Source: Novipirellula galeiformis
GTDB lineage: Bacteria; Planctomycetota; Planctomycetia; Pirellulales; Pirellulaceae
NCBI RefSeq assembly: GCF_007860095.1
Contig: NZ_SJPT01000016.1
Span: 1 to 64,000 of the forward strand
Reading direction: 5' to 3'
Length of the DNA: 64,000 nucleotides
The translations under genes and the position numbers were made by a program. The notes below the pieces were generated by a model that saw only the letters and a program-made list of their open reading frames with translations, did no database searches and was not told where the DNA came from. Below, one piece after another: positions 1 through 64,000 of the stretch. The stretch's first letter is position 1; every line of letters starts with the position of its first letter.

Positions 1-136
<136 letters not shown>

Positions 137-203
137 TGGATGGGATTGGTTTACTAATCTCATCTAATTTGTGAAAATGCCCTTTCAACCACTCAACAGA
201 AAT

Positions 204-219
204 CAGATCTTCGGATCTG
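204..219 (+). other. UUCG-tetraloop hairpin in the 16S trailer
   Basis: CAGATC (204-209) and GATCTG (214-219) pair perfectly around TTCG, a UUCG tetraloop, about 80 bases after the 16S 3' end and 25 bases before the terminator. It is probably part of the precursor trailer, as a processing or stabilising element; the function is inferred. Confidence 0.45.
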
Positions 220-244
220 TGTCATCACCAAATATCAAACGAAG

Positions 245-282
245 ACCCACTCAGGCCCGTCGCCAGCCTGAGTGGGTTTTTT
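245..282 (+). terminator. Rho-independent terminator of the 16S transcript
   Basis: ACCCACTCAGGC (245-256) pairs perfectly with GCCTGAGTGGGT (266-277) around a 9-base loop, followed directly by a T tract (277-282). It is a textbook intrinsic terminator about 120 bases after 16S rRNA, and implies that the 16S gene is transcribed without a downstream 23S-5S unit. Confidence 0.9.
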
Positions 283-448
283 CGTGCGCGCACCGAATCG
301 CTGTTCCATAACATCGCTGTTCCATAGCGTTTCATTCGTGGGCGGCGCGCTGCTAGGCAGGATTTTGCATCCGATCAAGCAAAAATGCACTAACCGTTTA
401 TTCAACTGCGTGTTACGCATTTTGAATGATGTTCACAGTCAAAATCAT

Positions 449-583
449 AACCCGACGCCTAAGCGAGGGATTTTTTGATAGGTCCGTCGCGTACGCGCTT
501 TGAAGTTTCGATTTCTTGGGTAACCCGACGCGTAAGCGAGTGAAGATCGCTTTTGACGCGGTCCCTCGCTTACGCGTCGAGTT
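449..583. repeat. Cluster of three 22-bp palindrome-forming repeats
   Basis: Copies of the unit AACCCGACGCGTMAGCGAGG lie at 449-470 (one mismatch) and 522-540 on the plus strand, and at 562-583 inverted. The second and third copies face each other and could pair over about 18 of 19 positions, giving a long hairpin. The same unit recurs at 37492-37513, 41954-41974, 54913-54933 and 54946-54967, and in a more degenerate form at 42006-42029. All copies are intergenic, which suggests a REP/MITE-like element family. Confidence 0.8.
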
Positions 584-654
584 ATGATTTCCCAGGAAAA
601 CCGACAAAAGCGCAACTTCAATACTGACGCATGTCGCGATGTAGGGCCTGGTCT

Positions 655-683
655 CCACCGGCCAGTTTGTAATGGGCCGGTGG
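655..683. repeat. 9-bp inverted repeat
   Basis: CCACCGGCC (655-663) and GGCCGGTGG (675-683) form a perfect stem with an 11-base loop. There is no T tract on either side, so it is not an obvious terminator; it may be part of the repeat-rich intergenic region. Confidence 0.5.
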
Positions 684-999
684 GAACCGGCCCTGCGACC
701 TATCTGAAAGAAGCTCTCGAAGTTTTCGATTGGATCGTTGCGGCCGAGAATCAATTCAAAACCAAATCGATGAAATTTTCATCCTCATTTTCGGTGATAA
801 ACTCGAATCCATCGGGATCGCAACATCGTTGCAATTCAGCGGGACGCTCACCCCACGGCGGCTCGCACAGGCTTGGAAAAAATATCCTGGAACAATCTGG
901 GAAATTTGCCAGTTTTTTGGCTTCGATCGAGGCGGATTCGCGTGTTGAAAACCAACGACTCGGCGGATGGCCTGCCTCTGCAGTGCGTTTGATTGGCGA

Positions 1000-2949
1000 T
1001 CAAAGGATCCAGCGGATTCCGGCCAGCAACGAATTGTAGAAGGAATCGCGGTTGGCTTGCCCTACATAGGCGACCGAGAACTGGCCGCCGAACAAATGCC
1101 CCATGTCGACTTGGACCCGTGCAAATCCAAAATCGCTACCCGCTTGAACACCGCGGTCGGTGAGCGATTCGGTCGGCGTGCCATCGTTAGCGATTGCGGA
1201 AACAAAGGCCTCCGATTCGTCCAAATACTCATGCATCCATCCGAACCGAATGCGAGTCGTTGCGATGCCCAGGGGTGTGAGACCCGATTGGGCTAAAGAA
1301 AGCCCCAGAGCGCTGCGAAGCGAATCTCCGGCACCTCCCTCGTTGATCAAGGCAAACGTGGTGTCACCCGTCTCGCGAATCGAATCGAGCTCCACTCGGG
1401 TCGAGTGCAGGGCAACGTACGGCGTCCACAGCATGGCGAGTCCGGGCACGAGGGTCCCCAATTCCACATACCCATACTGGGCGGAACCATCAAACGAACT
1501 TTCCGCAAACGGCGAGTCCGTCAGCGCGGACAACGAGCGGCGAACTTCATAATTTTGAATTCCCGCACCCGCCGCGCCCAGCACATAAAACCGCGGGCCA
1601 ACGTATTCAACCGCCCCTCCCATTCGATACGAATCGATGTCGGCATGCTGATCGACACCGTGTATGTCGAGATTTGCGGTGGCTAAATGGGCAAAGGTGT
1701 GGGCGCTCAGCCCGTTGTTGCCCGCCACGCCCGCACCGAGCTCCATCCCTCCGATCCGATGTCGGTAACCGAGGGTTTCGTATTCATCTGCGTCCACTTC
1801 CCCCGTGACTCCATACACGCGTGCCCAAGGTGCCCGCTCCAGCGTGTCGGAGTCGAAACCAAACTGCATCGCGATCCGGTCGCGGACCGATTCGACGTTG
1901 TTTTGAATGTGGTGGATCTCGGCTCCGATCAAGGAGGGATAAATGGAACCTGACAATTGATCAATCGCCATCACCGCTTGATCCGTGGTGCCGTTTCGCA
2001 GGGCATCCGCTGCATTCTTAGCCTCGATCGACGGCGAAGGCGTTGGCGTGTCCGCACGCACTCGATCGAGCAGCGCGGCGGCGGCCGTTTGGTTGCTGCC
2101 CGACACCACGTCGGTGAAGTTCATGCCATTGTCTTGGATCAGAAATGTGAATTCACCCGAAACCGACGCGTCCGTGATGGCCTGCAAAAACGGTTGATTA
2201 GGCAGCGCAAACGTGTCGCTCTGGTTTTCGAACCCTCCCACAATCGGGGTTGTCGATTCGAATACCTTGAAGTTATCGCCTAGCTTGAATTGCCCACCAA
2301 TAAAATTGGGCGTCAATGTCGCATCGGTCACCGTCAGAGTTCCGTCCACGTCGATCAAGTCGCTGGAAGTGGAACTCGAGGAAATATCCAGCTCGACATT
2401 CGAATCGGTCAGATCTAAATCACCGGTGACCTTGAATGTGCCGATGCTGCCGGGCGTCGCCGCGGCCCCTGGAGCCAGCGTTCCCGCAACCATCAAGTTT
2501 CCCGTTACGGCTCTCGCACCAAACACGGTGGTTCCAGTGGGAGCATCGAGATCCGTATCCACCGATGGAGCCCCCGACGTTTCGAGAACTAAGGTGCCCG
2601 GGTCGATCATGCTGCTAGCGGCATACCTCAGCGGGCCGAAGCCATTTCGATCAAGGGTGATGGGCGAGGCTACTGGATTGTCGAAGGTCACCCCACTAGC
2701 GATCGTTGGCAGATTGCTGAGCAAGATAATCGTGGACGGCGAGGCGCCTGGGATATCGAAAACGATCCGGTCTCCCTCGGCGGCATTGCCAATTGCCGCG
2801 CGCAGTGATCCGGCGCCGGAATCGGCCGTGTTGGTCACCGTGACATCGGTCGCAGAGGCGTGGTGAGCCAACATCGATACAGCGAGCAGAGCTGACAAGA
2901 CGCGGCGTTTGTAAAATCGCATCAACAGGGACATCGAAATTCGTTTCAT
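1000..2949 (-). CDS. Autotransporter-type outer-membrane beta-barrel protein
   Basis: The product is a 649-residue secreted protein predicted to insert a C-terminal autotransporter beta-barrel in the outer membrane. The start at 2949 gives a signal peptide: basic MKRISMSLLMRFYKRR, a hydrophobic stretch, then cleavage after an ASA motif near residue 33. Longer frames run up to a GTG at 3174 but would put a Ser-Pro repeat ahead of the signal, so they are not used; an ATG at 2973 is a possible alternative. The mature N-terminus begins VTVTNTADSGAGSLRAAI, as in surface proteins with CSLREA-like beta-helix repeats. The passenger is short. The C-terminal 270 or so residues show repeated amphipathic strands (for example ARVYGVTGEVDADEY) and end in GIRWIL, close to the usual barrel-terminal hydrophobic/aromatic ending. 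The passenger's role is unknown; adhesion is only a guess. Confidence 0.8.
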   Translation of the reverse strand: MKRISMSLLMRFYKRRVLSALLAVSMLAHHASATDVTVTNTADSGAGSLRAAIGNAAEGDRIVFDIPGASPSTIILLSNLPTIASGVTFDNPVASPITLDRNGFGPLRYAASSMIDPGTLVLETSGAPSVDTDLDAPTGTTVFGARAVTGNLMVAGTLAPGAAATPGSIGTFKVTGDLDLTDSNVELDISSSSTSSDLIDVDGTLTVTDATLTPNFIGGQFKLGDNFKVFESTTPIVGGFENQSDTFALPNQPFLQAITDASVSGEFTFLIQDNGMNFTDVVSGSNQTAAAALLDRVRADTPTPSPSIEAKNAADALRNGTTDQAVMAIDQLSGSIYPSLIGAEIHHIQNNVESVRDRIAMQFGFDSDTLERAPWARVYGVTGEVDADEYETLGYRHRIGGMELGAGVAGNNGLSAHTFAHLATANLDIHGVDQHADIDSYRMGGAVEYVGPRFYVLGAAGAGIQNYEVRRSLSALTDSPFAESSFDGSAQYGYVELGTLVPGLAMLWTPYVALHSTRVELDSIRETGDTTFALINEGGAGDSLRSALGLSLAQSGLTPLGIATTRIRFGWMHEYLDESEAFVSAIANDGTPTESLTDRGVQAGSDFGFARVQVDMGHLFGGQFSVAYVGQANRDSFYNSLLAGIRWIL

Positions 2950-3105
2950 GTTGCGTGGCTTGCCTCGATCCATGGGGGACACACGAACCCTACCAAAATG
3001 ACATCGGCCCACGATCCTTGCGATCCTTGCAACAAATCCAATCCTCACAACAGACACGTCGCTCACAGCTGGATTAATCCCGATTAGCGTCAAAGCTTGC
3101 CACCC

Positions 3106-3135
3106 GGGCGAGGGCGAGGGCGAGGGCGAGGGCGA
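3106..3135. repeat. GGGCGA hexanucleotide tandem repeat (5 copies)
   Basis: Five perfect GGGCGA units sit between the divergent starts at 2949 (minus) and 3303 (plus). Read on the minus strand they would encode (Ser-Pro)n in the 5' extension of the autotransporter frame. That extension precedes the likely signal peptide and is probably untranslated, so the tract lies in a shared promoter region and could vary in length by slippage. Confidence 0.85.
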
Positions 3136-3302
3136 GGGGGAAGTTGTTGGAGGCGACTCGCCGCGCCCCGGCACGCGTCCCGCCTCGAATCAGCAATACT
3201 CGCTCGGTGTGGCGGTCCGTCCTGATTCCCTACCCGCTGCTTGGCAATTAAGATGGGGGCTTCGTGTCCCATTACAATCCATCAACGCTAGAGAACCCCA
3301 CC

Positions 3303-4028
3303 ATGCTTTTGCGTCTTCGATCCCTGATCGCTTCGCTTGTTGTCGTCGCCGTCCTCACGACCACGGCCTCCGCACAGCAAACCGCCACCGTTCATGATGC
3401 CATCAAACCGGTCCCTCGCGCGGGAGGCTGGATGAAACGTCACGAGGCGATGAACACCCGCGTCAAACAAGGCAACGTGGACCTGGTCTTCATTGGCGAT
3501 TCAATCACCCAAGGCTGGGAAGGGGCGGGTAAAAACGTCTGGGCCAAATACTATGGCGAGCGCAACGCCGTGAATCTTGGCATCGGCGGTGACCGGACTC
3601 AGCACGTGATCTGGCGTTTGGATAATGGCAATCTCGAAGGAATCGCCCCCAAGGCTGCCGTGATCATGATCGGCACCAATAATTCGGGTGGCAACTCACC
3701 CGAAGAAATTGCCGAAGGAGTGACAGCAATCGTTCGTCAACTGCAGCAGAAAACGCCCCAAACCAAGATTCTTTTGCTGGGAACGTTCCCACGCGGCGCG
3801 GATCCCTCGGACGCACGACGTCAAGTGAACGAGCGGAGCAATGCGATCGTGGCGGAGTTGGCCTCCGACGATAACGTCACATACCTGGACATCGGCGATA
3901 ACTTCCTTGGTGACCAAGGAACACTATCGAAGGAAATCATGCCCGACTTGTTGCATTTGAGCGAACAGGGCTACACGATTTGGGCCGAGTCGATCGAGCC
4001 CACCTTGACCAAGATGTTGGCCGAGTAA
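3303..4028 (+). CDS. Secreted SGNH/GDSL-family hydrolase
   Basis: A 241-residue exported esterase/lipase of the SGNH fold, closest in layout to platelet-activating-factor acetylhydrolase-like enzymes. The start at 3303 gives a clean signal peptide ending in ASA about 23 residues in; the frame opens upstream at 3264, but that would bury the signal. The four SGNH blocks are visible: block I FIGDSITQGW (catalytic Ser), block II GIGGDRTQ (Gly), block III MIGTNN (Asn) and block V DLLHLSEQGY (Asp and His). The substrate is unknown; planctomycete homologues are often near carbohydrate-ester or sialate/acetyl-xylan functions, so deacetylation of a polysaccharide is a reasonable guess. It is transcribed away from the autotransporter and converges with the CoA-binding gene 17 bases beyond its stop. 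Confidence 0.88.
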   Translation: MLLRLRSLIASLVVVAVLTTTASAQQTATVHDAIKPVPRAGGWMKRHEAMNTRVKQGNVDLVFIGDSITQGWEGAGKNVWAKYYGERNAVNLGIGGDRTQHVIWRLDNGNLEGIAPKAAVIMIGTNNSGGNSPEEIAEGVTAIVRQLQQKTPQTKILLLGTFPRGADPSDARRQVNERSNAIVAELASDDNVTYLDIGDNFLGDQGTLSKEIMPDLLHLSEQGYTIWAESIEPTLTKMLAE

Positions 4029-4045
4029 GCACAATTTGGTCTCAA

Positions 4046-4435
4046 TCAGCCTCGAGCGAGCAGCACCAGCACGCAGCTGCCGTCATCAATGACATTCAAC
4101 CCGGCGTCGCGAGCCGCTTGGCTCGCTTGGGCATCCTCCGCCCCCGGTTGCATCCAAATATGTTTCACGCCCGCGGCGATCGCATCGGCGACGACGCGGC
4201 GAGTCACCTGCGGCGGCGTGATCACCGAGAGCGCTTCGGGAACGATCGGTAGCTCCGCGATCGTGGGGTAGGCCGCATGCCCTTCGATCTCTTCGCTGAT
4301 CGGGTTTAGCGGGTAGGTTTCACGCTCCGAAGCCAGTAGCGCGCGAAAGACCTTGTTGCCGTACTTATGCTGCCGCGCCGACGCACCGGCGACCGCATAC
4401 GTTTTTGCGGCAAGAAATGATTCGATTGGATCCAT
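4046..4435 (-). CDS. CoA-binding domain protein (YccU-like)
   Basis: A 129-residue cytoplasmic protein made of a single Rossmann-type CoA_binding_2 domain, as in YccU/succinyl-CoA-ligase-alpha N-terminal folds. The family signature is seen in AVAGASARQHKYGNKVFRAL (nucleotide loop), YPLNP, and the C-terminal IWMQPGAEDA followed by NVIDDGSCVLVLL. The start at 4435 (MDPIESF) fits the normal family length; the frame runs on to 4612, but that extension overlaps the upstream gene. It lies 28 bases after the stop of the Tat-exported EEP enzyme and is probably co-transcribed with it. The physiological ligand and role are not established for the family. Confidence 0.85.
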   Translation of the reverse strand: MDPIESFLAAKTYAVAGASARQHKYGNKVFRALLASERETYPLNPISEEIEGHAAYPTIAELPIVPEALSVITPPQVTRRVVADAIAAGVKHIWMQPGAEDAQASQAARDAGLNVIDDGSCVLVLLARG

Positions 4436-4463
4436 GATTTGTTGCACATCCGGAACGATGGTT

Positions 4464-5354
4464 TCAGTGGGAAAGTTGGAACGTAGCAAGTTGCGGCAGG
4501 TGATCGCTGAGTGCGAATGATGCCTCGTTGTCATTCTCCAACCGGAACGGGGATGTGAACAACGGTTTGGATTCCGCAATGCGATCAGCGATCGGCCCCG
4601 CAGCAAAGACATAGTCGATGCGGCGCATGGGAGTGTCGGACTTAAACGTCAAACCATCCCCCTGGCCAACTCGCTCAAACGTATCAACCAAACCAGCGTC
4701 GATCCACGCCTGGTACTCCGCCGTGTCTGGGGCGTGGTTCAGGTCGCCCATCAACAACAGGTCTCGCCCCGCATCGAGATCGGGCTTCATCGACTCTAGC
4801 ATGGCGTTGATTTCGCGAATGCGAACCCCCGGATCTGCCCCCGGCATCAGGTGCGCCGAATGCACGATCAACTCGCTGCCATCAGGGCGCCGCAGGGTGG
4901 CACGCCCCCAATGCCGCGTGAACAGATCTTGGGGACGCGTGCCGCCCGCGACCGGCGCGTTCGCCGAATCGATGATCTCCCAGCGGGAAAGCAGCGTGCC
5001 GGGCCAATTGCCGCCACTTGGAAAACGGATCACGTGCCTATTTAATTTCTCCGCTATCGCCGTCGTAATCGACTCGCTTGGCGATTCGGAAAAGACAACG
5101 ACATCTGCATTCAGCGGAGACAACGCAGCGGCGAATCGCTCGGGCATCTCCCCAGCCGCTTTGGCATCCATCGCCCCGCGGCGTTGCGAGGGCCACCCCC
5201 TGCATTGATAGACATTGTAGGCAATCACGGTGAGATCGTCGGCGGATGATTCTTCTGCGACCGCTGCGGGGACGATCGCTTCGGGGACAGAGAACGCGGC
5301 GACGGCCAACGTTCCCGTTGCCGCGTGGAGCCATCTTCGACGTGACAAATGCAT
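4464..5354 (-). CDS. Tat-exported endonuclease/exonuclease/phosphatase-family protein
   Basis: A 296-residue enzyme of the EEP (DNase I-like metallohydrolase) fold. The start at 5354 yields a twin-arginine signal, SRRRWLHAATG, followed by a hydrophobic run, implying folded export; upstream starts at 5411 and 5489 would place 19-45 residues before it. Motifs: IAYNVYQCRG (metal-site Asn), GDLNHAPDT (catalytic Asp/Asn), RIDYVF, and the C-terminal SDHLP with the catalytic His. The first acidic motif reads FSES rather than the usual QE. It could act on phosphodiesters, inositol phosphates or sphingomyelin-like lipids; the sequence does not decide. It heads a likely two-gene unit with the CoA-binding protein downstream. 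Confidence 0.82.
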   Translation of the reverse strand: MHLSRRRWLHAATGTLAVAAFSVPEAIVPAAVAEESSADDLTVIAYNVYQCRGWPSQRRGAMDAKAAGEMPERFAAALSPLNADVVVFSESPSESITTAIAEKLNRHVIRFPSGGNWPGTLLSRWEIIDSANAPVAGGTRPQDLFTRHWGRATLRRPDGSELIVHSAHLMPGADPGVRIREINAMLESMKPDLDAGRDLLLMGDLNHAPDTAEYQAWIDAGLVDTFERVGQGDGLTFKSDTPMRRIDYVFAAGPIADRIAESKPLFTSPFRLENDNEASFALSDHLPQLATFQLSH

Positions 5355-5576
5355 ATTAAGATTCCGGTGACACCATGGAGTGATAGCAAGGGTGATGCGT
5401 GAATGAAACATTGTAACCGCTTCACGGGCGGAGGGATCACAGCAAAACCGTTTCTTCTCGTGACAAACCAACGAGCCACGAGCCGCCAAAGGAAATTAGC
5501 ATTGGGCGTGCCCGCGTGTTAGGATCACGGTATCCACCGTGTTACCAGCTCCCCACAAAATAAAGGTAGCAACACC

Positions 5577-6143
5577 ATGGTCCCGCTATCCAAACCGATT
5601 TATCGCTATTGTGTGGACCAGAAAGACGTGATCGTTTGCATCAACGACTGGTGGCTCGCGTTCGCAAAAGAAAACCACTCAGCCGAACTCAACGAACTGA
5701 CGGTCGTGGGTAAGTCCCTCTGGGAATTCATCGTCGACGAACCCACGCGAACGCTGTACAAGGAGATTCACAACTGGGTGCGTATGTCTGGGACTCCGAT
5801 CACGATCCCCTTTCGCTGCGACTCACCGGTTCTTCAGCGTTACATGCAATTGACGATCAACCGAGCGGCCAACGGCGGATTGCGGTATGAAAGCGCTCTG
5901 ATTCGCGCCCTGCCTCAACGTCACCTCTCGGTCTTTGAGCCTAGTCAGCCGCGGACGAAGGCCTTTCTGACCATGTGCAGTTTTTGCAAACGAACTCTGA
6001 TCGAGCCCTCGGGATGGTTAGAGATGGAAAACATTGCGATCAAGTTGCAAATGTATGAAACGCAAACCGTTCCGGGATTGCATTACACGGTGTGCCCCGA
6101 GTGCGCAAGTCAGTTTCAGCAGGAGCAATTACAACCGAATTGA
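5577..6143 (+). CDS. PAS-like sensor protein with C-terminal zinc ribbon
   Basis: A 188-residue soluble protein. Residues about 8-110 look like a small PAS domain (opening YRYCVDQKDVIVCINDWW, then GKSLWEFI), as found in single-domain sensors that bind a small ligand or cofactor. The C-terminal part holds two Cys pairs, CSFCK near residue 137 and CPEC near 178, that could bind one zinc ion. There is no kinase, cyclase or DNA-binding output domain, so it would act through a partner. I do not recognise a named family; similar PAS-plus-CxxC proteins occur in several phyla as hypotheticals. The start ATG 5577 is the first in frame and there is no good Shine-Dalgarno sequence. It is a single gene between a divergent neighbour and a 437-base intergenic region. 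Confidence 0.72.
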   Translation: MVPLSKPIYRYCVDQKDVIVCINDWWLAFAKENHSAELNELTVVGKSLWEFIVDEPTRTLYKEIHNWVRMSGTPITIPFRCDSPVLQRYMQLTINRAANGGLRYESALIRALPQRHLSVFEPSQPRTKAFLTMCSFCKRTLIEPSGWLEMENIAIKLQMYETQTVPGLHYTVCPECASQFQQEQLQPN

Positions 6144-6456
6144 CTCCTGGCAACCCCGGTTCGTGGATCGACGGTGAATTGATTTCCGTACGCGGCAAGA
6201 CGCAAGCCAAACCTATATTCCCCATCCAAACCGCTTCGTAGTCCCGCAACTGCGAGCGTGATTTTGCCTTCGCGGCACGTCGAAGCGATACCGATTCGCC
6301 GCATGCCCCCGACCGATTGGGGACACAATTGATGGGGGGGAAACGCGATCAAATTCGTGAAAAGGTCGCTAATGAAGCCAAACGGGGGTTAGCAGGGTGA
6401 GGTTGACCGGTGAAACTAAGCGTGGTGCGGAGAATTCGTGTCAGCTTGCAACGAGG

Positions 6457-6510
6457 GCGAGACATCCCGTCTCGCTCCGCGGCACCTTCGCCAGCGAAGG
6501 GGTATGCCCC
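6457..6510 (+). promoter_or_regulatory. Three adjacent short hairpins upstream of rbgA
   Basis: GCGAGAC/GTCTCGC (6457-6463 with 6469-6475), CCTTCG/CGAAGG (6485-6490 with 6495-6500) and GGGG/CCCC (6499-6502 with 6507-6510) lie 70-125 bases before the rbgA start. The second and third share bases 6499-6500 and cannot both form, which would suit a switch in a leader RNA. No terminator T tract is present. The rest of the 6144-6580 interval shows nothing I can name. The function is speculative. Confidence 0.35.
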
Positions 6511-6580
6511 GTGCTTGACCGCCGATGCCCACCCCCAAACATTCAAGTTCGCTCCTCTTTCTCGATTCACCGACAATCTT

Positions 6581-7537
6581 ATGTCAATTCAGTGGTTCCC
6601 AGGACACATGCACAAAGCTCGGCTTGAAATGCAAGCGGGGCTTCCCAAAGTGGACGTGGTCATCGAAGTCTTGGATGCGCGGATTCCGTACTCAAGCGAG
6701 AATCCCATGCTGGCCGAACTGCGTGGCGACAAGCCTTGTTTAAAGGTTTTGGCGAAGAGCGACCTTGCCGATGACGCCATGACCGCGACTTGGCAAGCCT
6801 ACTTCGAGCAAACCGTCGGTGTCCGTGCCCAGGCGGTCACCAGCGAAGACGTTCCCACGATCATGAAACTCAAACACATCGCGGCTCGCATGGTGCCCCA
6901 CCGTGAAGGCAAGACGATCGACGCCATGATCGTGGGCATTCCTAACGTTGGCAAATCGACCATCATCAATTATTTGGCGGGCCGAAAGATTGCTAAGACC
7001 GGAAACACGCCGGCGATCACCAAGCAACAACAACGGGTCCACATTGGCGACAGCGTCACGCTGGTCGACACCCCCGGGGTGCTTTGGCCTAACGTTCACA
7101 ATGTGGATAGCGGCTACCGTTTGGCCCTGATCGGCTCCATCAAAGAGACCGCAATCGATTACGCCGACATTGGTTTCTTTGCCGCTCGCTACATGGCAGC
7201 GCACTACCCCGAGCGTCTGAGCGAGCGTTTCGATTTGCCTTCGATTCCAGCAACCGATCTGGAGCTGATCGAAGCGATCGGCCGCAAGCGAGGTTGTCTG
7301 GGCAAGGGCAATCTTGTGGACATCGATCGCGCCTCGCGGATCCTGGTCCTTGAACTGAGATCGGGGGGACTCGGTCGTTTCACCCTCGAAACTCCGGAAA
7401 TGATGGAGCGTGAGAAAGCGAGAACCGTTGCCGACGTCGCCGCCAAAGCGGAAGCGTCCCAGGCGAACGATGCCAAACGCAAGAAGCGATTCCGCGATCA
7501 GCAACGGGCCAAACGAAAATCACGCGAGATGAACTGA
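6581..7537 (+). CDS. rbgA: Circularly permuted GTPase, 50S ribosome assembly (RbgA/YlqF)
   Basis: A 318-residue GTPase that in Bacillus subtilis acts in late maturation of the 50S subunit. The start ATG 6581 gives the diagnostic N-terminus MSIQWFPGHMHKAR; an upstream in-frame ATG at 6410 is rejected. The G motifs occur in permuted order: G4 AKSD at residues 58-61, G1 GIPNVGKST near 119-127, and G3 DTPG near 162. G4 reads KSD instead of NKxD/TKxD, a mild variation seen in the family. A C-terminal ANTAR-like helical region follows, then a lysine/arginine-rich tail (KRKKRFRDQQRAKRKSRE) likely to contact rRNA. It is a single gene, preceded by possible RNA hairpins. Confidence 0.92.
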   Translation: MSIQWFPGHMHKARLEMQAGLPKVDVVIEVLDARIPYSSENPMLAELRGDKPCLKVLAKSDLADDAMTATWQAYFEQTVGVRAQAVTSEDVPTIMKLKHIAARMVPHREGKTIDAMIVGIPNVGKSTIINYLAGRKIAKTGNTPAITKQQQRVHIGDSVTLVDTPGVLWPNVHNVDSGYRLALIGSIKETAIDYADIGFFAARYMAAHYPERLSERFDLPSIPATDLELIEAIGRKRGCLGKGNLVDIDRASRILVLELRSGGLGRFTLETPEMMEREKARTVADVAAKAEASQANDAKRKKRFRDQQRAKRKSREMN

Positions 7538-7580
7538 ACTGCAACTCGGAGCCGCATCGTCGGCGCCGCCCCCCGGTTGC

Positions 7581-7688
7581 ACTAGAGCATTTTCAATTTC
7601 GATATCGCTCGTGTCGCCCTTGCGGTGGACCGCGCTCTTGCGAACGCAGCTACGGCTGAAGTCCTACGTCAATTTTAAAATTGCTCTA
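7581..7688. repeat. Imperfect terminal inverted repeat around a 75-base core
   Basis: AGAGCATTTTCAATTT near 7585 and its partial complement AATTTTAAAATTGCTCT near 7672-7688 face each other. A related AGAGCAATTT occurs at 47043. This resembles the ends of a small non-autonomous element between the convergent genes rbgA and the DUF3472 gene. No coding capacity is seen. Confidence 0.35.
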
Positions 7689-7707
7689 AGGAAACCACTC
7701 GCGACAA

Positions 7708-9015
7708 TCAACCGCGAGGGAGCGAGTCAAAATCAATCGCGGGGCGCTCGTCGGCGGATGATTTACGCGTAAACGTTTCGCCGGGTTTGCCGGTTTGGCG
7801 GATGAACCCACCGTTATGCAGATAGAAATGCTCGCCTTCAACCCCGCCGGCAAAATCGAGTCGATGGCGTCCGCCCCCGGTCGGATCAACCGAAAACCGA
7901 GCTGTGGTGCATGAATACCACCGCGTGTCGACGCCACGTACCCTTACGTTGCCATACAGAACTCGCTGCTGGAGATGTCCCATCACAGGGTTGAAGTTTT
8001 CCAGAAAGGAATGAAAGCCACTCAGGTGAGTGTTGGTCTTCGGTCGCTCGAAGCTGGCAATCAGACGCCAGGAATCGTTTGCTCGTTCGCCGAACCAAGA
8101 CGTATAGATCGTGTTTCCTTTTCCATCAGGGCGCACCTCCGTGAGAAACCGGTACGTACGCCCGGCTTGCCACGGATAAACCAAATAACTTTGGCCGCCC
8201 GATCCTTCGTTGCCGAACTCGCCGATGTGCACGCCGGGACCTTTGGCCAAGGCTTTGATTTGCTGGTCTTCGGGAATGTCTTGGGGATTGTCGGTCTTGA
8301 ACGGACTCCAAACCGAGAACAGCACGCGTCGCTCCTCGGGACCGTTGACCTGGATCCCGAAGTATCCCTGAGCGAAGCCGTTGGCCATAAAGTAAGAGCC
8401 GATGGGGTCTTGCCCCTGCGGCACGGTGAGTTCGCTGTACGCGTATTGTAGATCGGTTTGCGGCGGGACTTCGTAGCGAAGATGGACCGACGGCCCGCGA
8501 CGCCCCCAATAAAACAGATTGCCATCGTTGCTCTTCACGTAATCGAGCGTCATCCCCTCGGTGTGCGACGAAACGAGCATCTGATCGATTTGAGCGTAGC
8601 TTTGGCCTTCTCGTTTGACGCCTTGAATGTCGACGCGGACGTAGCCGCTTTGGACCACTTCGAACCGTCCCACTTGATGGGGCTGCAACTCGCTGCCCTC
8701 GATGGTAGTCGTATGAACGGTTTGACCGACGGTGGTCGTAATGCTCGAGCGACCTTGCGGGACGCGAGCCGTGAACGAAAGCTCAATCACGGCCGCACGA
8801 TCGATGTGAACGAAAACGGAATAGACCTCTTGGGGATCGCTCCAGACGACCGAACCATCGCGTTGGAATCCACCATTGCCGGGGGCCGGAGCAGTACGAT
8901 AGGCGTTTCCGGCCAGCGGAATTGCCCAAACGGCCGCGTCAAGTGCCTCTGCATTGGTGCCACGGACGCCCAGTACCACCGCAAACATCATGATCGAAAG
9001 AATGCAGTGTTTCAT
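7708..9015 (-). CDS. Secreted DUF3472-family protein with DUF5077-like N-terminus
   Basis: A 435-residue exported protein. The start at 9015 gives the signal peptide MKHCILSIMMFAVVLGVRG... with cleavage near residue 24; the frame extends to 9264, but that part overlaps a repeat element and lacks a signal. The mature N-terminus (about 30-140: AIPLAGNAYRTAP, VHIDRAAVIELSF) resembles the DUF5077 beta-sandwich, and the central part (about 165-340: RYEVPPQTDLQYAYSELTVP, ANGFAQGYFGIQ) the DUF3472 domain, a jelly-roll fold suspected of carbohydrate binding. The role is probably extracellular or periplasmic glycan binding; no catalytic residues can be pointed to. Family assignment is from recalled sequence character, without a search. 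Confidence 0.72.
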   Translation of the reverse strand: MKHCILSIMMFAVVLGVRGTNAEALDAAVWAIPLAGNAYRTAPAPGNGGFQRDGSVVWSDPQEVYSVFVHIDRAAVIELSFTARVPQGRSSITTTVGQTVHTTTIEGSELQPHQVGRFEVVQSGYVRVDIQGVKREGQSYAQIDQMLVSSHTEGMTLDYVKSNDGNLFYWGRRGPSVHLRYEVPPQTDLQYAYSELTVPQGQDPIGSYFMANGFAQGYFGIQVNGPEERRVLFSVWSPFKTDNPQDIPEDQQIKALAKGPGVHIGEFGNEGSGGQSYLVYPWQAGRTYRFLTEVRPDGKGNTIYTSWFGERANDSWRLIASFERPKTNTHLSGFHSFLENFNPVMGHLQQRVLYGNVRVRGVDTRWYSCTTARFSVDPTGGGRHRLDFAGGVEGEHFYLHNGGFIRQTGKPGETFTRKSSADERPAIDFDSLPRG

Positions 9016-9108
9016 GGTTGGGATGCGCGAGGAACTTTCACGAGTGCAGCAGAAGACGGCAAACGTTGCTTGCTTCACTTTGACACCAACCGCGCGTTGT
9101 CGTGGGCG

Positions 9109-9200
9109 ATTAAAAAGTGGGTATTGCCCCCGGATTTGCTTGTACGACTTTAATTCCAAGGGCTTCGTCAGCATAGCGAGTAAGCCGCGATGAAGGGGGT
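9109..9200 (+). repeat. Long intergenic repeat, copy C (short)
   Basis: It begins GATTAAAAAGTGGGTATTGC and continues with a CTTGTACGACTTTAATTCC block and AGCGAGTAAGCCGC. It matches, with substitutions and a large internal deletion, the element at 63631-63855; the block CTTGCACGGCTTT also appears in the copy at 37205-37376. It lies upstream of the DUF3472 gene, 94 bases from its start. Confidence 0.6.
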
Positions 9201-9228
9201 GCACCGAACCAAGTCGGTTCCAACGAAA

Positions 9229-9259
9229 CATGGCCCGCACCGTTTCGATGCGGGCCATG
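9229..9259 (-). terminator. Probable terminator of the histidine-rich protein gene
   Basis: CATGGCCCGCA (9229-9239) and TGCGGGCCATG (9249-9259) form a perfect 11-bp stem with a 9-base loop, 36 bases past the stop at 9295. On the minus strand it is followed by only TTTCGTT, so the T tract is weak. Its position suits termination of the 9295-9942 gene. Confidence 0.65.
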
Positions 9260-9294
9260 GACATGTCATGCCATTGGGCTTGCGGAATAGGGCA

Positions 9295-9942
9295 TTAGAA
9301 ACGGATCGTGAATCGGGAGCTGCCGCCCCCAATTGTGATGCCACGACTGCGTCCATGATGCTCACCGGCGTGTTGATCATGATGCCCTCGAGCGTGCCCA
9401 AAGCCACTGCTGTGAGGACGCGCGCCGTACCCGCTCCAGTACGGGGTCCCGATTACCGGGCGAGCGGAAGTGTAGGGTTGGACCGAGTACCGCGGCGTTC
9501 GCAACGACCGTAGGTCCGCTTGCAAATGATGAATGTTGTCTTCAATCGAATGCAACAACCTCTTCACGTGTGCAGTGTTGCCGTGAATATGGCCACGCCC
9601 GCGGGCCGAGCGTCGCTCGATCTGATCAATCAGCGACTCCAAATGATGAAACTGAGCATCGAGCTTGGCCAAATCGGACTCCAAATGTGCAAGGCTGCCG
9701 CGATGGTGGGCGACTTCATGCATGTGATCTGCTAATTCCGACATCTCGCGAGCGTCTGCAACCAAGTGCGAGTACTCCGGTGTATGGCGGTAATGGCGAC
9801 TCTCGCTGAGGATCTGCTTCGCTTGCCGATCGATTTGCAGCGCCAATTGATCCACGTGATGGTAGGTATCGGCTGAGGCTGATGTAGAAAACGCCACGAT
9901 GACCAATCCGCATGCCGCAAGAGTTTGGAAAAGAGTTGTCAT
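9295..9942 (-). CDS. Histidine-rich secreted coiled-coil protein (paralogue 1)
   Basis: A 215-residue exported protein I do not recognise as a named family. The start at 9942 is chosen because AAGGA lies just upstream at good spacing; the ATG at 9957 is an alternative. A signal peptide (MTTLFQTLAACGLVIVAFSTSASA) leads into a helical region rich in His, Asp, Glu and Leu with heptad-like spacing (ADHMHEVAHH, LDAQFHHLESLIDQIE), then a Gly/His-rich tail (HARGHHDQHAGEHHGRS) and a short beta-like end. A second protein at 30736-31452 has the same plan and similar spacing of the MHxxxHxxxxL pattern, so the two are paralogues. A histidine-rich periplasmic coiled coil suggests metal (zinc, copper or nickel) binding or buffering; this is inference. 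Confidence 0.65.
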   Translation of the reverse strand: MTTLFQTLAACGLVIVAFSTSASADTYHHVDQLALQIDRQAKQILSESRHYRHTPEYSHLVADAREMSELADHMHEVAHHRGSLAHLESDLAKLDAQFHHLESLIDQIERRSARGRGHIHGNTAHVKRLLHSIEDNIHHLQADLRSLRTPRYSVQPYTSARPVIGTPYWSGYGARPHSSGFGHARGHHDQHAGEHHGRSRGITIGGGSSRFTIRF

Positions 9943-10370
9943 TTTGAATTCCTTCATGGAGGGGGTGCAGCCAACTGACGAGCGGCTTTCGAAAAAACTT
10001 TATCGCAGCTATCGTGCCAAACGAGTTTCACATCCAGAAAACACCGATAAACGCGTGTTTTTACGGTGTTTCACATGCATCGCTTGCAATGAAGCTGGAA
10101 ACGCGAGCGCCATCACATCGACACCACGTGTCGCCACGAGTGTAGTCGTAGTGTTGGCGCACGACTCCGTCTTGCTCGAGGGGGCGCTTCCATTATCCAA
10201 GAGAGTGGATTCCTGAGGTGCTGGGGATCCATCCCTGCTGGTTTGCTTGAAATCCATCATCGTCGCTGCGAAATATCAGCGTCGCGTCGTCGTTGTTACG
10301 CATTCGCAGTTGGGTAGAATATCGCCAAAATTCGAGACATCACGCGCAACTAAAATCATCAGGTCCGGCC
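9943..10370. other. Intergenic region between divergent genes
   Basis: About 430 bases between the histidine-rich gene (minus) and the fucose-isomerase-like gene (plus), so it must hold both promoters. I see a perfect 7-bp inverted repeat, AAAACAC/GTGTTTT (10038-10044 with 10055-10061), that could be an operator or weak hairpin. No gene is convincing. Confidence 0.45.
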
Positions 10371-11990
10371 ATGAACGCATCGCAATCCTCCCGCACTCCG
10401 ATCACCTTGGTGGCCTCGGGAGACCTTCGCCAATCGGCCAATCAAGTTTGCTGGGCTGCGCAAGCGGAAATGGAAACACGACTCATCGCTGCGGTCGAGC
10501 AATTGGGGCATTCGGTGGTGCGTGGACACCAATTTGATCCCGACCGCGGACATGGTTTCATCGCGTCGCAGCGTGAGGGGATCGAAATTTTCAAGACTCT
10601 CGATCCTGAGACGCCGCTGATCGTTGCCGAGGCCGTTTGGCAGTACTCGCATCATCTGCTGGCCGGTTTGATGTCTCATCGCGGCCCCATTTTGACGGTC
10701 GCCAATTGGTCGGGCCAATGGCCCGGTTTAGTGGGACTGTTGAACTTGAACGGTTCACTCACCAAGGCAGGCATCCGATACGACTCCCTGTGGAGCGAAA
10801 CGTTTTCCGATGAAGCGTTTCTTACCAACCTCAAACGCTGGCTCGACGGCGCCGGGGTGTCTCACGACACCTCGCATGCCGCTCCGTTTGATGCCGCCGA
10901 TGTCCCCGAACAAGCCCGGCACGTCGGCGAACAGATCGCCACGGAACTGCGGCAAAACAAAGCGATCCTCGGCGTGTTTGATGAAGGGTGCATGGGCATG
11001 TTCAATGCGATCATTCCCGATTCGCTTTTGAATCCCTTGGGCGTCTTTAAAGAGCGGCTGAGCCAATCGGCGCTCTATTTCGAAACTCGACAAACGACTG
11101 ACCGCGAGGCACAACAAGTGCGTGATTGGTTGGACGCGAAAGGGATGAAGTTCCACACGGGGTCGAATCACGACACCGACCTCACCGACGCCCAAATTTT
11201 GGACCAGTGCCGAATGTACATTGCGGCGATGCGGATCGCAGACGATTTTGGTTGCGATGCGATCGGGATTCAGTACCAACAAGGATTGAAGGATTTATTG
11301 CCCGCGAGTGATCTCGTCGAAGGGATGCTAAACGACTCGGTGCGTCCGCCAGTGATGTCGCGTGACGGATCACGTGAACTGTTCGCCGGCCGCCCGTTGC
11401 CGCATTTCAATGAAGTCGATGAGTGCGCGGGGCTCGATGGCTTGCTCACCGATCGAGTTCATCGGGCGCTTGGCCAACCGGTTGAGAACACGCTGCACGA
11501 TTTGCGTTGGTCCGATCGCGACGCCAGCGGCACGGTCGATGACGAGGTTTGGGTCTTGGAAATCAGCGGCGCGGTTCCCGCGTCGCATTTCGAGAACGGT
11601 TGGGCCGATGCAGAAGGGTTCCGTCAACCGCCGATGTATTTCCCGTCCGGCGGCAGCACGATTCGTGGCATCTCTCGCCCCGGCGAAGTGGTTTGGTCGC
11701 GAGTGTACGTTGCAGACGGACGATTGAAAATGGATCTCGGCCGCGCATCATCGATCGCGTTGCCGATCGATGAGACTCAGCGGCGTTGGGATGCAACGAC
11801 GCCTCAGTGGCCGATCATGCACGCGGTGCTGCACGGGGTATCGCGAGATCAAATGATGGCGAGGCACAAGGCGAATCATATCCAAGTCGCTTACGCCCAT
11901 TCCGCAGCCGATGCCGATACGGCGATGAAAGCCAAGGCGGTTGCAGCCCAATCGCTGGGAATGGAAGTGTCGTTATGCGGCGTGAAGTAG
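10371..11990 (+). CDS. L-fucose isomerase-like protein
   Basis: A 539-residue cytoplasmic protein resembling the L-fucose/L-arabinose isomerase superfamily, whose members interconvert aldoses and ketoses with a divalent metal. The start at 10371 ([18 protein letters not shown]) fits the fold's first strand; an upstream start at 10293 would add a non-conserved stretch. Family-like features are a long N-terminal Rossmann-type region ([21 protein letters not shown]), [10 protein letters not shown] near residue 205 with a candidate metal-binding Glu, and the C-terminal [21 protein letters not shown] with a candidate metal-binding His. The true substrate may not be fucose. It is transcribed alone and is convergent with dinG, 22 bases apart. 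Confidence 0.75.
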
Positions 11991-12012
11991 GTAACGTGAA
12001 ATAGGCGGTTGC

Positions 12013-14055
12013 CTACTGCGTTTTCGCGGACGTAATGGTGACCGGCATCTCGGGCAGCGCTTGCAAGAACGCGCGCCCGTAGGGCTTGCTTTCCAAGCGT
12101 GGATCCAACACCACGACCATCCCTTTGTCTTGCTGGGTCCGGATCAAGCGTCCGAAGCCTTGCCGGAACTTGATGATCGCTTCGGGCAATTGGTAGTCGT
12201 TAAACGGATTGCGCCCGCCCGCTCGAATCGCTTCCAATTTGGCTTCCAACAGCGGATGGTCGGGCACGGAAAACGGCAATTTGGTGATGATCACATTGGT
12301 CAGCGCTTCGCCGGGAACATCGACTCCCTGCCAAAAACTATCGGTGCCAAAGAGCACTCCTTTGGGGTTTCGGCGAAAGGCGTCCAACAATTGCGTTCGG
12401 TTTTGAGTTCCCGCTTGGCTGTAGAGCAGCAGGTCGTTTTCGGCCAACCAAGGCGTCAACGCCGTTGCACAACGCTTTAACAAATCGTAGCTGGTGAACA
12501 ACACAAACGCGTGACCGTCGGAGTGGCGGACGAAGCGTTTGATTTGCGCCGGAATTGCTTTCTCGAATTCGGCCCGTTCTTTGGACGGGTCAGGCAACCC
12601 GCGAACGACGACAAGTTTTGCTTGTTCTTTATAATCAAACGGGCTGCCGACGCGCAACGACAATCCGCCCGTCAAGCCGATCCGCGAGCGATAGAAGTTG
12701 AATTTGTCGTCGTTGCCGGTGGCCAATGTAGCGCTGGTCATCACCACACTGCGAATCATTTTGCTTTGAAAGAGGTGTTCGCGCAGTGTCGCTCCGACAT
12801 CGATGGGCGAAGCGGCCAAGGTGACGCGGTCGAGACCGCGGCGTGAACCGCTACGTTCGAGCCAATAGACCGCGCCGTCCAGGTCGTGATTGACCCATTG
12901 TCGTAGTCCTCCGGCGAGCGCCATCATGCGATCATGGGCCGATTCAAAATCCTTTTTCTCGGATTCATCCTTCTGGCCCTCCGCTTGTTGCAACAGGGCT
13001 TGCGCCAATGCTTCCATCGGTTGGCTGGCACGGTTATCAACCACACCGGGATGCATCACGCGACCGTTACGGGTACCAGAGTTTTCCCACCAATCGAGAA
13101 TGTCGGCGAACAGGTTCGTCGCGGCAAAGCGGCAGCGTTCGAGTTGTTTCTGCAGCCCCATTAAATTCTTTTCGACCAGCAACCCTTTTTGCGTGCGGTC
13201 GTTGTAGAGTTTGTCGAACAAGTAATCAAATTGGCCGCTGGTCAAACGGATACCAAGATGGTCGCCGGCGACCGCTTCGATCGTGTGACATTCGTCGAGG
13301 ATCACCGCGTCATAGTCGGGCAGAATCGAAACGCCCTGCTGCCGCAGTGCCAAGTCGCTAAAGAACATGGCGTGATTGACGACCATCAATTCCGCATTGG
13401 CCGCGCGTCGACGTGCTTTGAAGTAGAAGCAGTCTTTGAAGTGGGGACATTTGCGGCCGAGACAGTTGCCGGTATCACTCTTCATTTCGTCCCAAACCGC
13501 AGAGTCGGGACGATTCGGTAGTGTCGAGAGCGAACCATCGTTGGTCACTTCGGCCCATTTCATGACGCCACGAACTTGTTCGTATTGAATTTCGTTGGCT
13601 AACAGCGACGTCATTTTCGCCGCCGCGCGATTCATCCGCCGCAGCGACAAATAGTTCGAGCGGCCTTTGACCAGCACCGAGGAAAATTCGCGAGCAATCA
13701 CGCTGTTGAGTAGCGGAATGTCTTTGTTGATCAGTTGTTCTTGCAAACTGATCGTGTGCGTTGAAATCAGGATCCGTCGTTTACGTCCAGTTTCGTTTTC
13801 GTCTTCGACATCCTGTATCGGCTTTTCGGGTTCCCCTTGGTTTTCGGTGGCGTACAAAATCGCGGGCACAAGATACGCAAAACTTTTGCCGGTGCCCGTC
13901 CCCGCTTCAGCGATCAAATGTTGCTCGCTGCGAAGGGCCTTTTCGACGTCGCGTGCCATCGCCAATTGTTCAGGTCGTGGCGTGAAATTCTTGAGACGCC
14001 GAGAAATGCTGCCGTCCGCACCCAGGATCGAATCGGATTGGAGGTTCTCTGACAA
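12013..14055 (-). CDS. dinG: DinG-family ATP-dependent DNA helicase (XPD-like)
   Basis: A 680-residue superfamily 2 helicase of the DinG/Rad3/XPD group, acting on damaged or structured DNA. Walker A GTGTGKS lies at residues 52-58, the Walker B box DECH at 254-257, and later motifs include VMTSATLA, FGTDSFWQGVDVPGE and QGFGRLIRTQQDKG. The Fe-S domain is present but odd. Three Cys remain at C198, C203 and C209 with the x4/x5 spacing of DinG, but the usual first Cys of the KGRSNYLC motif reads Ser137 (KGRSNYLS). The cluster may therefore be labile, use another ligand, or be missing. The start is a TTG at 14055, giving MSENLQSD; no good Shine-Dalgarno sequence is seen. It is convergent with the isomerase-like gene. 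Confidence 0.88.
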   Translation of the reverse strand: MSENLQSDSILGADGSISRRLKNFTPRPEQLAMARDVEKALRSEQHLIAEAGTGTGKSFAYLVPAILYATENQGEPEKPIQDVEDENETGRKRRILISTHTISLQEQLINKDIPLLNSVIAREFSSVLVKGRSNYLSLRRMNRAAAKMTSLLANEIQYEQVRGVMKWAEVTNDGSLSTLPNRPDSAVWDEMKSDTGNCLGRKCPHFKDCFYFKARRRAANAELMVVNHAMFFSDLALRQQGVSILPDYDAVILDECHTIEAVAGDHLGIRLTSGQFDYLFDKLYNDRTQKGLLVEKNLMGLQKQLERCRFAATNLFADILDWWENSGTRNGRVMHPGVVDNRASQPMEALAQALLQQAEGQKDESEKKDFESAHDRMMALAGGLRQWVNHDLDGAVYWLERSGSRRGLDRVTLAASPIDVGATLREHLFQSKMIRSVVMTSATLATGNDDKFNFYRSRIGLTGGLSLRVGSPFDYKEQAKLVVVRGLPDPSKERAEFEKAIPAQIKRFVRHSDGHAFVLFTSYDLLKRCATALTPWLAENDLLLYSQAGTQNRTQLLDAFRRNPKGVLFGTDSFWQGVDVPGEALTNVIITKLPFSVPDHPLLEAKLEAIRAGGRNPFNDYQLPEAIIKFRQGFGRLIRTQQDKGMVVVLDPRLESKPYGRAFLQALPEMPVTITSAKTQ

Positions 14056-14367
14056 CGAAGCAGGTCACTTGGGATGAGGAATGGGGGAGTGGTTACCGGT
14101 CGGTTGTGCGCGCGACGGCCGTCTCAACCGCTGCCGGATCTCCAACCGTCAACGTATCAAAATAGCAGTCGAGGGAAGTTTCGGCGAGCGCCAACAATCC
14201 AGTTTAGCTGGCCGTTGCTTGAGCGTCTTCGGCTGCCGATGGCGAATTCAAAGTCGGTCCCGACTTTTACGAAACGTCGGAAAACATGCCCGCACGGTTG
14301 CATCGCGACACGGGAGTCCTTGTAATGAGCCAGTCTTATGCTTTGTTCCGATTGCGTCGAGTGAGTT
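14056..14367. other. Divergent promoter region, no gene
   Basis: 312 bases between the divergent dinG and zinc-ribbon membrane protein genes. It must hold both promoters. I see no convincing gene, repeat or terminator. Confidence 0.5.
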
Positions 14368-15486
14368 ATGAGCCTGCATCGTCAACCCTGCCCCGCGTGT
14401 GGCCGCGAACTTGAATTGCCCGCTGATGCGATCGGGCGATTGGCGAAATGCCCGGCTTGCAACGCGACTTTTCGGACCGGTGAGACAGCGGGTGATCACA
14501 ACGACACCACCCCCGCTGCGGCGCCGCCTGTACCACCGGGCCCCAATCCCCCGCTCGCATCGGACGATAACGAACATCCCTTTCAGGCTCCGATATCGAA
14601 ATCGAGTGAAACGACGGGATACTCCGGTGGCAAAACGGTCAATCCGTACCAGGCGACTTCCTTTGCCGAGGCCCCAGTGACGCGGATGGGCGAAATTGAA
14701 ATTGTCCAGCGTCCGATCGAAGACATTGTCTCTCCCACGCTCGCCATCTTCACAGCACGTTGGTCGCCGTTGATCTTGGCGACGTTGATCATTTTGGGGG
14801 TCCTATTAGCGTTAATCGGGATCCCGTTCTTGCTTATCTCGGTTGCGGTCAACGCAATCGGTGACGCCATGGCGGGCCTTGCGATTCTGCTGTTGCTACC
14901 CGTCCTGATTCTGGTTAGCTGCTACACCACGGTCGGATTTACACGGGTTTCGCTGGCGGTCGCTCGTAATGAACCGTCGCCGTTGTCTCTGCTTTTACCT
15001 CCGATGAATCTAGTGCTGCGTTTTATTGGGGGCATGCTGGTTTTGTTACTGGGGTTGGGGTTGGTTAGTTTGCTGGGGGGCGCGGTCATTGTGGGCGTGG
15101 CTTTGATCGATGGTGCCGAACCGCTCGTCGCCATCTTGATGATCCTCGCATCGATTGCGGGATTTGCCTTGACCCTGGTCGCTCAGTGGTTGCTTTGGCC
15201 TTGGATTTTTGTCGTCAGCGATGGGAAGGCCTCCGCACTCGAATCGCTTCGCATCGGTTGCAAGATCACCTTGAGCAACAAATTGACCTCGGCGTTGGTC
15301 GTCATCATTGCAACGGTCTTGTCGATGGCAGGCTCGGCGGCCTGTTACGTCGGCCAACTCGTGACCACCCCCTTGACCATGCTGTTGTTTGCGGTGGGAT
15401 ACTTGTTGCTGACCCGCCAAGCGATCGACAATCCCAAAGCGACAACGCCCTACCTACCACCCACGAATCCCCCCCCAGCCCATTAA
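14368..15486 (+). CDS. Membrane protein with N-terminal zinc ribbon
   Basis: A 372-residue inner-membrane protein of unknown function. The first 35 residues hold two CxxC pairs (Cys 8/11 and 28/31, CPAC each time) forming a zinc ribbon of the type common in planctomycete membrane and kinase proteins. A Pro/Ser/Thr-rich linker (about 45-110) follows, then five or six hydrophobic segments between about 130 and 350 (for example ILATLIILGVLLALIG, AGLAILLLLPVLILV). The stop is only 5 bases before the start of the HyuAB fusion gene, so the two are probably co-transcribed. A role in sensing or in assembly near the membrane is possible, but nothing here fixes it. Confidence 0.78.
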   Translation: MSLHRQPCPACGRELELPADAIGRLAKCPACNATFRTGETAGDHNDTTPAAAPPVPPGPNPPLASDDNEHPFQAPISKSSETTGYSGGKTVNPYQATSFAEAPVTRMGEIEIVQRPIEDIVSPTLAIFTARWSPLILATLIILGVLLALIGIPFLLISVAVNAIGDAMAGLAILLLLPVLILVSCYTTVGFTRVSLAVARNEPSPLSLLLPPMNLVLRFIGGMLVLLLGLGLVSLLGGAVIVGVALIDGAEPLVAILMILASIAGFALTLVAQWLLWPWIFVVSDGKASALESLRIGCKITLSNKLTSALVVIIATVLSMAGSAACYVGQLVTTPLTMLLFAVGYLLLTRQAIDNPKATTPYLPPTNPPPAH

Positions 15487-15491
15487 GTTTG

Positions 15492-18400
15492 ATGCACCTC
15501 ACCGAAGTTTGGGCCGATGTTGGCGGCACGTTTACCGATTGCTTTGTCGTCCAACAAGGAGTGCGTCGAGCAACGAAAGTACTGAGCAGTGGCAAGGTCC
15601 GGGTGAGTGCCCGTCGATCCAGCGGAACGCTCAATCAGTATCATCTTGAGAGTCATGCGGGTGCCCTTTCGCTGCCAGATGATTTTTGGAACGGAGCTCA
15701 GGTTTCGTTATTGCAAAGGGATGCCACCGCGATCGTGCTCGGGAACGTCGTCGGATTTGATGCGAAACGCAATCGCATTACGCTCAATCTCGCTGAGCAA
15801 TCGATCCAGCCCGATCGAGACGTGGCGATGGAAAGCGGCGACGATTCGTTGGTACTGGAATTCGACGCTGATTTGGAAGCCCCGGTTTTGGCAACTCGCT
15901 TGTTGCTGGGCTGCAAATTGCGCGCCCCCTTGCCGGCCCTTTCGGTTCGCTTGGGAACCACACGAGGCACCAACGCCCTGCTGACTCGCACGGGGGCCAA
16001 CACCACGTTGTTGGTGACCGAGGGCTTCGCGGACGTGCTGCGGATCGGAGAGCAGGATCGCCCCGAATTGTTTGCCTTGGCGATTGAAAAACCGACACCA
16101 CTGACCGAACACGTGATCGAAGTGCGTGAGCGCATCGACGCCAACGGCCACGTCCTGTTGCCCCTCGACGAGACAATATTGCGTGCGAGATTGTTACAAA
16201 CCAAAGCGTCACGTGATTCTTCGTTGGCGATTTGTTTGATGCACGCTCATGTCGATGACACGCATGAGCGTCACATCGAGCGTGTGGCCCGTGAGTTGGG
16301 GTTTGAGCAAATCAGTCGATCGAGCGAAGTCGCGCCACTAATCAAACTGGTTTCACGGGCCGAAACGACAACCCTTGACGCTTACTTGAACCCCATTTTA
16401 GCGGCATACGTCGGTCGCGTTTGGCAACAATTCGGGGGTCAAGATCGATGTCGATTACGGATGATGACCAGTGGCGGCAATCTGGTAACCGCCGACGAAT
16501 TTCGCGGTCGCGATAGCGTTTTATCGGGGCCGGCCGGAGGCGTCGTCGCCCTCGGGCATGTTGCCAAGTCGGTGGGATCCACCTCGGCAATCGGATTGGA
16601 CATGGGGGGAACGAGCACCGATGTCAGCCGGTTCACAGGACGCGTCGGACGATGCTACGAGTCACGCGTCGCGGGACTCCGCGTGCTGACGCCAATGATG
16701 GACATTCGCACGGTCGCCGCAGGTGGAGGTTCGATCTGCGATTCTGTGGACGGACGGATGGTGGTGGGCCCGGCGAGTGCGGGCGCGGATCCCGGGCCCG
16801 CGTGTTATGGTCGTGGCGGGCCGCTGACGATCACGGATGTCAATCTGTTGCTGGGACGCTTACCCGCCGATCGGTTCCCTTTCCCGTTGGACGAATCGGC
16901 GGCGCAGCGGAGGATCGAGCAGGTGGCCGAGCGGCTTCCCAAGAGCGTTGAATTCCCGACCCTGGAATCCATCGCCGAAGGATTTCTTCAGATTGCGGTC
17001 ACGCACATGGCCGAAGCGGTTCGCACCGTTAGCACGGCCGAAGGCAACGATGTACGACAAATGTCACTGGTCGGATTTGGGGGCGCCGCGGGCCAGCACC
17101 TGTGTCGCGTTGCCGATGCGTTGCAGATGAAACGAATCGTGGATCATCCCGATGCCAGCATGCTCAGTGCACTTGGAATGGGGCTGGCCGATATCGGTCG
17201 CGTGGTGACTCGCGGAGTCTATGCCGAACTGGACACCGCATCATCGGCGTGGATCGCTCCGATTGTCGAAACGCTGCGCAGCGAAGCTCGTGATCAGCTT
17301 GCAGCCGAAAACATCGACGGATTGCCGATGGGGTATTCGTTTGAATGCGACGTGCGATACCGTGGCACGGAATCGTCATTGCCGATCCCCTACGGACCGC
17401 ACGACGATAGCTCCCTCGGTAATCAAACGCTCCCCTCGCTTGCCGAACGTTTTCACGCCAAGCATCTGCAGACCTTTGGGTACAACCAACCATCTCGGCC
17501 GCTCGAGTTGGTCGCGATTCGCTGCGAAGCAACATTGTCCCCCCCGACGTCGCTTAGCAAGGACTCGCACACGAAACCACATGGTTTGAAAACGAGCGAG
17601 TCGGGAAAACATTGGGACGCTGGGGGTCGGATCGAACGCTCGGAGCTGAAGGAGGGCGATATCCTCATCGCGCCGACGATGGTGATTAGCGACGATTCCA
17701 CGTTAGTCGTGGAACCCGGCTGGACCGGCTCGGTATTGGCCGGAGGGACGATCCAACTGAAACGCCAATCCGAGGGAGGAACCAATTCCGAGACCACGTC
17801 TGAGTCTGAGTCTGAGTCTGAGAACGAGAACGAGAACGAGGCGGTACTACTCGAGGTGGTCGCGCGACGATTGCAAGGGATTGCCGATTCAATGGGTGAG
17901 GTGCTGCGCCGCACGGCGGTTAGCGTGAACGTGAAAGAACGCCGCGATTACAGCTGTGCAATCTTTCGTGGCGACGGCTCTTTGATCGCCAATGCTCCGC
18001 ACGTGCCCGTGCATTTGGGAGCGATGGGTCATACCGTGCGTCATTTGATGAGTGTCTTCCCGAGGATGTCACCGGGCGACTGTTATCTGAGCAATGATCC
18101 GTTTTCCGGAGGCTCCCATCTTCCGGACATTACCGCGGTGACCCCTGTGTTTTGTGATCCCGAGGCGAGTCGAGGCCGCCCCGATTTCTTTGTCGCTTCG
18201 CGAGCCCATCATGCCGAGATCGGAGGGCGGACGCCCGGCTCAATGCCTCCGGATGCGACCTCGTTGGCCGAAGAAGGAGTCTTGATTCGAGATTTTGCCA
18301 TGGTGCGTCACGGCGTTCACTACGAGCATGAATTGCAGACATTGCTACAAAGTGGACGTTATCCGTCACGCAATGCAGCGGAGAACTTGGCCGATCTCGC

Positions 18401-19433
18401 CGCCCAACGAGCTGCGGGGGAGGAGGGGGTTCGCTCACTCGTCGAGATGGCACGGACATATTCGGTAGCTCAGATCGATCACTACATGCAGCGGTTATTG
18501 GAAGTGGCCGGCGATACCGCGCAGCGGTGGATCGACACCCTTCCCAGCGAACCGATGTCGTTTACCGATTCGCTTGATGATGGCACCCTGATTTCGGTTG
18601 TGCTTGAACGCTCCAGCGACCGGCTGAGGATCGATTTCACAGGCACGGCGGCGGTGCACCCGTTTGGGTTCAATGCGACCCAGGCGATTGTGACGGCCGC
18701 GGTGTTGTACGTGGTGCGGATGGTTTCCGGATCGAATTTACCGCTGTGCGATGGCGTGTTGCGCGACATTGATTTGGTCGTCCCCGGTGGGCTGCTAAAT
18801 CCACCGGCCCATGACGACCCAGCCCAATGCGCCGCCGTGGTCGCCGGGAATGTGGAAACCAGCCAACGCGTGGTCGATGTGTTGTTGGGGGCGCTCGGGG
18901 TTGCCGCCGCTTCACAAGGGACGATGAACAATGTCTTGATCGGCGACGAAACGTTCGGTTTTTATGAAACGATCGGAGGCGGATCCGGAGCGACCTCGGA
19001 TCATCGCGGCGCCGATGCGGTGCATACTCACATGACCAACACACGGATTACGGATCCCGAGGTGATGGAGAGTCGCTTGCCGCTGCGAGTGCGATGCTTT
19101 GCGATTCGCCGCGGCAGCGGAGGTGCGGGAACGCATTGCGGCGGCGACGGCATCATCCGCGAATTCGAGTTTTTGAAACCGTTAACGCTGTCGCTGATCA
19201 CCGGACGGCGGACGCGTTCCCCGTACGGAGTGGCCGGGGGTGAGTCAGGCGAGGTGGGCAAAAACACGCTAATTTCCGCTGGAACGACCGAAACGCTGCC
19301 CTGGGCGATCACTAGAGAGGTAAACGCCGGAGAGCGGTTAAGAATCGAAACGCCGGGCGGCGGCGGTTGGGGACGGTGCGAGCGTGACCCCGACGCGGAG
19401 CCGATCCACCCCCCACAGGACGCCACGCCTTAG
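15492..19433 (+). CDS. 5-oxoprolinase/hydantoinase A-B fusion
   Basis: A 1313-residue cytoplasmic enzyme combining HyuA- and HyuB-type subunits, as in 5-oxoprolinase, which opens 5-oxo-L-proline with ATP; hydantoinases and acetone carboxylases are relatives. The start at 15492 gives MHLTEVWADVGGTFTDCF with the phosphate-binding GGTFTD; the frame extends to 15186 but overlaps the previous gene. HyuA features: LGTTRGTNALL and GLDMGGTSTDVSRF, the actin-like ATPase loops. HyuB starts near residue 785 (RRLQGIADSMGEVLRRTA) and carries SNDPFSGGSHLPD. The two halves are joined by a linker of about 15 residues encoded by hexanucleotide repeats. Fused 5-oxoprolinases are known in eukaryotes and some bacteria. 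The substrate is not certain from sequence. Confidence 0.88.
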   Translation: MHLTEVWADVGGTFTDCFVVQQGVRRATKVLSSGKVRVSARRSSGTLNQYHLESHAGALSLPDDFWNGAQVSLLQRDATAIVLGNVVGFDAKRNRITLNLAEQSIQPDRDVAMESGDDSLVLEFDADLEAPVLATRLLLGCKLRAPLPALSVRLGTTRGTNALLTRTGANTTLLVTEGFADVLRIGEQDRPELFALAIEKPTPLTEHVIEVRERIDANGHVLLPLDETILRARLLQTKASRDSSLAICLMHAHVDDTHERHIERVARELGFEQISRSSEVAPLIKLVSRAETTTLDAYLNPILAAYVGRVWQQFGGQDRCRLRMMTSGGNLVTADEFRGRDSVLSGPAGGVVALGHVAKSVGSTSAIGLDMGGTSTDVSRFTGRVGRCYESRVAGLRVLTPMMDIRTVAAGGGSICDSVDGRMVVGPASAGADPGPACYGRGGPLTITDVNLLLGRLPADRFPFPLDESAAQRRIEQVAERLPKSVEFPTLESIAEGFLQIAVTHMAEAVRTVSTAEGNDVRQMSLVGFGGAAGQHLCRVADALQMKRIVDHPDASMLSALGMGLADIGRVVTRGVYAELDTASSAWIAPIVETLRSEARDQLAAENIDGLPMGYSFECDVRYRGTESSLPIPYGPHDDSSLGNQTLPSLAERFHAKHLQTFGYNQPSRPLELVAIRCEATLSPPTSLSKDSHTKPHGLKTSESGKHWDAGGRIERSELKEGDILIAPTMVISDDSTLVVEPGWTGSVLAGGTIQLKRQSEGGTNSETTSESESESENENENEAVLLEVVARRLQGIADSMGEVLRRTAVSVNVKERRDYSCAIFRGDGSLIANAPHVPVHLGAMGHTVRHLMSVFPRMSPGDCYLSNDPFSGGSHLPDITAVTPVFCDPEASRGRPDFFVASRAHHAEIGGRTPGSMPPDATSLAEEGVLIRDFAMVRHGVHYEHELQTLLQSGRYPSRNAAENLADLAAQRAAGEEGVRSLVEMARTYSVAQIDHYMQRLLEVAGDTAQRWIDTLPSEPMSFTDSLDDGTLISVVLERSSDRLRIDFTGTAAVHPFGFNATQAIVTAAVLYVVRMVSGSNLPLCDGVLRDIDLVVPGGLLNPPAHDDPAQCAAVVAGNVETSQRVVDVLLGALGVAAASQGTMNNVLIGDETFGFYETIGGGSGATSDHRGADAVHTHMTNTRITDPEVMESRLPLRVRCFAIRRGSGGAGTHCGGDGIIREFEFLKPLTLSLITGRRTRSPYGVAGGESGEVGKNTLISAGTTETLPWAITREVNAGERLRIETPGGGGWGRCERDPDAEPIHPPQDATP
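17799..17840 (+). repeat. Hexanucleotide repeats encoding the HyuA-HyuB linker
   Basis: Four TCTGAG units (17799-17822) are followed by three AACGAG units (17823-17840), encoding Ser-Glu and then Asn-Glu dipeptides exactly between the two enzyme modules. Copy number can change in steps of six bases without breaking the frame. Confidence 0.9.
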
Positions 19434-19621
19434 AACCCCAACGCGAGCACAACTCGGTCGGTTGCTAGCCGCTACAAACCGCACGATGGAACTCGCCGAG
19501 CCGAGCTCGAGAGTGCTTTCAGCTTTGGATTCGGGTACATTCACGATACAATGAAACTCTCGCCTGATTCCGGATTCAGTCTAAGCGACGATCGTTTGGC
19601 CCCCCGCCAGGAAAATCTTCC

Positions 19622-22600
19622 ATGAGCACCATGATCCACCTTCGCTACGTCGTTGGTTGGGCGTTCGTTGTCGCGTTTGCTGCAAACGTTCCCGCCCAAC
19701 CGGTTGACTTTGGTCGGGATGTGCGTCCGATTTTGTCGGACCATTGTTTCGCTTGTCATGGTCCCGATGAAGAGCATCGCGAAGCGGATTTGCGTTTGGA
19801 TGCCTCCGTAGGCGTTTTGAGCGTCGTCCAACCGGAACAGGTCGACCAGAGCGAATTGATCTCGCGGATTCTGTCCGACGATGCGGACACGTTGATGCCG
19901 CCACCCAAGTTTGGCAAACCGCTTAGCCAGGCCCAAATCGAAATTTTGAAACAATGGGTCGCCCAGGGCGCGACCTATGGGGAACACTGGGCCTTTGAAA
20001 CGCCACAGAAAAAGAGCGTCCCCGCAGTCGCCATGCCATCGGCGACCGAAGCGATCGATGCGTTTATCGATGCCGAGCTACGCCGCATCGGATTGCCACC
20101 CAATGCCGCTGCGGATCGGCGGACCTTGTTGCGACGCGTCAGCTTGGATTTGACCGGGTTGCCTCCTTCGCAGCGTGACGCCGAACAGTTCTTGAACGAC
20201 ACGTCTGCGGAGGCCTACGAGCGTTTGGTCGACCGATTGCTGCAATCGCATCACTACGGCGAACACATGGCACGCTACTGGTTGGACCTAGTTCGATATG
20301 GTGACACCCATGGTTTGCATCTGGATAATTTCCGCGAAATGTGGCTGTATCGCGATTGGGTGATCGATGCGTTCAACGAGAACATGCCGATGGACCAATT
20401 CATCACCGAGCAACTCGCCGGTGACTTGCTTCCCGAGGCGACCGTTTCGCAAAAAATCGCGAGTGGTTTCAACCGCTTGAACGTGTCCACCAATGAAGGC
20501 GGATCGATCGTCGAGGAAGTGTTTGCTCGCAACGTGATCGACCGCACCGATGCCTTTGGAACAATCTTCTTAGGGCTAACCACCGGATGCAGCGTTTGCC
20601 ATGACCACAAATTTGATCCAATCACGGCAGCCGACTACTATTCCCTCTCCGCATTTTTCAACAGCCTCGATGGCAAGGCGATGGATGGAAACATCAAAGA
20701 TTCGCCACCCTCGATCCAAGTGGGAACGCCCGAACAATTGAAAGAGGTCGCTGAGTTTGATCAGGCGATCAAAGAGATCCGTCAGCAAATGGAAGGGCCG
20801 CTGGAAACGGTCGACCAAGCTCAGCTGATTTGGGAAAGCAGTTTGGGCACAACTCCGAAATCGGAGTGGACGCAGTTGACGCCTGCGACGGCAACCTCCG
20901 AAGCGAATGTCGAGATGCGGATTCGCGAGGATCAAGCCGTTGAAGTCGCTGGTAAGGTCGCCGCGAAAGACACCACGACAATTGAGATGCCGCTGCCTGC
21001 CAACGAACCCTGGAAAGCGTTGCGTTTGGAAGTGCTAACCGATACTCCAGAGCAACGTGCCGGATTGGCTTCCAACGGCAACGCCGTGCTCAGTGAAATC
21101 GTAGTGGAAATGCAGCACGGCGATGATCCCACGCAATGGATCCCAGTGCCGATCCGTGCTGCGATCGCGGACATCGAACAACCCGGTGGATCGTTCGCTG
21201 TGAAATACGCCATTGATGGCAAACTCACGCCGAGCGAAGGCTGGGCCATTGGTGGACATCAGCAAACCGGATCGCGAACGGCATGGTTTGATCTTGGCAC
21301 GTTATTCAGTGAAACCGCCGCAGCGAAATTGCGGGTACAGTTGAAGTATCAATCACAGTTTGCCCAGCACCAATTTCGCGCCGTGCGTTTCTCGTTGTCC
21401 ACAACGATGCCGTCCACGCCCGAGTCGCATCGGGTTCAGCGCGGCCCGATTCATAGTGTGGGCCCCTTTCCGGTGGCCACGACCGAACTGAGCTACGAAC
21501 AAACGTTCGCATCCCAAGCCGCCGCGTTCGATGCCAAGGAAACATTCCTGTACGAAGATCGCAACTTCGAGTGGCAGCAACGTGACGACCTATCCGAAGT
21601 GGTTGTCAACACACTCGCCACGGTTGCGGATCAGGGCAGTGTGAATCTGTTGCATCAAACCGTTACGTCACCCACGGCTCAAAAGATCACGTTATTGCTG
21701 GGGACGAGCGATGGCCATGTCGTCTACCTCAACGGCAAGCAGATCGGGATTTCGCAAGGTGCCCAAGAACTCGATCCATTGGGGAAAGAGCTGGAATTGG
21801 ATCTCAAAGCGGGCGACAACGAACTCTACATCAAGGTCGTCAATCACGACGGACCGTCGCTGATTTCGTTTGCCTATCGATCGCCGGTGGTGGAGGTTTC
21901 GCCGTCGCTCGCCGCCTTGGTCAAGACACCTCCAGCGGATCGCTTACCGGCAGATCGCGACGCGCTGCGGAAATATTATCGTAGCGTCTATTGCTCGCAT
22001 CCCGATTGGTTGGTGCTCGTCGATCAAGAAAAAGGGATGATGGCTGCGGCGGAAAAAATACGCAGTGAATTCCCTTCGACGCTGATTTGGAAAGAACTTG
22101 AAACACCGCGTCAAGCTCACATCATGCTGCGCGGCGCCTATGACCAACTTGGCGCGGCGGTGCCGCGGGCGACGCCTGCGTTTTTGCCGCCGATGGACGA
22201 GTCCGATCCCAAGGATCGACTGGGGTTGGCAAAGTGGCTGTTGGCCGACGAGCATCCATTGACGTCACGGGTTGCGGTGAATCGATTTTGGCAACAAGTG
22301 TTTGGCACGGGGATTGTCAAAACGAGCGAAGATTTTGGTAGCCAAGGCCAACAACCGAGCCATCCCGATTTGCTCGATTGGTTGGCGGTCGATTTTCGCG
22401 AGCAAGGCTGGGACATCAAACGATTGATGAAGTCGATCGTGATGAGTGACGCCTACCAACGTTCGGCGCGATCCGAGCCGATCCATCAAAAACTAGACCC
22501 CGGCAATCGTTTATTGGCTCGCGGGCCGCGATTCCGGCTCGATGGCGAAATGCTGCGAGATCAATCGCTTGCCTTGTCGGGCTTGTTGGTTGATCAAATG

Positions 22601-23137
22601 GGAGGCCCCAGCGTGAAGCCACCGCAACCCGATGGACTGTGGTTGGCGGTCGGATATTCGGGCAGCAATACCGTTCGCTTCAAGGCCGATGAGGGCAACA
22701 AGATTTATCGCCGCAGCGTTTATACGTTTTGGAAGCGGACGAGTGCCCCTCCGCAATTCTCCACCTTCGACGCACCGAGCCGCGAATCGTGTATTGCCCG
22801 CCGTGAGCGAACCAACACGCCTCTTCAGGCGCTGTTGCTGATGAATGAGACTCAATTCCTCGAGTCGGCCAAGCAGTTGGGCAAGCAAGTCGCCGAGCAA
22901 ACGGAATTGCCAACCCTCGACGAGAAAATCCAATGGGTGTTTCAGCGAGTGACCCTGCGACCGCCCTCGCCGCAGGAGACAAACGAATTAGCAGGATTGG
23001 TGGAAGATCTGCTGCTGCATTACGCCGACCAGCCGCAAGCTGCTGAAAAATTAGTGGGAACGTCATCAGCCGAAACCGCGGCTTGGACGATGCTCTGTAG
23101 CACGTTATTGAATCTCGATGAAGTGCTCAACAAGTAG
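19622..23137 (+). CDS. Planctomycete cytochrome-like PSCyt1/DUF1549/DUF1553 protein
   Basis: An 1171-residue exported protein of the PSCyt family. A signal peptide (about residues 1-26) precedes a PSCyt1 cytochrome c-like domain with heme motif CFACH at 42-46. A DUF1549 domain follows with a second CxxCH at 323-327 (CSVCHDHKFDP, the usual family motif). The middle (about 420-760) has a beta-rich insert resembling a carbohydrate-binding or laminin-G-like sandwich (VNLLHQTVTSPTAQKITLLL, VVYLNGKQIG). The C-terminus is DUF1553 (RVAVNRFWQQVFGTGIVKT, RRSVYTFWKRT). Such genes are typically paired with DUF1501, as here, and have been linked to extracellular polymer or sulfated-polysaccharide metabolism, but the biochemical role is unproven. 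The DUF1501 gene starts 64 bases downstream. Confidence 0.92.
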   Translation: MSTMIHLRYVVGWAFVVAFAANVPAQPVDFGRDVRPILSDHCFACHGPDEEHREADLRLDASVGVLSVVQPEQVDQSELISRILSDDADTLMPPPKFGKPLSQAQIEILKQWVAQGATYGEHWAFETPQKKSVPAVAMPSATEAIDAFIDAELRRIGLPPNAAADRRTLLRRVSLDLTGLPPSQRDAEQFLNDTSAEAYERLVDRLLQSHHYGEHMARYWLDLVRYGDTHGLHLDNFREMWLYRDWVIDAFNENMPMDQFITEQLAGDLLPEATVSQKIASGFNRLNVSTNEGGSIVEEVFARNVIDRTDAFGTIFLGLTTGCSVCHDHKFDPITAADYYSLSAFFNSLDGKAMDGNIKDSPPSIQVGTPEQLKEVAEFDQAIKEIRQQMEGPLETVDQAQLIWESSLGTTPKSEWTQLTPATATSEANVEMRIREDQAVEVAGKVAAKDTTTIEMPLPANEPWKALRLEVLTDTPEQRAGLASNGNAVLSEIVVEMQHGDDPTQWIPVPIRAAIADIEQPGGSFAVKYAIDGKLTPSEGWAIGGHQQTGSRTAWFDLGTLFSETAAAKLRVQLKYQSQFAQHQFRAVRFSLSTTMPSTPESHRVQRGPIHSVGPFPVATTELSYEQTFASQAAAFDAKETFLYEDRNFEWQQRDDLSEVVVNTLATVADQGSVNLLHQTVTSPTAQKITLLLGTSDGHVVYLNGKQIGISQGAQELDPLGKELELDLKAGDNELYIKVVNHDGPSLISFAYRSPVVEVSPSLAALVKTPPADRLPADRDALRKYYRSVYCSHPDWLVLVDQEKGMMAAAEKIRSEFPSTLIWKELETPRQAHIMLRGAYDQLGAAVPRATPAFLPPMDESDPKDRLGLAKWLLADEHPLTSRVAVNRFWQQVFGTGIVKTSEDFGSQGQQPSHPDLLDWLAVDFREQGWDIKRLMKSIVMSDAYQRSARSEPIHQKLDPGNRLLARGPRFRLDGEMLRDQSLALSGLLVDQMGGPSVKPPQPDGLWLAVGYSGSNTVRFKADEGNKIYRRSVYTFWKRTSAPPQFSTFDAPSRESCIARRERTNTPLQALLLMNETQFLESAKQLGKQVAEQTELPTLDEKIQWVFQRVTLRPPSPQETNELAGLVEDLLLHYADQPQAAEKLVGTSSAETAAWTMLCSTLLNLDEVLNK

Positions 23138-23201
23138 TGCGATCCGTTGTTCCCCTTGAGTGGCGGCGGCCAAGAATTCACCTCGAATATCGAGACCCAT
23201 A

Positions 23202-24662
23202 ATGCAAACGAACCTTCGGTTGGAACAACTCACGCGGCGATCGTTCTTCTCACGATCTTCGGCCGGTATGGGCGCAGCGGCGTTAGCGTCGTTGGATGCT
23301 TCCACGGCTCAATCGGCGAGTGCATCGAGCACCCGCATTGGTGGGCTGCCAAACTTACCGCACCATGAACCCAAGGCGCGACGCGCGATCTACTTGTTCA
23401 TGTCGGGCGGCCCCAGCCAAATGGACATGTGGGATCACAAACCGGCGATGGCCGATTGGTACGACAAGGATTTGCCCGAATCGATTCGCCAAGGGCAACG
23501 CTTGACCACGATGACCAGCGGTCAATCGCGGTTTCCGATCGCACCGAGCATCTACAAGTTTGCTCCACATGGTGCCGCCGGCACGATGGCGAGCGAGTTG
23601 ATACCGCAGATGGCGAAAAAGGTCGACGAGATCGCGTTGATTAAAACCATGCACACCGAGGCGATCAATCATGATCCGGCGATCACCTATATTTGCACTG
23701 GGAATCAATTGCCCGGCAAAGCGAGTCTCGGGTCTTGGTTGAGTTACGGTCTGGGCACCGAGAATGAAAACTTGCCGGCCTTCATCGTGATGACGGCATC
23801 TTGGTCGGGACGCAAGCAAGCTCAAGCGCTCTACAACCGATTGTGGGGCAGCGGCTATTTGCCAAGCAAACACCAAGGCGTGGCGCTGCGCAGCAGCGGC
23901 GATCCCGTTTTGTACTTGTCCAATCCCGATGGGGTCGATCCTGCGGTGCGGCGACGGATGCTCGATTCGCTTTCGCGGCTCAACGGAGCGACCGCCGAGC
24001 GACTTGGGGACCCAGAAACGCACGCCCGTATCGCTCAGTACGAGATGGCGTTCCGAATGCAAACCAGCGTTCCCGAATTGGCGGACATCAGCGACGAACC
24101 GAAATACATTCTCGAAATGTACGGCCCCGACGTCACGACACCGGGCACGTTTGCCAATTGTTGTCTGATGTCTCGCCGGATGGCCGAACGAGGTGTTCGT
24201 TTTACTCAGATTTTCCATCGCGGTTGGGATCAACATGGAACGCTGCCCAAGGATCTTCCCAATCAATGTCGTGATGTCGACCAGCCTTCGGCCGCATTGC
24301 TGACCGATTTGCGACAACGCGGCATGCTTGACGATACGCTCGTCGTATGGGGCGGCGAATTCGGACGCACCATTTATTGCCAAGGCGGACTGACCCAGAC
24401 CAATTATGGACGCGATCATCACCCGAAATGCTTTACCGTTTGGTTGGCCGGCGGTGGAGTCCAAGGAGGGGTGGTGCATGGCGAAACGGACGAATTTAGC
24501 TACAACGTGGTCAAAGACCCCGTGCACATTCATGATCTAAACGCCACAATCCTACATCTGATGGGGATTGATGATCAGCGGTTTACCTATCCATTTCTTG
24601 GTCTGGATCAACGTTTGACGGGGGTGGAAGAACCCCGAGTGGTGAGTGAGATCTTGAGTTGA
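23202..24662 (+). CDS. DUF1501 protein, Tat-exported
   Basis: A protein of about 486 residues, partner of the PSCyt protein. The start at 23202 gives [20 protein letters not shown], a twin-arginine signal of the kind usual for this family; a GTG at 23160 is less likely. The body has an alkaline phosphatase/sulfatase-like fold character: [16 protein letters not shown] near the mature N-terminus, GGEFGRTIY and [21 protein letters not shown] later, with conserved His and Asp residues that could bind metal. It is transported folded and probably acts in the periplasm. Its stop is 43 bases before the TTG start of the HEAT-like gene, so the T7SS-like block could share a transcript. Confidence 0.9.
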
Positions 24663-24705
24663 TCGGCTCGCCCTATGTCGAGAACTCTAAAGAAAACGAT
24701 CTACT

Positions 24706-26265
24706 TTGCAAAACGAAACGCTTATTGCCTTGCTAGGCCCGTCCGCGGATCCCGTCGCTGCGGGATGGCGGTTGAGAGAACTTGCCGAAAACGAGTCGTA
24801 CGACGGTGCGGATCTGATCCTTGAGCTGAGCGAGCAAGAGGACTTGGTGCGTCGCTCGGATCCCGCAATTTTGGGCGGACTGTTGCATGTGATCCATAGC
24901 TTGGTGATGCGTTCAGCCGCTGCGAGTGAAGGGGAAACCCTCGCAAAAGTCGAAACGCAACGGGTCCGACAACTCGACCAAACGCTGCCCGAGGCAACGC
25001 CCAATCGGCATTTGTTATTGCACCTCTTAGCGATGATCCAATCCGAAGATGCGCTCGCGGTCTTGCTCGATCGGCTTGAACAATCTCCGCCTGGGAAGTG
25101 GATCGAGGCGGCACAAGCGATCAGTCCCCTGATGCAAAATCCTCGCTGGAAAGTGGGATCGGTGTTTCCCCGCTTGCTGCAATGTTTACAGTACCCATCG
25201 CTAGCGGCGCCCACGCTTGATCTGGCCAACTTTCTGGCCCGCGAACACAACATCTCGCCGCATCCCGCGGCGGACAACATTTCGATGTTGAACCGTTTGC
25301 TTGGCGAAGTGAGCGCCCGGCTGGGCAACTTTGAAGAAAATCCACGCGCCTTTGGTGACGATGTAGAAACCGTGCAATCGACCTTAGGCGAGGCGGTATC
25401 ACTGGCGGTGTCGTTATGCGACGCGGTCGGCTTGATCGGGGATGAGTCTTCGATTGGAAAGTTGAATCAAACCGTCGACTTAAAACATCGTCGTGTGCAA
25501 TGTGAAGCGGCCGGTGCCTTGGCTCGCTTGGGCGATGAACTTGGCAAGAAACGAATCTTGGAATTGACGACCGATCCGGCCGCACGATTGCGCGCGATCG
25601 CGTATGCCGATGAACTGGGGTTTGGCGACTTGGTGGATCCCGAGTTGCGTTCGGAAACCTCCACTGCCGAAGCGGAAATGTCCCTGTGGTTGACGCAACC
25701 GCAACAGATGGGCGTGCCGCCGACATCGATCGAAGTGGTCGATTCACGTCGCATGTTGTGGCCTAGTTTTACCGATCGCGTCGACGTGCATTTGGTCCGT
25801 TTTGAATACAGTTTTGGTGAGCAACAGTACAGCAACATCGGGATCACCGGGCCGGTTACTTTTGCCATTTCCAATGATGTGGCCGATCTGCCGATCGACG
25901 ATATCTACGCAATCTATGCAGGTTGGCACGCGGAGCACCCCGAGATCTTTGTGATCCCGGCGGAACAGTTCAATGTCGCTCAGCAGCGTGCGATGCAGGG
26001 CTACGTGAAGCATCTCGAGATGTTGGAATACGAAGAGATCAAACCCGCTCTATTGGGCTTTTTCCTTGATGAGCAAGCGGGCGTCTTCACCGCCCTGCGC
26101 GGTGAAATCGAGTGCATCGTGGTCACCGATGGCTTGGAAACGCTCGATCACACCATCGCAGGTCGAATTCGACCGCTGGCACCCGGAGACGTATTCAATC
26201 TCTACAAGGGGCGAAAAATGCTACGCACCTTTAATCCCTCATCGAACCCCAGTATGGATGAATGA
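24706..26265 (+). CDS. HEAT-repeat-like protein, first gene of the WXG/FtsK-like block
   Basis: A 519-residue soluble protein I cannot assign to a named family. Its first 315 or so residues are helical with Leu/Ala-rich repeats, and a recognisable HEAT-type pair near residues 265-315 (QCEAAGALARLGDELGKKRI, DPAARLRAIAYADELG). The C-terminal 190 residues look mixed alpha/beta (RFEYSFGEQQYSNIGITGP, ISNDVADLPIDDIYAIYAGW). It has no signal peptide or membrane segment. The start is TTG at 24706, with no clear alternative. Its last codons overlap the next gene by 4 bases (ATGA), so translation of the WXG-like protein is probably coupled. A scaffold, chaperone or adaptor role in the system is inference from position. 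Confidence 0.68.
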   Translation: MQNETLIALLGPSADPVAAGWRLRELAENESYDGADLILELSEQEDLVRRSDPAILGGLLHVIHSLVMRSAAASEGETLAKVETQRVRQLDQTLPEATPNRHLLLHLLAMIQSEDALAVLLDRLEQSPPGKWIEAAQAISPLMQNPRWKVGSVFPRLLQCLQYPSLAAPTLDLANFLAREHNISPHPAADNISMLNRLLGEVSARLGNFEENPRAFGDDVETVQSTLGEAVSLAVSLCDAVGLIGDESSIGKLNQTVDLKHRRVQCEAAGALARLGDELGKKRILELTTDPAARLRAIAYADELGFGDLVDPELRSETSTAEAEMSLWLTQPQQMGVPPTSIEVVDSRRMLWPSFTDRVDVHLVRFEYSFGEQQYSNIGITGPVTFAISNDVADLPIDDIYAIYAGWHAEHPEIFVIPAEQFNVAQQRAMQGYVKHLEMLEYEEIKPALLGFFLDEQAGVFTALRGEIECIVVTDGLETLDHTIAGRIRPLAPGDVFNLYKGRKMLRTFNPSSNPSMDE

Positions 26266-26522
26266 TGACATTCAAACTTGGTCCCGCTCAGGATGCTGAA
26301 AACCGAATCAAGCGTGATTTCAGCGAGTTTTCCCGGCTCTGGAGCGAGGTACGTGAAGTTTGGTTGGACGATCGTTGTCGCCAATTCGAGCAGCAACATT
26401 TATCCAATTTGGGACCAAGTTTGACCCGGTTCTCCTCGGCGTTGCAAGAGTGTTGTGAGGTGATTCGGCGTGCCGAGGAGGCACTCAACGACGATCGCGC
26501 GCGTTCAGACAGGTTAGAATAA
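26262..26522 (+). CDS. WXG100-like small helical protein (WxD variant)
   Basis: An 86-residue protein with no signal peptide, predicted to be two helices with a turn. At the turn it has VWLDDRCRQF: Trp34 with Asp36 where WXG100 proteins have W-x-G, an aromatic residue (Phe42) eight residues after the Trp as in ESAT-6 (Trp to Tyr), then a second helix with Leu/Ile/Ala spacing similar to ESAT-6 apart from a one-residue shift (FSSALQECCEVIRRAEEAL). Length is near the WXG100 norm. It overlaps the HEAT-like gene by 4 bases and precedes the FtsK-type ATPase by 72 bases, the neighbourhood expected of a type VII substrate. ATG 26265 is an equally possible start. The family call is by eye and needs a profile search; a generic coiled-coil protein is the alternative. 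Confidence 0.6.
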   Translation: MMTFKLGPAQDAENRIKRDFSEFSRLWSEVREVWLDDRCRQFEQQHLSNLGPSLTRFSSALQECCEVIRRAEEALNDDRARSDRLE

Positions 26523-26594
26523 AGCGTTTGCTGTTCTGAGATTCTTACTCGTCGTTCTTCGACGCTGTCTTTCTTTTCTGAAACGCTGCTGACA

Positions 26595-29500
26595 ATGAAA
26601 GATTCATCCGTTGGTCCCGCTGGACTGCTCGCCCCTTCACGCCAACGCCGTTTGCTAGAGGCATTGGCGTCTCGCTTTCGCTCGAGCGTGAGCCAACAGC
26701 AAGCCTTAGCGGAGCGACATGCGTCCGAAAGCGAGCATGAGCAGACGAGCTTGAATTCGCAACGCGCCATCAAGACCGACGCGTGCCGACATCTACGGCA
26801 TGAAATGCTGGTTGAATGGGATGCAAATGAAGAGCGGTTGACCAGTCAATATGAAACGCTGGCGATCAAGAACCGTCAAGAATTGAATCGTCTCGGTGCC
26901 GTTTATCGCAAAAAGGCCAGTGTGTGGAAGGATGCGATCGAGCGTAAAGTCAAAGCGAGAACGACCGCAATCCATCACCAATACAACGAACGCAAAGACA
27001 GACCGGGGAAACTCCGCGACAAAGAAATCGAGCAAATCAATCAATCGCTCAACCCCATCTATCAACACGTCGAGTGGGCGCGGGCGTTGACGTTACGGCG
27101 GCTCGATCGTCTACCCGAAGTGCTGCCAGCGCAATCAGCCGAGGACAATCAACGGCTGCCAGCCCCCAAGGATGTCCGAGAATCCATTGACGGGATTGAT
27201 TTATTGACACGCCGATGCAAACAAACCGTGGTCGAGATGCAATCGGGAGCCGCATCCAAAATCGTCGATTCGTTCTACCTGCCCGCCGGGGTGGGCGTCT
27301 TTATCTTGATCTGGGCGGTCGGTGTAATGGCGCTGAAGTTCGATCCCCCTTGGTTGCCCATGGCCGCGGGGGTACCGATCGCGGGTGTGATCGGGTTCAC
27401 CATCTTTCTGATCTTAATGATGCCGCTAAAACGGATGACGCGGCGACTGCATCCGGTGGTCGAACGGATTGCCCAAGCGGCCGAAGAATCAGCCGCAACG
27501 GGTCGCAAAATTGCAGCCAAGGTCGCTCAGGATGCGTCGCTCGAATTGATCAACCAACGCGATCTCCATCTTGAAACGGCGGCCCGTTGGCGATTGGAGC
27601 AACTACAACTGCTCGAAGAAACGATCAACGCAGAGCGTGAACAAGCCAAAGAACGACTGCTTCAAGCACTCACCAATGCGAACAAGGAATACAAAACGGC
27701 ATGGAATCGACTCAGCGAAGCGATGATGTCCAAGGCCGATAAGCTTGCCAACCGAATCACCAGCGATTTGGCCGACACCGATCAATCGCTGGCCCAACAA
27801 CGTCGTTTGGCAAGCGAAAAACGGCTGCAGGAATACGCAAGATTGGCGGATCGGCTTAAACGGGGTGTGAGTGGCGGGTTAAACCGGATCGACCAAGCGG
27901 CAAACCGGGTCGAGTCGCGTTTTCCGGATTGGCAAACGGTGCTCGACACCAGCGTGTCGGCCCCCCCAGCGACCGATTATTTGCCGGTTGGACGGCTAAG
28001 AGTCGCCCCCAGTTTGCGCAACATGCTGGACCATTCGCCAGCCCTCGATGCATCGTCCTGCGAAACTCCGCAAGCGGAGAATCCAATCTCCAACGAGATT
28101 GCCAGCCTCCAGGAACTCGAGGTGCCGGAGTGGTTGCCGATCGTACTTCACCGCCGCTTGCATAGCGGTTTGGTGATTTCAGCGCCCTCGTTTTACCTGG
28201 ATGACGCGATCGATCTCGCCCACCAAGTGCTGTGGCGATTGTTGACCGGGGCGGCACCCGGGCGAGCCAAGTTGACGCTTATCGATCCGATCGGACGCGG
28301 CCAAAACTTCACAAGTTTTATGGCGTTCGCCGATCATGATCCGACGCTGGTGGGACATCGCGTCTGGACCAGTGAATCGCAAGTGAGCGAGCGGTTGGGT
28401 GAAATTGCTCAGCACATCGAAGACGTGTTGCAAGCGAGTTTGCGCGATCGGTTTCAGCGTATCGAAGACTACAATGAAGTCGCCGGTTCCATGGCGGAGC
28501 CGTACCGCGTGATCGCTGCGATCGGGTTCCCCGAAGGCTTGACCCGTGACGGCTATCGCCATTTACAGGCACTGATCGAAAGTGGGCTGCGTTGCGGCGT
28601 TTTCACGATCCTTGTCTGTGATAAGTCGAAACCATGGCCAGCAGAAACCCCGCTGCCGAAAACAAACAAGTTGTTACACCTTGATGTCAGCGACGAGGGC
28701 CAGTGGCATCTGCTCGAAGACGGGTTACAGGAATTGCCATTTGAACCGAAGACTTCCCCTCCCACTGGATTGCGCAGCGCCTTGGTGGAGCAGGTCGGAT
28801 TGGCGGCGATCGCCGCGGCGCGAGTCGAGATTCCGCTGGCCGATATCTTAAAACAGGATCACGCCGCCGCCGGCTCGACCTCGGATCGAATTGAAATTCC
28901 TATCGGCAGCCAAGGGGCAAACCGGCATCTCGCGCTCGACTTGGGCGAAGGCGTTCGCCAGCATGTTTTGATCGCGGGGAAAACGGGGTCCGGCAAAAGC
29001 ACGCTGTTGCACGCCATCATCACGTCCGGTGCCTACCACTACACGCCCGACGAATTGCAGTACTACCTACTCGACTTCAAAAAGGGAGTCGAGTTCAAAC
29101 CGTACGCCGACGCCCACTTTCCACACGCCCGAGTGATCGGGATCGAAAGCGAGCGAGAATTTGGCCTGAGCGTACTGCAACGCCTCGATCAGGAATTGCA
29201 GCAACGGGGCGAGAAATTCCGGAGCGTCGGCGTTCAAGAACTTAGCGAATACCGCGAAGCAAGCGGCCAATCGATGCCTCGTATCATGTTGGTGATCGAC
29301 GAGTTTCAAGAGCTGTTCGTGCGAGATGACCGCTTGGCTGGCGATTGCGCCATGTTACTCGATCGATTGGTGCGGCAAGGGCGTTCGTTCGGAATGCACG
29401 TGATCCTCAGTAGCCAATCGCTGGCCGGTGCGTACTCGCTGCCACGCGCCACGCTGGGTCAAATGGCGGTCCGTATCGCGATGCAGTGTAGCGATGCCGA

Positions 29501-30521
29501 TGCCGCATTGATCCTGGCCGACGATAACACCGCGGCTAGGCTGATCGCTCGGCCCGGAGAGGCGATCTACAACGATGCCGGCGGTTTGATCGAAGGCAAT
29601 CAACCCTTCCAAGTCGCTTGGCTCTCCAATACAGCCCATCGTGAAATGTTAACCGCGATTGCAAAACGCGATGAACGCGCTGTCGCATCGCTACCACCCG
29701 CCGTCGTCTTCGAAGGAAATCGCCCCTGCCGCTGGACACCGAGTCTGGCCAATCAAGTTCTCGCTGCCGCTGAGGACAAGTCGCTTTACGGCTTGCTTGG
29801 CGAAGCCGTCGAAATTGGTCCACCGGTCTCGGTTAAGTTGACGCGTGATACCGGACGCAATGTGCTGCTAATCGCGCCGGCTGAATCGCGGGGCGCGGTC
29901 ATAGCTACCTGTGTGGCCAGCTTCTGCAAATCCGATCCACGCACCCAAATCATTTATTTCGAGGGGACAAGAGTCGACGATGCCGAATCGATTGCTCCAT
30001 GGTTGGGTGAATCCTCGGTCTCGGCAACGATCATCAAACTGCGCGATGTCGAAAGCGAAATGGTCCGCGTGCATGGAATCGTCCAAGAACGGATGAAACA
30101 AGAGGGTGACTTTCCAGCGATCGTCTTGGTGATCGATCCACTCGAACGCTTTCGAGACCTGCGACAAGACGAGTCCTTCCAATTTTCGCTCGACGCCGCT
30201 CCAAGTTCGCTCAGCGGGGCGACGGCATTTCAAGAATGCTTGCGCGACGGGCCAGCGGTGAATGTGTTTTCGATTGTGGTCAGCGGCTCGGCGGAAACCC
30301 TCTCACGATGGTTGCCGCGTGCGTCACAGCACGATTTGGAGTTGCGGGTTCTCGGACGAATGAACCCATCGGATTCCTCGCTCTTGATCGATACCCCGAT
30401 GGCCGCAGAGCTGTCGGCCGCAACGATGCTAATCTATGACGATTCGGATGGCCGAATCAGTAAGTTCCGACAATGTCATCGACCAAGCGCCGGAGACGTC
30501 AAATCATGGCTCCAATCGTAG
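26595..30521 (+). CDS. Membrane-anchored triple FtsK/SpoIIIE (EccC/EssC-like) ATPase
   Basis: A 1308-residue protein. Residues 1-220 are long charged helices; two membrane segments lie at about 229-249 and 254-277; a second coiled coil covers about 280-450. Three FtsK-type ATPase modules then follow, as in type VII EccC/EssC. Module 1 (about 528-680) is degenerate, with no P-loop (ISAPSFYLDDAIDLAHQV). Module 2 (about 770-1030) is intact: Walker A GKTGSGKST at 795-803 and Walker B MLVIDEF with Asp902-Glu903, then ILSSQSLAG. Module 3 (about 1089-1300) is degenerate (LIAPAESRGAV in place of a P-loop; VLVIDPLERF lacking the Glu). In known EccC the ATPase modules also differ in activity. DNA translocation, as in FtsK, is the main alternative; the neighbouring WXG-like gene and three-module plan favour protein secretion. 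There is no FHA domain and no gamma DNA-recognition domain. Confidence 0.82.
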   Translation: MKDSSVGPAGLLAPSRQRRLLEALASRFRSSVSQQQALAERHASESEHEQTSLNSQRAIKTDACRHLRHEMLVEWDANEERLTSQYETLAIKNRQELNRLGAVYRKKASVWKDAIERKVKARTTAIHHQYNERKDRPGKLRDKEIEQINQSLNPIYQHVEWARALTLRRLDRLPEVLPAQSAEDNQRLPAPKDVRESIDGIDLLTRRCKQTVVEMQSGAASKIVDSFYLPAGVGVFILIWAVGVMALKFDPPWLPMAAGVPIAGVIGFTIFLILMMPLKRMTRRLHPVVERIAQAAEESAATGRKIAAKVAQDASLELINQRDLHLETAARWRLEQLQLLEETINAEREQAKERLLQALTNANKEYKTAWNRLSEAMMSKADKLANRITSDLADTDQSLAQQRRLASEKRLQEYARLADRLKRGVSGGLNRIDQAANRVESRFPDWQTVLDTSVSAPPATDYLPVGRLRVAPSLRNMLDHSPALDASSCETPQAENPISNEIASLQELEVPEWLPIVLHRRLHSGLVISAPSFYLDDAIDLAHQVLWRLLTGAAPGRAKLTLIDPIGRGQNFTSFMAFADHDPTLVGHRVWTSESQVSERLGEIAQHIEDVLQASLRDRFQRIEDYNEVAGSMAEPYRVIAAIGFPEGLTRDGYRHLQALIESGLRCGVFTILVCDKSKPWPAETPLPKTNKLLHLDVSDEGQWHLLEDGLQELPFEPKTSPPTGLRSALVEQVGLAAIAAARVEIPLADILKQDHAAAGSTSDRIEIPIGSQGANRHLALDLGEGVRQHVLIAGKTGSGKSTLLHAIITSGAYHYTPDELQYYLLDFKKGVEFKPYADAHFPHARVIGIESEREFGLSVLQRLDQELQQRGEKFRSVGVQELSEYREASGQSMPRIMLVIDEFQELFVRDDRLAGDCAMLLDRLVRQGRSFGMHVILSSQSLAGAYSLPRATLGQMAVRIAMQCSDADAALILADDNTAARLIARPGEAIYNDAGGLIEGNQPFQVAWLSNTAHREMLTAIAKRDERAVASLPPAVVFEGNRPCRWTPSLANQVLAAAEDKSLYGLLGEAVEIGPPVSVKLTRDTGRNVLLIAPAESRGAVIATCVASFCKSDPRTQIIYFEGTRVDDAESIAPWLGESSVSATIIKLRDVESEMVRVHGIVQERMKQEGDFPAIVLVIDPLERFRDLRQDESFQFSLDAAPSSLSGATAFQECLRDGPAVNVFSIVVSGSAETLSRWLPRASQHDLELRVLGRMNPSDSSLLIDTPMAAELSAATMLIYDDSDGRISKFRQCHRPSAGDVKSWLQS

Positions 30522-30735
30522 CTCGCCGGGCGTCACCGAATCCCGCGCGCGAATCCCGCGATTGACAGATCACGCACAACTGTCGTCACGCGGACCTGCA
30601 ACGCGCCATCAAACCGATTCAACGCAAGCGATTGCGGTGGCGTGAAACACAACAAGAACGCCCATTTTATCGTTTGGCACGAACAATGCGTTGTGAAACT
30701 TCTGAAAGCCACCCCTCTTTTTTGGAGCGATCACA

Positions 30736-31452
30736 ATGTCACGCCTTCTCCCAATCGCCACGATCATCATGATGGCCATCACGTCGCCACAAGCCCGCGC
30801 CCAAATCACGCAGGTTGATGGAGCTCCGCCGCAGGCATTGCACTCAGCCCCCCTTCACGATTCGGGGTACAACGACGGGTACGACGGACACATTTACCAT
30901 GACTATTGGCATCATCCGCCACACACCCCCAGCGTGACTCAATTGGACACCTACGCCGATCAACTTGCCAAAGTGGCTCGGCATCTGCACGAGGACGCTC
31001 ATCGATTGTCACAAGACTACGAGCACTCGGAGTCGATCGAACGGTATGTGGACCAAATCGATCGGCTGCAACAACACATGCACCAAATCCTTCATGAAGC
31101 GGCGGAGGCGAATCGCACCTCCACCGGGTTGATCCAACACATCAAGAGCGACGTTCGCCAAGTCAAGTCTCTTTTGAATCAACTTTATCGCGAACTTCAA
31201 CATCAAGGGTTTGATGGGGCGCGAACCAATGACTTTCATGCGATGGCACATATGCGTCAAGTGGTGGTTTCCGAAGCGAACCCGCTCATTCGCCAGCTTG
31301 AGGTTGCCCTCTATGGATACACCCAACCACAGGACGTGCATCGTAGCTTTCGTCATCCCGTTCCTTCGCCTTGGTATCCTCACTCTCGAAACCCGCACTC
31401 TCGAAACCCGCACTCTGGGATTCCTCACTCTGAAATCCATCACCATCACTAA
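30736..31452 (+). CDS. Histidine-rich secreted coiled-coil protein (paralogue 2) with His tail
   Basis: A 238-residue exported protein, paralogue of 9295-9942. The start ATG 30736 has GGAG about 10 bases upstream and gives a signal peptide, MSRLLPIATIIMMAITSPQARA. A His/Tyr/Asp-rich segment (about 35-65: YHDYWHHPPHTP) precedes a coiled coil (about 70-190) with a regular MHxxxH pattern (QQHMHQILHEAAEAN). The C-terminus is built from four 15-base repeats encoding His-Ser-x-x-(Pro/His) and ends in four His residues, a natural His tail. It is likely to bind transition metals in the periplasm, which is inference from composition. It follows the FtsK-like gene by 214 bases and has its own upstream region, so membership in that system is uncertain. 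Confidence 0.68.
   Translation: MSRLLPIATIIMMAITSPQARAQITQVDGAPPQALHSAPLHDSGYNDGYDGHIYHDYWHHPPHTPSVTQLDTYADQLAKVARHLHEDAHRLSQDYEHSESIERYVDQIDRLQQHMHQILHEAAEANRTSTGLIQHIKSDVRQVKSLLNQLYRELQHQGFDGARTNDFHAMAHMRQVVVSEANPLIRQLEVALYGYTQPQDVHRSFRHPVPSPWYPHSRNPHSRNPHSGIPHSEIHHHH
31381..31449 (+). repeat. 15-bp in-frame tandem repeat at the end of the histidine-rich gene
   Basis: Units at 31381-31395 and 31396-31410 are identical (CACTCTCGAAACCCG). Units at 31411-31425 and 31426-31440 keep CACTCT but diverge afterwards, and CACCATCAC follows up to the stop codon. The array sits inside the coding region and extends the metal-binding-like tail without shifting the frame. Confidence 0.9.
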
Positions 31453-31523
31453 ACCACGACCCAACAGCCTCGCGGTTGTAATCCCCCCCCCTCGCGCGTG
31501 CGAGCGGGTTGGGGCGGTCTTCT

Positions 31524-32459
31524 CTACGGCTGGACGATCACCTTGCCTCGCATTCCGCTCCGCAGCCGCAGTGTGGGATTGTCGATCGTCGCCCACAAGC
31601 GAACTTGCCCCGTCACCGGTTGCAATTCGGGTGAGACAAACGTGACCTTGCCGGTGAACTTTACCGAGCGAGTCGATTCCATACCAACGCCAGGCAATTC
31701 GTCACAGATGAATTGAACCTTGCGTCCGACCAGTTCGGAGCCGAATCGGCGTCCGTCAATAAAGCATTCGGCGCGAATCGGATCAAGCGAGATGATTCGG
31801 ACTAACGGCTCGCCAGCTTCCACGGGCTCACCCGGTTGCACCGTGATTTCAACGACTTGGCCCCCGACGCTCGCTTGAATCGCGTGGTCTTGCACCCGTT
31901 GCTCCGCGATTTGGACGGCTGCCTGAGTTTCGCTGGTTTGAGCAATCGCAATCTGTTGTTCGTGTTGGGCCTGTTCAATCGAGAGTTCTGCTTGGTCGAC
32001 GACGAGCCGCAATTTCTCGACCTCTGAATTGCTAACCGCACCGGCAAACTTGGAATTGGCCTGCTCGCTTTGCTCCAACTCGCGAAGATGAAACTCCATC
32101 GCACGACGAGAGTAGCGTGCATCCACATCGCTGTTGCTTTTCAATGTCGCTGCCTTATGTGCGGCAACCGCCGCCTTCAATTCCATGCGAAGTCGCTCGT
32201 CGTCGAGTTGGATTAGCAACGCATCCTGGTCAACGGTCGCTCCTTCGCTAACCTCCACCCTCTTAACCACTCCGGCGATCGGCGAGGCGATAAACGTATT
32301 TTGAATGAGGGAAACTTGAGCTTCGGGGATCTCAATCGTCTGCGGCGCGCTCGGCTGTTGTGCCATGCTGGGCGTGCACGTCACCCACGTGAACAGGGCG
32401 ACCCACGTGAGTAGCGAGAATCCAACCAGGGTTTCATCGTAGCGGTAGCGTGCAATCAT
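31524..32459 (-). CDS. HlyD/RND-type periplasmic adaptor (membrane fusion) protein
   Basis: A 311-residue exported adaptor resembling the membrane-fusion proteins of RND and ABC efflux systems. The start at 32459 gives a long hydrophobic segment (LVGFSLLTWVALFTWV) that acts as signal or anchor; a start at 32540 is possible. A lipoyl/barrel-sandwich half is seen at about 60-95 (IASPIAGVVKRVEVSEGATV), then a coiled-coil hairpin of about 100 residues rich in Glu/Gln (SNSEVEKLRLVVDQAELSIE), then the second half (IQASVGGQVVEITVQPGEPV) and a beta-barrel domain. No inner-membrane pump is beside it. It converges with the histidine-rich gene 72 bases away. The cargo is unknown. Confidence 0.85.
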   Translation of the reverse strand: MIARYRYDETLVGFSLLTWVALFTWVTCTPSMAQQPSAPQTIEIPEAQVSLIQNTFIASPIAGVVKRVEVSEGATVDQDALLIQLDDERLRMELKAAVAAHKAATLKSNSDVDARYSRRAMEFHLRELEQSEQANSKFAGAVSNSEVEKLRLVVDQAELSIEQAQHEQQIAIAQTSETQAAVQIAEQRVQDHAIQASVGGQVVEITVQPGEPVEAGEPLVRIISLDPIRAECFIDGRRFGSELVGRKVQFICDELPGVGMESTRSVKFTGKVTFVSPELQPVTGQVRLWATIDNPTLRLRSGMRGKVIVQP

Positions 32460-32722
32460 CACAGGGCTCGGCAAGTCGGTGTGGGGGACGTTGGATGCGA
32501 GAGAAAGCCCACGAAGTAGGGTGCTTCCACTACAATCCATGTTTACAAATCGCTAGGGAAATCATTTCGCTGTATTCGCTTGCCCCGAGTTCGCACTTCT
32601 GGCTCACAATCCCCAGCGTGGCGAGCCAACTCAATCAAGTGACAACACAATCAAATGACGCAGTTTTCTGCCAACCATTGCTTAGTAATCTAAGAGATTT
32701 CTCGACTTAACGGAACGGAAAA

Positions 32723-33049
32723 ATGAAAGAATCGCCCACTCTAGCTCTCGTCATCTCTACGGTTGAATTGGAAGTGGACGCCAATCGGTTGGCGAGGGAA
32801 TTGGTGTCCGAGTCACTCGCCGCTTGTGTGCAAATCGATGGCCCGATCCAAAGTTGCTATCGATGGAATGACCAAGTGGAACATGCGACTGAATATCGCT
32901 TGATGATCAAAACGACATTAACGGTTTGGCCGACGTTAAAGGAACGTCTATTGAAACTGCATCCCTACGATGAACCGGAGATCATCATGGTTCCGATTGC
33001 GGATGCGAGTGAAGGCTACGGTGCATGGGTCGTGGACCAGACGACCTAG
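32723..33049 (+). CDS. cutA: Divalent-cation tolerance protein CutA
   Basis: A 108-residue cytoplasmic protein of the CutA1 family, a small trimeric ferredoxin-like fold implicated in copper tolerance in Escherichia coli, though its role elsewhere is unclear. The family signature is visible: LAACVQIDGPIQSCYRWND, EYRLMIKTT, and HPYDEPEIIMVPI at about 80-92. The start ATG 32723 follows TTCTCGACTTAACGGAACGG with a weak GGAACGG Shine-Dalgarno. Its stop codon lies inside the first unit of an exact 19-bp tandem duplication. Confidence 0.93.
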   Translation: MKESPTLALVISTVELEVDANRLARELVSESLAACVQIDGPIQSCYRWNDQVEHATEYRLMIKTTLTVWPTLKERLLKLHPYDEPEIIMVPIADASEGYGAWVVDQTT

Positions 33050-33082
33050 CGTTGTGCAAAAGCCCTAGCGTTGTGCAAAAGC
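33045..33082. repeat. Exact 19-bp tandem duplication at the cutA stop codon
   Basis: The unit CCTAGCGTTGTGCAAAAGC occurs at 33045-33063 and, with no spacer and no mismatch, at 33064-33082. The cutA TAG (33047-33049) is inside the first copy, so the duplication does not alter the protein. Perfect identity suggests a recent slippage or copy event. Confidence 0.95.
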
Positions 33083-33143
33083 TCTGTCCGAAAACCTTGA
33101 CGGCAGCCCGCGCCGTGGCTCACCGAATCGTAGGCCTCACTTG

Positions 33144-33491
33144 CTACAGCAACACCAACACCCCGATCGCGGCAGCTCCGATTGCGGTCACAAGCACCGC
33201 CGCAGCGGCGGTATCCAATGCGTCACCGATCTCCGGATGACGTTGTGCGTGTAACACTCGAACGAGTCGTTCGATCGCAGTGTTCATCAACTCCGCAGCG
33301 ATGACGACCGTGATCGCGAGGATCAACACCGCCCATCTCCACCACTCAAATTCGAGATACGTGGCAATCCCCAACACCACGATTGAAGCCAAGACGTGGA
33401 TTTGCAAACTGGATTGATCCCGCAACGAGATCCCCAGTCCACGAAAAGCAACCGCAAATTTGAGCCCAAAGATTCGCATCGCTTGCATCAC
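33144..33491 (-). CDS. dgkA: Diacylglycerol/undecaprenol kinase (DgkA family)
   Basis: A 115-residue inner-membrane kinase phosphorylating diacylglycerol or undecaprenol. Three hydrophobic helices are seen (LQIHVLASIVVLGIATYL, WRWAVLILAITVVIAAEL, TAAAAVLVTAIGAAAIGVLVLL). The core motif is ELMNTAIERLV (about 66-76), matching the catalytic ExxNTAIE of the family. Its start overlaps the stop of the upstream LptD-like gene by 4 bases, so the two are translationally coupled: the pair makes envelope material and recycles lipid carriers. Confidence 0.9.
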   Translation of the reverse strand: MMQAMRIFGLKFAVAFRGLGISLRDQSSLQIHVLASIVVLGIATYLEFEWWRWAVLILAITVVIAAELMNTAIERLVRVLHAQRHPEIGDALDTAAAAVLVTAIGAAAIGVLVLL

Positions 33492-36400
33492 TCGAGTCCC
33501 TCAACCCCAGGCGGTGGAATCAATTGTCCCCCAACACTCCCAAGTCGTGGGGACGGCCAAAAACGAGGCTCGACCATGAAGCCGAAACCAACATTATCGC
33601 GTCCACTATCGACATTGATGCCCACACGAACCAAGAACGATTCGCCGATCCGAGTCAATCCATAGGATTGACCAATGTTTCCGGTCGCACCAAAGTCGTA
33701 GGTCATTCCGGACGAGGCAATCCATTTTTCATTGAGTCGATAATCCATCGTGCTGCGGAATACCGTGCTGCTGATTGGCCCTTCGAGCGATAACAAGCCA
33801 AGGTAGACTTCGCCTACGCCGGGACGACTGGTGCGCACCCCTGCGCTGATCGAACGCAGCCCCGAATCAAACAGATCGAAATAGCCATCGCTTAGCAAAC
33901 TGACACGGTCCCCAATGTGGTAGGCGGAATCATAGGTTGCCGGCCCCACCGTCTCGCCGAAATTGTCTCGATCCGCTTCGGGAAAGATCAACACATCGGT
34001 ATTGAAATGGAACAGATCCACAATGCGTTCACGTCCTGGCAACCCACGTTTGGTTTGAAAACGTTGATCGAGTCCGAGTCTCACTTGTTGCAAATCGTCC
34101 GCAATCACATCGCTGCCACTGACGACATACTTTTGCGTGCCATGGCGAAGGGCGTAAGTGCGAGGATCGAAGGTGCCTGGCAAAACCCCAGCGTAGTCAC
34201 TGGTAATGAATCGACGACGAAATTGTTGTTGTGCGTGGTCGTCCAAGGCATCGTACATCGGCAATTCATCGAGATCGGTATCGCTGTCGGCGTAGAAGTA
34301 GTCCACATTCCAATCCAACTTGTGAGCCAAACCACGGATATTTAGCAAACTGCTTTGGATGGTGGGGTCGACGCGTGACATCGGCAAACTCGCTCGAATC
34401 CCCCCTTGGCCTAACAATCGTGTTAACGAATCACCGTCGCTGGCCTCGCCATAGTGGGCCGCTTCTCCGGAAATGTAGGGGACGACTTTGATCGGTCCGG
34501 TTTGAAGGGGCAGTGACAATTCTTGGCGCGTTCGCGCCACCACGCCTTCGCTTTGGATTTCTCCGGGAAGCGTCGACATGCCGGCCGCTTCGACAGGATC
34601 GTCCGCGGTGTCCGCGACATTCAGTCGTGAATAACCGATGTGATTGTGCGCCGACCATGTAAACAGGTCCGCCAGCAATGACCCTCCGATCAAGTAATGA
34701 TCCAGCGCCGGTAGCTGCTCGGTCTCTTGAAAGAAGTCGTTGACCTGAGCCTGAGCCGATAGCTCCAACAGATTGCTGTTGTAGTATTTGCGTAGTCGTA
34801 TCGAGGTATCGCGGTTCTTACTCTGATCCCATTCCTGTTCGTAATATTGCTCGAGGAAGTTGCGATCACTGATCGCGCCAACTTCGGCAATGAACTCGTA
34901 ATCATTCGGCAGGACGTGTCGGTGCTGGAAGATTGCTTTGCCACGCAGCGTTTCTTCGGGCGTCAAATTTTTGCGTCCACCGCCGAGCGTGTCGGTCCCC
35001 TTGTCGTCGATCCCCCAAACATCCAAGACTCCGTTGACAGGACCTGGAACGCCCAACAGGGCCGGAAATTGGTAGCTCATCATCGTGCCGAGCGCCGGAC
35101 CACGGTCGCTCAAATAGTCGGTCGACAACTCCCATTTCAAGCCTTCGGGGGCATTCTCGATCCCGAACAACTGCAGCAGGTTAAAGTCCAGCAGCACTTG
35201 GTTGCCAAAGATGCTGTCGTTTCGAACGTTCACCCCACTGACGAAAAATGTGGGTTCACGCAGGGAGGTTGCAAATCTCGGCCAATACAAGATGGGGACA
35301 CCCCCAAAGTACGTAAAGTTATCGCGACTGCTGACAAACGGATCACGGCGTACCGATGCAACTCCGGTGATCGGATCGGCGACCATCGTGTTTCGATCGG
35401 TTAATTGCAATTGTTCGCTTTGCAGCCAATAGCGAGGCACGCCCATGCGGCTGCTCGTCACCGCAGCATCGAACGCGACAAAGTTACCGCGGGCGACTTG
35501 TTGCAACACGTCCGCTTTTAAACGGACGATCCCTTGGTAATTGGGAATCGTCGTGATCGTTTCGGCATCGAGCACGATCCCTTTTTCGCTGTTGACGTTG
35601 TAGTACATCGATTCGGCGTAGATCACTCGCTCGCCTTGGCGGACAACAATGTCCCCTTCCAAATAGAGCTCGCCTTGGGCCTGCGATAAATCCGCCGATC
35701 CATTGAACAGATTGGTCACCAAGGGAAGCCAACCGACAATCCGATCGGCCGACAACGAGATCGTGCCCAATTCCATCAGATCGCCGCCTGGCATTTGTGC
35801 CGTCACGTCGCGCACCAGCACGGTGACCCCGCCGCGGGCGATGACGACGGTTTCGCCTAACTCAGGACGGTTGATGGTTTCAATTTGAGGTGGCATCGTG
35901 GTACCACGTGCCAGAAACTCGATACTGCGTGTTCCGCCGCCAACAAAGAACTGGAATCCGCCACTCGTGGCGCCATCGGATAACGTGATCGGGGGCGGTG
36001 GAATCGGTGTGCCATCAGCCGGTAGCAACAAGTTCGGAGCGACGCTTTCGCTGACTTGCGGTCGCAGTTGGGATGCATAGGGAGAGTCCCCCGACAAAAT
36101 TTGTTGCGTGGGCCCCTGTGCCGGTTGGAACGCATCAGCCGACATGCCCCGTTCGGACATGTCCCATGCGGGAACACTCGGATTCGCAAAATCGGGTTGT
36201 TGCAATTGCCCCGTCTGATACTGGGTTTGCACGACGTTGCCCGAATTCTGCTGGCCCGAATTCTGCTGGCTCGCATCCTGCTCTAGCGCAAGCGATTCGG
36301 AATGGGACGCGAGCCCCAATCGAGTCGGTTTAGGCGACTTCAGAAAACGAACCAAACGAGGGACTTGGTCGGGGCTGCCGCGATACAGCGGCGCTTGGAC

Positions 36401-36829
36401 TTCAGGATCCACCAGCGTCAAGAAATTCATCACGCGAGGCCCAGAGCGCGTGCCATCGGCCAAGGGTATCCCGTCGGCGACGACTTCGGTGCGAACTTGC
36501 CCCACGTCACCACTGACGACCACCAGGATCGAGGCAGCGGAAACTTGGGTTTCGCCATGCCGCAGCAGACAATCCCCTTCGAGCAGCGAGGCTTGCGAGG
36601 TGCCAATCGCCCAGCGATAGATCACATTACCACTGACTTGAACCGGATCCGCACTGACATCGCGTTCGCTCGCCATAGCGGTCGTTTGCACTGCAAACGC
36701 TAACAAAACAAACGCCATCGCCGCGCTCAGCGGAATTCTCAATGGACGCGCGAACCCCGGTGCCAGCTCACGCGTGAAGCGTCGAAACCTGGCTAATCGA
36801 TTATCGGTGGTGGCGTCCTTGCCGACCAA
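33488..36829 (-). CDS. LptD/OstA-like outer-membrane assembly protein
   Basis: An 1113-residue exported protein resembling LptD, which places lipopolysaccharide in the outer leaflet of the outer membrane. A membrane/signal segment spans about 36-55 (SAAMAFVLLAFAVQ); a proline/glutamine-rich stretch with a 15-base in-frame repeat (36242-36268, Gln-Asn-Ser-Gly) follows; an OstA-like beta-taco region covers about 320-430 (ARGGVTVLVRDVTAQMPGGD, GELYLEGDIVVRQGERVIYA); the C-terminal 600 or more residues form many beta strands of a barrel. It is longer than proteobacterial LptD (about 780 residues). Planctomycetes are reported to have LPS-like material. It is overlapped by dgkA. The assignment rests on layout and motifs rather than strong identity. 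Confidence 0.7.
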   Translation of the reverse strand: MVGKDATTDNRLARFRRFTRELAPGFARPLRIPLSAAMAFVLLAFAVQTTAMASERDVSADPVQVSGNVIYRWAIGTSQASLLEGDCLLRHGETQVSAASILVVVSGDVGQVRTEVVADGIPLADGTRSGPRVMNFLTLVDPEVQAPLYRGSPDQVPRLVRFLKSPKPTRLGLASHSESLALEQDASQQNSGQQNSGNVVQTQYQTGQLQQPDFANPSVPAWDMSERGMSADAFQPAQGPTQQILSGDSPYASQLRPQVSESVAPNLLLPADGTPIPPPPITLSDGATSGGFQFFVGGGTRSIEFLARGTTMPPQIETINRPELGETVVIARGGVTVLVRDVTAQMPGGDLMELGTISLSADRIVGWLPLVTNLFNGSADLSQAQGELYLEGDIVVRQGERVIYAESMYYNVNSEKGIVLDAETITTIPNYQGIVRLKADVLQQVARGNFVAFDAAVTSSRMGVPRYWLQSEQLQLTDRNTMVADPITGVASVRRDPFVSSRDNFTYFGGVPILYWPRFATSLREPTFFVSGVNVRNDSIFGNQVLLDFNLLQLFGIENAPEGLKWELSTDYLSDRGPALGTMMSYQFPALLGVPGPVNGVLDVWGIDDKGTDTLGGGRKNLTPEETLRGKAIFQHRHVLPNDYEFIAEVGAISDRNFLEQYYEQEWDQSKNRDTSIRLRKYYNSNLLELSAQAQVNDFFQETEQLPALDHYLIGGSLLADLFTWSAHNHIGYSRLNVADTADDPVEAAGMSTLPGEIQSEGVVARTRQELSLPLQTGPIKVVPYISGEAAHYGEASDGDSLTRLLGQGGIRASLPMSRVDPTIQSSLLNIRGLAHKLDWNVDYFYADSDTDLDELPMYDALDDHAQQQFRRRFITSDYAGVLPGTFDPRTYALRHGTQKYVVSGSDVIADDLQQVRLGLDQRFQTKRGLPGRERIVDLFHFNTDVLIFPEADRDNFGETVGPATYDSAYHIGDRVSLLSDGYFDLFDSGLRSISAGVRTSRPGVGEVYLGLLSLEGPISSTVFRSTMDYRLNEKWIASSGMTYDFGATGNIGQSYGLTRIGESFLVRVGINVDSGRDNVGFGFMVEPRFWPSPRLGSVGGQLIPPPGVEGLE

Positions 36830-37204
36830 GAGCGTGGTATCCCCAGAGTAAAAGTCGTTTCGCGGAGTATACGAATGCTTTTCCTCCGGTCACAACCGTG
36901 AAAATCACGTGCTAACGCGGGAAAATCACCCTTGTCGCAAAATTATTTGCGTGGAACACAGTGAAACACGACCACGCCCCGCAAATATGGGGGGGACGAT
37001 GCGATACGGGCCTCCCTTTGGAGCAATCGAACGTGCGCTCATTACCGCGCCCTCAATTACCGCGACCCCGGTTTGATTCATTGGATCACGGATTCCTTGC
37101 GGCGATGTGTTTCATCCCTCGACGCGTGGCGGCTTATTGATTCAGTGCGTTATATCGGATTCACGATCAACCGCAGGGCGCAAGCATGAGTTGCTAAAAC
37201 TTCC

Positions 37205-37376
37205 GAGTTGACGCCACATTTGCTTGCACGGCTTTCATCCCCCTGGCTCCGCTTCCATTTACACCAACGGCGTTAACAACTTAACCGCGGGTAAGGGTCT
37301 TGCGAGCATCGCAAGTAAGCTCCACCCCTGAGATGCGATCGCCCACGACTTTTCCGTCGCACCGCTACAAAACCAC
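37205..37376 (+). repeat. Long intergenic repeat, copy B
   Basis: Shares ordered blocks with copy A at 63631-63855: GACGCCA(C/G)ATT, CTTGCACGGCTTT, CGCTTCCATT.AC.CCAA.GGCG, a GCAAGTAAGC-like block and a final GATCGCC...GTCGCACC. Gaps and substitutions are many, so the copies are old. No frame runs through both. Confidence 0.6.
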
Positions 37377-37491
37377 CCGATAGAGCGTCAAAGAAAGTGC
37401 GATTAATCGCTAGCCCGCGGTTCTCAGCCGAGAACCGAACGATAACGCAACGTCAAAGAGCATAAGCAAGGGTAAATCACTCATGACTCGG

Positions 37492-37513
37492 TCCCTTGCT
37501 AACGCGTCGGGTT
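37492..37513 (-). repeat. 22-bp palindromic repeat, single inverted copy
   Basis: TCCCTTGCTAACGCGTCGGGTT is the reverse complement of the AACCCGACGCGTMAGCGAGG family with two differences. It stands alone, without a facing partner, 58 bases from the end of the SGNH hydrolase gene. Confidence 0.7.
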
Positions 37514-37571
37514 GTGATTTGATGGAAAAACTCGATCGTCGATTTAGGCGAGATTGCGCTCACGGTGAACG

Positions 37572-38369
37572 CTACGGCTTCATCGAAGCTTGTTCGGCAC
37601 GCAGGCGGAAAATGTCATCCAGTCGACGACGAATCAACGACCCCCACAATTCGTAACCGTGCTCATTCATGTGCAATTTATCGGCAACAAACAACTCCGG
37701 TCGTGGTTGATCATCCGCCGTCAAATAATGCTCGGCGGTCGGGATCAAATAGGTGTCCGGCGTCGTCAACGCAATCTCCTTCAACAAGGCATTGACCGCT
37801 CGAATCTTGTCCCAAGCGGCGAACCGACTCTCAGTAGGTGTAACCTCGACCAACCCGATCGCCGCATTGGGCTGATGAGCTTGCGACACCCCAATGATGT
37901 ACCGCACCCACGCTTCGATCTGCTCTAGCGAGTGGTCACCGGTCCGCCCGGCAACATCATTGGCGACGAAGACCACGAGGCCGCGGTATTGATGGGGCTC
38001 AATCACACGTTTGGCAAAGACCGCCAAATCGCTGAACTTAGCCCCACCATACCCGCGCTCGATACAGCGGTAGGGAGCCATGTCCTGGGCGATTGAATCC
38101 CAAAGGCGAATGCTGCTGCTACCGATGAACAGAATCGATTCTTCGTTGCTTCGAACCGATTCGTTTTTTTCCTCGAGGGCGACAATACTGGTTTCCCAGC
38201 GTTCCAGAGCCGCCTCGCGATCGGCATCGGAAATGGGGACCTCCACCGGGGATGGCACCGTGACGTTCTCGTCCGGGGACGCGGTATCTTGGCCCCTGGT
38301 GATCGAACTTACTGAAAAACACAGGCAAAGTGTGAGCGGAGCAATAACGGGTCGAAAACAATCGTTCAT
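37572..38369 (-). CDS. Secreted SGNH-fold hydrolase (second)
   Basis: A 265-residue exported esterase-like protein. The signal peptide is about residues 1-26 (APLTLCLCFSVSSITRG). SGNH blocks are modified: block I reads FIGSSSIRLWD (GSSS instead of GDSL), block II GYGGA, block III FVANDV (Asn) and block V DKLHMNEHGYELW (Asp and His). The SSS/IRLW type of block I is found in a large group of bacterial secreted SGNH proteins, some acting on acetylated glycans. It is only distantly similar to the enzyme at 3303-4028. Its upstream neighbour on the same strand is the metalloprotease, 268 bases away and ending in a terminator, so it is likely an independent unit. Confidence 0.83.
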   Translation of the reverse strand: MNDCFRPVIAPLTLCLCFSVSSITRGQDTASPDENVTVPSPVEVPISDADREAALERWETSIVALEEKNESVRSNEESILFIGSSSIRLWDSIAQDMAPYRCIERGYGGAKFSDLAVFAKRVIEPHQYRGLVVFVANDVAGRTGDHSLEQIEAWVRYIIGVSQAHQPNAAIGLVEVTPTESRFAAWDKIRAVNALLKEIALTTPDTYLIPTAEHYLTADDQPRPELFVADKLHMNEHGYELWGSLIRRRLDDIFRLRAEQASMKP

Positions 38370-38536
38370 GGGGAAGAGTCAGCAGAGGAGGGGACGGGTT
38401 TCATCGCACATAACTACCCCCGTTATAGTTCAGCCGAAGGCAGTCATCAGGGGAATCGACTTCCTTTGTTGGCTGTCGCTTAAAAAGCCTCAGCGGAACG
38501 GGGGGACATATTCGCCGTGCGATCCTAATTGTCCAA

Positions 38537-38579
38537 CAAAAAACCCCGCTTGAAAACCAAACAGGGCTTCCAAACGGGG
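38537..38579 (-). terminator. Intrinsic terminator of the metalloprotease gene
   Basis: On the minus strand CCCCGTTTG (from 38579) pairs with CAAGCGGGG (to 38544), nine pairs with one G-T wobble, and is followed by a T tract (38543-38537 read as A's on the plus strand). It lies 58 bases past the stop at 38638. Confidence 0.8.
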
Positions 38580-38637
38580 CTTCACAGAGGGGGGGCGTCT
38601 GTCTTGCGAAAGACGGTCGTTGCTTCTCTCAACGCGA

Positions 38638-41628
38638 CTATGGCGTATAGCCGTGCTGTGGCTCTTCACCGAACAACAGCATCATGCCTCCGCCACCTTG
38701 CGACTTGCTGTTGTAGGTATAGCCGGCTTCGAGCGCTCGTGCGATCCGCTCGGACGCTTCGGACAGATGAGCATAGGAATAGGCATCCATCTTCTTGCCA
38801 CACTTTTTCATCGAAGCATCAATTCGCGTACGTAGCTCTTTTAATTCCATGCGGGCAAGATTGCTGATGGGATTATGAGCCGCATTGGAATTCTTTTGTT
38901 CCAAGACAAGGTCCACAAGACGTTGCATGTGTTCACGTTGCAAGTTGCGACGAAGCGAGCTGATCATGGGCTTGCGATCGTTGCGGGCTTCGGGGCACTC
39001 GAGATCGAGTTCCGTCCACACGGCTTTACTAAGCGTTTCCAACAGTTCGGGAAGCGTCAACGCATCCTGATCCGCTGGCAATCGCATTTCATTGTCGTAA
39101 ACACGACGCAGCGTCGTCGGGTTCATCAACATCGTTAATGAACTCGCTTGGGCAGCCAAGATTCGATCATGGATCGGCCAAGTCGATTCGCTATTCATCG
39201 ATCCATGTCCACCGCCGTCGAGCCACTTGTCGACACTCATACGCTCAAGCAATTCCGGGGTTAAACCGTATGCTTCATCGGTGAAGGAAGTGTCGATGAC
39301 AAACTTCAATGCATCGCGTTGCTGCTCTGCGGGAACCACTTCCACGGGCGGACGGTTGCCTGGGTCGCCCTTCTTGTCGCGGTAGATAAATGCACCGCCA
39401 ACCCAGTTCGCCATCATGCTAACGCTGCGAGTTTGCAACCCCAGCGTCAACTCATAACCACGACGAGCCTTGGCCCAACTGTCACCATCTTTAACGAAGC
39501 GATCGAGCAAACGATCTCGATACAGTCCGACAAGCTTGGTTTGTTCTTTGCAATACTCAAGCGGATCCGCTGCAAAGTCATAACGTCGAGCCAACGGATC
39601 AGGACCGCTAGTGTCTTCGTCGGTGGCGTATTGCAGTTCAGGTTCGCTGCATCGTTTGAGGATTTCCGGCAACTTCTTCTCGTCGGCCGTGTAGCCATAC
39701 TCAATGGCCCAGTGATCATAGGGTCCGATGTCGATCATCGCATAATCACCCTGGGTCTCCCCCGCTTCGAAGCGGTAGTTGATCGGCGAGTAATCCATCA
39801 CCGATGCGGCAAAGGTTTTCTTGCCTTTGACATCGTTGCTGTTGATATCCGCCAACTTCATCATCGCAGAGGCTTTGAAGTTATGACGCAATCCGAGCGT
39901 GTGGCCGACTTCGTGGGCCACCAGATCCGCAAGCAATGGACCGACAAACCATTCCGGCATGCCATCAAGAAGCTCATCCGCTTCCGATTTGGATTCCTCG
40001 GCATCGGATTTCGGCTCTGGGGTGTCTTCGGCTACCTTTTCCTCTTCGGCTTTTGCCGCTTCGGATGGCTTGCCGGCATCCGGAGCAGTCTCTTGCTTGC
40101 CCTCCTCAACCTTGGCAGCCTTCTCGGCCGCTTCTTTCTTCTTCTTTTTCTTTTTCTTCGCGATCTCTTCGTCAGCCAGTAGAGCGAGGCTCCAGTTCAT
40201 GCGAGCGATCGCGAGATCAAGATTCTTGCCACTGGCGGCCATGCAGAGGCCGTTCTTTTGACTGATTTGACCGAACAATCCGTCATACTCATCGTCACCT
40301 AACAATGACGAGTCAGCCTGAGCCATCGCGTAACCCGCCATGGGAGCGTGCGATTGACGAGCATGCTGAATCTTCAGATTGGCGGTGTCTTCAGGACGCG
40401 CGAAGCGAATGCGTGGATCCCAGTTGGGATGCTGCGCAAGCCAGGCGAGCGTTTCAGGACTCGTCCCTTCCATTGCCAATTGAGGCATCAAATCGTGATA
40501 ATTGAAATTGAAATGGCGAATCCAACCATCCGTCAAGATAATATCGGCATCGAGGATTTGGCCCGTTTCGGGATGCACGCGACTTGGACCAATCGCGGTG
40601 CCGACGTCATTGTTCAACCAACGAATGAAGTTGTAACGAACATCCTCGGGGTTTTTCTCCATATGAGCGCCACTGACGGCGTCTTGGTACTCGATCACAA
40701 TCGCGTCGACGAGCCCCACCTTTTCAAAGGCCTTGTTCCAATAGTCGACACCGTTCTTGATCCAGCGGCGATAGCGTACCGGAGCGGTATGCTCGACATA
40801 AAACCGAATCGGTTCCTTGGGAGGGCTGAGTTTTAGTTTGCTGTCGCGTTTTTCCAGGTTCCAACGATTGATATAACGTACCCGGGTGTCATCGTCCTCG
40901 TAGAGGCTTAGGTCCGAGAACGAAGTCGTAAAGTAGCCGATTCGCTCGTCCGCTTTGCGAGGCTTAAAACCGTTCTTCGAACTGGGAACTTCGCTAAACG
41001 AATAGTGGATGGTTTGCAATTTCCCCGCGCCGCCCACAATCTCGAATGCGATCTCAACGTTTTCGGGAAAAACCTTGGCCGATTCAATCTTTTGCAACCG
41101 GGTGTTACTTACACGAACCGAAGCGCCGAAGAAACGACTCGCGTTACCGACCAACAATGCATCCAGGTCGACAACCGGCCCCCCGTTGGGTCCGGTTGCG
41201 AGAATGGGAACATCCAACAGGACTTCATCGGTGAACAAGCGTTTGACGGATGCTTTGGATTCCGCATCGCCCGTGGCTCGAATCTCAAGGTTCGGTGAAA
41301 TCAATGCCAAGCGATCGCCATAACGACGCCACTGGACCACCCAGTCACCCGATTGCAATCCTGCAAATTTGTCACCACTGCCAACAGTCAAGGCAATGAA
41401 GTAGCTCTTGCCTGCAAACGCTTTAGGAAGCTCTCCCAAAAGCTGGGCGTCTTTTTCACGTTGCCATAGATTGAACAATCCTTTCGGATTCTGTTGATCC
41501 GATACCGGCACGGCAGTATAGCCCTCACTGACTTTGTCAAACGGTGCTAGGTCGGCATAGCTAAACGGGACAACCGCGACCGCAAAGAGTGCGGCGGCAA
41601 GACATTGAATCGGTTTTATTCGGATCAC
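38638..41628 (-). CDS. Secreted zinc metalloprotease, metzincin-type (DUF5117/DUF5118-like)
   Basis: A 996-residue exported protease. A GTG start at 41628 gives a signal peptide with cleavage near SYA (residue 25). The zinc site is HEVGHTLGLRH at residues 572-582, the extended HExxHxxGxxH metzincin pattern. Flanking sequence (about 100-470) resembles the DUF5118/DUF5117 layout of large bacterial zinc-dependent proteases, and a C-terminal domain with ARMELKELRTRIDASMK follows. A low-complexity insert of about 70 residues (488-556) just before the zinc motif consists of a run of eight or nine Lys and then alternating Ala/Glu/Lys/Ser. The target is unknown; degradation of extracellular or periplasmic protein is likely. 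Confidence 0.87.
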   Translation of the reverse strand: MIRIKPIQCLAAALFAVAVVPFSYADLAPFDKVSEGYTAVPVSDQQNPKGLFNLWQREKDAQLLGELPKAFAGKSYFIALTVGSGDKFAGLQSGDWVVQWRRYGDRLALISPNLEIRATGDAESKASVKRLFTDEVLLDVPILATGPNGGPVVDLDALLVGNASRFFGASVRVSNTRLQKIESAKVFPENVEIAFEIVGGAGKLQTIHYSFSEVPSSKNGFKPRKADERIGYFTTSFSDLSLYEDDDTRVRYINRWNLEKRDSKLKLSPPKEPIRFYVEHTAPVRYRRWIKNGVDYWNKAFEKVGLVDAIVIEYQDAVSGAHMEKNPEDVRYNFIRWLNNDVGTAIGPSRVHPETGQILDADIILTDGWIRHFNFNYHDLMPQLAMEGTSPETLAWLAQHPNWDPRIRFARPEDTANLKIQHARQSHAPMAGYAMAQADSSLLGDDEYDGLFGQISQKNGLCMAASGKNLDLAIARMNWSLALLADEEIAKKKKKKKKEAAEKAAKVEEGKQETAPDAGKPSEAAKAEEEKVAEDTPEPKSDAEESKSEADELLDGMPEWFVGPLLADLVAHEVGHTLGLRHNFKASAMMKLADINSNDVKGKKTFAASVMDYSPINYRFEAGETQGDYAMIDIGPYDHWAIEYGYTADEKKLPEILKRCSEPELQYATDEDTSGPDPLARRYDFAADPLEYCKEQTKLVGLYRDRLLDRFVKDGDSWAKARRGYELTLGLQTRSVSMMANWVGGAFIYRDKKGDPGNRPPVEVVPAEQQRDALKFVIDTSFTDEAYGLTPELLERMSVDKWLDGGGHGSMNSESTWPIHDRILAAQASSLTMLMNPTTLRRVYDNEMRLPADQDALTLPELLETLSKAVWTELDLECPEARNDRKPMISSLRRNLQREHMQRLVDLVLEQKNSNAAHNPISNLARMELKELRTRIDASMKKCGKKMDAYSYAHLSEASERIARALEAGYTYNSKSQGGGGMMLLFGEEPQHGYTP

Positions 41629-42434
41629 TTCGGCTCTCTTTTTATATTGCCAGAACGTTGTGTATTGCCAGAAAATGGGAGCTCGGACGGCAGGAAACCG
41701 AGTGTTCTGCTGACGATGTAGCCCACTCGATTCTCGCTGCAGAGAAAGAACGCTGGTGCTCTAGGATAGGTCGCACGATTGCGCATTCCGTTCATTACGA
41801 AGCTGAGTTTAAGATTGGTTCATCCAACCGCCCCGCTTTATCCACTTTACCCGATAAATCGTTAGAGGCCATCGACGAAAATGGAGAAACCCTCTGGACA
41901 ACATTCCCATGACGAGGCTGCGAGACAGGCATGATGGAGGCGATCAGCATCGTTACCCGACGCGTCAGCGAGGGGCATCAGCGAGGGAACGAGTCAAACG
42001 TGATCTCCCCTCGCTGAGGCGCCAGGTTAGGAAATAGCGGGGTTTGATCGCGGTGGTGCGAGCACCGCAGCTAACGCCCTGCGGCTCATTTTGCGAAAAG
42101 ACCTCCGCTTGAATGCGTCGTGCTGAGAGAGCCCCCCCCGGTGTGCGGAAACGAGCATGAGCCCGGTAACGAAGCAAATGGGGGTGCACGACAACGCAGG
42201 AACAACCCGCTAAATGAAAGCTTAAGCGAATGCTAGCTAAATGTTGGCCCTATCGTAGGACGCGACTCGGCGGTTGCGTGTGCGGTGGCGGTCTTCGCTG
42301 CCGATGTTCACGGCCAGGACATGGGCACCGACAGCATGTGTTCACGGCCAGGACGACAAGCTCATGGACAAGCCCGCACAACGAGGGGCGGTGTAGGAGG
42401 GGAACACTCAGAGAACCGGTGCCGCGTCCTCTCC
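41629..42434. other. 806-base intergenic region with repeats
   Basis: No supported gene. It holds a copy of the 22-bp palindrome unit (41954-41974) and a degraded facing copy (42006-42029), and a 16-bp direct repeat TGTTCACGGCCAGGAC at 42305-42320 and 42339-42354 (34-base spacing). Reading frames here (for example 41589-41912 plus, 41965-42189 minus) lack codon structure or family similarity. Confidence 0.5.
41954..42029. repeat. 22-bp palindromic repeat pair
   Basis: A good plus-strand copy (41954-41974, ACCCGACGCGTCAGCGAGG with flanks) faces a degraded inverted copy (42006-42029), separated by 31 bases. The pair could fold into a long stem, as at 522-583. Confidence 0.7.
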
Positions 42435-44588
42435 CTACACCGGCTGTGGAATCAAGACGCCATAAATTTCGATCGTGTTGCCTTCATCATCCAAAATCGG
42501 TTGACCGCGAATGAGCAACGTTTGGTAATCCCCGCTCGCGTCACGCTGACGTATCTGAAGCTCGTAGGCGTCACCGGACTCCTTCGCGGCATTGATCGCG
42601 TCTCGCATCATTTCGCGATCATCGGGATGGACCATCGCGACATATTCGATCGCCGATGGCACGCCCTGCTCTCGATCGCGGCCCGCCAACTCGAACACTT
42701 CATCACTCCAAGTGACTTCCTCGGTGATCGCATCGTAAGACCACGTTGCCAATCCGGCGAGCGATTGCAAATCCTTGAGCCGGCGCCGACTGCGGCGTAA
42801 TTCGTTCTCGGTCTGTTTACGCAGCGAGATATCTCGAATGGACGAAATCAGCATCGTTTCCCCATTGAGCTCGGTGACTCGATTGCTAATCAAGACATCG
42901 ATAGGATGACCGTCTCGGTGCCGCAATTGAGCTTCGAAGTTATCGATCCAATCCTTGCGGTCAAGTTCGGCCATCAATTCATCGCGCCGCTTCTCACACA
43001 TCCAAAGATTCAATTCGGTCATCAACTTGCCGACAATTTCCGCTTCGCTGTAACCCATTAAATGGCGGAACGCTTGGTTTGCCTCGACCACTCGTGTCGA
43101 CGACGATCGGATTAAAAGCCCCGCGTCCGGAGAATGGGTAAAAAGGACCGAATAGCGGGATTCTCGCTCGTGATTGAGGTTGCGTTGATCACGGCGTAAA
43201 CGCGTGCGCGCTGCGATTTCGCTGTTCCCATGCCCCGCGGACTCGTACAGTGAAATGGCGAGGTCTAAATCTCCCTGTTCCGTCGCGGCCCGAGCGAACT
43301 CGAGATTGAGTTCGACGCGCAGATCACGCGCCCGCCGGTTTTCAGACCATACTTCCAACGCTTCGGTGACCAGCGCTTCGGCCAAGCGAAACCCTTCGTA
43401 ATGGTTCGCCGCACTAGCCGTTTTCAAATGCCCTTGGGCGCGTTTGACCAACCGGGCACTCTCCTCGTGCTCGCGTTGCATATGCAGCGCCAAGTGAAAT
43501 TGATCGACATTGGCGTAACGCTCACTTGGCTCGGTCGCCATCGCCCTTCGCGCGATGTCCATCAATTCGCCCTGGATGTTGGTGGGGCGAATCTCGTTCT
43601 CCGCTGCCGCTTGGATGCACTCCAACAGGGTCTCGCCGTGATGAGGCGGATATCCTGTCAAGATTTGAAACAGGATCGCGCCCAACAAATAAACGTCGGT
43701 CGCAAACGAAACATGCCGGTGGTCTCCGGTGGCCAGCTCGGGGGCCATGTAGGCGGGCGTGCCCCCAATCGAATGACCGATCATATCGCTCGATTCATTC
43801 GGAGCATGGCTGATCGCGAGTCCCCAATCGGCCAACAAGACTTCGCCGAAACGGCCGAGCATGACGTTTTCCGGCTTGATGTCACGATGAATCAAGCCGC
43901 GCGAATGTGCGTAACGAATCGCATCGGCGACTCGCATCAACGTTTGCACATTTTCGCCGAGCGACTTGTCCTTGATTTGTTGGTCCCAACTCGTTCCATC
44001 GACTCGTTTCATCGAATAGAACAAACCGCCATCTTGATCGGTACAGACTTCATGCAACGCGATGACGTTGGGGTGGTCCAAGCCGCCAATCACCCGTGCT
44101 TCGGTCAAAAATCGATGGCGGGCCGAAGCGTCTTGGGAAAGATGGTCCCGCAAAGACTTGATCGCCACTTCGCGGTCGACGGCGCGTTGATGCGCTTGGT
44201 AAACGATCCCTGTCCCGCCCGCGCCGAGTTCCCCCACCAAACGATAGTCGGCATCACACGGCTTGCCGCCGCCAATCATGGCTACCCTTCGCATAGGAAG
44301 GAAACCCAAATCCTCACATTCAAGCGGAACCGACTTCAGGTTCGGCAACGCGATCGTTTCGAGATCGGCGCTGGGCGGCGTTTCACGCTCGCTGTGGAAC
44401 CCGTCTTGCTCGATTGCCTGCCACGCCGGGTGAGCTAATTGCGAGGTACTCGAGAGCACGATGGTCTTCTCATCCGAAGGCATCGACGCGAGCCGCGCTC
44501 TCCATTGAGAATCGTTCAGCACCGCCGTGATCAGGTTATGGTCGCTTCGACTCGCGTCGGATTCATCGGTAGCGGGTTTCAATGCCAT
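42435..44588 (-). CDS. Ser/Thr protein kinase with C-terminal PAS sensor domains
   Basis: A 717-residue signalling protein without membrane segments. The start at 44588 (MALKPATDES) is chosen over a frame reaching 44729. The kinase domain is about 110-390: GELGAGGTG, EVAIKSL, HRDIKPENVML (catalytic loop near residue 230), and DWGLA in place of DFGLA, then APE. A helical TPR-like linker (about 390-470) is followed by two PAS domains: ESRYSVLFTHSPDAG near 474 and LAGLATWSYDAIT near 607, the second with a PAC-like ending (LIRGQPILDDEGNTIEIYG). There is no histidine-kinase or GGDEF output, so PAS sensing probably controls kinase activity directly. Three 20-base repeats lie just upstream. Confidence 0.88.
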   Translation of the reverse strand: MALKPATDESDASRSDHNLITAVLNDSQWRARLASMPSDEKTIVLSSTSQLAHPAWQAIEQDGFHSERETPPSADLETIALPNLKSVPLECEDLGFLPMRRVAMIGGGKPCDADYRLVGELGAGGTGIVYQAHQRAVDREVAIKSLRDHLSQDASARHRFLTEARVIGGLDHPNVIALHEVCTDQDGGLFYSMKRVDGTSWDQQIKDKSLGENVQTLMRVADAIRYAHSRGLIHRDIKPENVMLGRFGEVLLADWGLAISHAPNESSDMIGHSIGGTPAYMAPELATGDHRHVSFATDVYLLGAILFQILTGYPPHHGETLLECIQAAAENEIRPTNIQGELMDIARRAMATEPSERYANVDQFHLALHMQREHEESARLVKRAQGHLKTASAANHYEGFRLAEALVTEALEVWSENRRARDLRVELNLEFARAATEQGDLDLAISLYESAGHGNSEIAARTRLRRDQRNLNHERESRYSVLFTHSPDAGLLIRSSSTRVVEANQAFRHLMGYSEAEIVGKLMTELNLWMCEKRRDELMAELDRKDWIDNFEAQLRHRDGHPIDVLISNRVTELNGETMLISSIRDISLRKQTENELRRSRRRLKDLQSLAGLATWSYDAITEEVTWSDEVFELAGRDREQGVPSAIEYVAMVHPDDREMMRDAINAAKESGDAYELQIRQRDASGDYQTLLIRGQPILDDEGNTIEIYGVLIPQPV

Positions 44589-45132
44589 AGATCTAGGGCG
44601 GACGTTGAGAGAGGGCTCGAAAAGTGAGACGGGGGAGGCATTAAAATGAGACGGGGCTTCATGAATACTCGCAATGCGCCATGAATACGCGCAACGCGAC
44701 ATGAATACGCACAACGCGTCGACTTTCAATCGCGAGTGATCGTCGCTGGTATTTTACCCGAAGTGGCAGCTTAGGCTAGGCAAATTCATCGTTCCAGTGC
44801 CCCAAGCAACGCGTGATGTAGCGTTTCCTAGGACAGGGGGCATTGGCTGCGTTTCGTAGGTTATTCGCGACGCATTGACTTTGCGGATCGTGGCCGCCGC
44901 GTTCCACAGCCCCCCTTCGCTTCCTGAGCCAACGCTTCCTGAGCCGACCGGCAACGTCAGCCATGATTGCCGGGTAACGTAAGCGAGTTTGGCCCCCGGT
45001 AACGCGTCGCGAGGGTAATCGCCGCGACGGTAAGTGGGGCCACGGCAAGCGAGCCTCCGTCCCCCGCTCAGTGCACACCGCGACAAAACCAGGGGTGGGT
45101 ATCGAGTGAGAACAAAACGTAAGACGCCGACG
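44589..45132. other. 544-base intergenic region upstream of the kinase
   Basis: It contains the kinase promoter region with the 20-base tandem repeat, a CGCTTCCTGAGCC direct-repeat pair near 44930-44960, and fragments of the GACGCGT repeat. A frame at 44754-45191 overlaps the glycosyltransferase end and is not supported as a gene. Confidence 0.5.
44661..44720. repeat. Three 20-bp tandem repeats upstream of the kinase gene
   Basis: ATGAATAC(T/G)CGCAA(T/C)GCGCC-type units at 44661-44680, 44681-44700 and 44701-44720 differ from each other at two to five positions and have an exact 20-base period. They lie 73-132 bases upstream of the kinase start, so they could be binding sites for a regulator arrayed on one DNA face (about two helical turns). 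Confidence 0.8.
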
Positions 45133-46290
45133 TTACCCTCGCCCCCCCTCCTGCGGACGCCAGGGGGCGGAGGGTTCCCCGCGGAACACAACCAAACGAC
45201 GGAGCGAGAAATTCAAGATCAATCCAACCAACGTCGCGATCAACTTGGCACTCGCCGGTCCGATCACCGCCATCAACGAAGCGGTCACGTACCAATCCAC
45301 CACACCGACCGGAAGCACCGCTAGAGAGTACATCCCGATCTCGCCCAAACGTCCCCAACGAGATTGGTGACGAAAAAGAAGCTGGATGCACATCGCGTAG
45401 TTCAGTATCGCTGCGACGACAAAGGCGACCGGGGCCGCGATTCCCACCGTGAAATCCAACTGCAACATCAGCAAAAAGATCGCGAGGTTCAACACCGCGC
45501 AAACGCCACCGACAAACAAATAAAACAGAAACTGGACCGGCGCCGGCAACGTGGCCGCGTTGTAGCGGAGGATGCAGTACAACGCCCGAAATCCGTCTCG
45601 CACCCCAATCTTCTTGCCTTCCTCGTACGTCCGTCCCATGTAGGAGATGCCCATCTCGACAATTCGCACGCGGCGCTGAGCGACCGCGGCAATCACCTCG
45701 GGCTCAAATCCGAACCGTTTCTCGTGCAGGGGGATCGATTGCAGCAACTCACGCTTGAAAACCTTGTAGCAGGTTTCCATGTCGGTCAAATTCAAGTCGG
45801 TACACATGTTCGACAGGAACGTCAAAAACTTGTTTCCCATCGAATGCCAAAAGTACAGCACGCGGTGGACGCCGTGCGAGAGAAAACGAGACCCGATGCT
45901 GACATCGGCTTGATCCTGCAGGAGTGGCTCGAGCAAGCGGAGCAAATCTTGCGGATTGTATTCGAGATCGGCGTCTTGGATCGCGATAAAGTCACCGGTC
46001 GCAGCGGCGATCCCGGTGTGCAACGCGGCTCCCTTTCCCATGTTCACGCGATGCATCAAAACCGAGACGTCGTCATACTTCTGAGCCAACGCCACGGCAA
46101 TCTCGCCGCCCCGATTGGTCGAGCAATCATCAATGATGATGATTTCCAACGACAACCGCTCCGACGCGATCTGGTGGACCCGCTCGACACATTTCTCTAG
46201 CGTCGCCTCTTCGTTGTAACTCGGGATCAGCACGGTCAAGACGTGATGGCCCGATTGATCCGTCGTGCGCGTTGGCGTTGAAAGGTCCAA
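45133..46290 (-). CDS. GT2 glycosyltransferase fused to GtrA-like membrane domain
   Basis: A 385-residue membrane protein. Residues 1-245 are a family 2 glycosyltransferase of the dolichol-phosphate mannosyltransferase type: VLIPSYNEEATLEKCVERVH, IIIDDCSTN, IQDADLEYNPQDL (DxD), and SIGSRFL. Residues about 255-375 form a GtrA domain with four hydrophobic helices (VQFLFYLFVGGVCAVLNLAI and others). It likely transfers a sugar to a polyprenyl carrier and moves or anchors it in the membrane for cell-surface glycans. The start is TTG at 46290. The two-domain arrangement is known in other bacteria. It is flanked by intergenic DNA, so it is a single transcription unit. Confidence 0.9.
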   Translation of the reverse strand: MDLSTPTRTTDQSGHHVLTVLIPSYNEEATLEKCVERVHQIASERLSLEIIIIDDCSTNRGGEIAVALAQKYDDVSVLMHRVNMGKGAALHTGIAAATGDFIAIQDADLEYNPQDLLRLLEPLLQDQADVSIGSRFLSHGVHRVLYFWHSMGNKFLTFLSNMCTDLNLTDMETCYKVFKRELLQSIPLHEKRFGFEPEVIAAVAQRRVRIVEMGISYMGRTYEEGKKIGVRDGFRALYCILRYNAATLPAPVQFLFYLFVGGVCAVLNLAIFLLMLQLDFTVGIAAPVAFVVAAILNYAMCIQLLFRHQSRWGRLGEIGMYSLAVLPVGVVDWYVTASLMAVIGPASAKLIATLVGLILNFSLRRLVVFRGEPSAPWRPQEGGRG

Positions 46291-46550
46291 GGTAAGTCGG
46301 GCTCAAGCGAGAACAGATGGAGGAGACGCCAAACGCTCACTCCCCCCAACCGTTGGCTGCATGCGGGGCGATCGCGAACACCTGTCGAGTATACTTGCGT
46401 GAGATGTGCCGACAAACCCCGTGGAAACCCCACGCTCGACCGAGCAGTCCACCGTCCGAACGACTGCGGTCGGAATCCGCTGCGGAGTGACGGCTCGTGC
46501 GAAGAAAAGCGGGCGACGAAAAGCCGGCGACCATCCGCAGCTTGGCGAAC

Positions 46551-46979
46551 TTAGAATCGCATCAACAAATACGGCCCCGTCTCGCTGTCACCCCGGCCGA
46601 CCTGCTGCCAACCTCGTGAACGGTAGAAAGCGAGCGCTGCGGAATTGCTTGCCGCACATTTGAGTGACCACGGGCGTGGGAGAGTCAACGATTCCAACAA
46701 TGCCGATCCAACCCCACGGCGTTGAAACCGCGGATCGACGTAAAGATGATGAATAAACGAGTCCGCTTCCCAAACCGAGATGAATCCAGCGATTGCCTTG
46801 TCCTGGACCACCGCAACCCAGATCCGCTCTCCCGCGGTTGCGGCGGCAAACGCATCGGCAGCCGACTGATGTGCCACAGGCTGATGTGCCACGTACCACG
46901 ACGCGGTTTGCAATATGTCCCGATAGATCAAGGCTACGTTGGCAATGTCATCTTCAGCAACGGGTCTGATAACGATCAT
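46551..46979 (-). CDS. GNAT-family N-acetyltransferase
   Basis: A 142-residue soluble acetyltransferase. The start ATG 46979 gives MIVIRPVAEDDIANVALIYRD, the usual N-terminal GNAT motif. The CoA-binding motif A is LYVDPRFQRRGVGSALLESL (QRRGVG), and the C-terminus contains ALAFYRSRGWQQVG. A small in-frame duplication encodes VAHQPVAHQS. The substrate cannot be told. Confidence 0.87.
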   Translation of the reverse strand: MIVIRPVAEDDIANVALIYRDILQTASWYVAHQPVAHQSAADAFAAATAGERIWVAVVQDKAIAGFISVWEADSFIHHLYVDPRFQRRGVGSALLESLTLPRPWSLKCAASNSAALAFYRSRGWQQVGRGDSETGPYLLMRF

Positions 46980-47141
46980 TGCTTCCGCCGTATGACATGC
47001 CCCCTGAGCACGTGCCCGCCACCTCCGAGCAACGACACTCTAGAGCAATTTGACAAAGGAAGAGGGAATCAAGCTGTAACTGCGTACGCCAGAACATGGT
47101 CCACGGCCTAGCGAGGGTAGCGACAGCAAAATTAAAAATAC

Positions 47142-50100
47142 CTAGTCTTGCATCGTTCGTTCAAGATGTTTCTTCAAAAACGTTTTCAGTTTGCGGCTTC
47201 GGGCATGCTTCAATTCCGTCAACTGCAACGTCATTTCGGCGTGATGGGCGTCAGCGGGTCGCAACGGGCCATTCAACCCGAGCGAGCTGAGTTGATCAAG
47301 ATCGAATGCTTCCTGCGGTCCCGCCAACGTGACCTTGATTGCGTCCGGAGTCTTTGTCTCGACTTCTGCCCACGCTTGTTCGTGTCCATTGGGGCGCACT
47401 TCGACGCGGTCGGGGGCAGCAAATCGCAGCGAATCGACCCCCGCGACTTGCTCGAGCAATTTCAGCGTCATGTCGGCAAGTTCCAGCGGCCACTCCGGCT
47501 GTGAATCCGCTGGGAATCCTTTGCCGAGTGAATGCCAGCGTCGCCCGAGCACTTGCCAGGGATGCGTTGCAGCGTCCTGGTCGGGATTCGGCTTGGCATC
47601 GGATGGCTGCGTTGCCTTCGTGGTTGCCTTCGCGGCTACCTTCGCGGTTGCTTTCGCCGTCACCGCCGCTTTCTTTGGCGTGGATTTGCGAGCGGCTACT
47701 GTTTTGCCCAGCTTCGGCAAGGCCTTTCGTTTTACCGTCGCGGAAACGTGATGCCCCAGCGCTTCGGCCAGGAACGGTGCGGTCGAAGAGACGATCCCTT
47801 TTTGTTTTTTCCCCATGCATGTTTCCGCCAAGGCTTCAGGGGTCCCTTCGAAGACGATTTGGCCCCCTTGAGCGCCTGCCCCTGGCCCCATGTCGATGAC
47901 CCAATCGGCACACTTGATCACATCCAGGTTGTGTTCGATCACGACGACGGTGTTGCCCATTTCCACCAAGCGTTGCATCACGCCAAGTAGTTTGTCGATA
48001 TCGTCAAAGTGCAATCCGGTAGTCGGCTCGTCGAGCACATAGAGTGTTCGCCCCGTCATTGGCCGAGCCAGTTCCGCAGCAAGTTTGACGCGTTGGGCTT
48101 CGCCGCCCGACAGCGTTGGTGCCGATTGTCCGAGCGTCACATACTCGAGCCCGACATCGCAGATCGTTTGCAAGATCCGCGAAATCTTGGGGTAATCGGC
48201 AAACAACTCAAGCGCTTCGCCGCATTGCATTTCCAACACATCGGCGATCGACGCGCCATGCAACTTGACCTCCAAAACATCGGGATGGTAACGACGCGAT
48301 TGGCACTCTTCGCAGGGCACCCAGACATCGGGCAGAAAATGCATCTCGATCTTGAGTTGCCCGCTGCCTTCGCAGGTGTCACAGCGACCGCCGGCCACAT
48401 TAAAACTAAAGGTTCGTGAAGTGAACCGTCGCTCCGCGGCTTCGGGCAGTTCGGCGAACAATTGACGGATCAAATCGAACACTCCCGTGTAGGTTGCCGG
48501 ATTGCTCGTCGGGCTGTTGCCCAGCGGGGTTTGATCGACTTGAATCACCTTGTCGATGAAGCGAACTCCTTCGAGTTTTTCGTAGCGACCGGGACGGAGT
48601 CGAGCGCGATGCAGTCGCCTCGCCAGTGCAGGATACAAGACGCCTTCGATCAGCGAACTTTTACCGCTGCCGCTGGGACCGGTAACGGCCGTCAACACGC
48701 CGAGCGGAAGGTTTAAATCAACGCCGCGGAGATTATTCACGCGAACGCCGCTAAGCTTCAATAGCTGGACATAGGGTGATCCGTTTGCGGCAAAGGTGGG
48801 ACGTCGATGGGAGGGGATCGGAATCGATTTGCTGCCGTTGATATAGCCTGCGGTCACGGATTGCTCGATTGGCTCGACTCGGGTTGGTTCACCCCGCGCG
48901 ACGATGCGACCGCCGTAGCGTCCCGCACGCGGTCCAAAGTCCACCAAATAATCGCTGCTGGCGATGACGTCATGGTCATGTTCGACGACCAGCAAGGTAT
49001 TGCCTAAATCTCGCAGTCGATGCAGGGCTCCGATCAATCGCAAATTGTCTCGCGGGTGCAAGCCGATCGTCGGCTCGTCCAAGACATACAGCACACCACA
49101 AAGCCCACTTCCCAATTGAGCGGCCAAGCGAATCCGTTGCGCTTCGCCGCCGGACAACGTCGCCGCACCACGGTGTAAGGATAAATAATCGAGTCCCACG
49201 TCCAACAGGAAGCGAGCTCGCGAGCTGATTTCACGCACCAATTCGCCCGCGATCTTGCGTTCTCGCTTGTCGAGTTTCCAGCGGTCGACTTGATCGGCGA
49301 GTCGGGTCAGCGGCATGTGGACGATATCGGCCATCGTTAATTCGCGCCAACGCACCGCAGCGGCATCCTCTTGTAAACGCGAACCATCACACGCGCTACA
49401 ATCAATCTCGTCAACAAATTGCTCTAGTTTGCCACGTAGTCCCGGCGTCAAACGAGCGGCTTCGGCAAGCGCCGGGTAAAACCCTTTGAATTGGTAGCGG
49501 AACAGCGGGACGTCCGTTTTGCGATGCTTCTTGGCGACATCGCGATCGCTTTCGCACACGTCGATCCAACGTTCTCCCATGCCGTGAAACAAAGTACGCC
49601 GCTGAGCGGTGGTTAAATTGTCAAAGGGGACATCGATCGGAATGCCCGTCTGGCGTGACAGTGCATGCAACATCCACTGCGACACCGCTTTGTCCACCGA
49701 GGGCCATAACAGCGCGGCACCCTCAGCCAAGGTGGCCGTCGGCGATGAAATCAAGGCAGCCGGGTTTGTCCCTGTCTGCGTCCCCAAACCCTCACATTGC
49801 GGACACCATCCCACGGCGGTGTTGAACGAGAAATGGTGCGGCGTCAAATTGGAAAACGAACGGCCACAATCGCCGCAAACCAAGTGCTGGCTATGCGTGA
49901 CCACTTCCCATAATTTTTCGTCGACATCGGGGACGGCAAACGCCACTTCGAGCACTCCGATGCCCAACGACAACGCTTGTTCAATACTATCGCTGATTCG
50001 TGAGCGATCCGATTCTTGGACTACGATACGGTCCACCACGACTTGGACTTCGTGGCGTTGTCGAGCGTCGAGCATCGGCGCGCCATCCAACGACGTCGTC

Positions 50101-53100
50101 ACCCCATCGATCCGCACCCGTTGGTAGCCCGTGCTGCGCAGCGATTGCCATGTGTCTTCGGACGCCGGCCCCGCTTGGACTTCGATGGGCGCCATCAACA
50201 TGGCGCGAGTCCCCTCGGGAAGGGCCATGATTTTGTCAACGATCTGGTCCGGGGTTTGCGTGCCCACCGGAATTTGACAATCGGGACAATACATCGTTCC
50301 CAACCGCGCCATCAAAATGCGCAAGTAATCGTAGATCTCCGTGACCGTCCCCACCGTGCTTCGCGGCGAGTGACCGAGATTCTTCTGCTCCAATGCCACC
50401 GCCGGCGATAGCCCTTCAATGCGTTCCACCTTGGGCTTTTGCACTTGCCCAATGAATTGACGCGCGTACGACGACAACGACTCAACATAGCGACGCTGGC
50501 CCTCGGCATAGATCGTGTCCATCGCCAACGAGCTTTTGCCGCTGCCGCTAGGACCGCAAAACACCGTCATCGCGTCTCGCGGAATTTCGACATCGACCGA
50601 TTTCAAGTTATGTTCGGTCGCCCCTTCCACTAACACGTGAGTGTTCGTGTTCACCGTGCTGTCGAGGATGCTTGAAAGGACCGTGTCGATCGGCTTGCTC
50701 GCGGTCGGGCGCGGCGCCAAGCCCAGCGATTTGGCAATCGCCGCGCCGGTGTAACTGCCCGGTACTTTCGCAACCTCCGCAGGACGACCTTCGGCAATCA
50801 CCAACCCGCCACCGGCACCCCCTTCGGGGCCCAAATCGATGACCCAATCCGCGGTCTTAATCACATCGGTGTTGTGTTCGACGATCACAATCGTGTTGCC
50901 GCGATCGGCTAACCCGTGGATCACTTTCAACAGCAATTCGATGTCGGCAAAGTGCAATCCCGTGGTCGGCTCGTCGAGCACGTAAAGCGTACGTCCGGTT
51001 TCACGCTTGCTCAACTCACGCGAAAGCTTGATGCGTTGTGCTTCACCGCCGGAAAGGGTCGGGGAAGGTTGGCCAAGTTTGAGGTATTCGAGGCCGACAT
51101 CGACAAGCGTTTGTAGCTTTTCGGCGATCTTGGGGATGTCCTTGAACAGCTCAAGCGATTGCGAGATGTCCATTTCCAACACGTCGGCGACCGATTGCCC
51201 CTTGAACTGAACCGACAAGGTTTCGCGGTTGTAACGTCGTCCTTGGCAAACCGGGCACGTCACCCAAATATCCGCCAGGAAGTCCATTTCTAATTTTGAA
51301 GCCCCGTTTCCATCGCATCCGGCACAGCGGCCGCCGTCGACGTTGAAGCTAAACCGGCTCGCCGTGTAGCCGCGAGTTTTGGCTTCGGGCAACTTGGCGT
51401 ACAGATTGCGAATCTCGTCAAACACTTTGACATAGGTCGCGGGGTTGCTGCGCGGGGTACGCCCAATCGGCGACTGATCGATCGCGATCGTTTTGTCGAG
51501 ATGCTCGAGTCCGCTGATCGAGTCGTGCTCGCCACTTTCGCATTCCGCTCCGTTGAGCGCGACGCGCAGCGCCGGTTCGAGGATGCCACCGATCAACGAG
51601 CTCTTGCCGCTACCGGAAACCCCGGTGACACAGGTCACGGTCGCCAACGGAATCGAAACATCAATGTTTCGCAGGTTATGAAAGCGCGCCCCTTTGATCG
51701 TGATCTGCAGCTCGGGATCGATCGGACGCAGCGTTTCGGGTGGCGTGATGGTGCGTTTGCCCGACAAAAATTGGCCGGTCACGCTCTTCGCCGTGTTGGA
51801 AACGGTCTCGGCGTCACCGATGGCAACCACCCGACCTCCCTTGATGCCAGGCCCGGGGCCGAAGTCGACGATCATGTCCGAGGCCCGCATCGTATCTTCG
51901 TCGTGTTCCACCACGACCAACGTGTTGCCGCGATCGCGAAGCCGAACGAGCGTTTCGATCAAACGATCATTATCGCGTGGATGCAATCCGATCGAAGGCT
52001 CATCCAAGATGTACAACACGCCGACCAGCCCGCTGCCGATCTGGCCCGCCAAACGGATGCGTTGCGATTCGCCTCCCGAGAGCGTCGGCGCGGTGCGACC
52101 AAGGGTCAAATAATCGAGTCCGACACCAAGCAAAAAGCCCAGTCGTGTGCGAATTTCCTTCAGCGCTTCGGCAGCAATCTTGGCATCGGTTTCGCCTAGC
52201 CGTACGTCACGAAAGAACTCAACCAATTCATCGATGGGCAATTCACACAATGCCGGCAGCGACGCTTTGTCCGTTCCCAAAGCGGCCTGATACGTTTGAC
52301 TCATCGTGGCCAGGGTGACGGCACTGGCTTGAGGATTGAGCCGTTTGCCATGGCAATCGACGCACTCGATCGTACTCATGTACTTTTCGAACTGACGCTG
52401 TTGCATCTTGTTCTTGTTAGTGCGATAGCGATCCAACAACTCTGGGATGAAGCCCTCGAAGGAATCCGAGTACTTTTTCGTTTTCCCAGCCGCTCGCCAG
52501 GTGAACTCAACCGTGTTGCCGGTGCCCCACAGCCAGACGCGTTTGGCTTGCTCGGGCAGGTCTTGCCAGGGTCCCTCGAGCATCGTGCCGCTTTTGAGCT
52601 CCAACGCTTCGTCCATCGCCTCGGCGACACCCTTGTAGATGTGTTGGCGATAGCGTCCCATCTCGCTCCAGGCGCCGAGCAGATCGATCGCTCCTTTGCG
52701 AACCGACTTTGTTTCGTCGGGGATCAGCAACTCGGGAACAAACGTATACAGCCGTCCCAGTCCGTCACAGGCTTCGCACATCCCTTGCGGGCTGTTGAAA
52801 CTAAACAATTGGGGCGTGGGCGGTTTAAAACTCTGGCCACACGAACCGCAGGAATAACGTGACGAGTAGAGCAGGTCGGCGGCCGGTTTACCGGCGTCGC
52901 GGTCATTGGCTTCGGAGAGCGAAACCATGACGGTCGACTCCCCTAGTTTCAAGCCGGTTTCGATCGCTTCGGTGACCCGGCCGCGATCGCGTGAGTCGGG
53001 ATCAATACGATCGACGATGACTTCGACATCGTGGCGATGTTGGCGGTCCAAATGGGGCGGATCACTTAACCGGATCGTCTCGCCATCGACGCGGGCGCGC

Positions 53101-53630
53101 GAGAAGCCTTGTTTGCGAAGGTCTTCGAACAGATCGCGAAATTCGCCCTTTTGGCCGCGGATCAGCGGCGCCATCACCCACAAGGTCGCCTCGCCGGGCA
53201 GTGACAAAATTCGCGTCACGATGGCGTCACGCGATTGCGCCGTGATCTCGACTTCACATTGAGGGCAATGTCCCGTGCCGACCCGCGCGTACAACACCCG
53301 CAAAAAGTCGTAAATTTCCGTGATCGTGCCGACCGTACTGCGCGGATTATTTCCCGTCGATTTTTGGCTGATCGAGATCGAGGGGCTCAACCCGCCAACA
53401 AAATCGACATCGGGCTTGGGCATTTGCCCCATGAATTGCCGCGCGTAATTGCTCAAACTTTCGACATACCGCCGCTGACCTTCGGCATACAGCGTGTCAA
53501 ATGCTAGCGAGGACTTTCCGCTCCCCGAAACACCTGAAAAACAGATCAATTGGCCTCGGGGCAAACTGAGGTTCACATCGCGAAGATTATGCTCTCGAGC
53601 ACCTTTGACTGTGATTTCCTTCGTCGTCAT
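47142..53630 (-). CDS. uvrA: Double-length UvrA, nucleotide excision repair damage sensor
   Basis: A 2162-residue protein made of two UvrA units in tandem; ordinary UvrA is about 950. UvrA recognises bulky DNA lesions with UvrB and needs ATP. Unit 1 spans about 1-985, unit 2 about 995-1950. All four P-loops are kept ([52 protein letters not shown]), as are four LSGGE(S/A)QR signatures and the C-terminal zinc fingers of both units (RCAGCDGNG...CPVCQGRRY and RCDTCEGSG...CEECQSRRY). An Ala/Lys/Thr-rich linker (about 1957-2010) leads to an extra C-terminal domain of about 150 residues (2015-2162) that I do not recognise. A UvrA dimer normally forms from two chains; here one chain could supply both. 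Double UvrA is also known in chlamydiae, relatives within the PVC group. Confidence 0.93.
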
Positions 53631-53869
53631 GCTCGTTCAGGTGCCTCTTAGAACAAAGAATTGCCGTGTGAATCATCAACGCTATGAGCATTCTTAGGCA
53701 ATGGAAAGGGGGAGTGTATCGGTTTTTCCGTTTCGCTGTCTCTAGCGGCTTTTGGCTTCGCGATGCGGCGTTGAGCCCGCCCCCAGGCGGTGTGTACCCT
53801 CGTGAATGCTTCGATGCTGGGTTAAAACGGTAGATCACTAAATCGCGAGCGACGGGAATAGAGATCGAA

Positions 53870-54892
53870 ATGGCTAAAGGATTGTTCACTCAGGGGATGT
53901 GCGTCCTGCTCCGTGAGCCGGTTTCGATCGCGGATTTAGAAGAACGCCTCAAATGTTTCGAGCTGGTTGGACGCCATCAATCGATCGAAGACGATGATGC
54001 TCCCGAAACCTTGGTGCTCAAGTATCGCGAAGAAGTGGGGGGTCATTTGCTCGTAACCCCGTCCCGCTCCCCCTGGCCCGATGACATGGGGGATCCCGAT
54101 GAGTCTCCCGAACGCTTTGTCGCCTGGTCGCTCGGCCAATTCGGTCCGCTCGCCTTTCCCGGTTGTTTACAACGCGCCAGCGAACAAACTTGGGGCTGGG
54201 AAGACGGCTCCAGCGCGATCAAGCAGCATCAAGCCCATATTCGCGTCTTGATCTCCTACGTGCTCGGCGTCGAAGAGGCTGGCAGCGACGAAGATGACGC
54301 AGATATCCCCCTCGTTCCCGAGGACTACGACGCCGTCAACGAGATGCAGTTCATTACGCGGGCGGTCACCGAACTTTTGCAATTGCCCCAAGCGATCTGC
54401 TATTTCAATCCTGGCGGCGAGGTGCTGCGTGAGGAAACGGGACTCCGGCAAGGACTCAACTACGCCTGGAGCCACGAGTTGCCACCGTTGGATATGTGGA
54501 CGAACGTCCGCATTTTCAAGGCAGACGAAGCCTGGACGTTGATGGACACGGTCGGCAACGGCCAACTTGATTTGCCCGATCTCGAAGCGGTCTACCCGGC
54601 CGAAAAGTTTGAACCGGCCGATATCGAGCGTTTTCTGCGGAACGCATCGCTCTACATGCTGACCTCCGACGAAGAGGTCGAAGATGGTGACACCGCCGAT
54701 GGGCCTGGCGATTTGACCTGGCAAGCGCTCGAGTGTGAAGAAGCACTCTCAGATCCGCCGCGTCCCACGATCCGCTGGATCCCGCAAGACGGCGTCGATC
54801 CCCCTGAGGAATTTCTAGATCGCGGCGAGGCCGTGGACGAGTTCGACGAAGACGAACTCGATGAAGATTTTCTTGACGACGACGATCTCTAA
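53870..54892 (+). CDS. DUF4261-like acidic protein
   Basis: A 340-residue soluble protein of unknown function. It starts MAKGLFTQGMCVLLREPVSI, keeps Trp/Gly-rich positions (FPGCLQRASEQTWGWEDGS; LPQAICYFNPGGEVL) in a pattern like DUF4261 proteins, and ends in an acidic tail (about 300-340) rich in Asp and Glu. There is no signal peptide. It is on the opposite strand to uvrA, whose start lies 240 bases away, so the two are divergently transcribed. Homologues are often near enzyme or stress genes, but no role is proven. Confidence 0.65.
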   Translation: MAKGLFTQGMCVLLREPVSIADLEERLKCFELVGRHQSIEDDDAPETLVLKYREEVGGHLLVTPSRSPWPDDMGDPDESPERFVAWSLGQFGPLAFPGCLQRASEQTWGWEDGSSAIKQHQAHIRVLISYVLGVEEAGSDEDDADIPLVPEDYDAVNEMQFITRAVTELLQLPQAICYFNPGGEVLREETGLRQGLNYAWSHELPPLDMWTNVRIFKADEAWTLMDTVGNGQLDLPDLEAVYPAEKFEPADIERFLRNASLYMLTSDEEVEDGDTADGPGDLTWQALECEEALSDPPRPTIRWIPQDGVDPPEEFLDRGEAVDEFDEDELDEDFLDDDDL

Positions 54893-54912
54893 GCCGGAGA
54901 CGTCGGCAATCG

Positions 54913-54967
54913 CAACCCGACGCGTCAGCGAGGAACGGCAATCCCAACCCGACGCGTCAGCGAGGGA
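54913..54967 (+). repeat. Two tandem 22-bp palindromic-family repeats
   Basis: AACCCGACGCGTCAGCGAGG at 54913-54932 and again at 54946-54965 in direct orientation, separated by ACGGCAATCCC-type sequence, just after the DUF4261-like gene. Two direct copies without an inverted partner differ from the arrangement at 522-583. Confidence 0.85.
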
Positions 54968-55005
54968 CCGAGCCAAGAACGTTATTGCGTCGCGTACGCT
55001 TCGGC

Positions 55006-55314
55006 TTAAGCTGCCTTCAATTCGCTTTGAATCTGGCTGACCATGCGTGCGGGCAGCGTGGCGTTTTCGCGGCGAATGCCATCGCTACCGTAATAGATGA
55101 TGGTGTTTTTGTTGAAGTCGCAAATCGCCGTCAATTTGACACTACGTGGTCCATGCAAGCAAAAGTAAATGCCACACGTTTTCCCACCCCGAACGACTTC
55201 GCGTTGAGTCATTGGAAATTGCTTCGATTCAAGCATCCCTAGTTCGCAAAGCCGGCGTTCGATGTTCGCACAAAGTGTTTGATAGTCGACGCGAGGAGGC
55301 GTGATGCAGATCAT
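55006..55314 (-). CDS. Small conserved-looking protein, unknown function
   Basis: A 102-residue soluble protein with no family I can name. The start at 55314 gives MICITPPRVDYQTLCANIER; the longer TTG start at 55344 is less likely. It is mixed alpha/beta with a Gly/Cys-rich stretch (GGKTCGIYFCLHGP, strand-like TAICDFNKNTIIYYGSDG). The structured composition and an intact frame suggest a real gene. Neighbours on the same strand are the lipoprotein and parvulin genes upstream. Confidence 0.55.
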   Translation of the reverse strand: MICITPPRVDYQTLCANIERRLCELGMLESKQFPMTQREVVRGGKTCGIYFCLHGPRSVKLTAICDFNKNTIIYYGSDGIRRENATLPARMVSQIQSELKAA

Positions 55315-55517
55315 GGATGTAATGACTCGAGGGGCGACGCCCAATGTTTCACACGACCATGCAATCGGGGGTCAGCACCGCATGGCAGGGTTCGATATCG
55401 GCGCCGAGGTGCCTGGAGATTAACGCTCCAAGACAAAGATGGACGTCAAGTCCCGCAATCACTGATAAGCCATGTCGATTGTGCCGATTCCGTTCCGAAT
55501 GACACATTTCGAAAAAA

Positions 55518-56156
55518 TTAGTGATGCAAAAGGGATTGGCTGCGGTCTGCCTGAGTGATACGACCGAAAATGTCTCGCAAGATTACCTGTTCTAACGAAG
55601 CATCTCGACCTAAGGGAATCCAACCGAGCGTTTGCGGTATATCGTCGATCCGATTTTCTTCTCGAATCAGCGTTCCGTCATGCCGTTTGGACGCGGTCGA
55701 TTCGGTCGCAAATTGCGTGCGATCGGTATCCTCGAGGTCTTTTTGAACAATCACTTCGATCACGTAGCCTGCGCCCTGGGGACGCACCGTCACGATCGCC
55801 CGACGGCGAATTGATTGCAACGTCGATTGCAAACGCTCAAAGCCAGGCGTGCTGTCCTTTTTCCACGGTTCACTCAGCGTCCCACCCACTTGATAGGTGG
55901 TTTCTAAACGGCCATCGAGAATGATGCCGTCTGCATTTTGCACCGGTTGTTCGCGAGCGATACGAAAGTAGTCGTCGACGGCGTCAATGACTTGGGACCA
56001 AACGAAGGTGTCCGGAGCCGGTGGTAGTTCCAATGGGTTAGGAACGAAGGGCTCGGGAACATTCGTGATCAAGCGATTGGCAATTTGGCCACAGCCGGCA
56101 AACAGGACGATGACAAGCGAAATGCACCTTCCGTATTGGGCAACTCGCTTGTTCAT
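55518..56156 (-). CDS. Secreted lipoprotein of unknown function
   Basis: A 212-residue protein (ATG start at 56156; GTG 56162 is alternative). The signal ends in a lipobox, LFAGC, at about residue 20-24, so the mature Cys should be lipid-modified. The rest is mixed alpha/beta (VWSQVIDAVDDYFRIAREQP, VTVRPQGAGYVIEVIVQKDL, DDIPQTLGWIPLGRDAS). It is 163 bases from the parvulin-type foldase upstream on the same strand and could share its transcript. A role in outer-membrane assembly is only suggested by its neighbours. Confidence 0.65.
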   Translation of the reverse strand: MNKRVAQYGRCISLVIVLFAGCGQIANRLITNVPEPFVPNPLELPPAPDTFVWSQVIDAVDDYFRIAREQPVQNADGIILDGRLETTYQVGGTLSEPWKKDSTPGFERLQSTLQSIRRRAIVTVRPQGAGYVIEVIVQKDLEDTDRTQFATESTASKRHDGTLIREENRIDDIPQTLGWIPLGRDASLEQVILRDIFGRITQADRSQSLLHH

Positions 56157-56319
56157 GATCACGGTCTCAACGGCGTAGGCGATTGGCGTTGGGGGAACGC
56201 CTAGGAAAGGGAGTGGCGGAGTTCGGCGAGCGTCTCACGTGGCCGAACCAAGCTCCCGAAACGAAGGATCTCCGGTGACGGCCTTCCGCAAGCGTCACCT
56301 TCATTCGTCCTGTTTAGGT

Positions 56320-57498
56320 TTAGAAACGATTCGCTGCGGCGGGGGTCGCACTTGGACGCGATGCGATGCTCGACGGCAATGGCTTGGCCCCTTCGATGTC
56401 GTCGGGGAACAATGACCAAACTTGAACTCGCAACTGCATCTCTTTCATCACATTCTTCTGGGATTCCGCAATTTTCTGCTCACGAATTTTCGCCCGAATC
56501 TCGTCCTGGACCTCACTGAGCGGAGTGAAACCCGCCTCCTTGCGACCGAGGACGCGAATGATGTGAAACCCGGTCTCGTCCTCGATGATCTCGCTGAGTG
56601 CATTGAGCGGCAGCGAAAAGATTTGTGCATCGAGCACCTCCGATGCGAGCGATCCCTTGGCGGTCCAATCATGAAGGCCGCCGGAGCTGGCAAAGGGTTC
56701 TTGGCTCTTGGCACGAGCGACCGCTTGCACATTACCGCCAAAGTAGGCTTCGCGTCCCATGTCCGAGATCGCCTTGATCGCCTCGTCACGAGAAGAGAAG
56801 TTGCTATGCAACACCGTCAACTGTTCCCAGTTCGCCATCGCCGTGCGTCGGTATTCTGCCTGGTGCTCGTTGTAGTACTGAGTGATGTCGGCCAACGAAA
56901 CGGTGGGGTCTTTATTGACTTTGCTACGGATGTAGAGGTGCCCCAACATCGCGTCGGTAAAGTCACGTTGTCGTGCCGCTAATGAACTTCCCTTTTGACG
57001 CAACAAGGCATCGAGTTCGCTCATGTCATTGGCTTTGTATTGCTTCTTCAGCTGCGGCAATTCCGACTCGTGGAACATTTGCCGTGCGCGTGCCGCCAGC
57101 GTTTCATCGGCCTCGGCGCGTTTCTCTGCACTTTGGGTCCCCACTTGGTCCAACAAGAAACTCTCTCGCATCATCTTGTTTTGGATGGCCTGAGTCAGCA
57201 TTCCGCGGGTCAAATTGATCCGTGCAAATTTGAGTTGGTCTTCGGGAACGCTTTGATTTGCCTTGGCGAGCACTTCGTTGATACGGGCTTCGACCTTGGG
57301 GCTGATTTCACCCAGAAAAATCGGCGTCTGTCCCACCACGGCAATGATTGCCGCAGGGTCCTCGGGAAGGCTGACGCTTTGGACCGCGTCGACTTCCGCT
57401 CGCGTCGGGATCTGGGCGCGAGCGTCGACCCCACCGCACTGAATTGCGATCAGCACGACGAACACACCAACGAGCCGGTAGTGGTAAAGCGGTTGCAT
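56320..57498 (-). CDS. Periplasmic parvulin-type peptidyl-prolyl isomerase
   Basis: A 392-residue exported foldase resembling SurA/PpiC. The start at 57498 has a GCAAGGA Shine-Dalgarno-like sequence beside it; the frame runs to 57576. A signal peptide (about 1-28) precedes a helical N-terminal region (NQSVPEDQLKFARINLTRG, MLTQAIQNKMMRESFLL) like the SurA chaperone core. A parvulin domain follows (about 235-335): GNVQAVARAKSQEPFASSG, then SLPLNALSEIIEDETGFHIIRVLGRKE. It likely helps fold outer-membrane proteins such as the autotransporter and LptD-like protein in this window. An upstream small gene at 57637 is on the same strand. Confidence 0.88.
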   Translation of the reverse strand: MQPLYHYRLVGVFVVLIAIQCGGVDARAQIPTRAEVDAVQSVSLPEDPAAIIAVVGQTPIFLGEISPKVEARINEVLAKANQSVPEDQLKFARINLTRGMLTQAIQNKMMRESFLLDQVGTQSAEKRAEADETLAARARQMFHESELPQLKKQYKANDMSELDALLRQKGSSLAARQRDFTDAMLGHLYIRSKVNKDPTVSLADITQYYNEHQAEYRRTAMANWEQLTVLHSNFSSRDEAIKAISDMGREAYFGGNVQAVARAKSQEPFASSGGLHDWTAKGSLASEVLDAQIFSLPLNALSEIIEDETGFHIIRVLGRKEAGFTPLSEVQDEIRAKIREQKIAESQKNVMKEMQLRVQVWSLFPDDIEGAKPLPSSIASRPSATPAAANRF

Positions 57499-57636
57499 TC
57501 CTTGCTCTACGCTGAAAAGGAGAGAGGGGGCGAAACAATCCCATGGCTTGTAGCCCAGTAGCGGAAGCAAACGCAAGATCAGAACGGACCGAGAGTTCGA
57601 AAAATCGCTGCGAACATGCCAACACCTCCATCCCGC

Positions 57637-58125
57637 TTAGAAAATATCGCCGGGGATCCGCTCGCCACGCCCTTCAGATTTTGGCATGGGGTGGTCGATT
57701 TCACCTGGACGCAAGTGAGTTTTCTCGGTCAATAACCGCATGCTATCGCGGTGATAAAGGTTCGGGATCGTGGTTTCGCCACGACGCAATCGATACAAAA
57801 TGCAACCCTTGCGGCGGACGAAATACATTCCATACACCTCCGCCACAAACAATTCTCGCTCCATCCCCACCCCCACGGTCTCGACCGAGTCGCCAATGTC
57901 GATTCCATCGGATTCAACCGCCAACCACAAACAGGGACGAAGCCGAAAACGGACCGCTCCGTAGCGATAGTGGTAGTACGTGCCATCAAATGCGTCGCGA
58001 CGGAACACACGCTCGCTAGGGATGCGACGTGAAACAATCACCCGATCTTCGGGATGAATGAAATCTTGCCCATCTTCAGGCCAACGTGGAAAGCAACCGT
58101 AAACGGGAAGCGGAGGCTGGAGCAT
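57637..58125 (-). CDS. Conserved-looking protein of unknown function
   Basis: A 162-residue soluble protein without signal or membrane segment. It is beta-rich and Tyr/Arg-rich (YYHYRYGAVRFRLRPCLWLAV, GMYFVRRKGCILYRLRRGE). I cannot assign it to a family. The start is ATG 58125 with no clear Shine-Dalgarno sequence. It lies upstream of the parvulin gene on the same strand. Confidence 0.55.
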   Translation of the reverse strand: MLQPPLPVYGCFPRWPEDGQDFIHPEDRVIVSRRIPSERVFRRDAFDGTYYHYRYGAVRFRLRPCLWLAVESDGIDIGDSVETVGVGMERELFVAEVYGMYFVRRKGCILYRLRRGETTIPNLYHRDSMRLLTEKTHLRPGEIDHPMPKSEGRGERIPGDIF

Positions 58126-58519
58126 GTTCGATCAACGTTGTTTGGGGGAACCGGATCCAAACACGATTGTAGGTGGGATCCCTAATTCCTCCAACCGATT
58201 TCGCGAGCAAGCGTCCAACGCGGGTGGGTGTCATCTTGGGCTCGTCCCCATCAAGCAGTCGAGTTCGAGGGTAGGATTTGCGTTTGCATCGAATGGCTTG
58301 TCCAACCTGCCGCCTGCCTTGGCCATTGAGCTCAAACCCGAGCCACCCCCATGGCGACCACACCGAAAATTTCCACGCGTCTCGCTACGCCCGCTACCCC
58401 GCTTCACCCCGTATAATGGTCCGCTCACCTTCCACCCATCTCTGGATGCCCGGCCCTCAACAGGCACGGATTATCAGCGTTGGATTTGCGGTTCCCATTG
58501 CCATTGACTGGATATCACG
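58126..58519. other. Divergent promoter region, no gene
   Basis: 394 bases between the divergent genes at 58125 (minus) and 58520 (plus). It must hold both promoters. I see no convincing gene, repeat or terminator. Confidence 0.5.
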
Positions 58520-59239
58520 ATGCATCGTTGCTCTCGAGCGTTTTTCATTCTCTTTGCGTTGCTTTGCAGTTTCGGCCTGGGAACATCGAAACAAGCGGCG
58601 AGAGCGGAAACGCTGTTCAACGGAACCGACTTGTCGGGATGGCATGTCGACGTTCCAGAGCAAGACAATGCACCCGACGTCCCCCCTTCGTTTATCGTTC
58701 GCAACGAGATGCTGGTCAGTTTGGGGACGCCGCGAGGTCATCTGATCACCGACGCATCCCACCAGAACTATCGCTTGGTCGTTCAATATCGCTTTGCGGG
58801 CAAACCGGGTAATTGCGGCGTGTTGGTCCACGCATCCACGCCACGATCGCTCTACAAGATGTTCCCGAAGTCGATCGAAGTACAAATGAACCACGAACAT
58901 GCAGGTGATTTTTGGTGCATCGTCCAAGACATCACCGTTCCCGACATGGTCAAACGGCGTGGCCCCAAAGAGAACTGGGGCATCACCGAAGGCAAAGGCC
59001 GCCGGATTCTCAATCTGACGGACGGCAGCGAAAAACCACTCGGCCAATGGAATGAAATGGTCATCGAGTGCCTAGGCGACGAGGTTAAAGTCTGGGTCAA
59101 TGGCGACTTCGTCAATCACGGTACTCATTGCACGGCTTCGAAAGGCCAGATCGCGATCCAAGCCGAAGGCGCTGAAGTTGAATTCCGTAAACTCGAGATC
59201 GAGTCGATCGAAAAACTGTCCGACGACGACGCGTTCTGA
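58520..59239 (+). CDS. Secreted DUF1080-family protein (3-keto-disaccharide hydrolase-like)
   Basis: A 239-residue exported protein with a signal peptide (about 1-28: CSRAFFILFALLCSFGLG). The body is the concanavalin-like beta sandwich of DUF1080: TLFNGTDLSGWHVDVP, NYRLVVQYRFAGKPGNCGVL, then QMNHEHAGDFW and NEMVIECLGDEVKVWVNG. The family includes sugar-binding and keto-disaccharide hydrolase members; this domain alone does not prove catalysis. It lies before the sodium:solute symporter (135 bases), so a joint role in sugar use is possible. Confidence 0.85.
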   Translation: MHRCSRAFFILFALLCSFGLGTSKQAARAETLFNGTDLSGWHVDVPEQDNAPDVPPSFIVRNEMLVSLGTPRGHLITDASHQNYRLVVQYRFAGKPGNCGVLVHASTPRSLYKMFPKSIEVQMNHEHAGDFWCIVQDITVPDMVKRRGPKENWGITEGKGRRILNLTDGSEKPLGQWNEMVIECLGDEVKVWVNGDFVNHGTHCTASKGQIAIQAEGAEVEFRKLEIESIEKLSDDDAF

Positions 59240-59373
59240 TCTCCCGCAGTGGAACATGGCAAGACATTCGAGCTAGTAGACTGGCCGAATCACGTTGACG
59301 CGTTCCGCTACAGCCCAATCCCTTCATGCCTCGTTCGTCGCTTCGATTGCCCCCCCTCAGATAAGTACTCCGT

Positions 59374-61239
59374 ATGATCCTCACCGCCATCGACTACGTG
59401 ATTATCGGGATCTACTTCGCCACCACGATTGGGATTGGCTTTTGGTTCCGCAATCGAGCCAGCAAGGACATTGCGGAGTATTTTGTCTCGGGACGGTCGT
59501 TACCATGGTGGATTGCCGGCACATCGATGGTGGCCACGACCTTTGCTGCCGACACGCCGCTGGCTGTTACCGGACTAACCATTCAACATGGCTTGGCGGG
59601 CAATTGGGTTTGGTGGTCGTTCGCGCTCGGTGGCATGATTACCGTGTTCGTCTATGCCAAACTGTGGCGACGATCCGGCGTGATGACCGATGTCGAGTTA
59701 GTGGAATTACGCTATTCGGGCAAACCCGCGGCACTGCTGCGTGGTTCGCGCGCGATCTACGTTGCACTGATCGTCAATCCGATCATCATCGGTTGGGTGA
59801 CCTCGGCGATGTTCATGGTGCTCGACGAGACGATCTTGTTCGAATTACCCGCATCGACGTTTGAACAAACGATATTCGGCGAAGGCGCGTTGTCGGTTCG
59901 GCCTTGGTTGATCATTTTTGGCACGCTGGCAATGGTCGGTGTCTATGGGACGCTCTCGGGCATGTGGGGCGTCGCGGTCGCCGATGCATTGCAATTCTGC
60001 CTGGCGATGTTCGGCTGCATTGCCTTGGCGTGGCTTGCGATCGCGCACTTCGGCGGCCCTTCGCAATTGGAAGCCAAGGTGATCGAAAACTTTGGCGAAG
60101 GGGGAACCGCCGCCTTCGACTTGATTCCCGATTTCTCGGGCGACAACGCTTGGTTGCCGCTGCATGTGTTTTTACTGTTGTTATTGGTGCAGTGGTGGGC
60201 AACGTGGTATCCCGGCGCCGAACCCGGTGGCGGCGGCTTTATCGTCCAACGGATGGCGGCGTGTAAGGACGAACGCCATTCGCTACTGGCAACGCTATGG
60301 TTTCAGATCGCTCACTATTGCGTACGCCCCTGGCCTTGGTTGATCGTGGCATTAGCGGCACTGGCGATGTACCCCGAACTGCGCCAAAGCGAGCTTGCCG
60401 ACCCGGCGTTCAACTCCGGCGTTGGGTTCCCCCGAGTGATGCGCGACCTCAGCCCACCGGGACTCCGCGGTCTGTTAACCGTCACCTTCTTTGCCGCGTT
60501 CATGTCAACCCTCAGCACGCAAATGAACTGGGGTGCATCCTACTTGGTGCGCGATGTCTACCAGCGATTCCTGCGGCCCGATGCCACCGAAAAGCAATTG
60601 AACCGGGCCTCTCGCTATGCGTCGCTGATCGTATTGTTGGCCGGGGGTGTGGCATCGGTGCTGATGTTTGGCCAATCGGTCGACGCCGCTTGGCGATTGT
60701 TATTGGCCCTCGGCGCAGGCACCGGCGCGGTGTTCATGTTGCGCTGGTTTTGGTGGCGCATCAACGCTTGGAGCGAAATCGTTTCGATGTTTGGATCGCT
60801 CGTGTTTTTCTTGACCGTCGAACCGCTTGCCGTCGCCACAGGGCTGGCGAATTCCGATGGCGTCGGTCCGGTCCTAGGCCCGGAGGTCAAAATGTTCGCT
60901 GTTGCCATGATGACCATCGTGCTGTGGGTGCTGGTGACTTGGCTCACTCCGCCAGTCGATTCCGACACGCTCGATCGGTTCTATCAAAAGGTCCGACCGG
61001 GTGGCCCATTTTGGAAACCCGTCTCCAAACGCAATCCCGAGGTACAGGTTGATACCGACGTCGGACTCTCGATCTTTGCCGCCCTTTGCGCAACCGGAAT
61101 CGTTTACACGGTGTTACCCGGCATTGGAAACCTGATCTTCGGGCACTACCAATCCGCGTTGCTGTGCGGCGGCATCGCGATTGCATTGACCGTGGTGGTG
61201 GCAATCTTGGTCAAGCGATTGACGCAAGTCAGTTCGTAG
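59374..61239 (+). CDS. Sodium:solute symporter (SSS family)
   Basis: A 621-residue inner-membrane transporter with about 13-14 hydrophobic segments. The start at 59374 gives MILTAIDYVIIGIYFATTIG, the usual first helix of the family, and RASKDIAEYFVSGRSLPWWI with the conserved EYFxxGR. Later motifs include WWATWYPGAEPGGGGFIVQR and STLSTQMNWGASY. It uses the sodium gradient to import sugars, amino acids or vitamins; substrate is not fixed by sequence. Position after a DUF1080 gene suggests sugars. Confidence 0.9.
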   Translation: MILTAIDYVIIGIYFATTIGIGFWFRNRASKDIAEYFVSGRSLPWWIAGTSMVATTFAADTPLAVTGLTIQHGLAGNWVWWSFALGGMITVFVYAKLWRRSGVMTDVELVELRYSGKPAALLRGSRAIYVALIVNPIIIGWVTSAMFMVLDETILFELPASTFEQTIFGEGALSVRPWLIIFGTLAMVGVYGTLSGMWGVAVADALQFCLAMFGCIALAWLAIAHFGGPSQLEAKVIENFGEGGTAAFDLIPDFSGDNAWLPLHVFLLLLLVQWWATWYPGAEPGGGGFIVQRMAACKDERHSLLATLWFQIAHYCVRPWPWLIVALAALAMYPELRQSELADPAFNSGVGFPRVMRDLSPPGLRGLLTVTFFAAFMSTLSTQMNWGASYLVRDVYQRFLRPDATEKQLNRASRYASLIVLLAGGVASVLMFGQSVDAAWRLLLALGAGTGAVFMLRWFWWRINAWSEIVSMFGSLVFFLTVEPLAVATGLANSDGVGPVLGPEVKMFAVAMMTIVLWVLVTWLTPPVDSDTLDRFYQKVRPGGPFWKPVSKRNPEVQVDTDVGLSIFAALCATGIVYTVLPGIGNLIFGHYQSALLCGGIAIALTVVVAILVKRLTQVSS

Positions 61240-61408
61240 CCGCGGTCGCGTGGAACTCATTGACCGAATCATCGCCCGCCACCGCGGTGTTGAAATCCTG
61301 TAGCGGGACCGGTCATCGATCCCGTTACAAGCATGGCTGAAAATCCCGATTCCCCCCCCGCGTTTCGGAATGGATCCGAAAGCGAAAGAGACTCGGTTAC
61401 ATTGACAC

Positions 61409-63361
61409 TCAGTCGTAGCTAACGTGAATGCGTTGGCAATCGGGATCTTCCTCGCTCGCCTCGCCGACGGCATCAACCGGGTGGTTGTATAAGTAACGCC
61501 AAACGGGATCGAACCGCAATTCCCCGTTTGCGTCTTTCGGAGAAGAGCCACCGGGAGTGACCGAGCCATGCGCACGTCGGGCGTCGCCCCCCACATCGGC
61601 TGCGGTGATCAAGCGGCGCGAGTTTTCGTACGGCGGCGGTGTCGAGTCGACGTTGACGATCGGGCCAAACGCATGCAATCCCAACATTTCCCATGAACGG
61701 CAATAGTGGTCGCCGGTCCAGCCGCCATCGAGCACATGAGTGAATCCAAAAAATCGGTTCGCGGGAGTCGCCGAGGGCAAGCTCTGCCAATCTTGGTCTT
61801 GGTCTCTCGGGCCGCACAACATCACGACTCGATCGACGCGTTGGTGTTGGGCGAATCGCGCCGCCGTCGTACTACCGTGCGAAGCCCCCGTCACAATGAT
61901 CTTGTCCCAACGTAACCGCGATCCATCGTCGGCCAAGAACTGTTCCCAATTGCCTTGCGGATTCTCTTTGGAAAGCCACAGCACCATTTGACGGGCACGC
62001 TCGGCAGCTCCGTCCGGGGGCAATAGATCCAATTCATCGCTGAAATCCAAGCCGGTTGCGGCCTCCAACCGAATACGTCCTCGCGCGTACGCGTCGGCGG
62101 GCCGCGGCTGAGCCAGTTTGCCGAACCAGCCTCGTGCGTAACTGACCCCGATCGCGTGAATGCCATACTCGTTCAAACGCTCGAACAACCCGCTGTTATG
62201 GCCCATCAACCAAATGGCTAACTTTCCCTGCGGCGCCACTCGTGTATCGACCGACGCAAACTCCATATCCGCAGGCTTCTCACGACTTCCCGAGACAAAA
62301 CCAATCTTGGGGTACTCGCCGGTACGTGAATCGATTTCACTGGCGCGAACACGAAACTGATACCGCTGTGGCGACGGGTCGTCCCACGCGGTCGTTGGTT
62401 CGTTGGGAATGCCGCGAACCACATCACCCCCTTGCTGAGCCGCCTGGTGGGCGACCGTTTGCAAAAACGCCGCGTACTTGGGGTCGAGCTTGTCTGGAAC
62501 AAAGCGATTGCCAACCACACTTTCTGCGAACAAGCCCTCGAACCAGACACACGCTCCCAAATATTCACCGGCCAAGTTCGCATGATGGCCGTCCATCCGC
62601 AGTTGTTGCTTGCCATCACGCTTGAGCCAGCGGTATCCGACGTGCAGCGAATGCAGTGATTCGGGACGATCGGGAAATTTAAATTGCGTCGCGTCAAACT
62701 CCGCCGGAGCGCGATACCCATAGTTCGGATCGTTGTCCGCAATCCAAAACGCGTCGCCCACCGGAATTCGGCGCGCCGACAACTCCGCCACAATCGTGCG
62801 ATAAGCCTCACTCAGTCCTTCGTACATCGCCTGTTGCGTCGCGGGTTCGCCTTCGGGAGTGCTCGAGCGATGGAATCGCGGGTCATCGTTGCGATAAGCC
62901 CAAGTCTGATGGACCAACAACCTTGCTTGGGGAGCGTAGCGATGGATGATGTCGGCTAACTGCTCCGCATACGGGCGGTACGTCTCGATGTCATGGCTCT
63001 TGATGCTGACCTGCTGGATCGTGACGAAGTCCCAAGGCTCGCTCTGCAACGCTTCTTGCAGACTCTCGCCACTCGAGTACTTTGCCGAGCGATCACTACG
63101 ATCCTGCTCAAAGGCGAGCGCTTTGGCCGCATGCAGTTCGAGCGGCGATCCACCAATCGACAACATTTTGTGAGTCAACTTGTGACCTGCCGCCTCCGTA
63201 ATCTCGCCCAAATACCGCGTCGCATTTCGAGTAAAACTGTTCCCGATCGTGAGAATGCGAACATGCTTCGGCGAGTCCACCTTGGGATCCGCACCAGACG
63301 ACTCGCACGCCCCCAGCACGGTGCATGCGAGGAACCAAAGGAATATTCGTGATCGAAACAT
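61409..63361 (-). CDS. DUF4886-like SGNH domain fused to an alpha/beta hydrolase, lipoprotein
   Basis: A 650-residue exported two-domain protein. The start at 63361 gives a signal with lipobox VLGAC (about 15-19); TTG 63406 is an alternative. The N-terminal half (about 30-330) is DUF4886/SGNH-like: ILTIGNSFTRNA (catalytic Ser), VTIQQVS, and a DGHHANLAGEYLG region with candidate Asp/His. The C-terminal half (about 350-650) has a classical nucleophile elbow GASHGS, FFGFTHVLDGGWTGDHYC with possible catalytic residues, and the look of a BPSS1187-like alpha/beta hydrolase. Two esterase-type folds in one chain suggest stepwise removal of different ester groups from a polymer. The substrate is unknown. 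Confidence 0.82.
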   Translation of the reverse strand: MFRSRIFLWFLACTVLGACESSGADPKVDSPKHVRILTIGNSFTRNATRYLGEITEAAGHKLTHKMLSIGGSPLELHAAKALAFEQDRSDRSAKYSSGESLQEALQSEPWDFVTIQQVSIKSHDIETYRPYAEQLADIIHRYAPQARLLVHQTWAYRNDDPRFHRSSTPEGEPATQQAMYEGLSEAYRTIVAELSARRIPVGDAFWIADNDPNYGYRAPAEFDATQFKFPDRPESLHSLHVGYRWLKRDGKQQLRMDGHHANLAGEYLGACVWFEGLFAESVVGNRFVPDKLDPKYAAFLQTVAHQAAQQGGDVVRGIPNEPTTAWDDPSPQRYQFRVRASEIDSRTGEYPKIGFVSGSREKPADMEFASVDTRVAPQGKLAIWLMGHNSGLFERLNEYGIHAIGVSYARGWFGKLAQPRPADAYARGRIRLEAATGLDFSDELDLLPPDGAAERARQMVLWLSKENPQGNWEQFLADDGSRLRWDKIIVTGASHGSTTAARFAQHQRVDRVVMLCGPRDQDQDWQSLPSATPANRFFGFTHVLDGGWTGDHYCRSWEMLGLHAFGPIVNVDSTPPPYENSRRLITAADVGGDARRAHGSVTPGGSSPKDANGELRFDPVWRYLYNHPVDAVGEASEEDPDCQRIHVSYD

Positions 63362-64000
63362 ATTGTCGGCCGTGATAGGAAAAAAGGAGTTCAGCTTGAG
63401 AATCAATGTGGCCTACCATGATAACCAAACACGATCCAGATTGGAGATGCCGCGTTTTGAAGAAGCCCAAAGGAATCGTGTCGAATGGATTTCCTGGCGT
63501 AGCGACGATGGGACAGCCACGTTTTCTCCGGAAGAGCCGATCAGCAATCGCCTTCGGTCATCGCTTCGCGACTTGGCGTCGCATGCTCAATTCGCCCGCT
63601 GACTCGCGTCCGTCGCTCATGCTGGGCTGTAAAAAAGTGGGTTTTGACGCCAGATTCACTTGCACGGCTTTTGTACCTCGGGCTTTCGCACCTCGAGTTC
63701 CTTTTCATTGGGCTTGTTTGCATTGGGGTCGCTTCCATTGACGCCAAAGGCGGTCAATACGCCTAACCCTCTGGGTTTGGGGCTTGCCTAAGTAGCGAGT
63801 GAGCCGCAACCCTGCGGTGGTGATCGCCTGTGCCGTTGCTGTCGCACCGTCGATTTTGAATCTCCGTCGGTGTCTGCTTAACAGTCGCCAACCACGATTT
63901 GAACAATCAATGCATAAGCCGACCGCCTTGGAAGGCCGACGTACATCACCGCTGTGATGGACGGGATCGATTTCATACGGCCAGAATCGACGTAGCCGAA
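63362..64000. other. Window end with the long repeat
   Basis: No gene is supported. It contains long-repeat copy A (63631-63855). Frames at 63249-63602 and 63406-63741 overlap known sequence or the repeat and look non-coding. Confidence 0.5.
63631..63855 (+). repeat. Long intergenic repeat, copy A (longest)
   Basis: Starts AAAAAAGTGGGTTTTGACGC and carries CTTGCACGGCTTTTGTACC, CGCTTCCATTGACGCC, AGTAGCGAGTGAGCCGC and a final GATCGCC...GTCGCACC block. Copies B (37205-37376) and C (9109-9200) match it in order with gaps. No reading frame is conserved between copies. Confidence 0.65.

What the first reader, a model, noticed from the sequence alone, without database searches (positions are those of the whole stretch)
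24706..30521. Candidate divergent type VII-secretion-like locus: HEAT protein, WXG100-like WxD protein and triple FtsK ATPase
Seen: a 4-bp ATGA overlap joins a 519-residue HEAT-like protein to an 86-residue helical protein whose turn reads WLD with Phe at +8, close to the Trp/Tyr spacing of ESAT-6; 72 bases later starts a 1308-residue ATPase with two membrane segments and three FtsK-type modules, only the middle one with Walker A (795-803) and Asp902-Glu903. Known: EccC/EssC of type VII systems combine a membrane anchor with three FtsK modules and work next to WXG100 proteins. Inference: a type VII-like exporter in a double-membrane, peptidoglycan-poor phylum, with long coiled coils instead of FHA or EccB/D/E partners. 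This would be a new lineage of the system.
Basis: partly seen in the sequence, partly recalled or inferred. Interest (0 to 1): 0.88.

Follow-up and report, generated by a model that had tools for sequence, protein, structure and literature searches.

The report
Type VII-like export core in Planctomycetes
[quoted passage not shown] it is kept as a set by about three in ten sampled Planctomycetes genomes, and its mobile relatives were already known in outline.

Summary
In detail: the HEAT, 86-aa and 1308-aa genes are where stated, and only the middle FtsK module has Walker motifs. The refuting outcome did not occur: the ATPase scores best against EccC/EssC, and the small protein's family matches WXG100 proteins, sub-threshold. 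The HEAT gene is not core. The real unit is four genes, WXG100, coiled-coil 'gene A', small W-x-D hairpin, ATPase, in this order in 28 of 34 Pirellulales loci. In the window's genome it is split: WXG100 and gene A lie on another contig. In 393 Planctomycetota genomes WXG100 and ATPase co-occur in 114, with one exception each way; 34 of the 114 have them unlinked. In plasmid relatives the gene A slot holds toxin-like proteins, so gene A is probably the exported substrate; the planctomycete version mostly lacks a toxin domain. Novelty is limited: a 2012 footnote and a 2024 CoCoNuT paper describe related cassettes with WXG100 proteins and an ATPase whose middle module alone is active. New here are the membrane-anchored, chromosomal, apparently vertically inherited version and its phylum-wide co-retention. 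Export is inferred, not shown.

The parts
26262..26522 (+). 86-aa WXG100-like helical hairpin ('small W-x-D protein'); start at 26262 or 26265
   Evidence: A family member lies just upstream of the ATPase in 31 of 34 Pirellulales loci and 67 of 80 named loci; A2/A5 profiles find S. aureus EsxA; AF2 hairpin pLDDT 90.9
26361..26369 (+). W34-L35-D36 turn motif
   Evidence: W and D invariant in 68 of 68 aligned homologues
26595..30521 (+). 1308-aa EccC/EssC-like ATPase: N-terminal helical (coiled-coil-like) part, two TM segments, second helical part, three FtsK-type modules
27261..27428 (+). two predicted membrane segments of the ATPase (residues about 223-278)
   Evidence: hydropathy; two non-overlapping peaks in 30 of 34 homologues
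28167..28712 (+). module 1 (about residues 525-706), no Walker A
   Evidence: AF2 model; motif scan
28890..29624 (+). module 2 (about residues 766-1010), the one with Walker A and B
   Evidence: Pfam FtsK_SpoIIIE 6.6e-28
28977..29000 (+). Walker A GKTGSGKS (residues 795-802)
29298..29303 (+). Walker B Asp902-Glu903
   Evidence: DE in 76 of 76 homologues
29784..30479 (+). module 3 (about residues 1064-1295), no Walker A
   Evidence: AF2 model; VIA aligns EssC D3 6tv1 to it, Z 18.1, rmsd 3.6, 222 residues
24706..26265 (+). 519-aa HEAT-like protein; clade-specific neighbour, not part of the conserved core
   Evidence: homologues only in L032 and L033 of the first loci and in 11 of 80 named loci, nine of them titled Rhodopirellula or Rubripirellula

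Best explanation
The small protein and the ATPase are two of four core parts of a type VII-like protein export system that Planctomycetota carry on the chromosome. Proposed mechanism: the ATPase, anchored in the inner membrane by two TM segments, hexamerises; its middle module is the only motor, and modules 1 and 3 are ATPase-dead substrate or regulatory modules. The WXG100 protein (on contig C6 in this genome) and the small W-x-D hairpin act as leaderless adaptor/co-substrate hairpins that deliver gene A, a coiled-coil-like protein with a variable C-terminus, to the ATPase for export out of the cytoplasm. In plasmid-borne relatives the gene A slot carries toxin-like domains; in Planctomycetota it is mostly free of them, so here the payload is probably the helical protein itself. 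Shown: homology of the ATPase and WXG100 parts, conserved order, co-retention when unlinked, anatomy of the ATPase, and gene A fused to extra domains in two relatives. Inferred: hexamer, dimer partners, export, direction, payload function.
For: ATPase nearest EccC/EssC by profile: EccCa 116 bits, EssC 100, FtsK 22.5; PDB 4nh0 EccC 1.4e-45, EccC5 1.2e-36, YukB 6e-31, FtsK about 2e-11; Foldseek ranks 1-8 all EccC/EssC. The partner matches Pfam WXG100 in 30 of 30 members scanned at E up to 1, the window genome's own over the cut-off; nearest PDB chain H. pylori HP0062, 5.8e-13. Small-protein family: EsxA 3e-4 and 9.4e-5; hhalign to the WXG100 profile 70.9% and 63.5%, W-x-D on W-x-D, against 1% to gene A. 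Order WXG100-geneA-small-ATPase in 28 of 34 Pirellulales loci. 114 of 393 genomes have both WXG100 and ATPase, 1 WXG100 only, 1 ATPase only; 34 of 114 unlinked, six of these single-contig assemblies. Gene A with an extra C-terminal part: G022 436-aa protein, hhalign 89%, E 2.2e-6; Rhodococcus plasmid 314-aa protein, 86.8%, E 4.2e-6. On a Helicobacter plasmid the same slot holds a WHH/colicin-type DNase followed by SMI1/KNR4.
Against: No export was or could be tested. YukD and YukC were not found in this genome although the control rang in B. subtilis; the EccB search is inconclusive. Structure alone ranks single FtsK motors first (VIA Z 31.1, rmsd 2.5, 277 residues, against Z 28.9, rmsd 6.7, 494 for EssC). 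The window's small protein has no Pfam hit itself, and only 6 of 32 relatives match WXG100, best E 8.2e-4. Of five relatives of the mobile kind, three ATPases show no TM peak and two a single weak one (the EssC yardstick also showed only one), so the family need not always secrete. The Helicobacter slot protein is not detectably a gene A homologue (hhalign 0.8%), the Caballeronia one only weakly (29.6%), and the 73-77 aa proteins beside three plasmid ATPases do not match the small-protein profile significantly. The motif is W-x-D, not W-x-G. No outer-membrane component was identified.
Confidence: 0.62

Rival explanations
1. An intracellular conflict/stress module: the ATPase with WXG hairpins moves or remodels a coiled-coil (nuclease) protein inside the cell, as part of CoCoNuT/TerY-P type defence; no secretion. 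The planctomycete form is a stripped, stand-alone derivative.
For: Close relatives sit with TerY VWA, kinase, phosphatase, CARF or helicase genes (L068; L187); the CoCoNuT paper describes the same parts, notes no TM segment and thinks a different mechanism likely, though it too suspects secretion.
Against: The planctomycete ATPases have two TM-like segments in 30 of 34. Of the loci examined (L032-L071 and L072-L151), homologues of the Caballeronia TerY, PP2C and kinase genes appear only at L068. PADLOC gives only partial motor matches, best SspH 2.8e-25 and mad8 4.7e-21, and a weak LeoBC match outside the motor.
Confidence: 0.22
2. A DNA translocase of the FtsK/SpoIIIE kind, with the small protein as an unrelated adaptor.
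For: Single-module structural similarity is highest to the FtsK motor (Z 31.1).
Against: A separate FtsK is present in the same genome (25% identity to module 2) and FtsKs form their own clade, support 100; profile scores favour EccC/EssC strongly; near-perfect co-retention with a WXG100 protein.
Confidence: 0.06
3. A mobile type VII cassette passing through planctomycetes, as the 2012 footnote suggests, with no stable host role.
For: Footnote in PMC3482391; plasmid copies in Caballeronia, Rhodococcus, Deinococcus and Helicobacter; patchy presence (115 of 393).
Against: One ATPase place in 113 of 115 carriers and one high-scoring WXG100 place in all 115, kept together when unlinked; ATPase distances track those of housekeeping FtsK in 32 genomes, Mantel rho 0.69, 0 of 2000 permutations (one marker only, itself of the same superfamily).
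Confidence: 0.1

Closest known systems
CoCoNuT-associated EssC-like cassette (eLife 2024, PMC11090510; passages read) and the 'mobile versions of T7SS' of PMC3482391 (2012, Table 1 footnote 6; passages read)
   Same: EssC/YueA-like ATPase with three modules, only the middle one active; N-terminal coiled coil (2024); WXG proteins (solo in the 2012 footnote; two in the 2024 description, one without the motif); coiled-coil protein, fused to a nuclease, beside it (2024).
   Different: Planctomycete form has two TM segments, mostly a toxin-free gene A, an invariant W-x-D in the second hairpin, no TerY-P neighbours in the loci examined, mostly single copy, apparently vertical inheritance, genes may unlink.
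T7SSa/T7SSb (EccC/EssC with EsxA/EsxB)
   Same: Membrane-anchored multi-module FtsK-family ATPase with WXG100 partners; small hairpins without a hydrophobic leader.
   Different: YukD and YukC not found, EccB inconclusive, other partners not searched; active module is the middle one of three; long helical stretches flank the TM segments; diderm host (recalled).
Helicobacter pylori HP0062/HP0066 (PMC3397514, PMC4978471; passages read)
   Same: WRD-turn WXG100-like protein clustered with an FtsK/SpoIIIE gene; called a minimal type VII set.
T7SSc-T7SSj (PMC11217815; abstract and passages read)
   Same: Same logic: core ATPase, WXG100 protein, lineage-specific extra parts.
   Different: All reported from Bacillota and Actinomycetota; the words planctomyc, diderm and Chloroflex do not occur in the text.

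Membership tests
Type VII secretion system (broad sense) | EccC/EssC-type ATPase with several FtsK modules and membrane anchor | tested here: met
   but below the NCBIfam equivalog cut-offs and outside the EccC/EssC group in the tree
Type VII secretion system (broad sense) | WXG100 partner encoded with, or strictly co-occurring with, the ATPase | tested here: met
Type VII secretion system (broad sense) | ATPase-dependent export of the WXG100 protein and partners | not testable with these tools
   needs a planctomycete knock-out and secretome
T7SSa | EccB (EccD, EccE and mycosin not searched) | tested here: inconclusive
   PF05108 absent, but no control genome rang
T7SSb | YukD/EsaB and YukC/EssB (EssA and EsaA not searched) | tested here: not met
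   PF08817 and PF10140 absent from G000, control rang in B. subtilis
WXG100 family: partner protein on C6 | Pfam PF06013 over its cut-off | tested here: met
   41.1 bits against 27.3; below the NCBIfam TIGR03930 cut-off, 33.7 against 44.85; family turn W-R-D in 71 of 73, W-Q-D in 2 of 73
WXG100 family: window small protein | Pfam PF06013 over its cut-off | tested here: not met
   no hit for the protein itself; 6 of 32 relatives weakly
WXG100 family: window small protein | small helical hairpin with a W-x-(G or similar) turn | tested here: met
   profile matches EsxA; Foldseek alone uninformative
CoCoNuT/TerY-P associated cassette | TerY VWA, PP2C and kinase genes next to it | tested here: not met
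   phmmer with the Caballeronia genes finds them only at L068 among L032-L071 and L072-L151
CoCoNuT/TerY-P associated cassette | three-module ATPase, only the middle one active, long helical N-terminus | tested here: met
   A1 profile scores four plasmid relatives and L068 at 251-583 bits, a true EccC at 109.5
FtsK/SpoIIIE DNA translocase | groups with housekeeping FtsK | tested here: not met
   FtsKs form their own branch, support 100

The most novel reading that the evidence does not exclude
Planctomycetota keep an old, membrane-anchored, chromosomal diderm type VII exporter whose substrate (gene A) lost, or never had, a toxin domain; it serves a normal envelope or surface role, and the toxin-carrying plasmid and CoCoNuT cassettes are its mobile offshoots or siblings. 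This would be a further major branch of type VII secretion beside T7SSa, T7SSb and the Gram-positive c-j types.
Probability: 0.3. Interest if true: 0.8.

Novelty: new variant of a known kind. Interest (0 to 1): 0.58.

Why it matters
Type VII secretion is known mainly from Gram-positive bacteria and mycobacteria. A stably inherited, membrane-anchored version across Planctomycetota, in 114 of 393 sampled genomes, would make the question whether such diderms use type VII export directly testable, and would give a minimal four-part set (two hairpins, one substrate, one ATPase). The change between toxin-bearing and toxin-free proteins in the gene A slot also offers a way to find substrates.

Tried and rejected
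HEAT gene as core: rejected, it is limited to one clade. Known defence system: PADLOC shows only partial matches. Gene A as a homologue of the small protein: hhalign 1%; to WXG100 24.8%, first helix only, left open. Gene A in the PDB: best E 0.008, unrelated proteins. HMMER with the gene A profile did not find the G022 and Caballeronia 436-aa proteins (E 0.44 and 0.93); only hhalign did, well for G022 and weakly for Caballeronia, and not at all for the Helicobacter protein. Foldseek on the 86-aa model: best E 6.5, uninformative; the VIA second look covered 4 chains only, with the PE25-PPE41 entry first at Z 6.5, within the range common for helical bundles. The coronavirus spike hits, one of them above EsxA, have no stretch that passes alone and are taken as coiled-coil artefacts. 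Relation to H. pylori HP0066 could not be tested, as its sequence was not in reach.

Dropped rows: alignment A6 used 76 of 81 available ATPases (window plus 80; left out L076, L089, L112, L118, L131). A1 left out ATPases under 1200 aa. The 34 Pirellulales loci are L032-L051, L053-L065 and L067; L066 (fragment) and L068 (second kind of cassette) were left out. Tail statistics kept 78 gene A proteins with a score of at least 40 bits; core ends were placed by linear mapping, so tail lengths are approximate. Some genomes occur in both the unnamed and the named sets, so counts over both (78 gene A, 73 WXG100) are not all independent. The Fisher test (p about 5e-98) treats genomes as independent, which they are not. 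An earlier count of TM peaks (32 of 34) let peaks overlap; one search corrects it to 30 of 34. One search had counted two loci (L091, L123) as WXG100 carriers through a cross-hit of the small protein; one search corrects this.
Full report
Observation. The three genes are present as described: HEAT-like 24706-26265, small protein 26262-26522 joined by ATGA, ATPase 26595-30521 after 72 bases. The ATPase has the Walker A at 795-802 and D902-E903 in the middle module, TM-like segments near 223-278, and three modules in the AF2 model of residues 471-1308, mean pLDDT 88.8. The small protein is predicted as a hairpin with its turn at W34-L-D36.

Identity of the ATPase. NCBIfam gives EccCa 1.8e-33, EssC 6.8e-29, FtsK 1.9e-5, all below the equivalog cut-offs. 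A profile of 76 homologues finds EccC 4nh0 at 1.4e-45, EccC5, YukB, and FtsK at about 2e-11 in the PDB. Foldseek with the AF2 model ranks eight EccC/EssC chains first. Against this, VIA puts the FtsK motor first for a single module (Z 31.1, rmsd 2.5, 277 residues) and EssC/EccC next with more residues but looser fit (Z 28.9, rmsd 6.7, 494; Z 27.8, rmsd 13.7, 711). In an unrooted motor tree the planctomycete ATPases, two Chloroflexota MAG ones and five mobile-type ones fall on one side of a split of support 91, with EccC/EssC (85) and housekeeping FtsK (100) on the other. The tree has no root, so it does not say whether EccC/EssC or FtsK is nearer. It is a separate lineage, not a member of EccC/EssC proper.

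The real unit. The ATPase family is found at E below 1e-70 in 36 of 60 genomes, own included. In 28 of 34 Pirellulales loci the order is WXG100 (89-90 aa), gene A (about 160-290 aa), small W-x-D protein, ATPase (recounted). Of the six others, L032, L033 and L035 have only small protein and ATPase, and L043, L049 and L057 only the ATPase; in the genomes of L043 and L049 the WXG100 gene lies on another contig. In 80 named loci from a GTDB scan (best 80 of 511 relatives, a capped list), 43 show all four, 6 all but WXG100, 18 only small protein plus ATPase, 13 only the ATPase; some contigs end too soon to tell. Fifteen of the 18 (L072-L080, L083-L086, L088, L089) are among the closest relatives of the window's ATPase.

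The missing half. The window's own genome has exactly one Pfam WXG100 hit, over the cut-off, at contig C6:263546, next to a TPR-like gene and a gene A homologue. So in this genome the unit is split over two places. Genus mates L032 and L033 also lack the two genes beside the ATPase; where theirs lie was not searched.

Co-retention. Among 393 Planctomycetota genomes (drawn evenly, at least 90% complete), WXG100 (profile A3) is in 115 and the ATPase in 115; 114 are the same genomes, G362 has only WXG100 and G286 only the ATPase. In 80 of the 114 the two lie within 10 kb, in 10 further apart on one contig, in 24 on different contigs, some of which may be broken assemblies; six single-contig assemblies have them unlinked (G077, G137, G166, G233, G366, G414). 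Two carriers have two ATPase places (G115, G407); two have a second, weak WXG100 hit (G124, G140). Retention without linkage argues for a shared function.

Two hairpins. The WXG100 members carry W-R-D in 71 of 73 and W-Q-D in 2 of 73 and are closest in the PDB to H. pylori HP0062 (5.8e-13), whose WRD turn and clustering with an FtsK/SpoIIIE gene are noted in PMC3397514 (passages read). The small protein family finds S. aureus EsxA among 177,635 PDB sequences at 3e-4 and 9.4e-5 and aligns with the WXG100 profile W-x-D on W-x-D. This is good but not conclusive evidence of common descent, since Pfam thresholds are not reached.

Gene A and its slot. In 73 of 78 gene A proteins the C-terminal tail is under 90 residues and mostly of low complexity. 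Five carry a long C-terminal part (L126, L132, L133, L147, L149): three match Imm33-like over the cut-off (L126, L133, L147), one only weakly Imm33 (L149); the fifth, in a Chloroflexota MAG, looks nuclease-like by eye, with no Pfam match. In plasmid and other mobile-type relatives the same slot varies. In genome G022 (L068) a 436-aa protein aligns with gene A over its N-terminal 205 residues (89%, E 2.2e-6) and goes on with a D-ExK-like stretch read by eye; its Caballeronia plasmid counterpart aligns weakly (29.6%). On a Rhodococcus plasmid a 314-aa protein aligns with gene A over 141 residues (86.8%, E 4.2e-6) and ends ParB-like by eye. On a Helicobacter plasmid a protein matching WHH (44.6 bits) and Colicin-DNase (36.4), followed by SMI1/KNR4 (29.1), all over cut-off, lies between the WXG100-like gene and the ATPase, but it is not detectably homologous to gene A. 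Plasmid relatives came from a tblastn search that found 247 records, 4 of them covering at least 80% of the query. Hence gene A sits where toxin-like proteins sit in relatives, and is the likely substrate; this is inference from position and partial homology.

Mobile or resident. A 2012 table footnote calls such systems in planctomycetes and others 'mobile versions of T7SS'. Here the ATPase distances follow those of housekeeping FtsK over 32 genomes (Mantel rho 0.69, 0 of 2000 permutations), which favours mostly vertical inheritance with losses. The marker is single and distantly homologous to the ATPase, so this is moderate evidence. TerY-P genes like those beside the Caballeronia cassette occur only at L068 among the loci examined.

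Partners. YukD and YukC were not found in the genome (control rang); EccB was not found but no control rang. EccD, EccE, EsaA, EssA and mycosin were not searched.

Literature. Searches for WXG100 or WXG with planctomycetes or Rhodopirellula and type VII secretion with planctomycetes listed no dedicated study in the held library; the 2012 footnote is inside one of the papers. PMC3935865 (passages read) found WXG100 proteins almost only in Actinobacteria and Firmicutes, with a few in Chloroflexi. The 2024 CoCoNuT paper (passages read) describes an EssC-like ATPase with only the middle module active, an N-terminal coiled coil, no TM segments, two WXG100 proteins, and a coiled coil fused to a D-ExK nuclease, and suspects secretion. 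Anantharaman 2012 is known to me only through that paper (not held). The core idea is therefore in print; the planctomycete version with TM anchors, the mostly toxin-free gene A, the invariant W-x-D, the split in the window's genome and the quantitative co-retention are what this work adds, as far as these searches show.

Verdict. A real, conserved, type VII-related system of which the window holds half. Export is the best-supported function but remains untested. Planctomycetes were once called peptidoglycan-poor; from my own knowledge this view has been revised, and nothing here rests on it.

Noticed in passing
L068 (genome G022 contig C3:1000-18000): A second, TerY/PP2C/kinase-associated cassette with WXG100, 436-aa coiled-coil fusion, 110-aa gene and 1059-aa ATPase lies in a genome that also has the chromosomal set (L051); transposase-like genes lie upstream.
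   Followed up: partly
L113 and L132 (Anaerolineae and Thermoflexales MAGs): Chloroflexota MAG contigs carry the ATPase; the two group together (support 100) on the planctomycete side of the tree. L132 has all four genes, and its genome a second, weaker WXG100 hit; the genome of L113 has none. Contamination not excluded.
   Followed up: partly
L126:3905-4993, L133:3765-4826, L147:1486-2517: Gene A of these loci (two titled Phycisphaerales, one Planctomycetota) ends in a Pfam Imm33-like domain, an immunity-type domain in the effector slot.
   Followed up: partly
L069:4896-9717 and L070 (G008, G041): A recurring three-gene set with an AAA-like 500-670 aa protein and a 620-640 aa ATPase weakly similar to module 2; possibly a defence locus.
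   Followed up: no
L189:7111-7539: On a Deinococcus plasmid a 142-aa gene with a C-terminal TM-like helix precedes an ATPase without one, as if the anchor part were split off.
   Followed up: no
30736-31452: 238-aa protein with an apparent signal peptide and a His-rich end; its cluster occurs only in the window and genus mates L032, L033.
   Followed up: no
L052:7656-8465, L034:6414-7307, L067: A TPR-like gene of one cluster precedes WXG100 in these three loci, a possible clade-specific accessory.
   Followed up: no
L140:6646-9399, position 580 of the translated segment: One ATPase homologue has a second P-loop-like GSGSHGKT beyond module 2, an exception to the single-motor rule or a chance match.
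   Followed up: no
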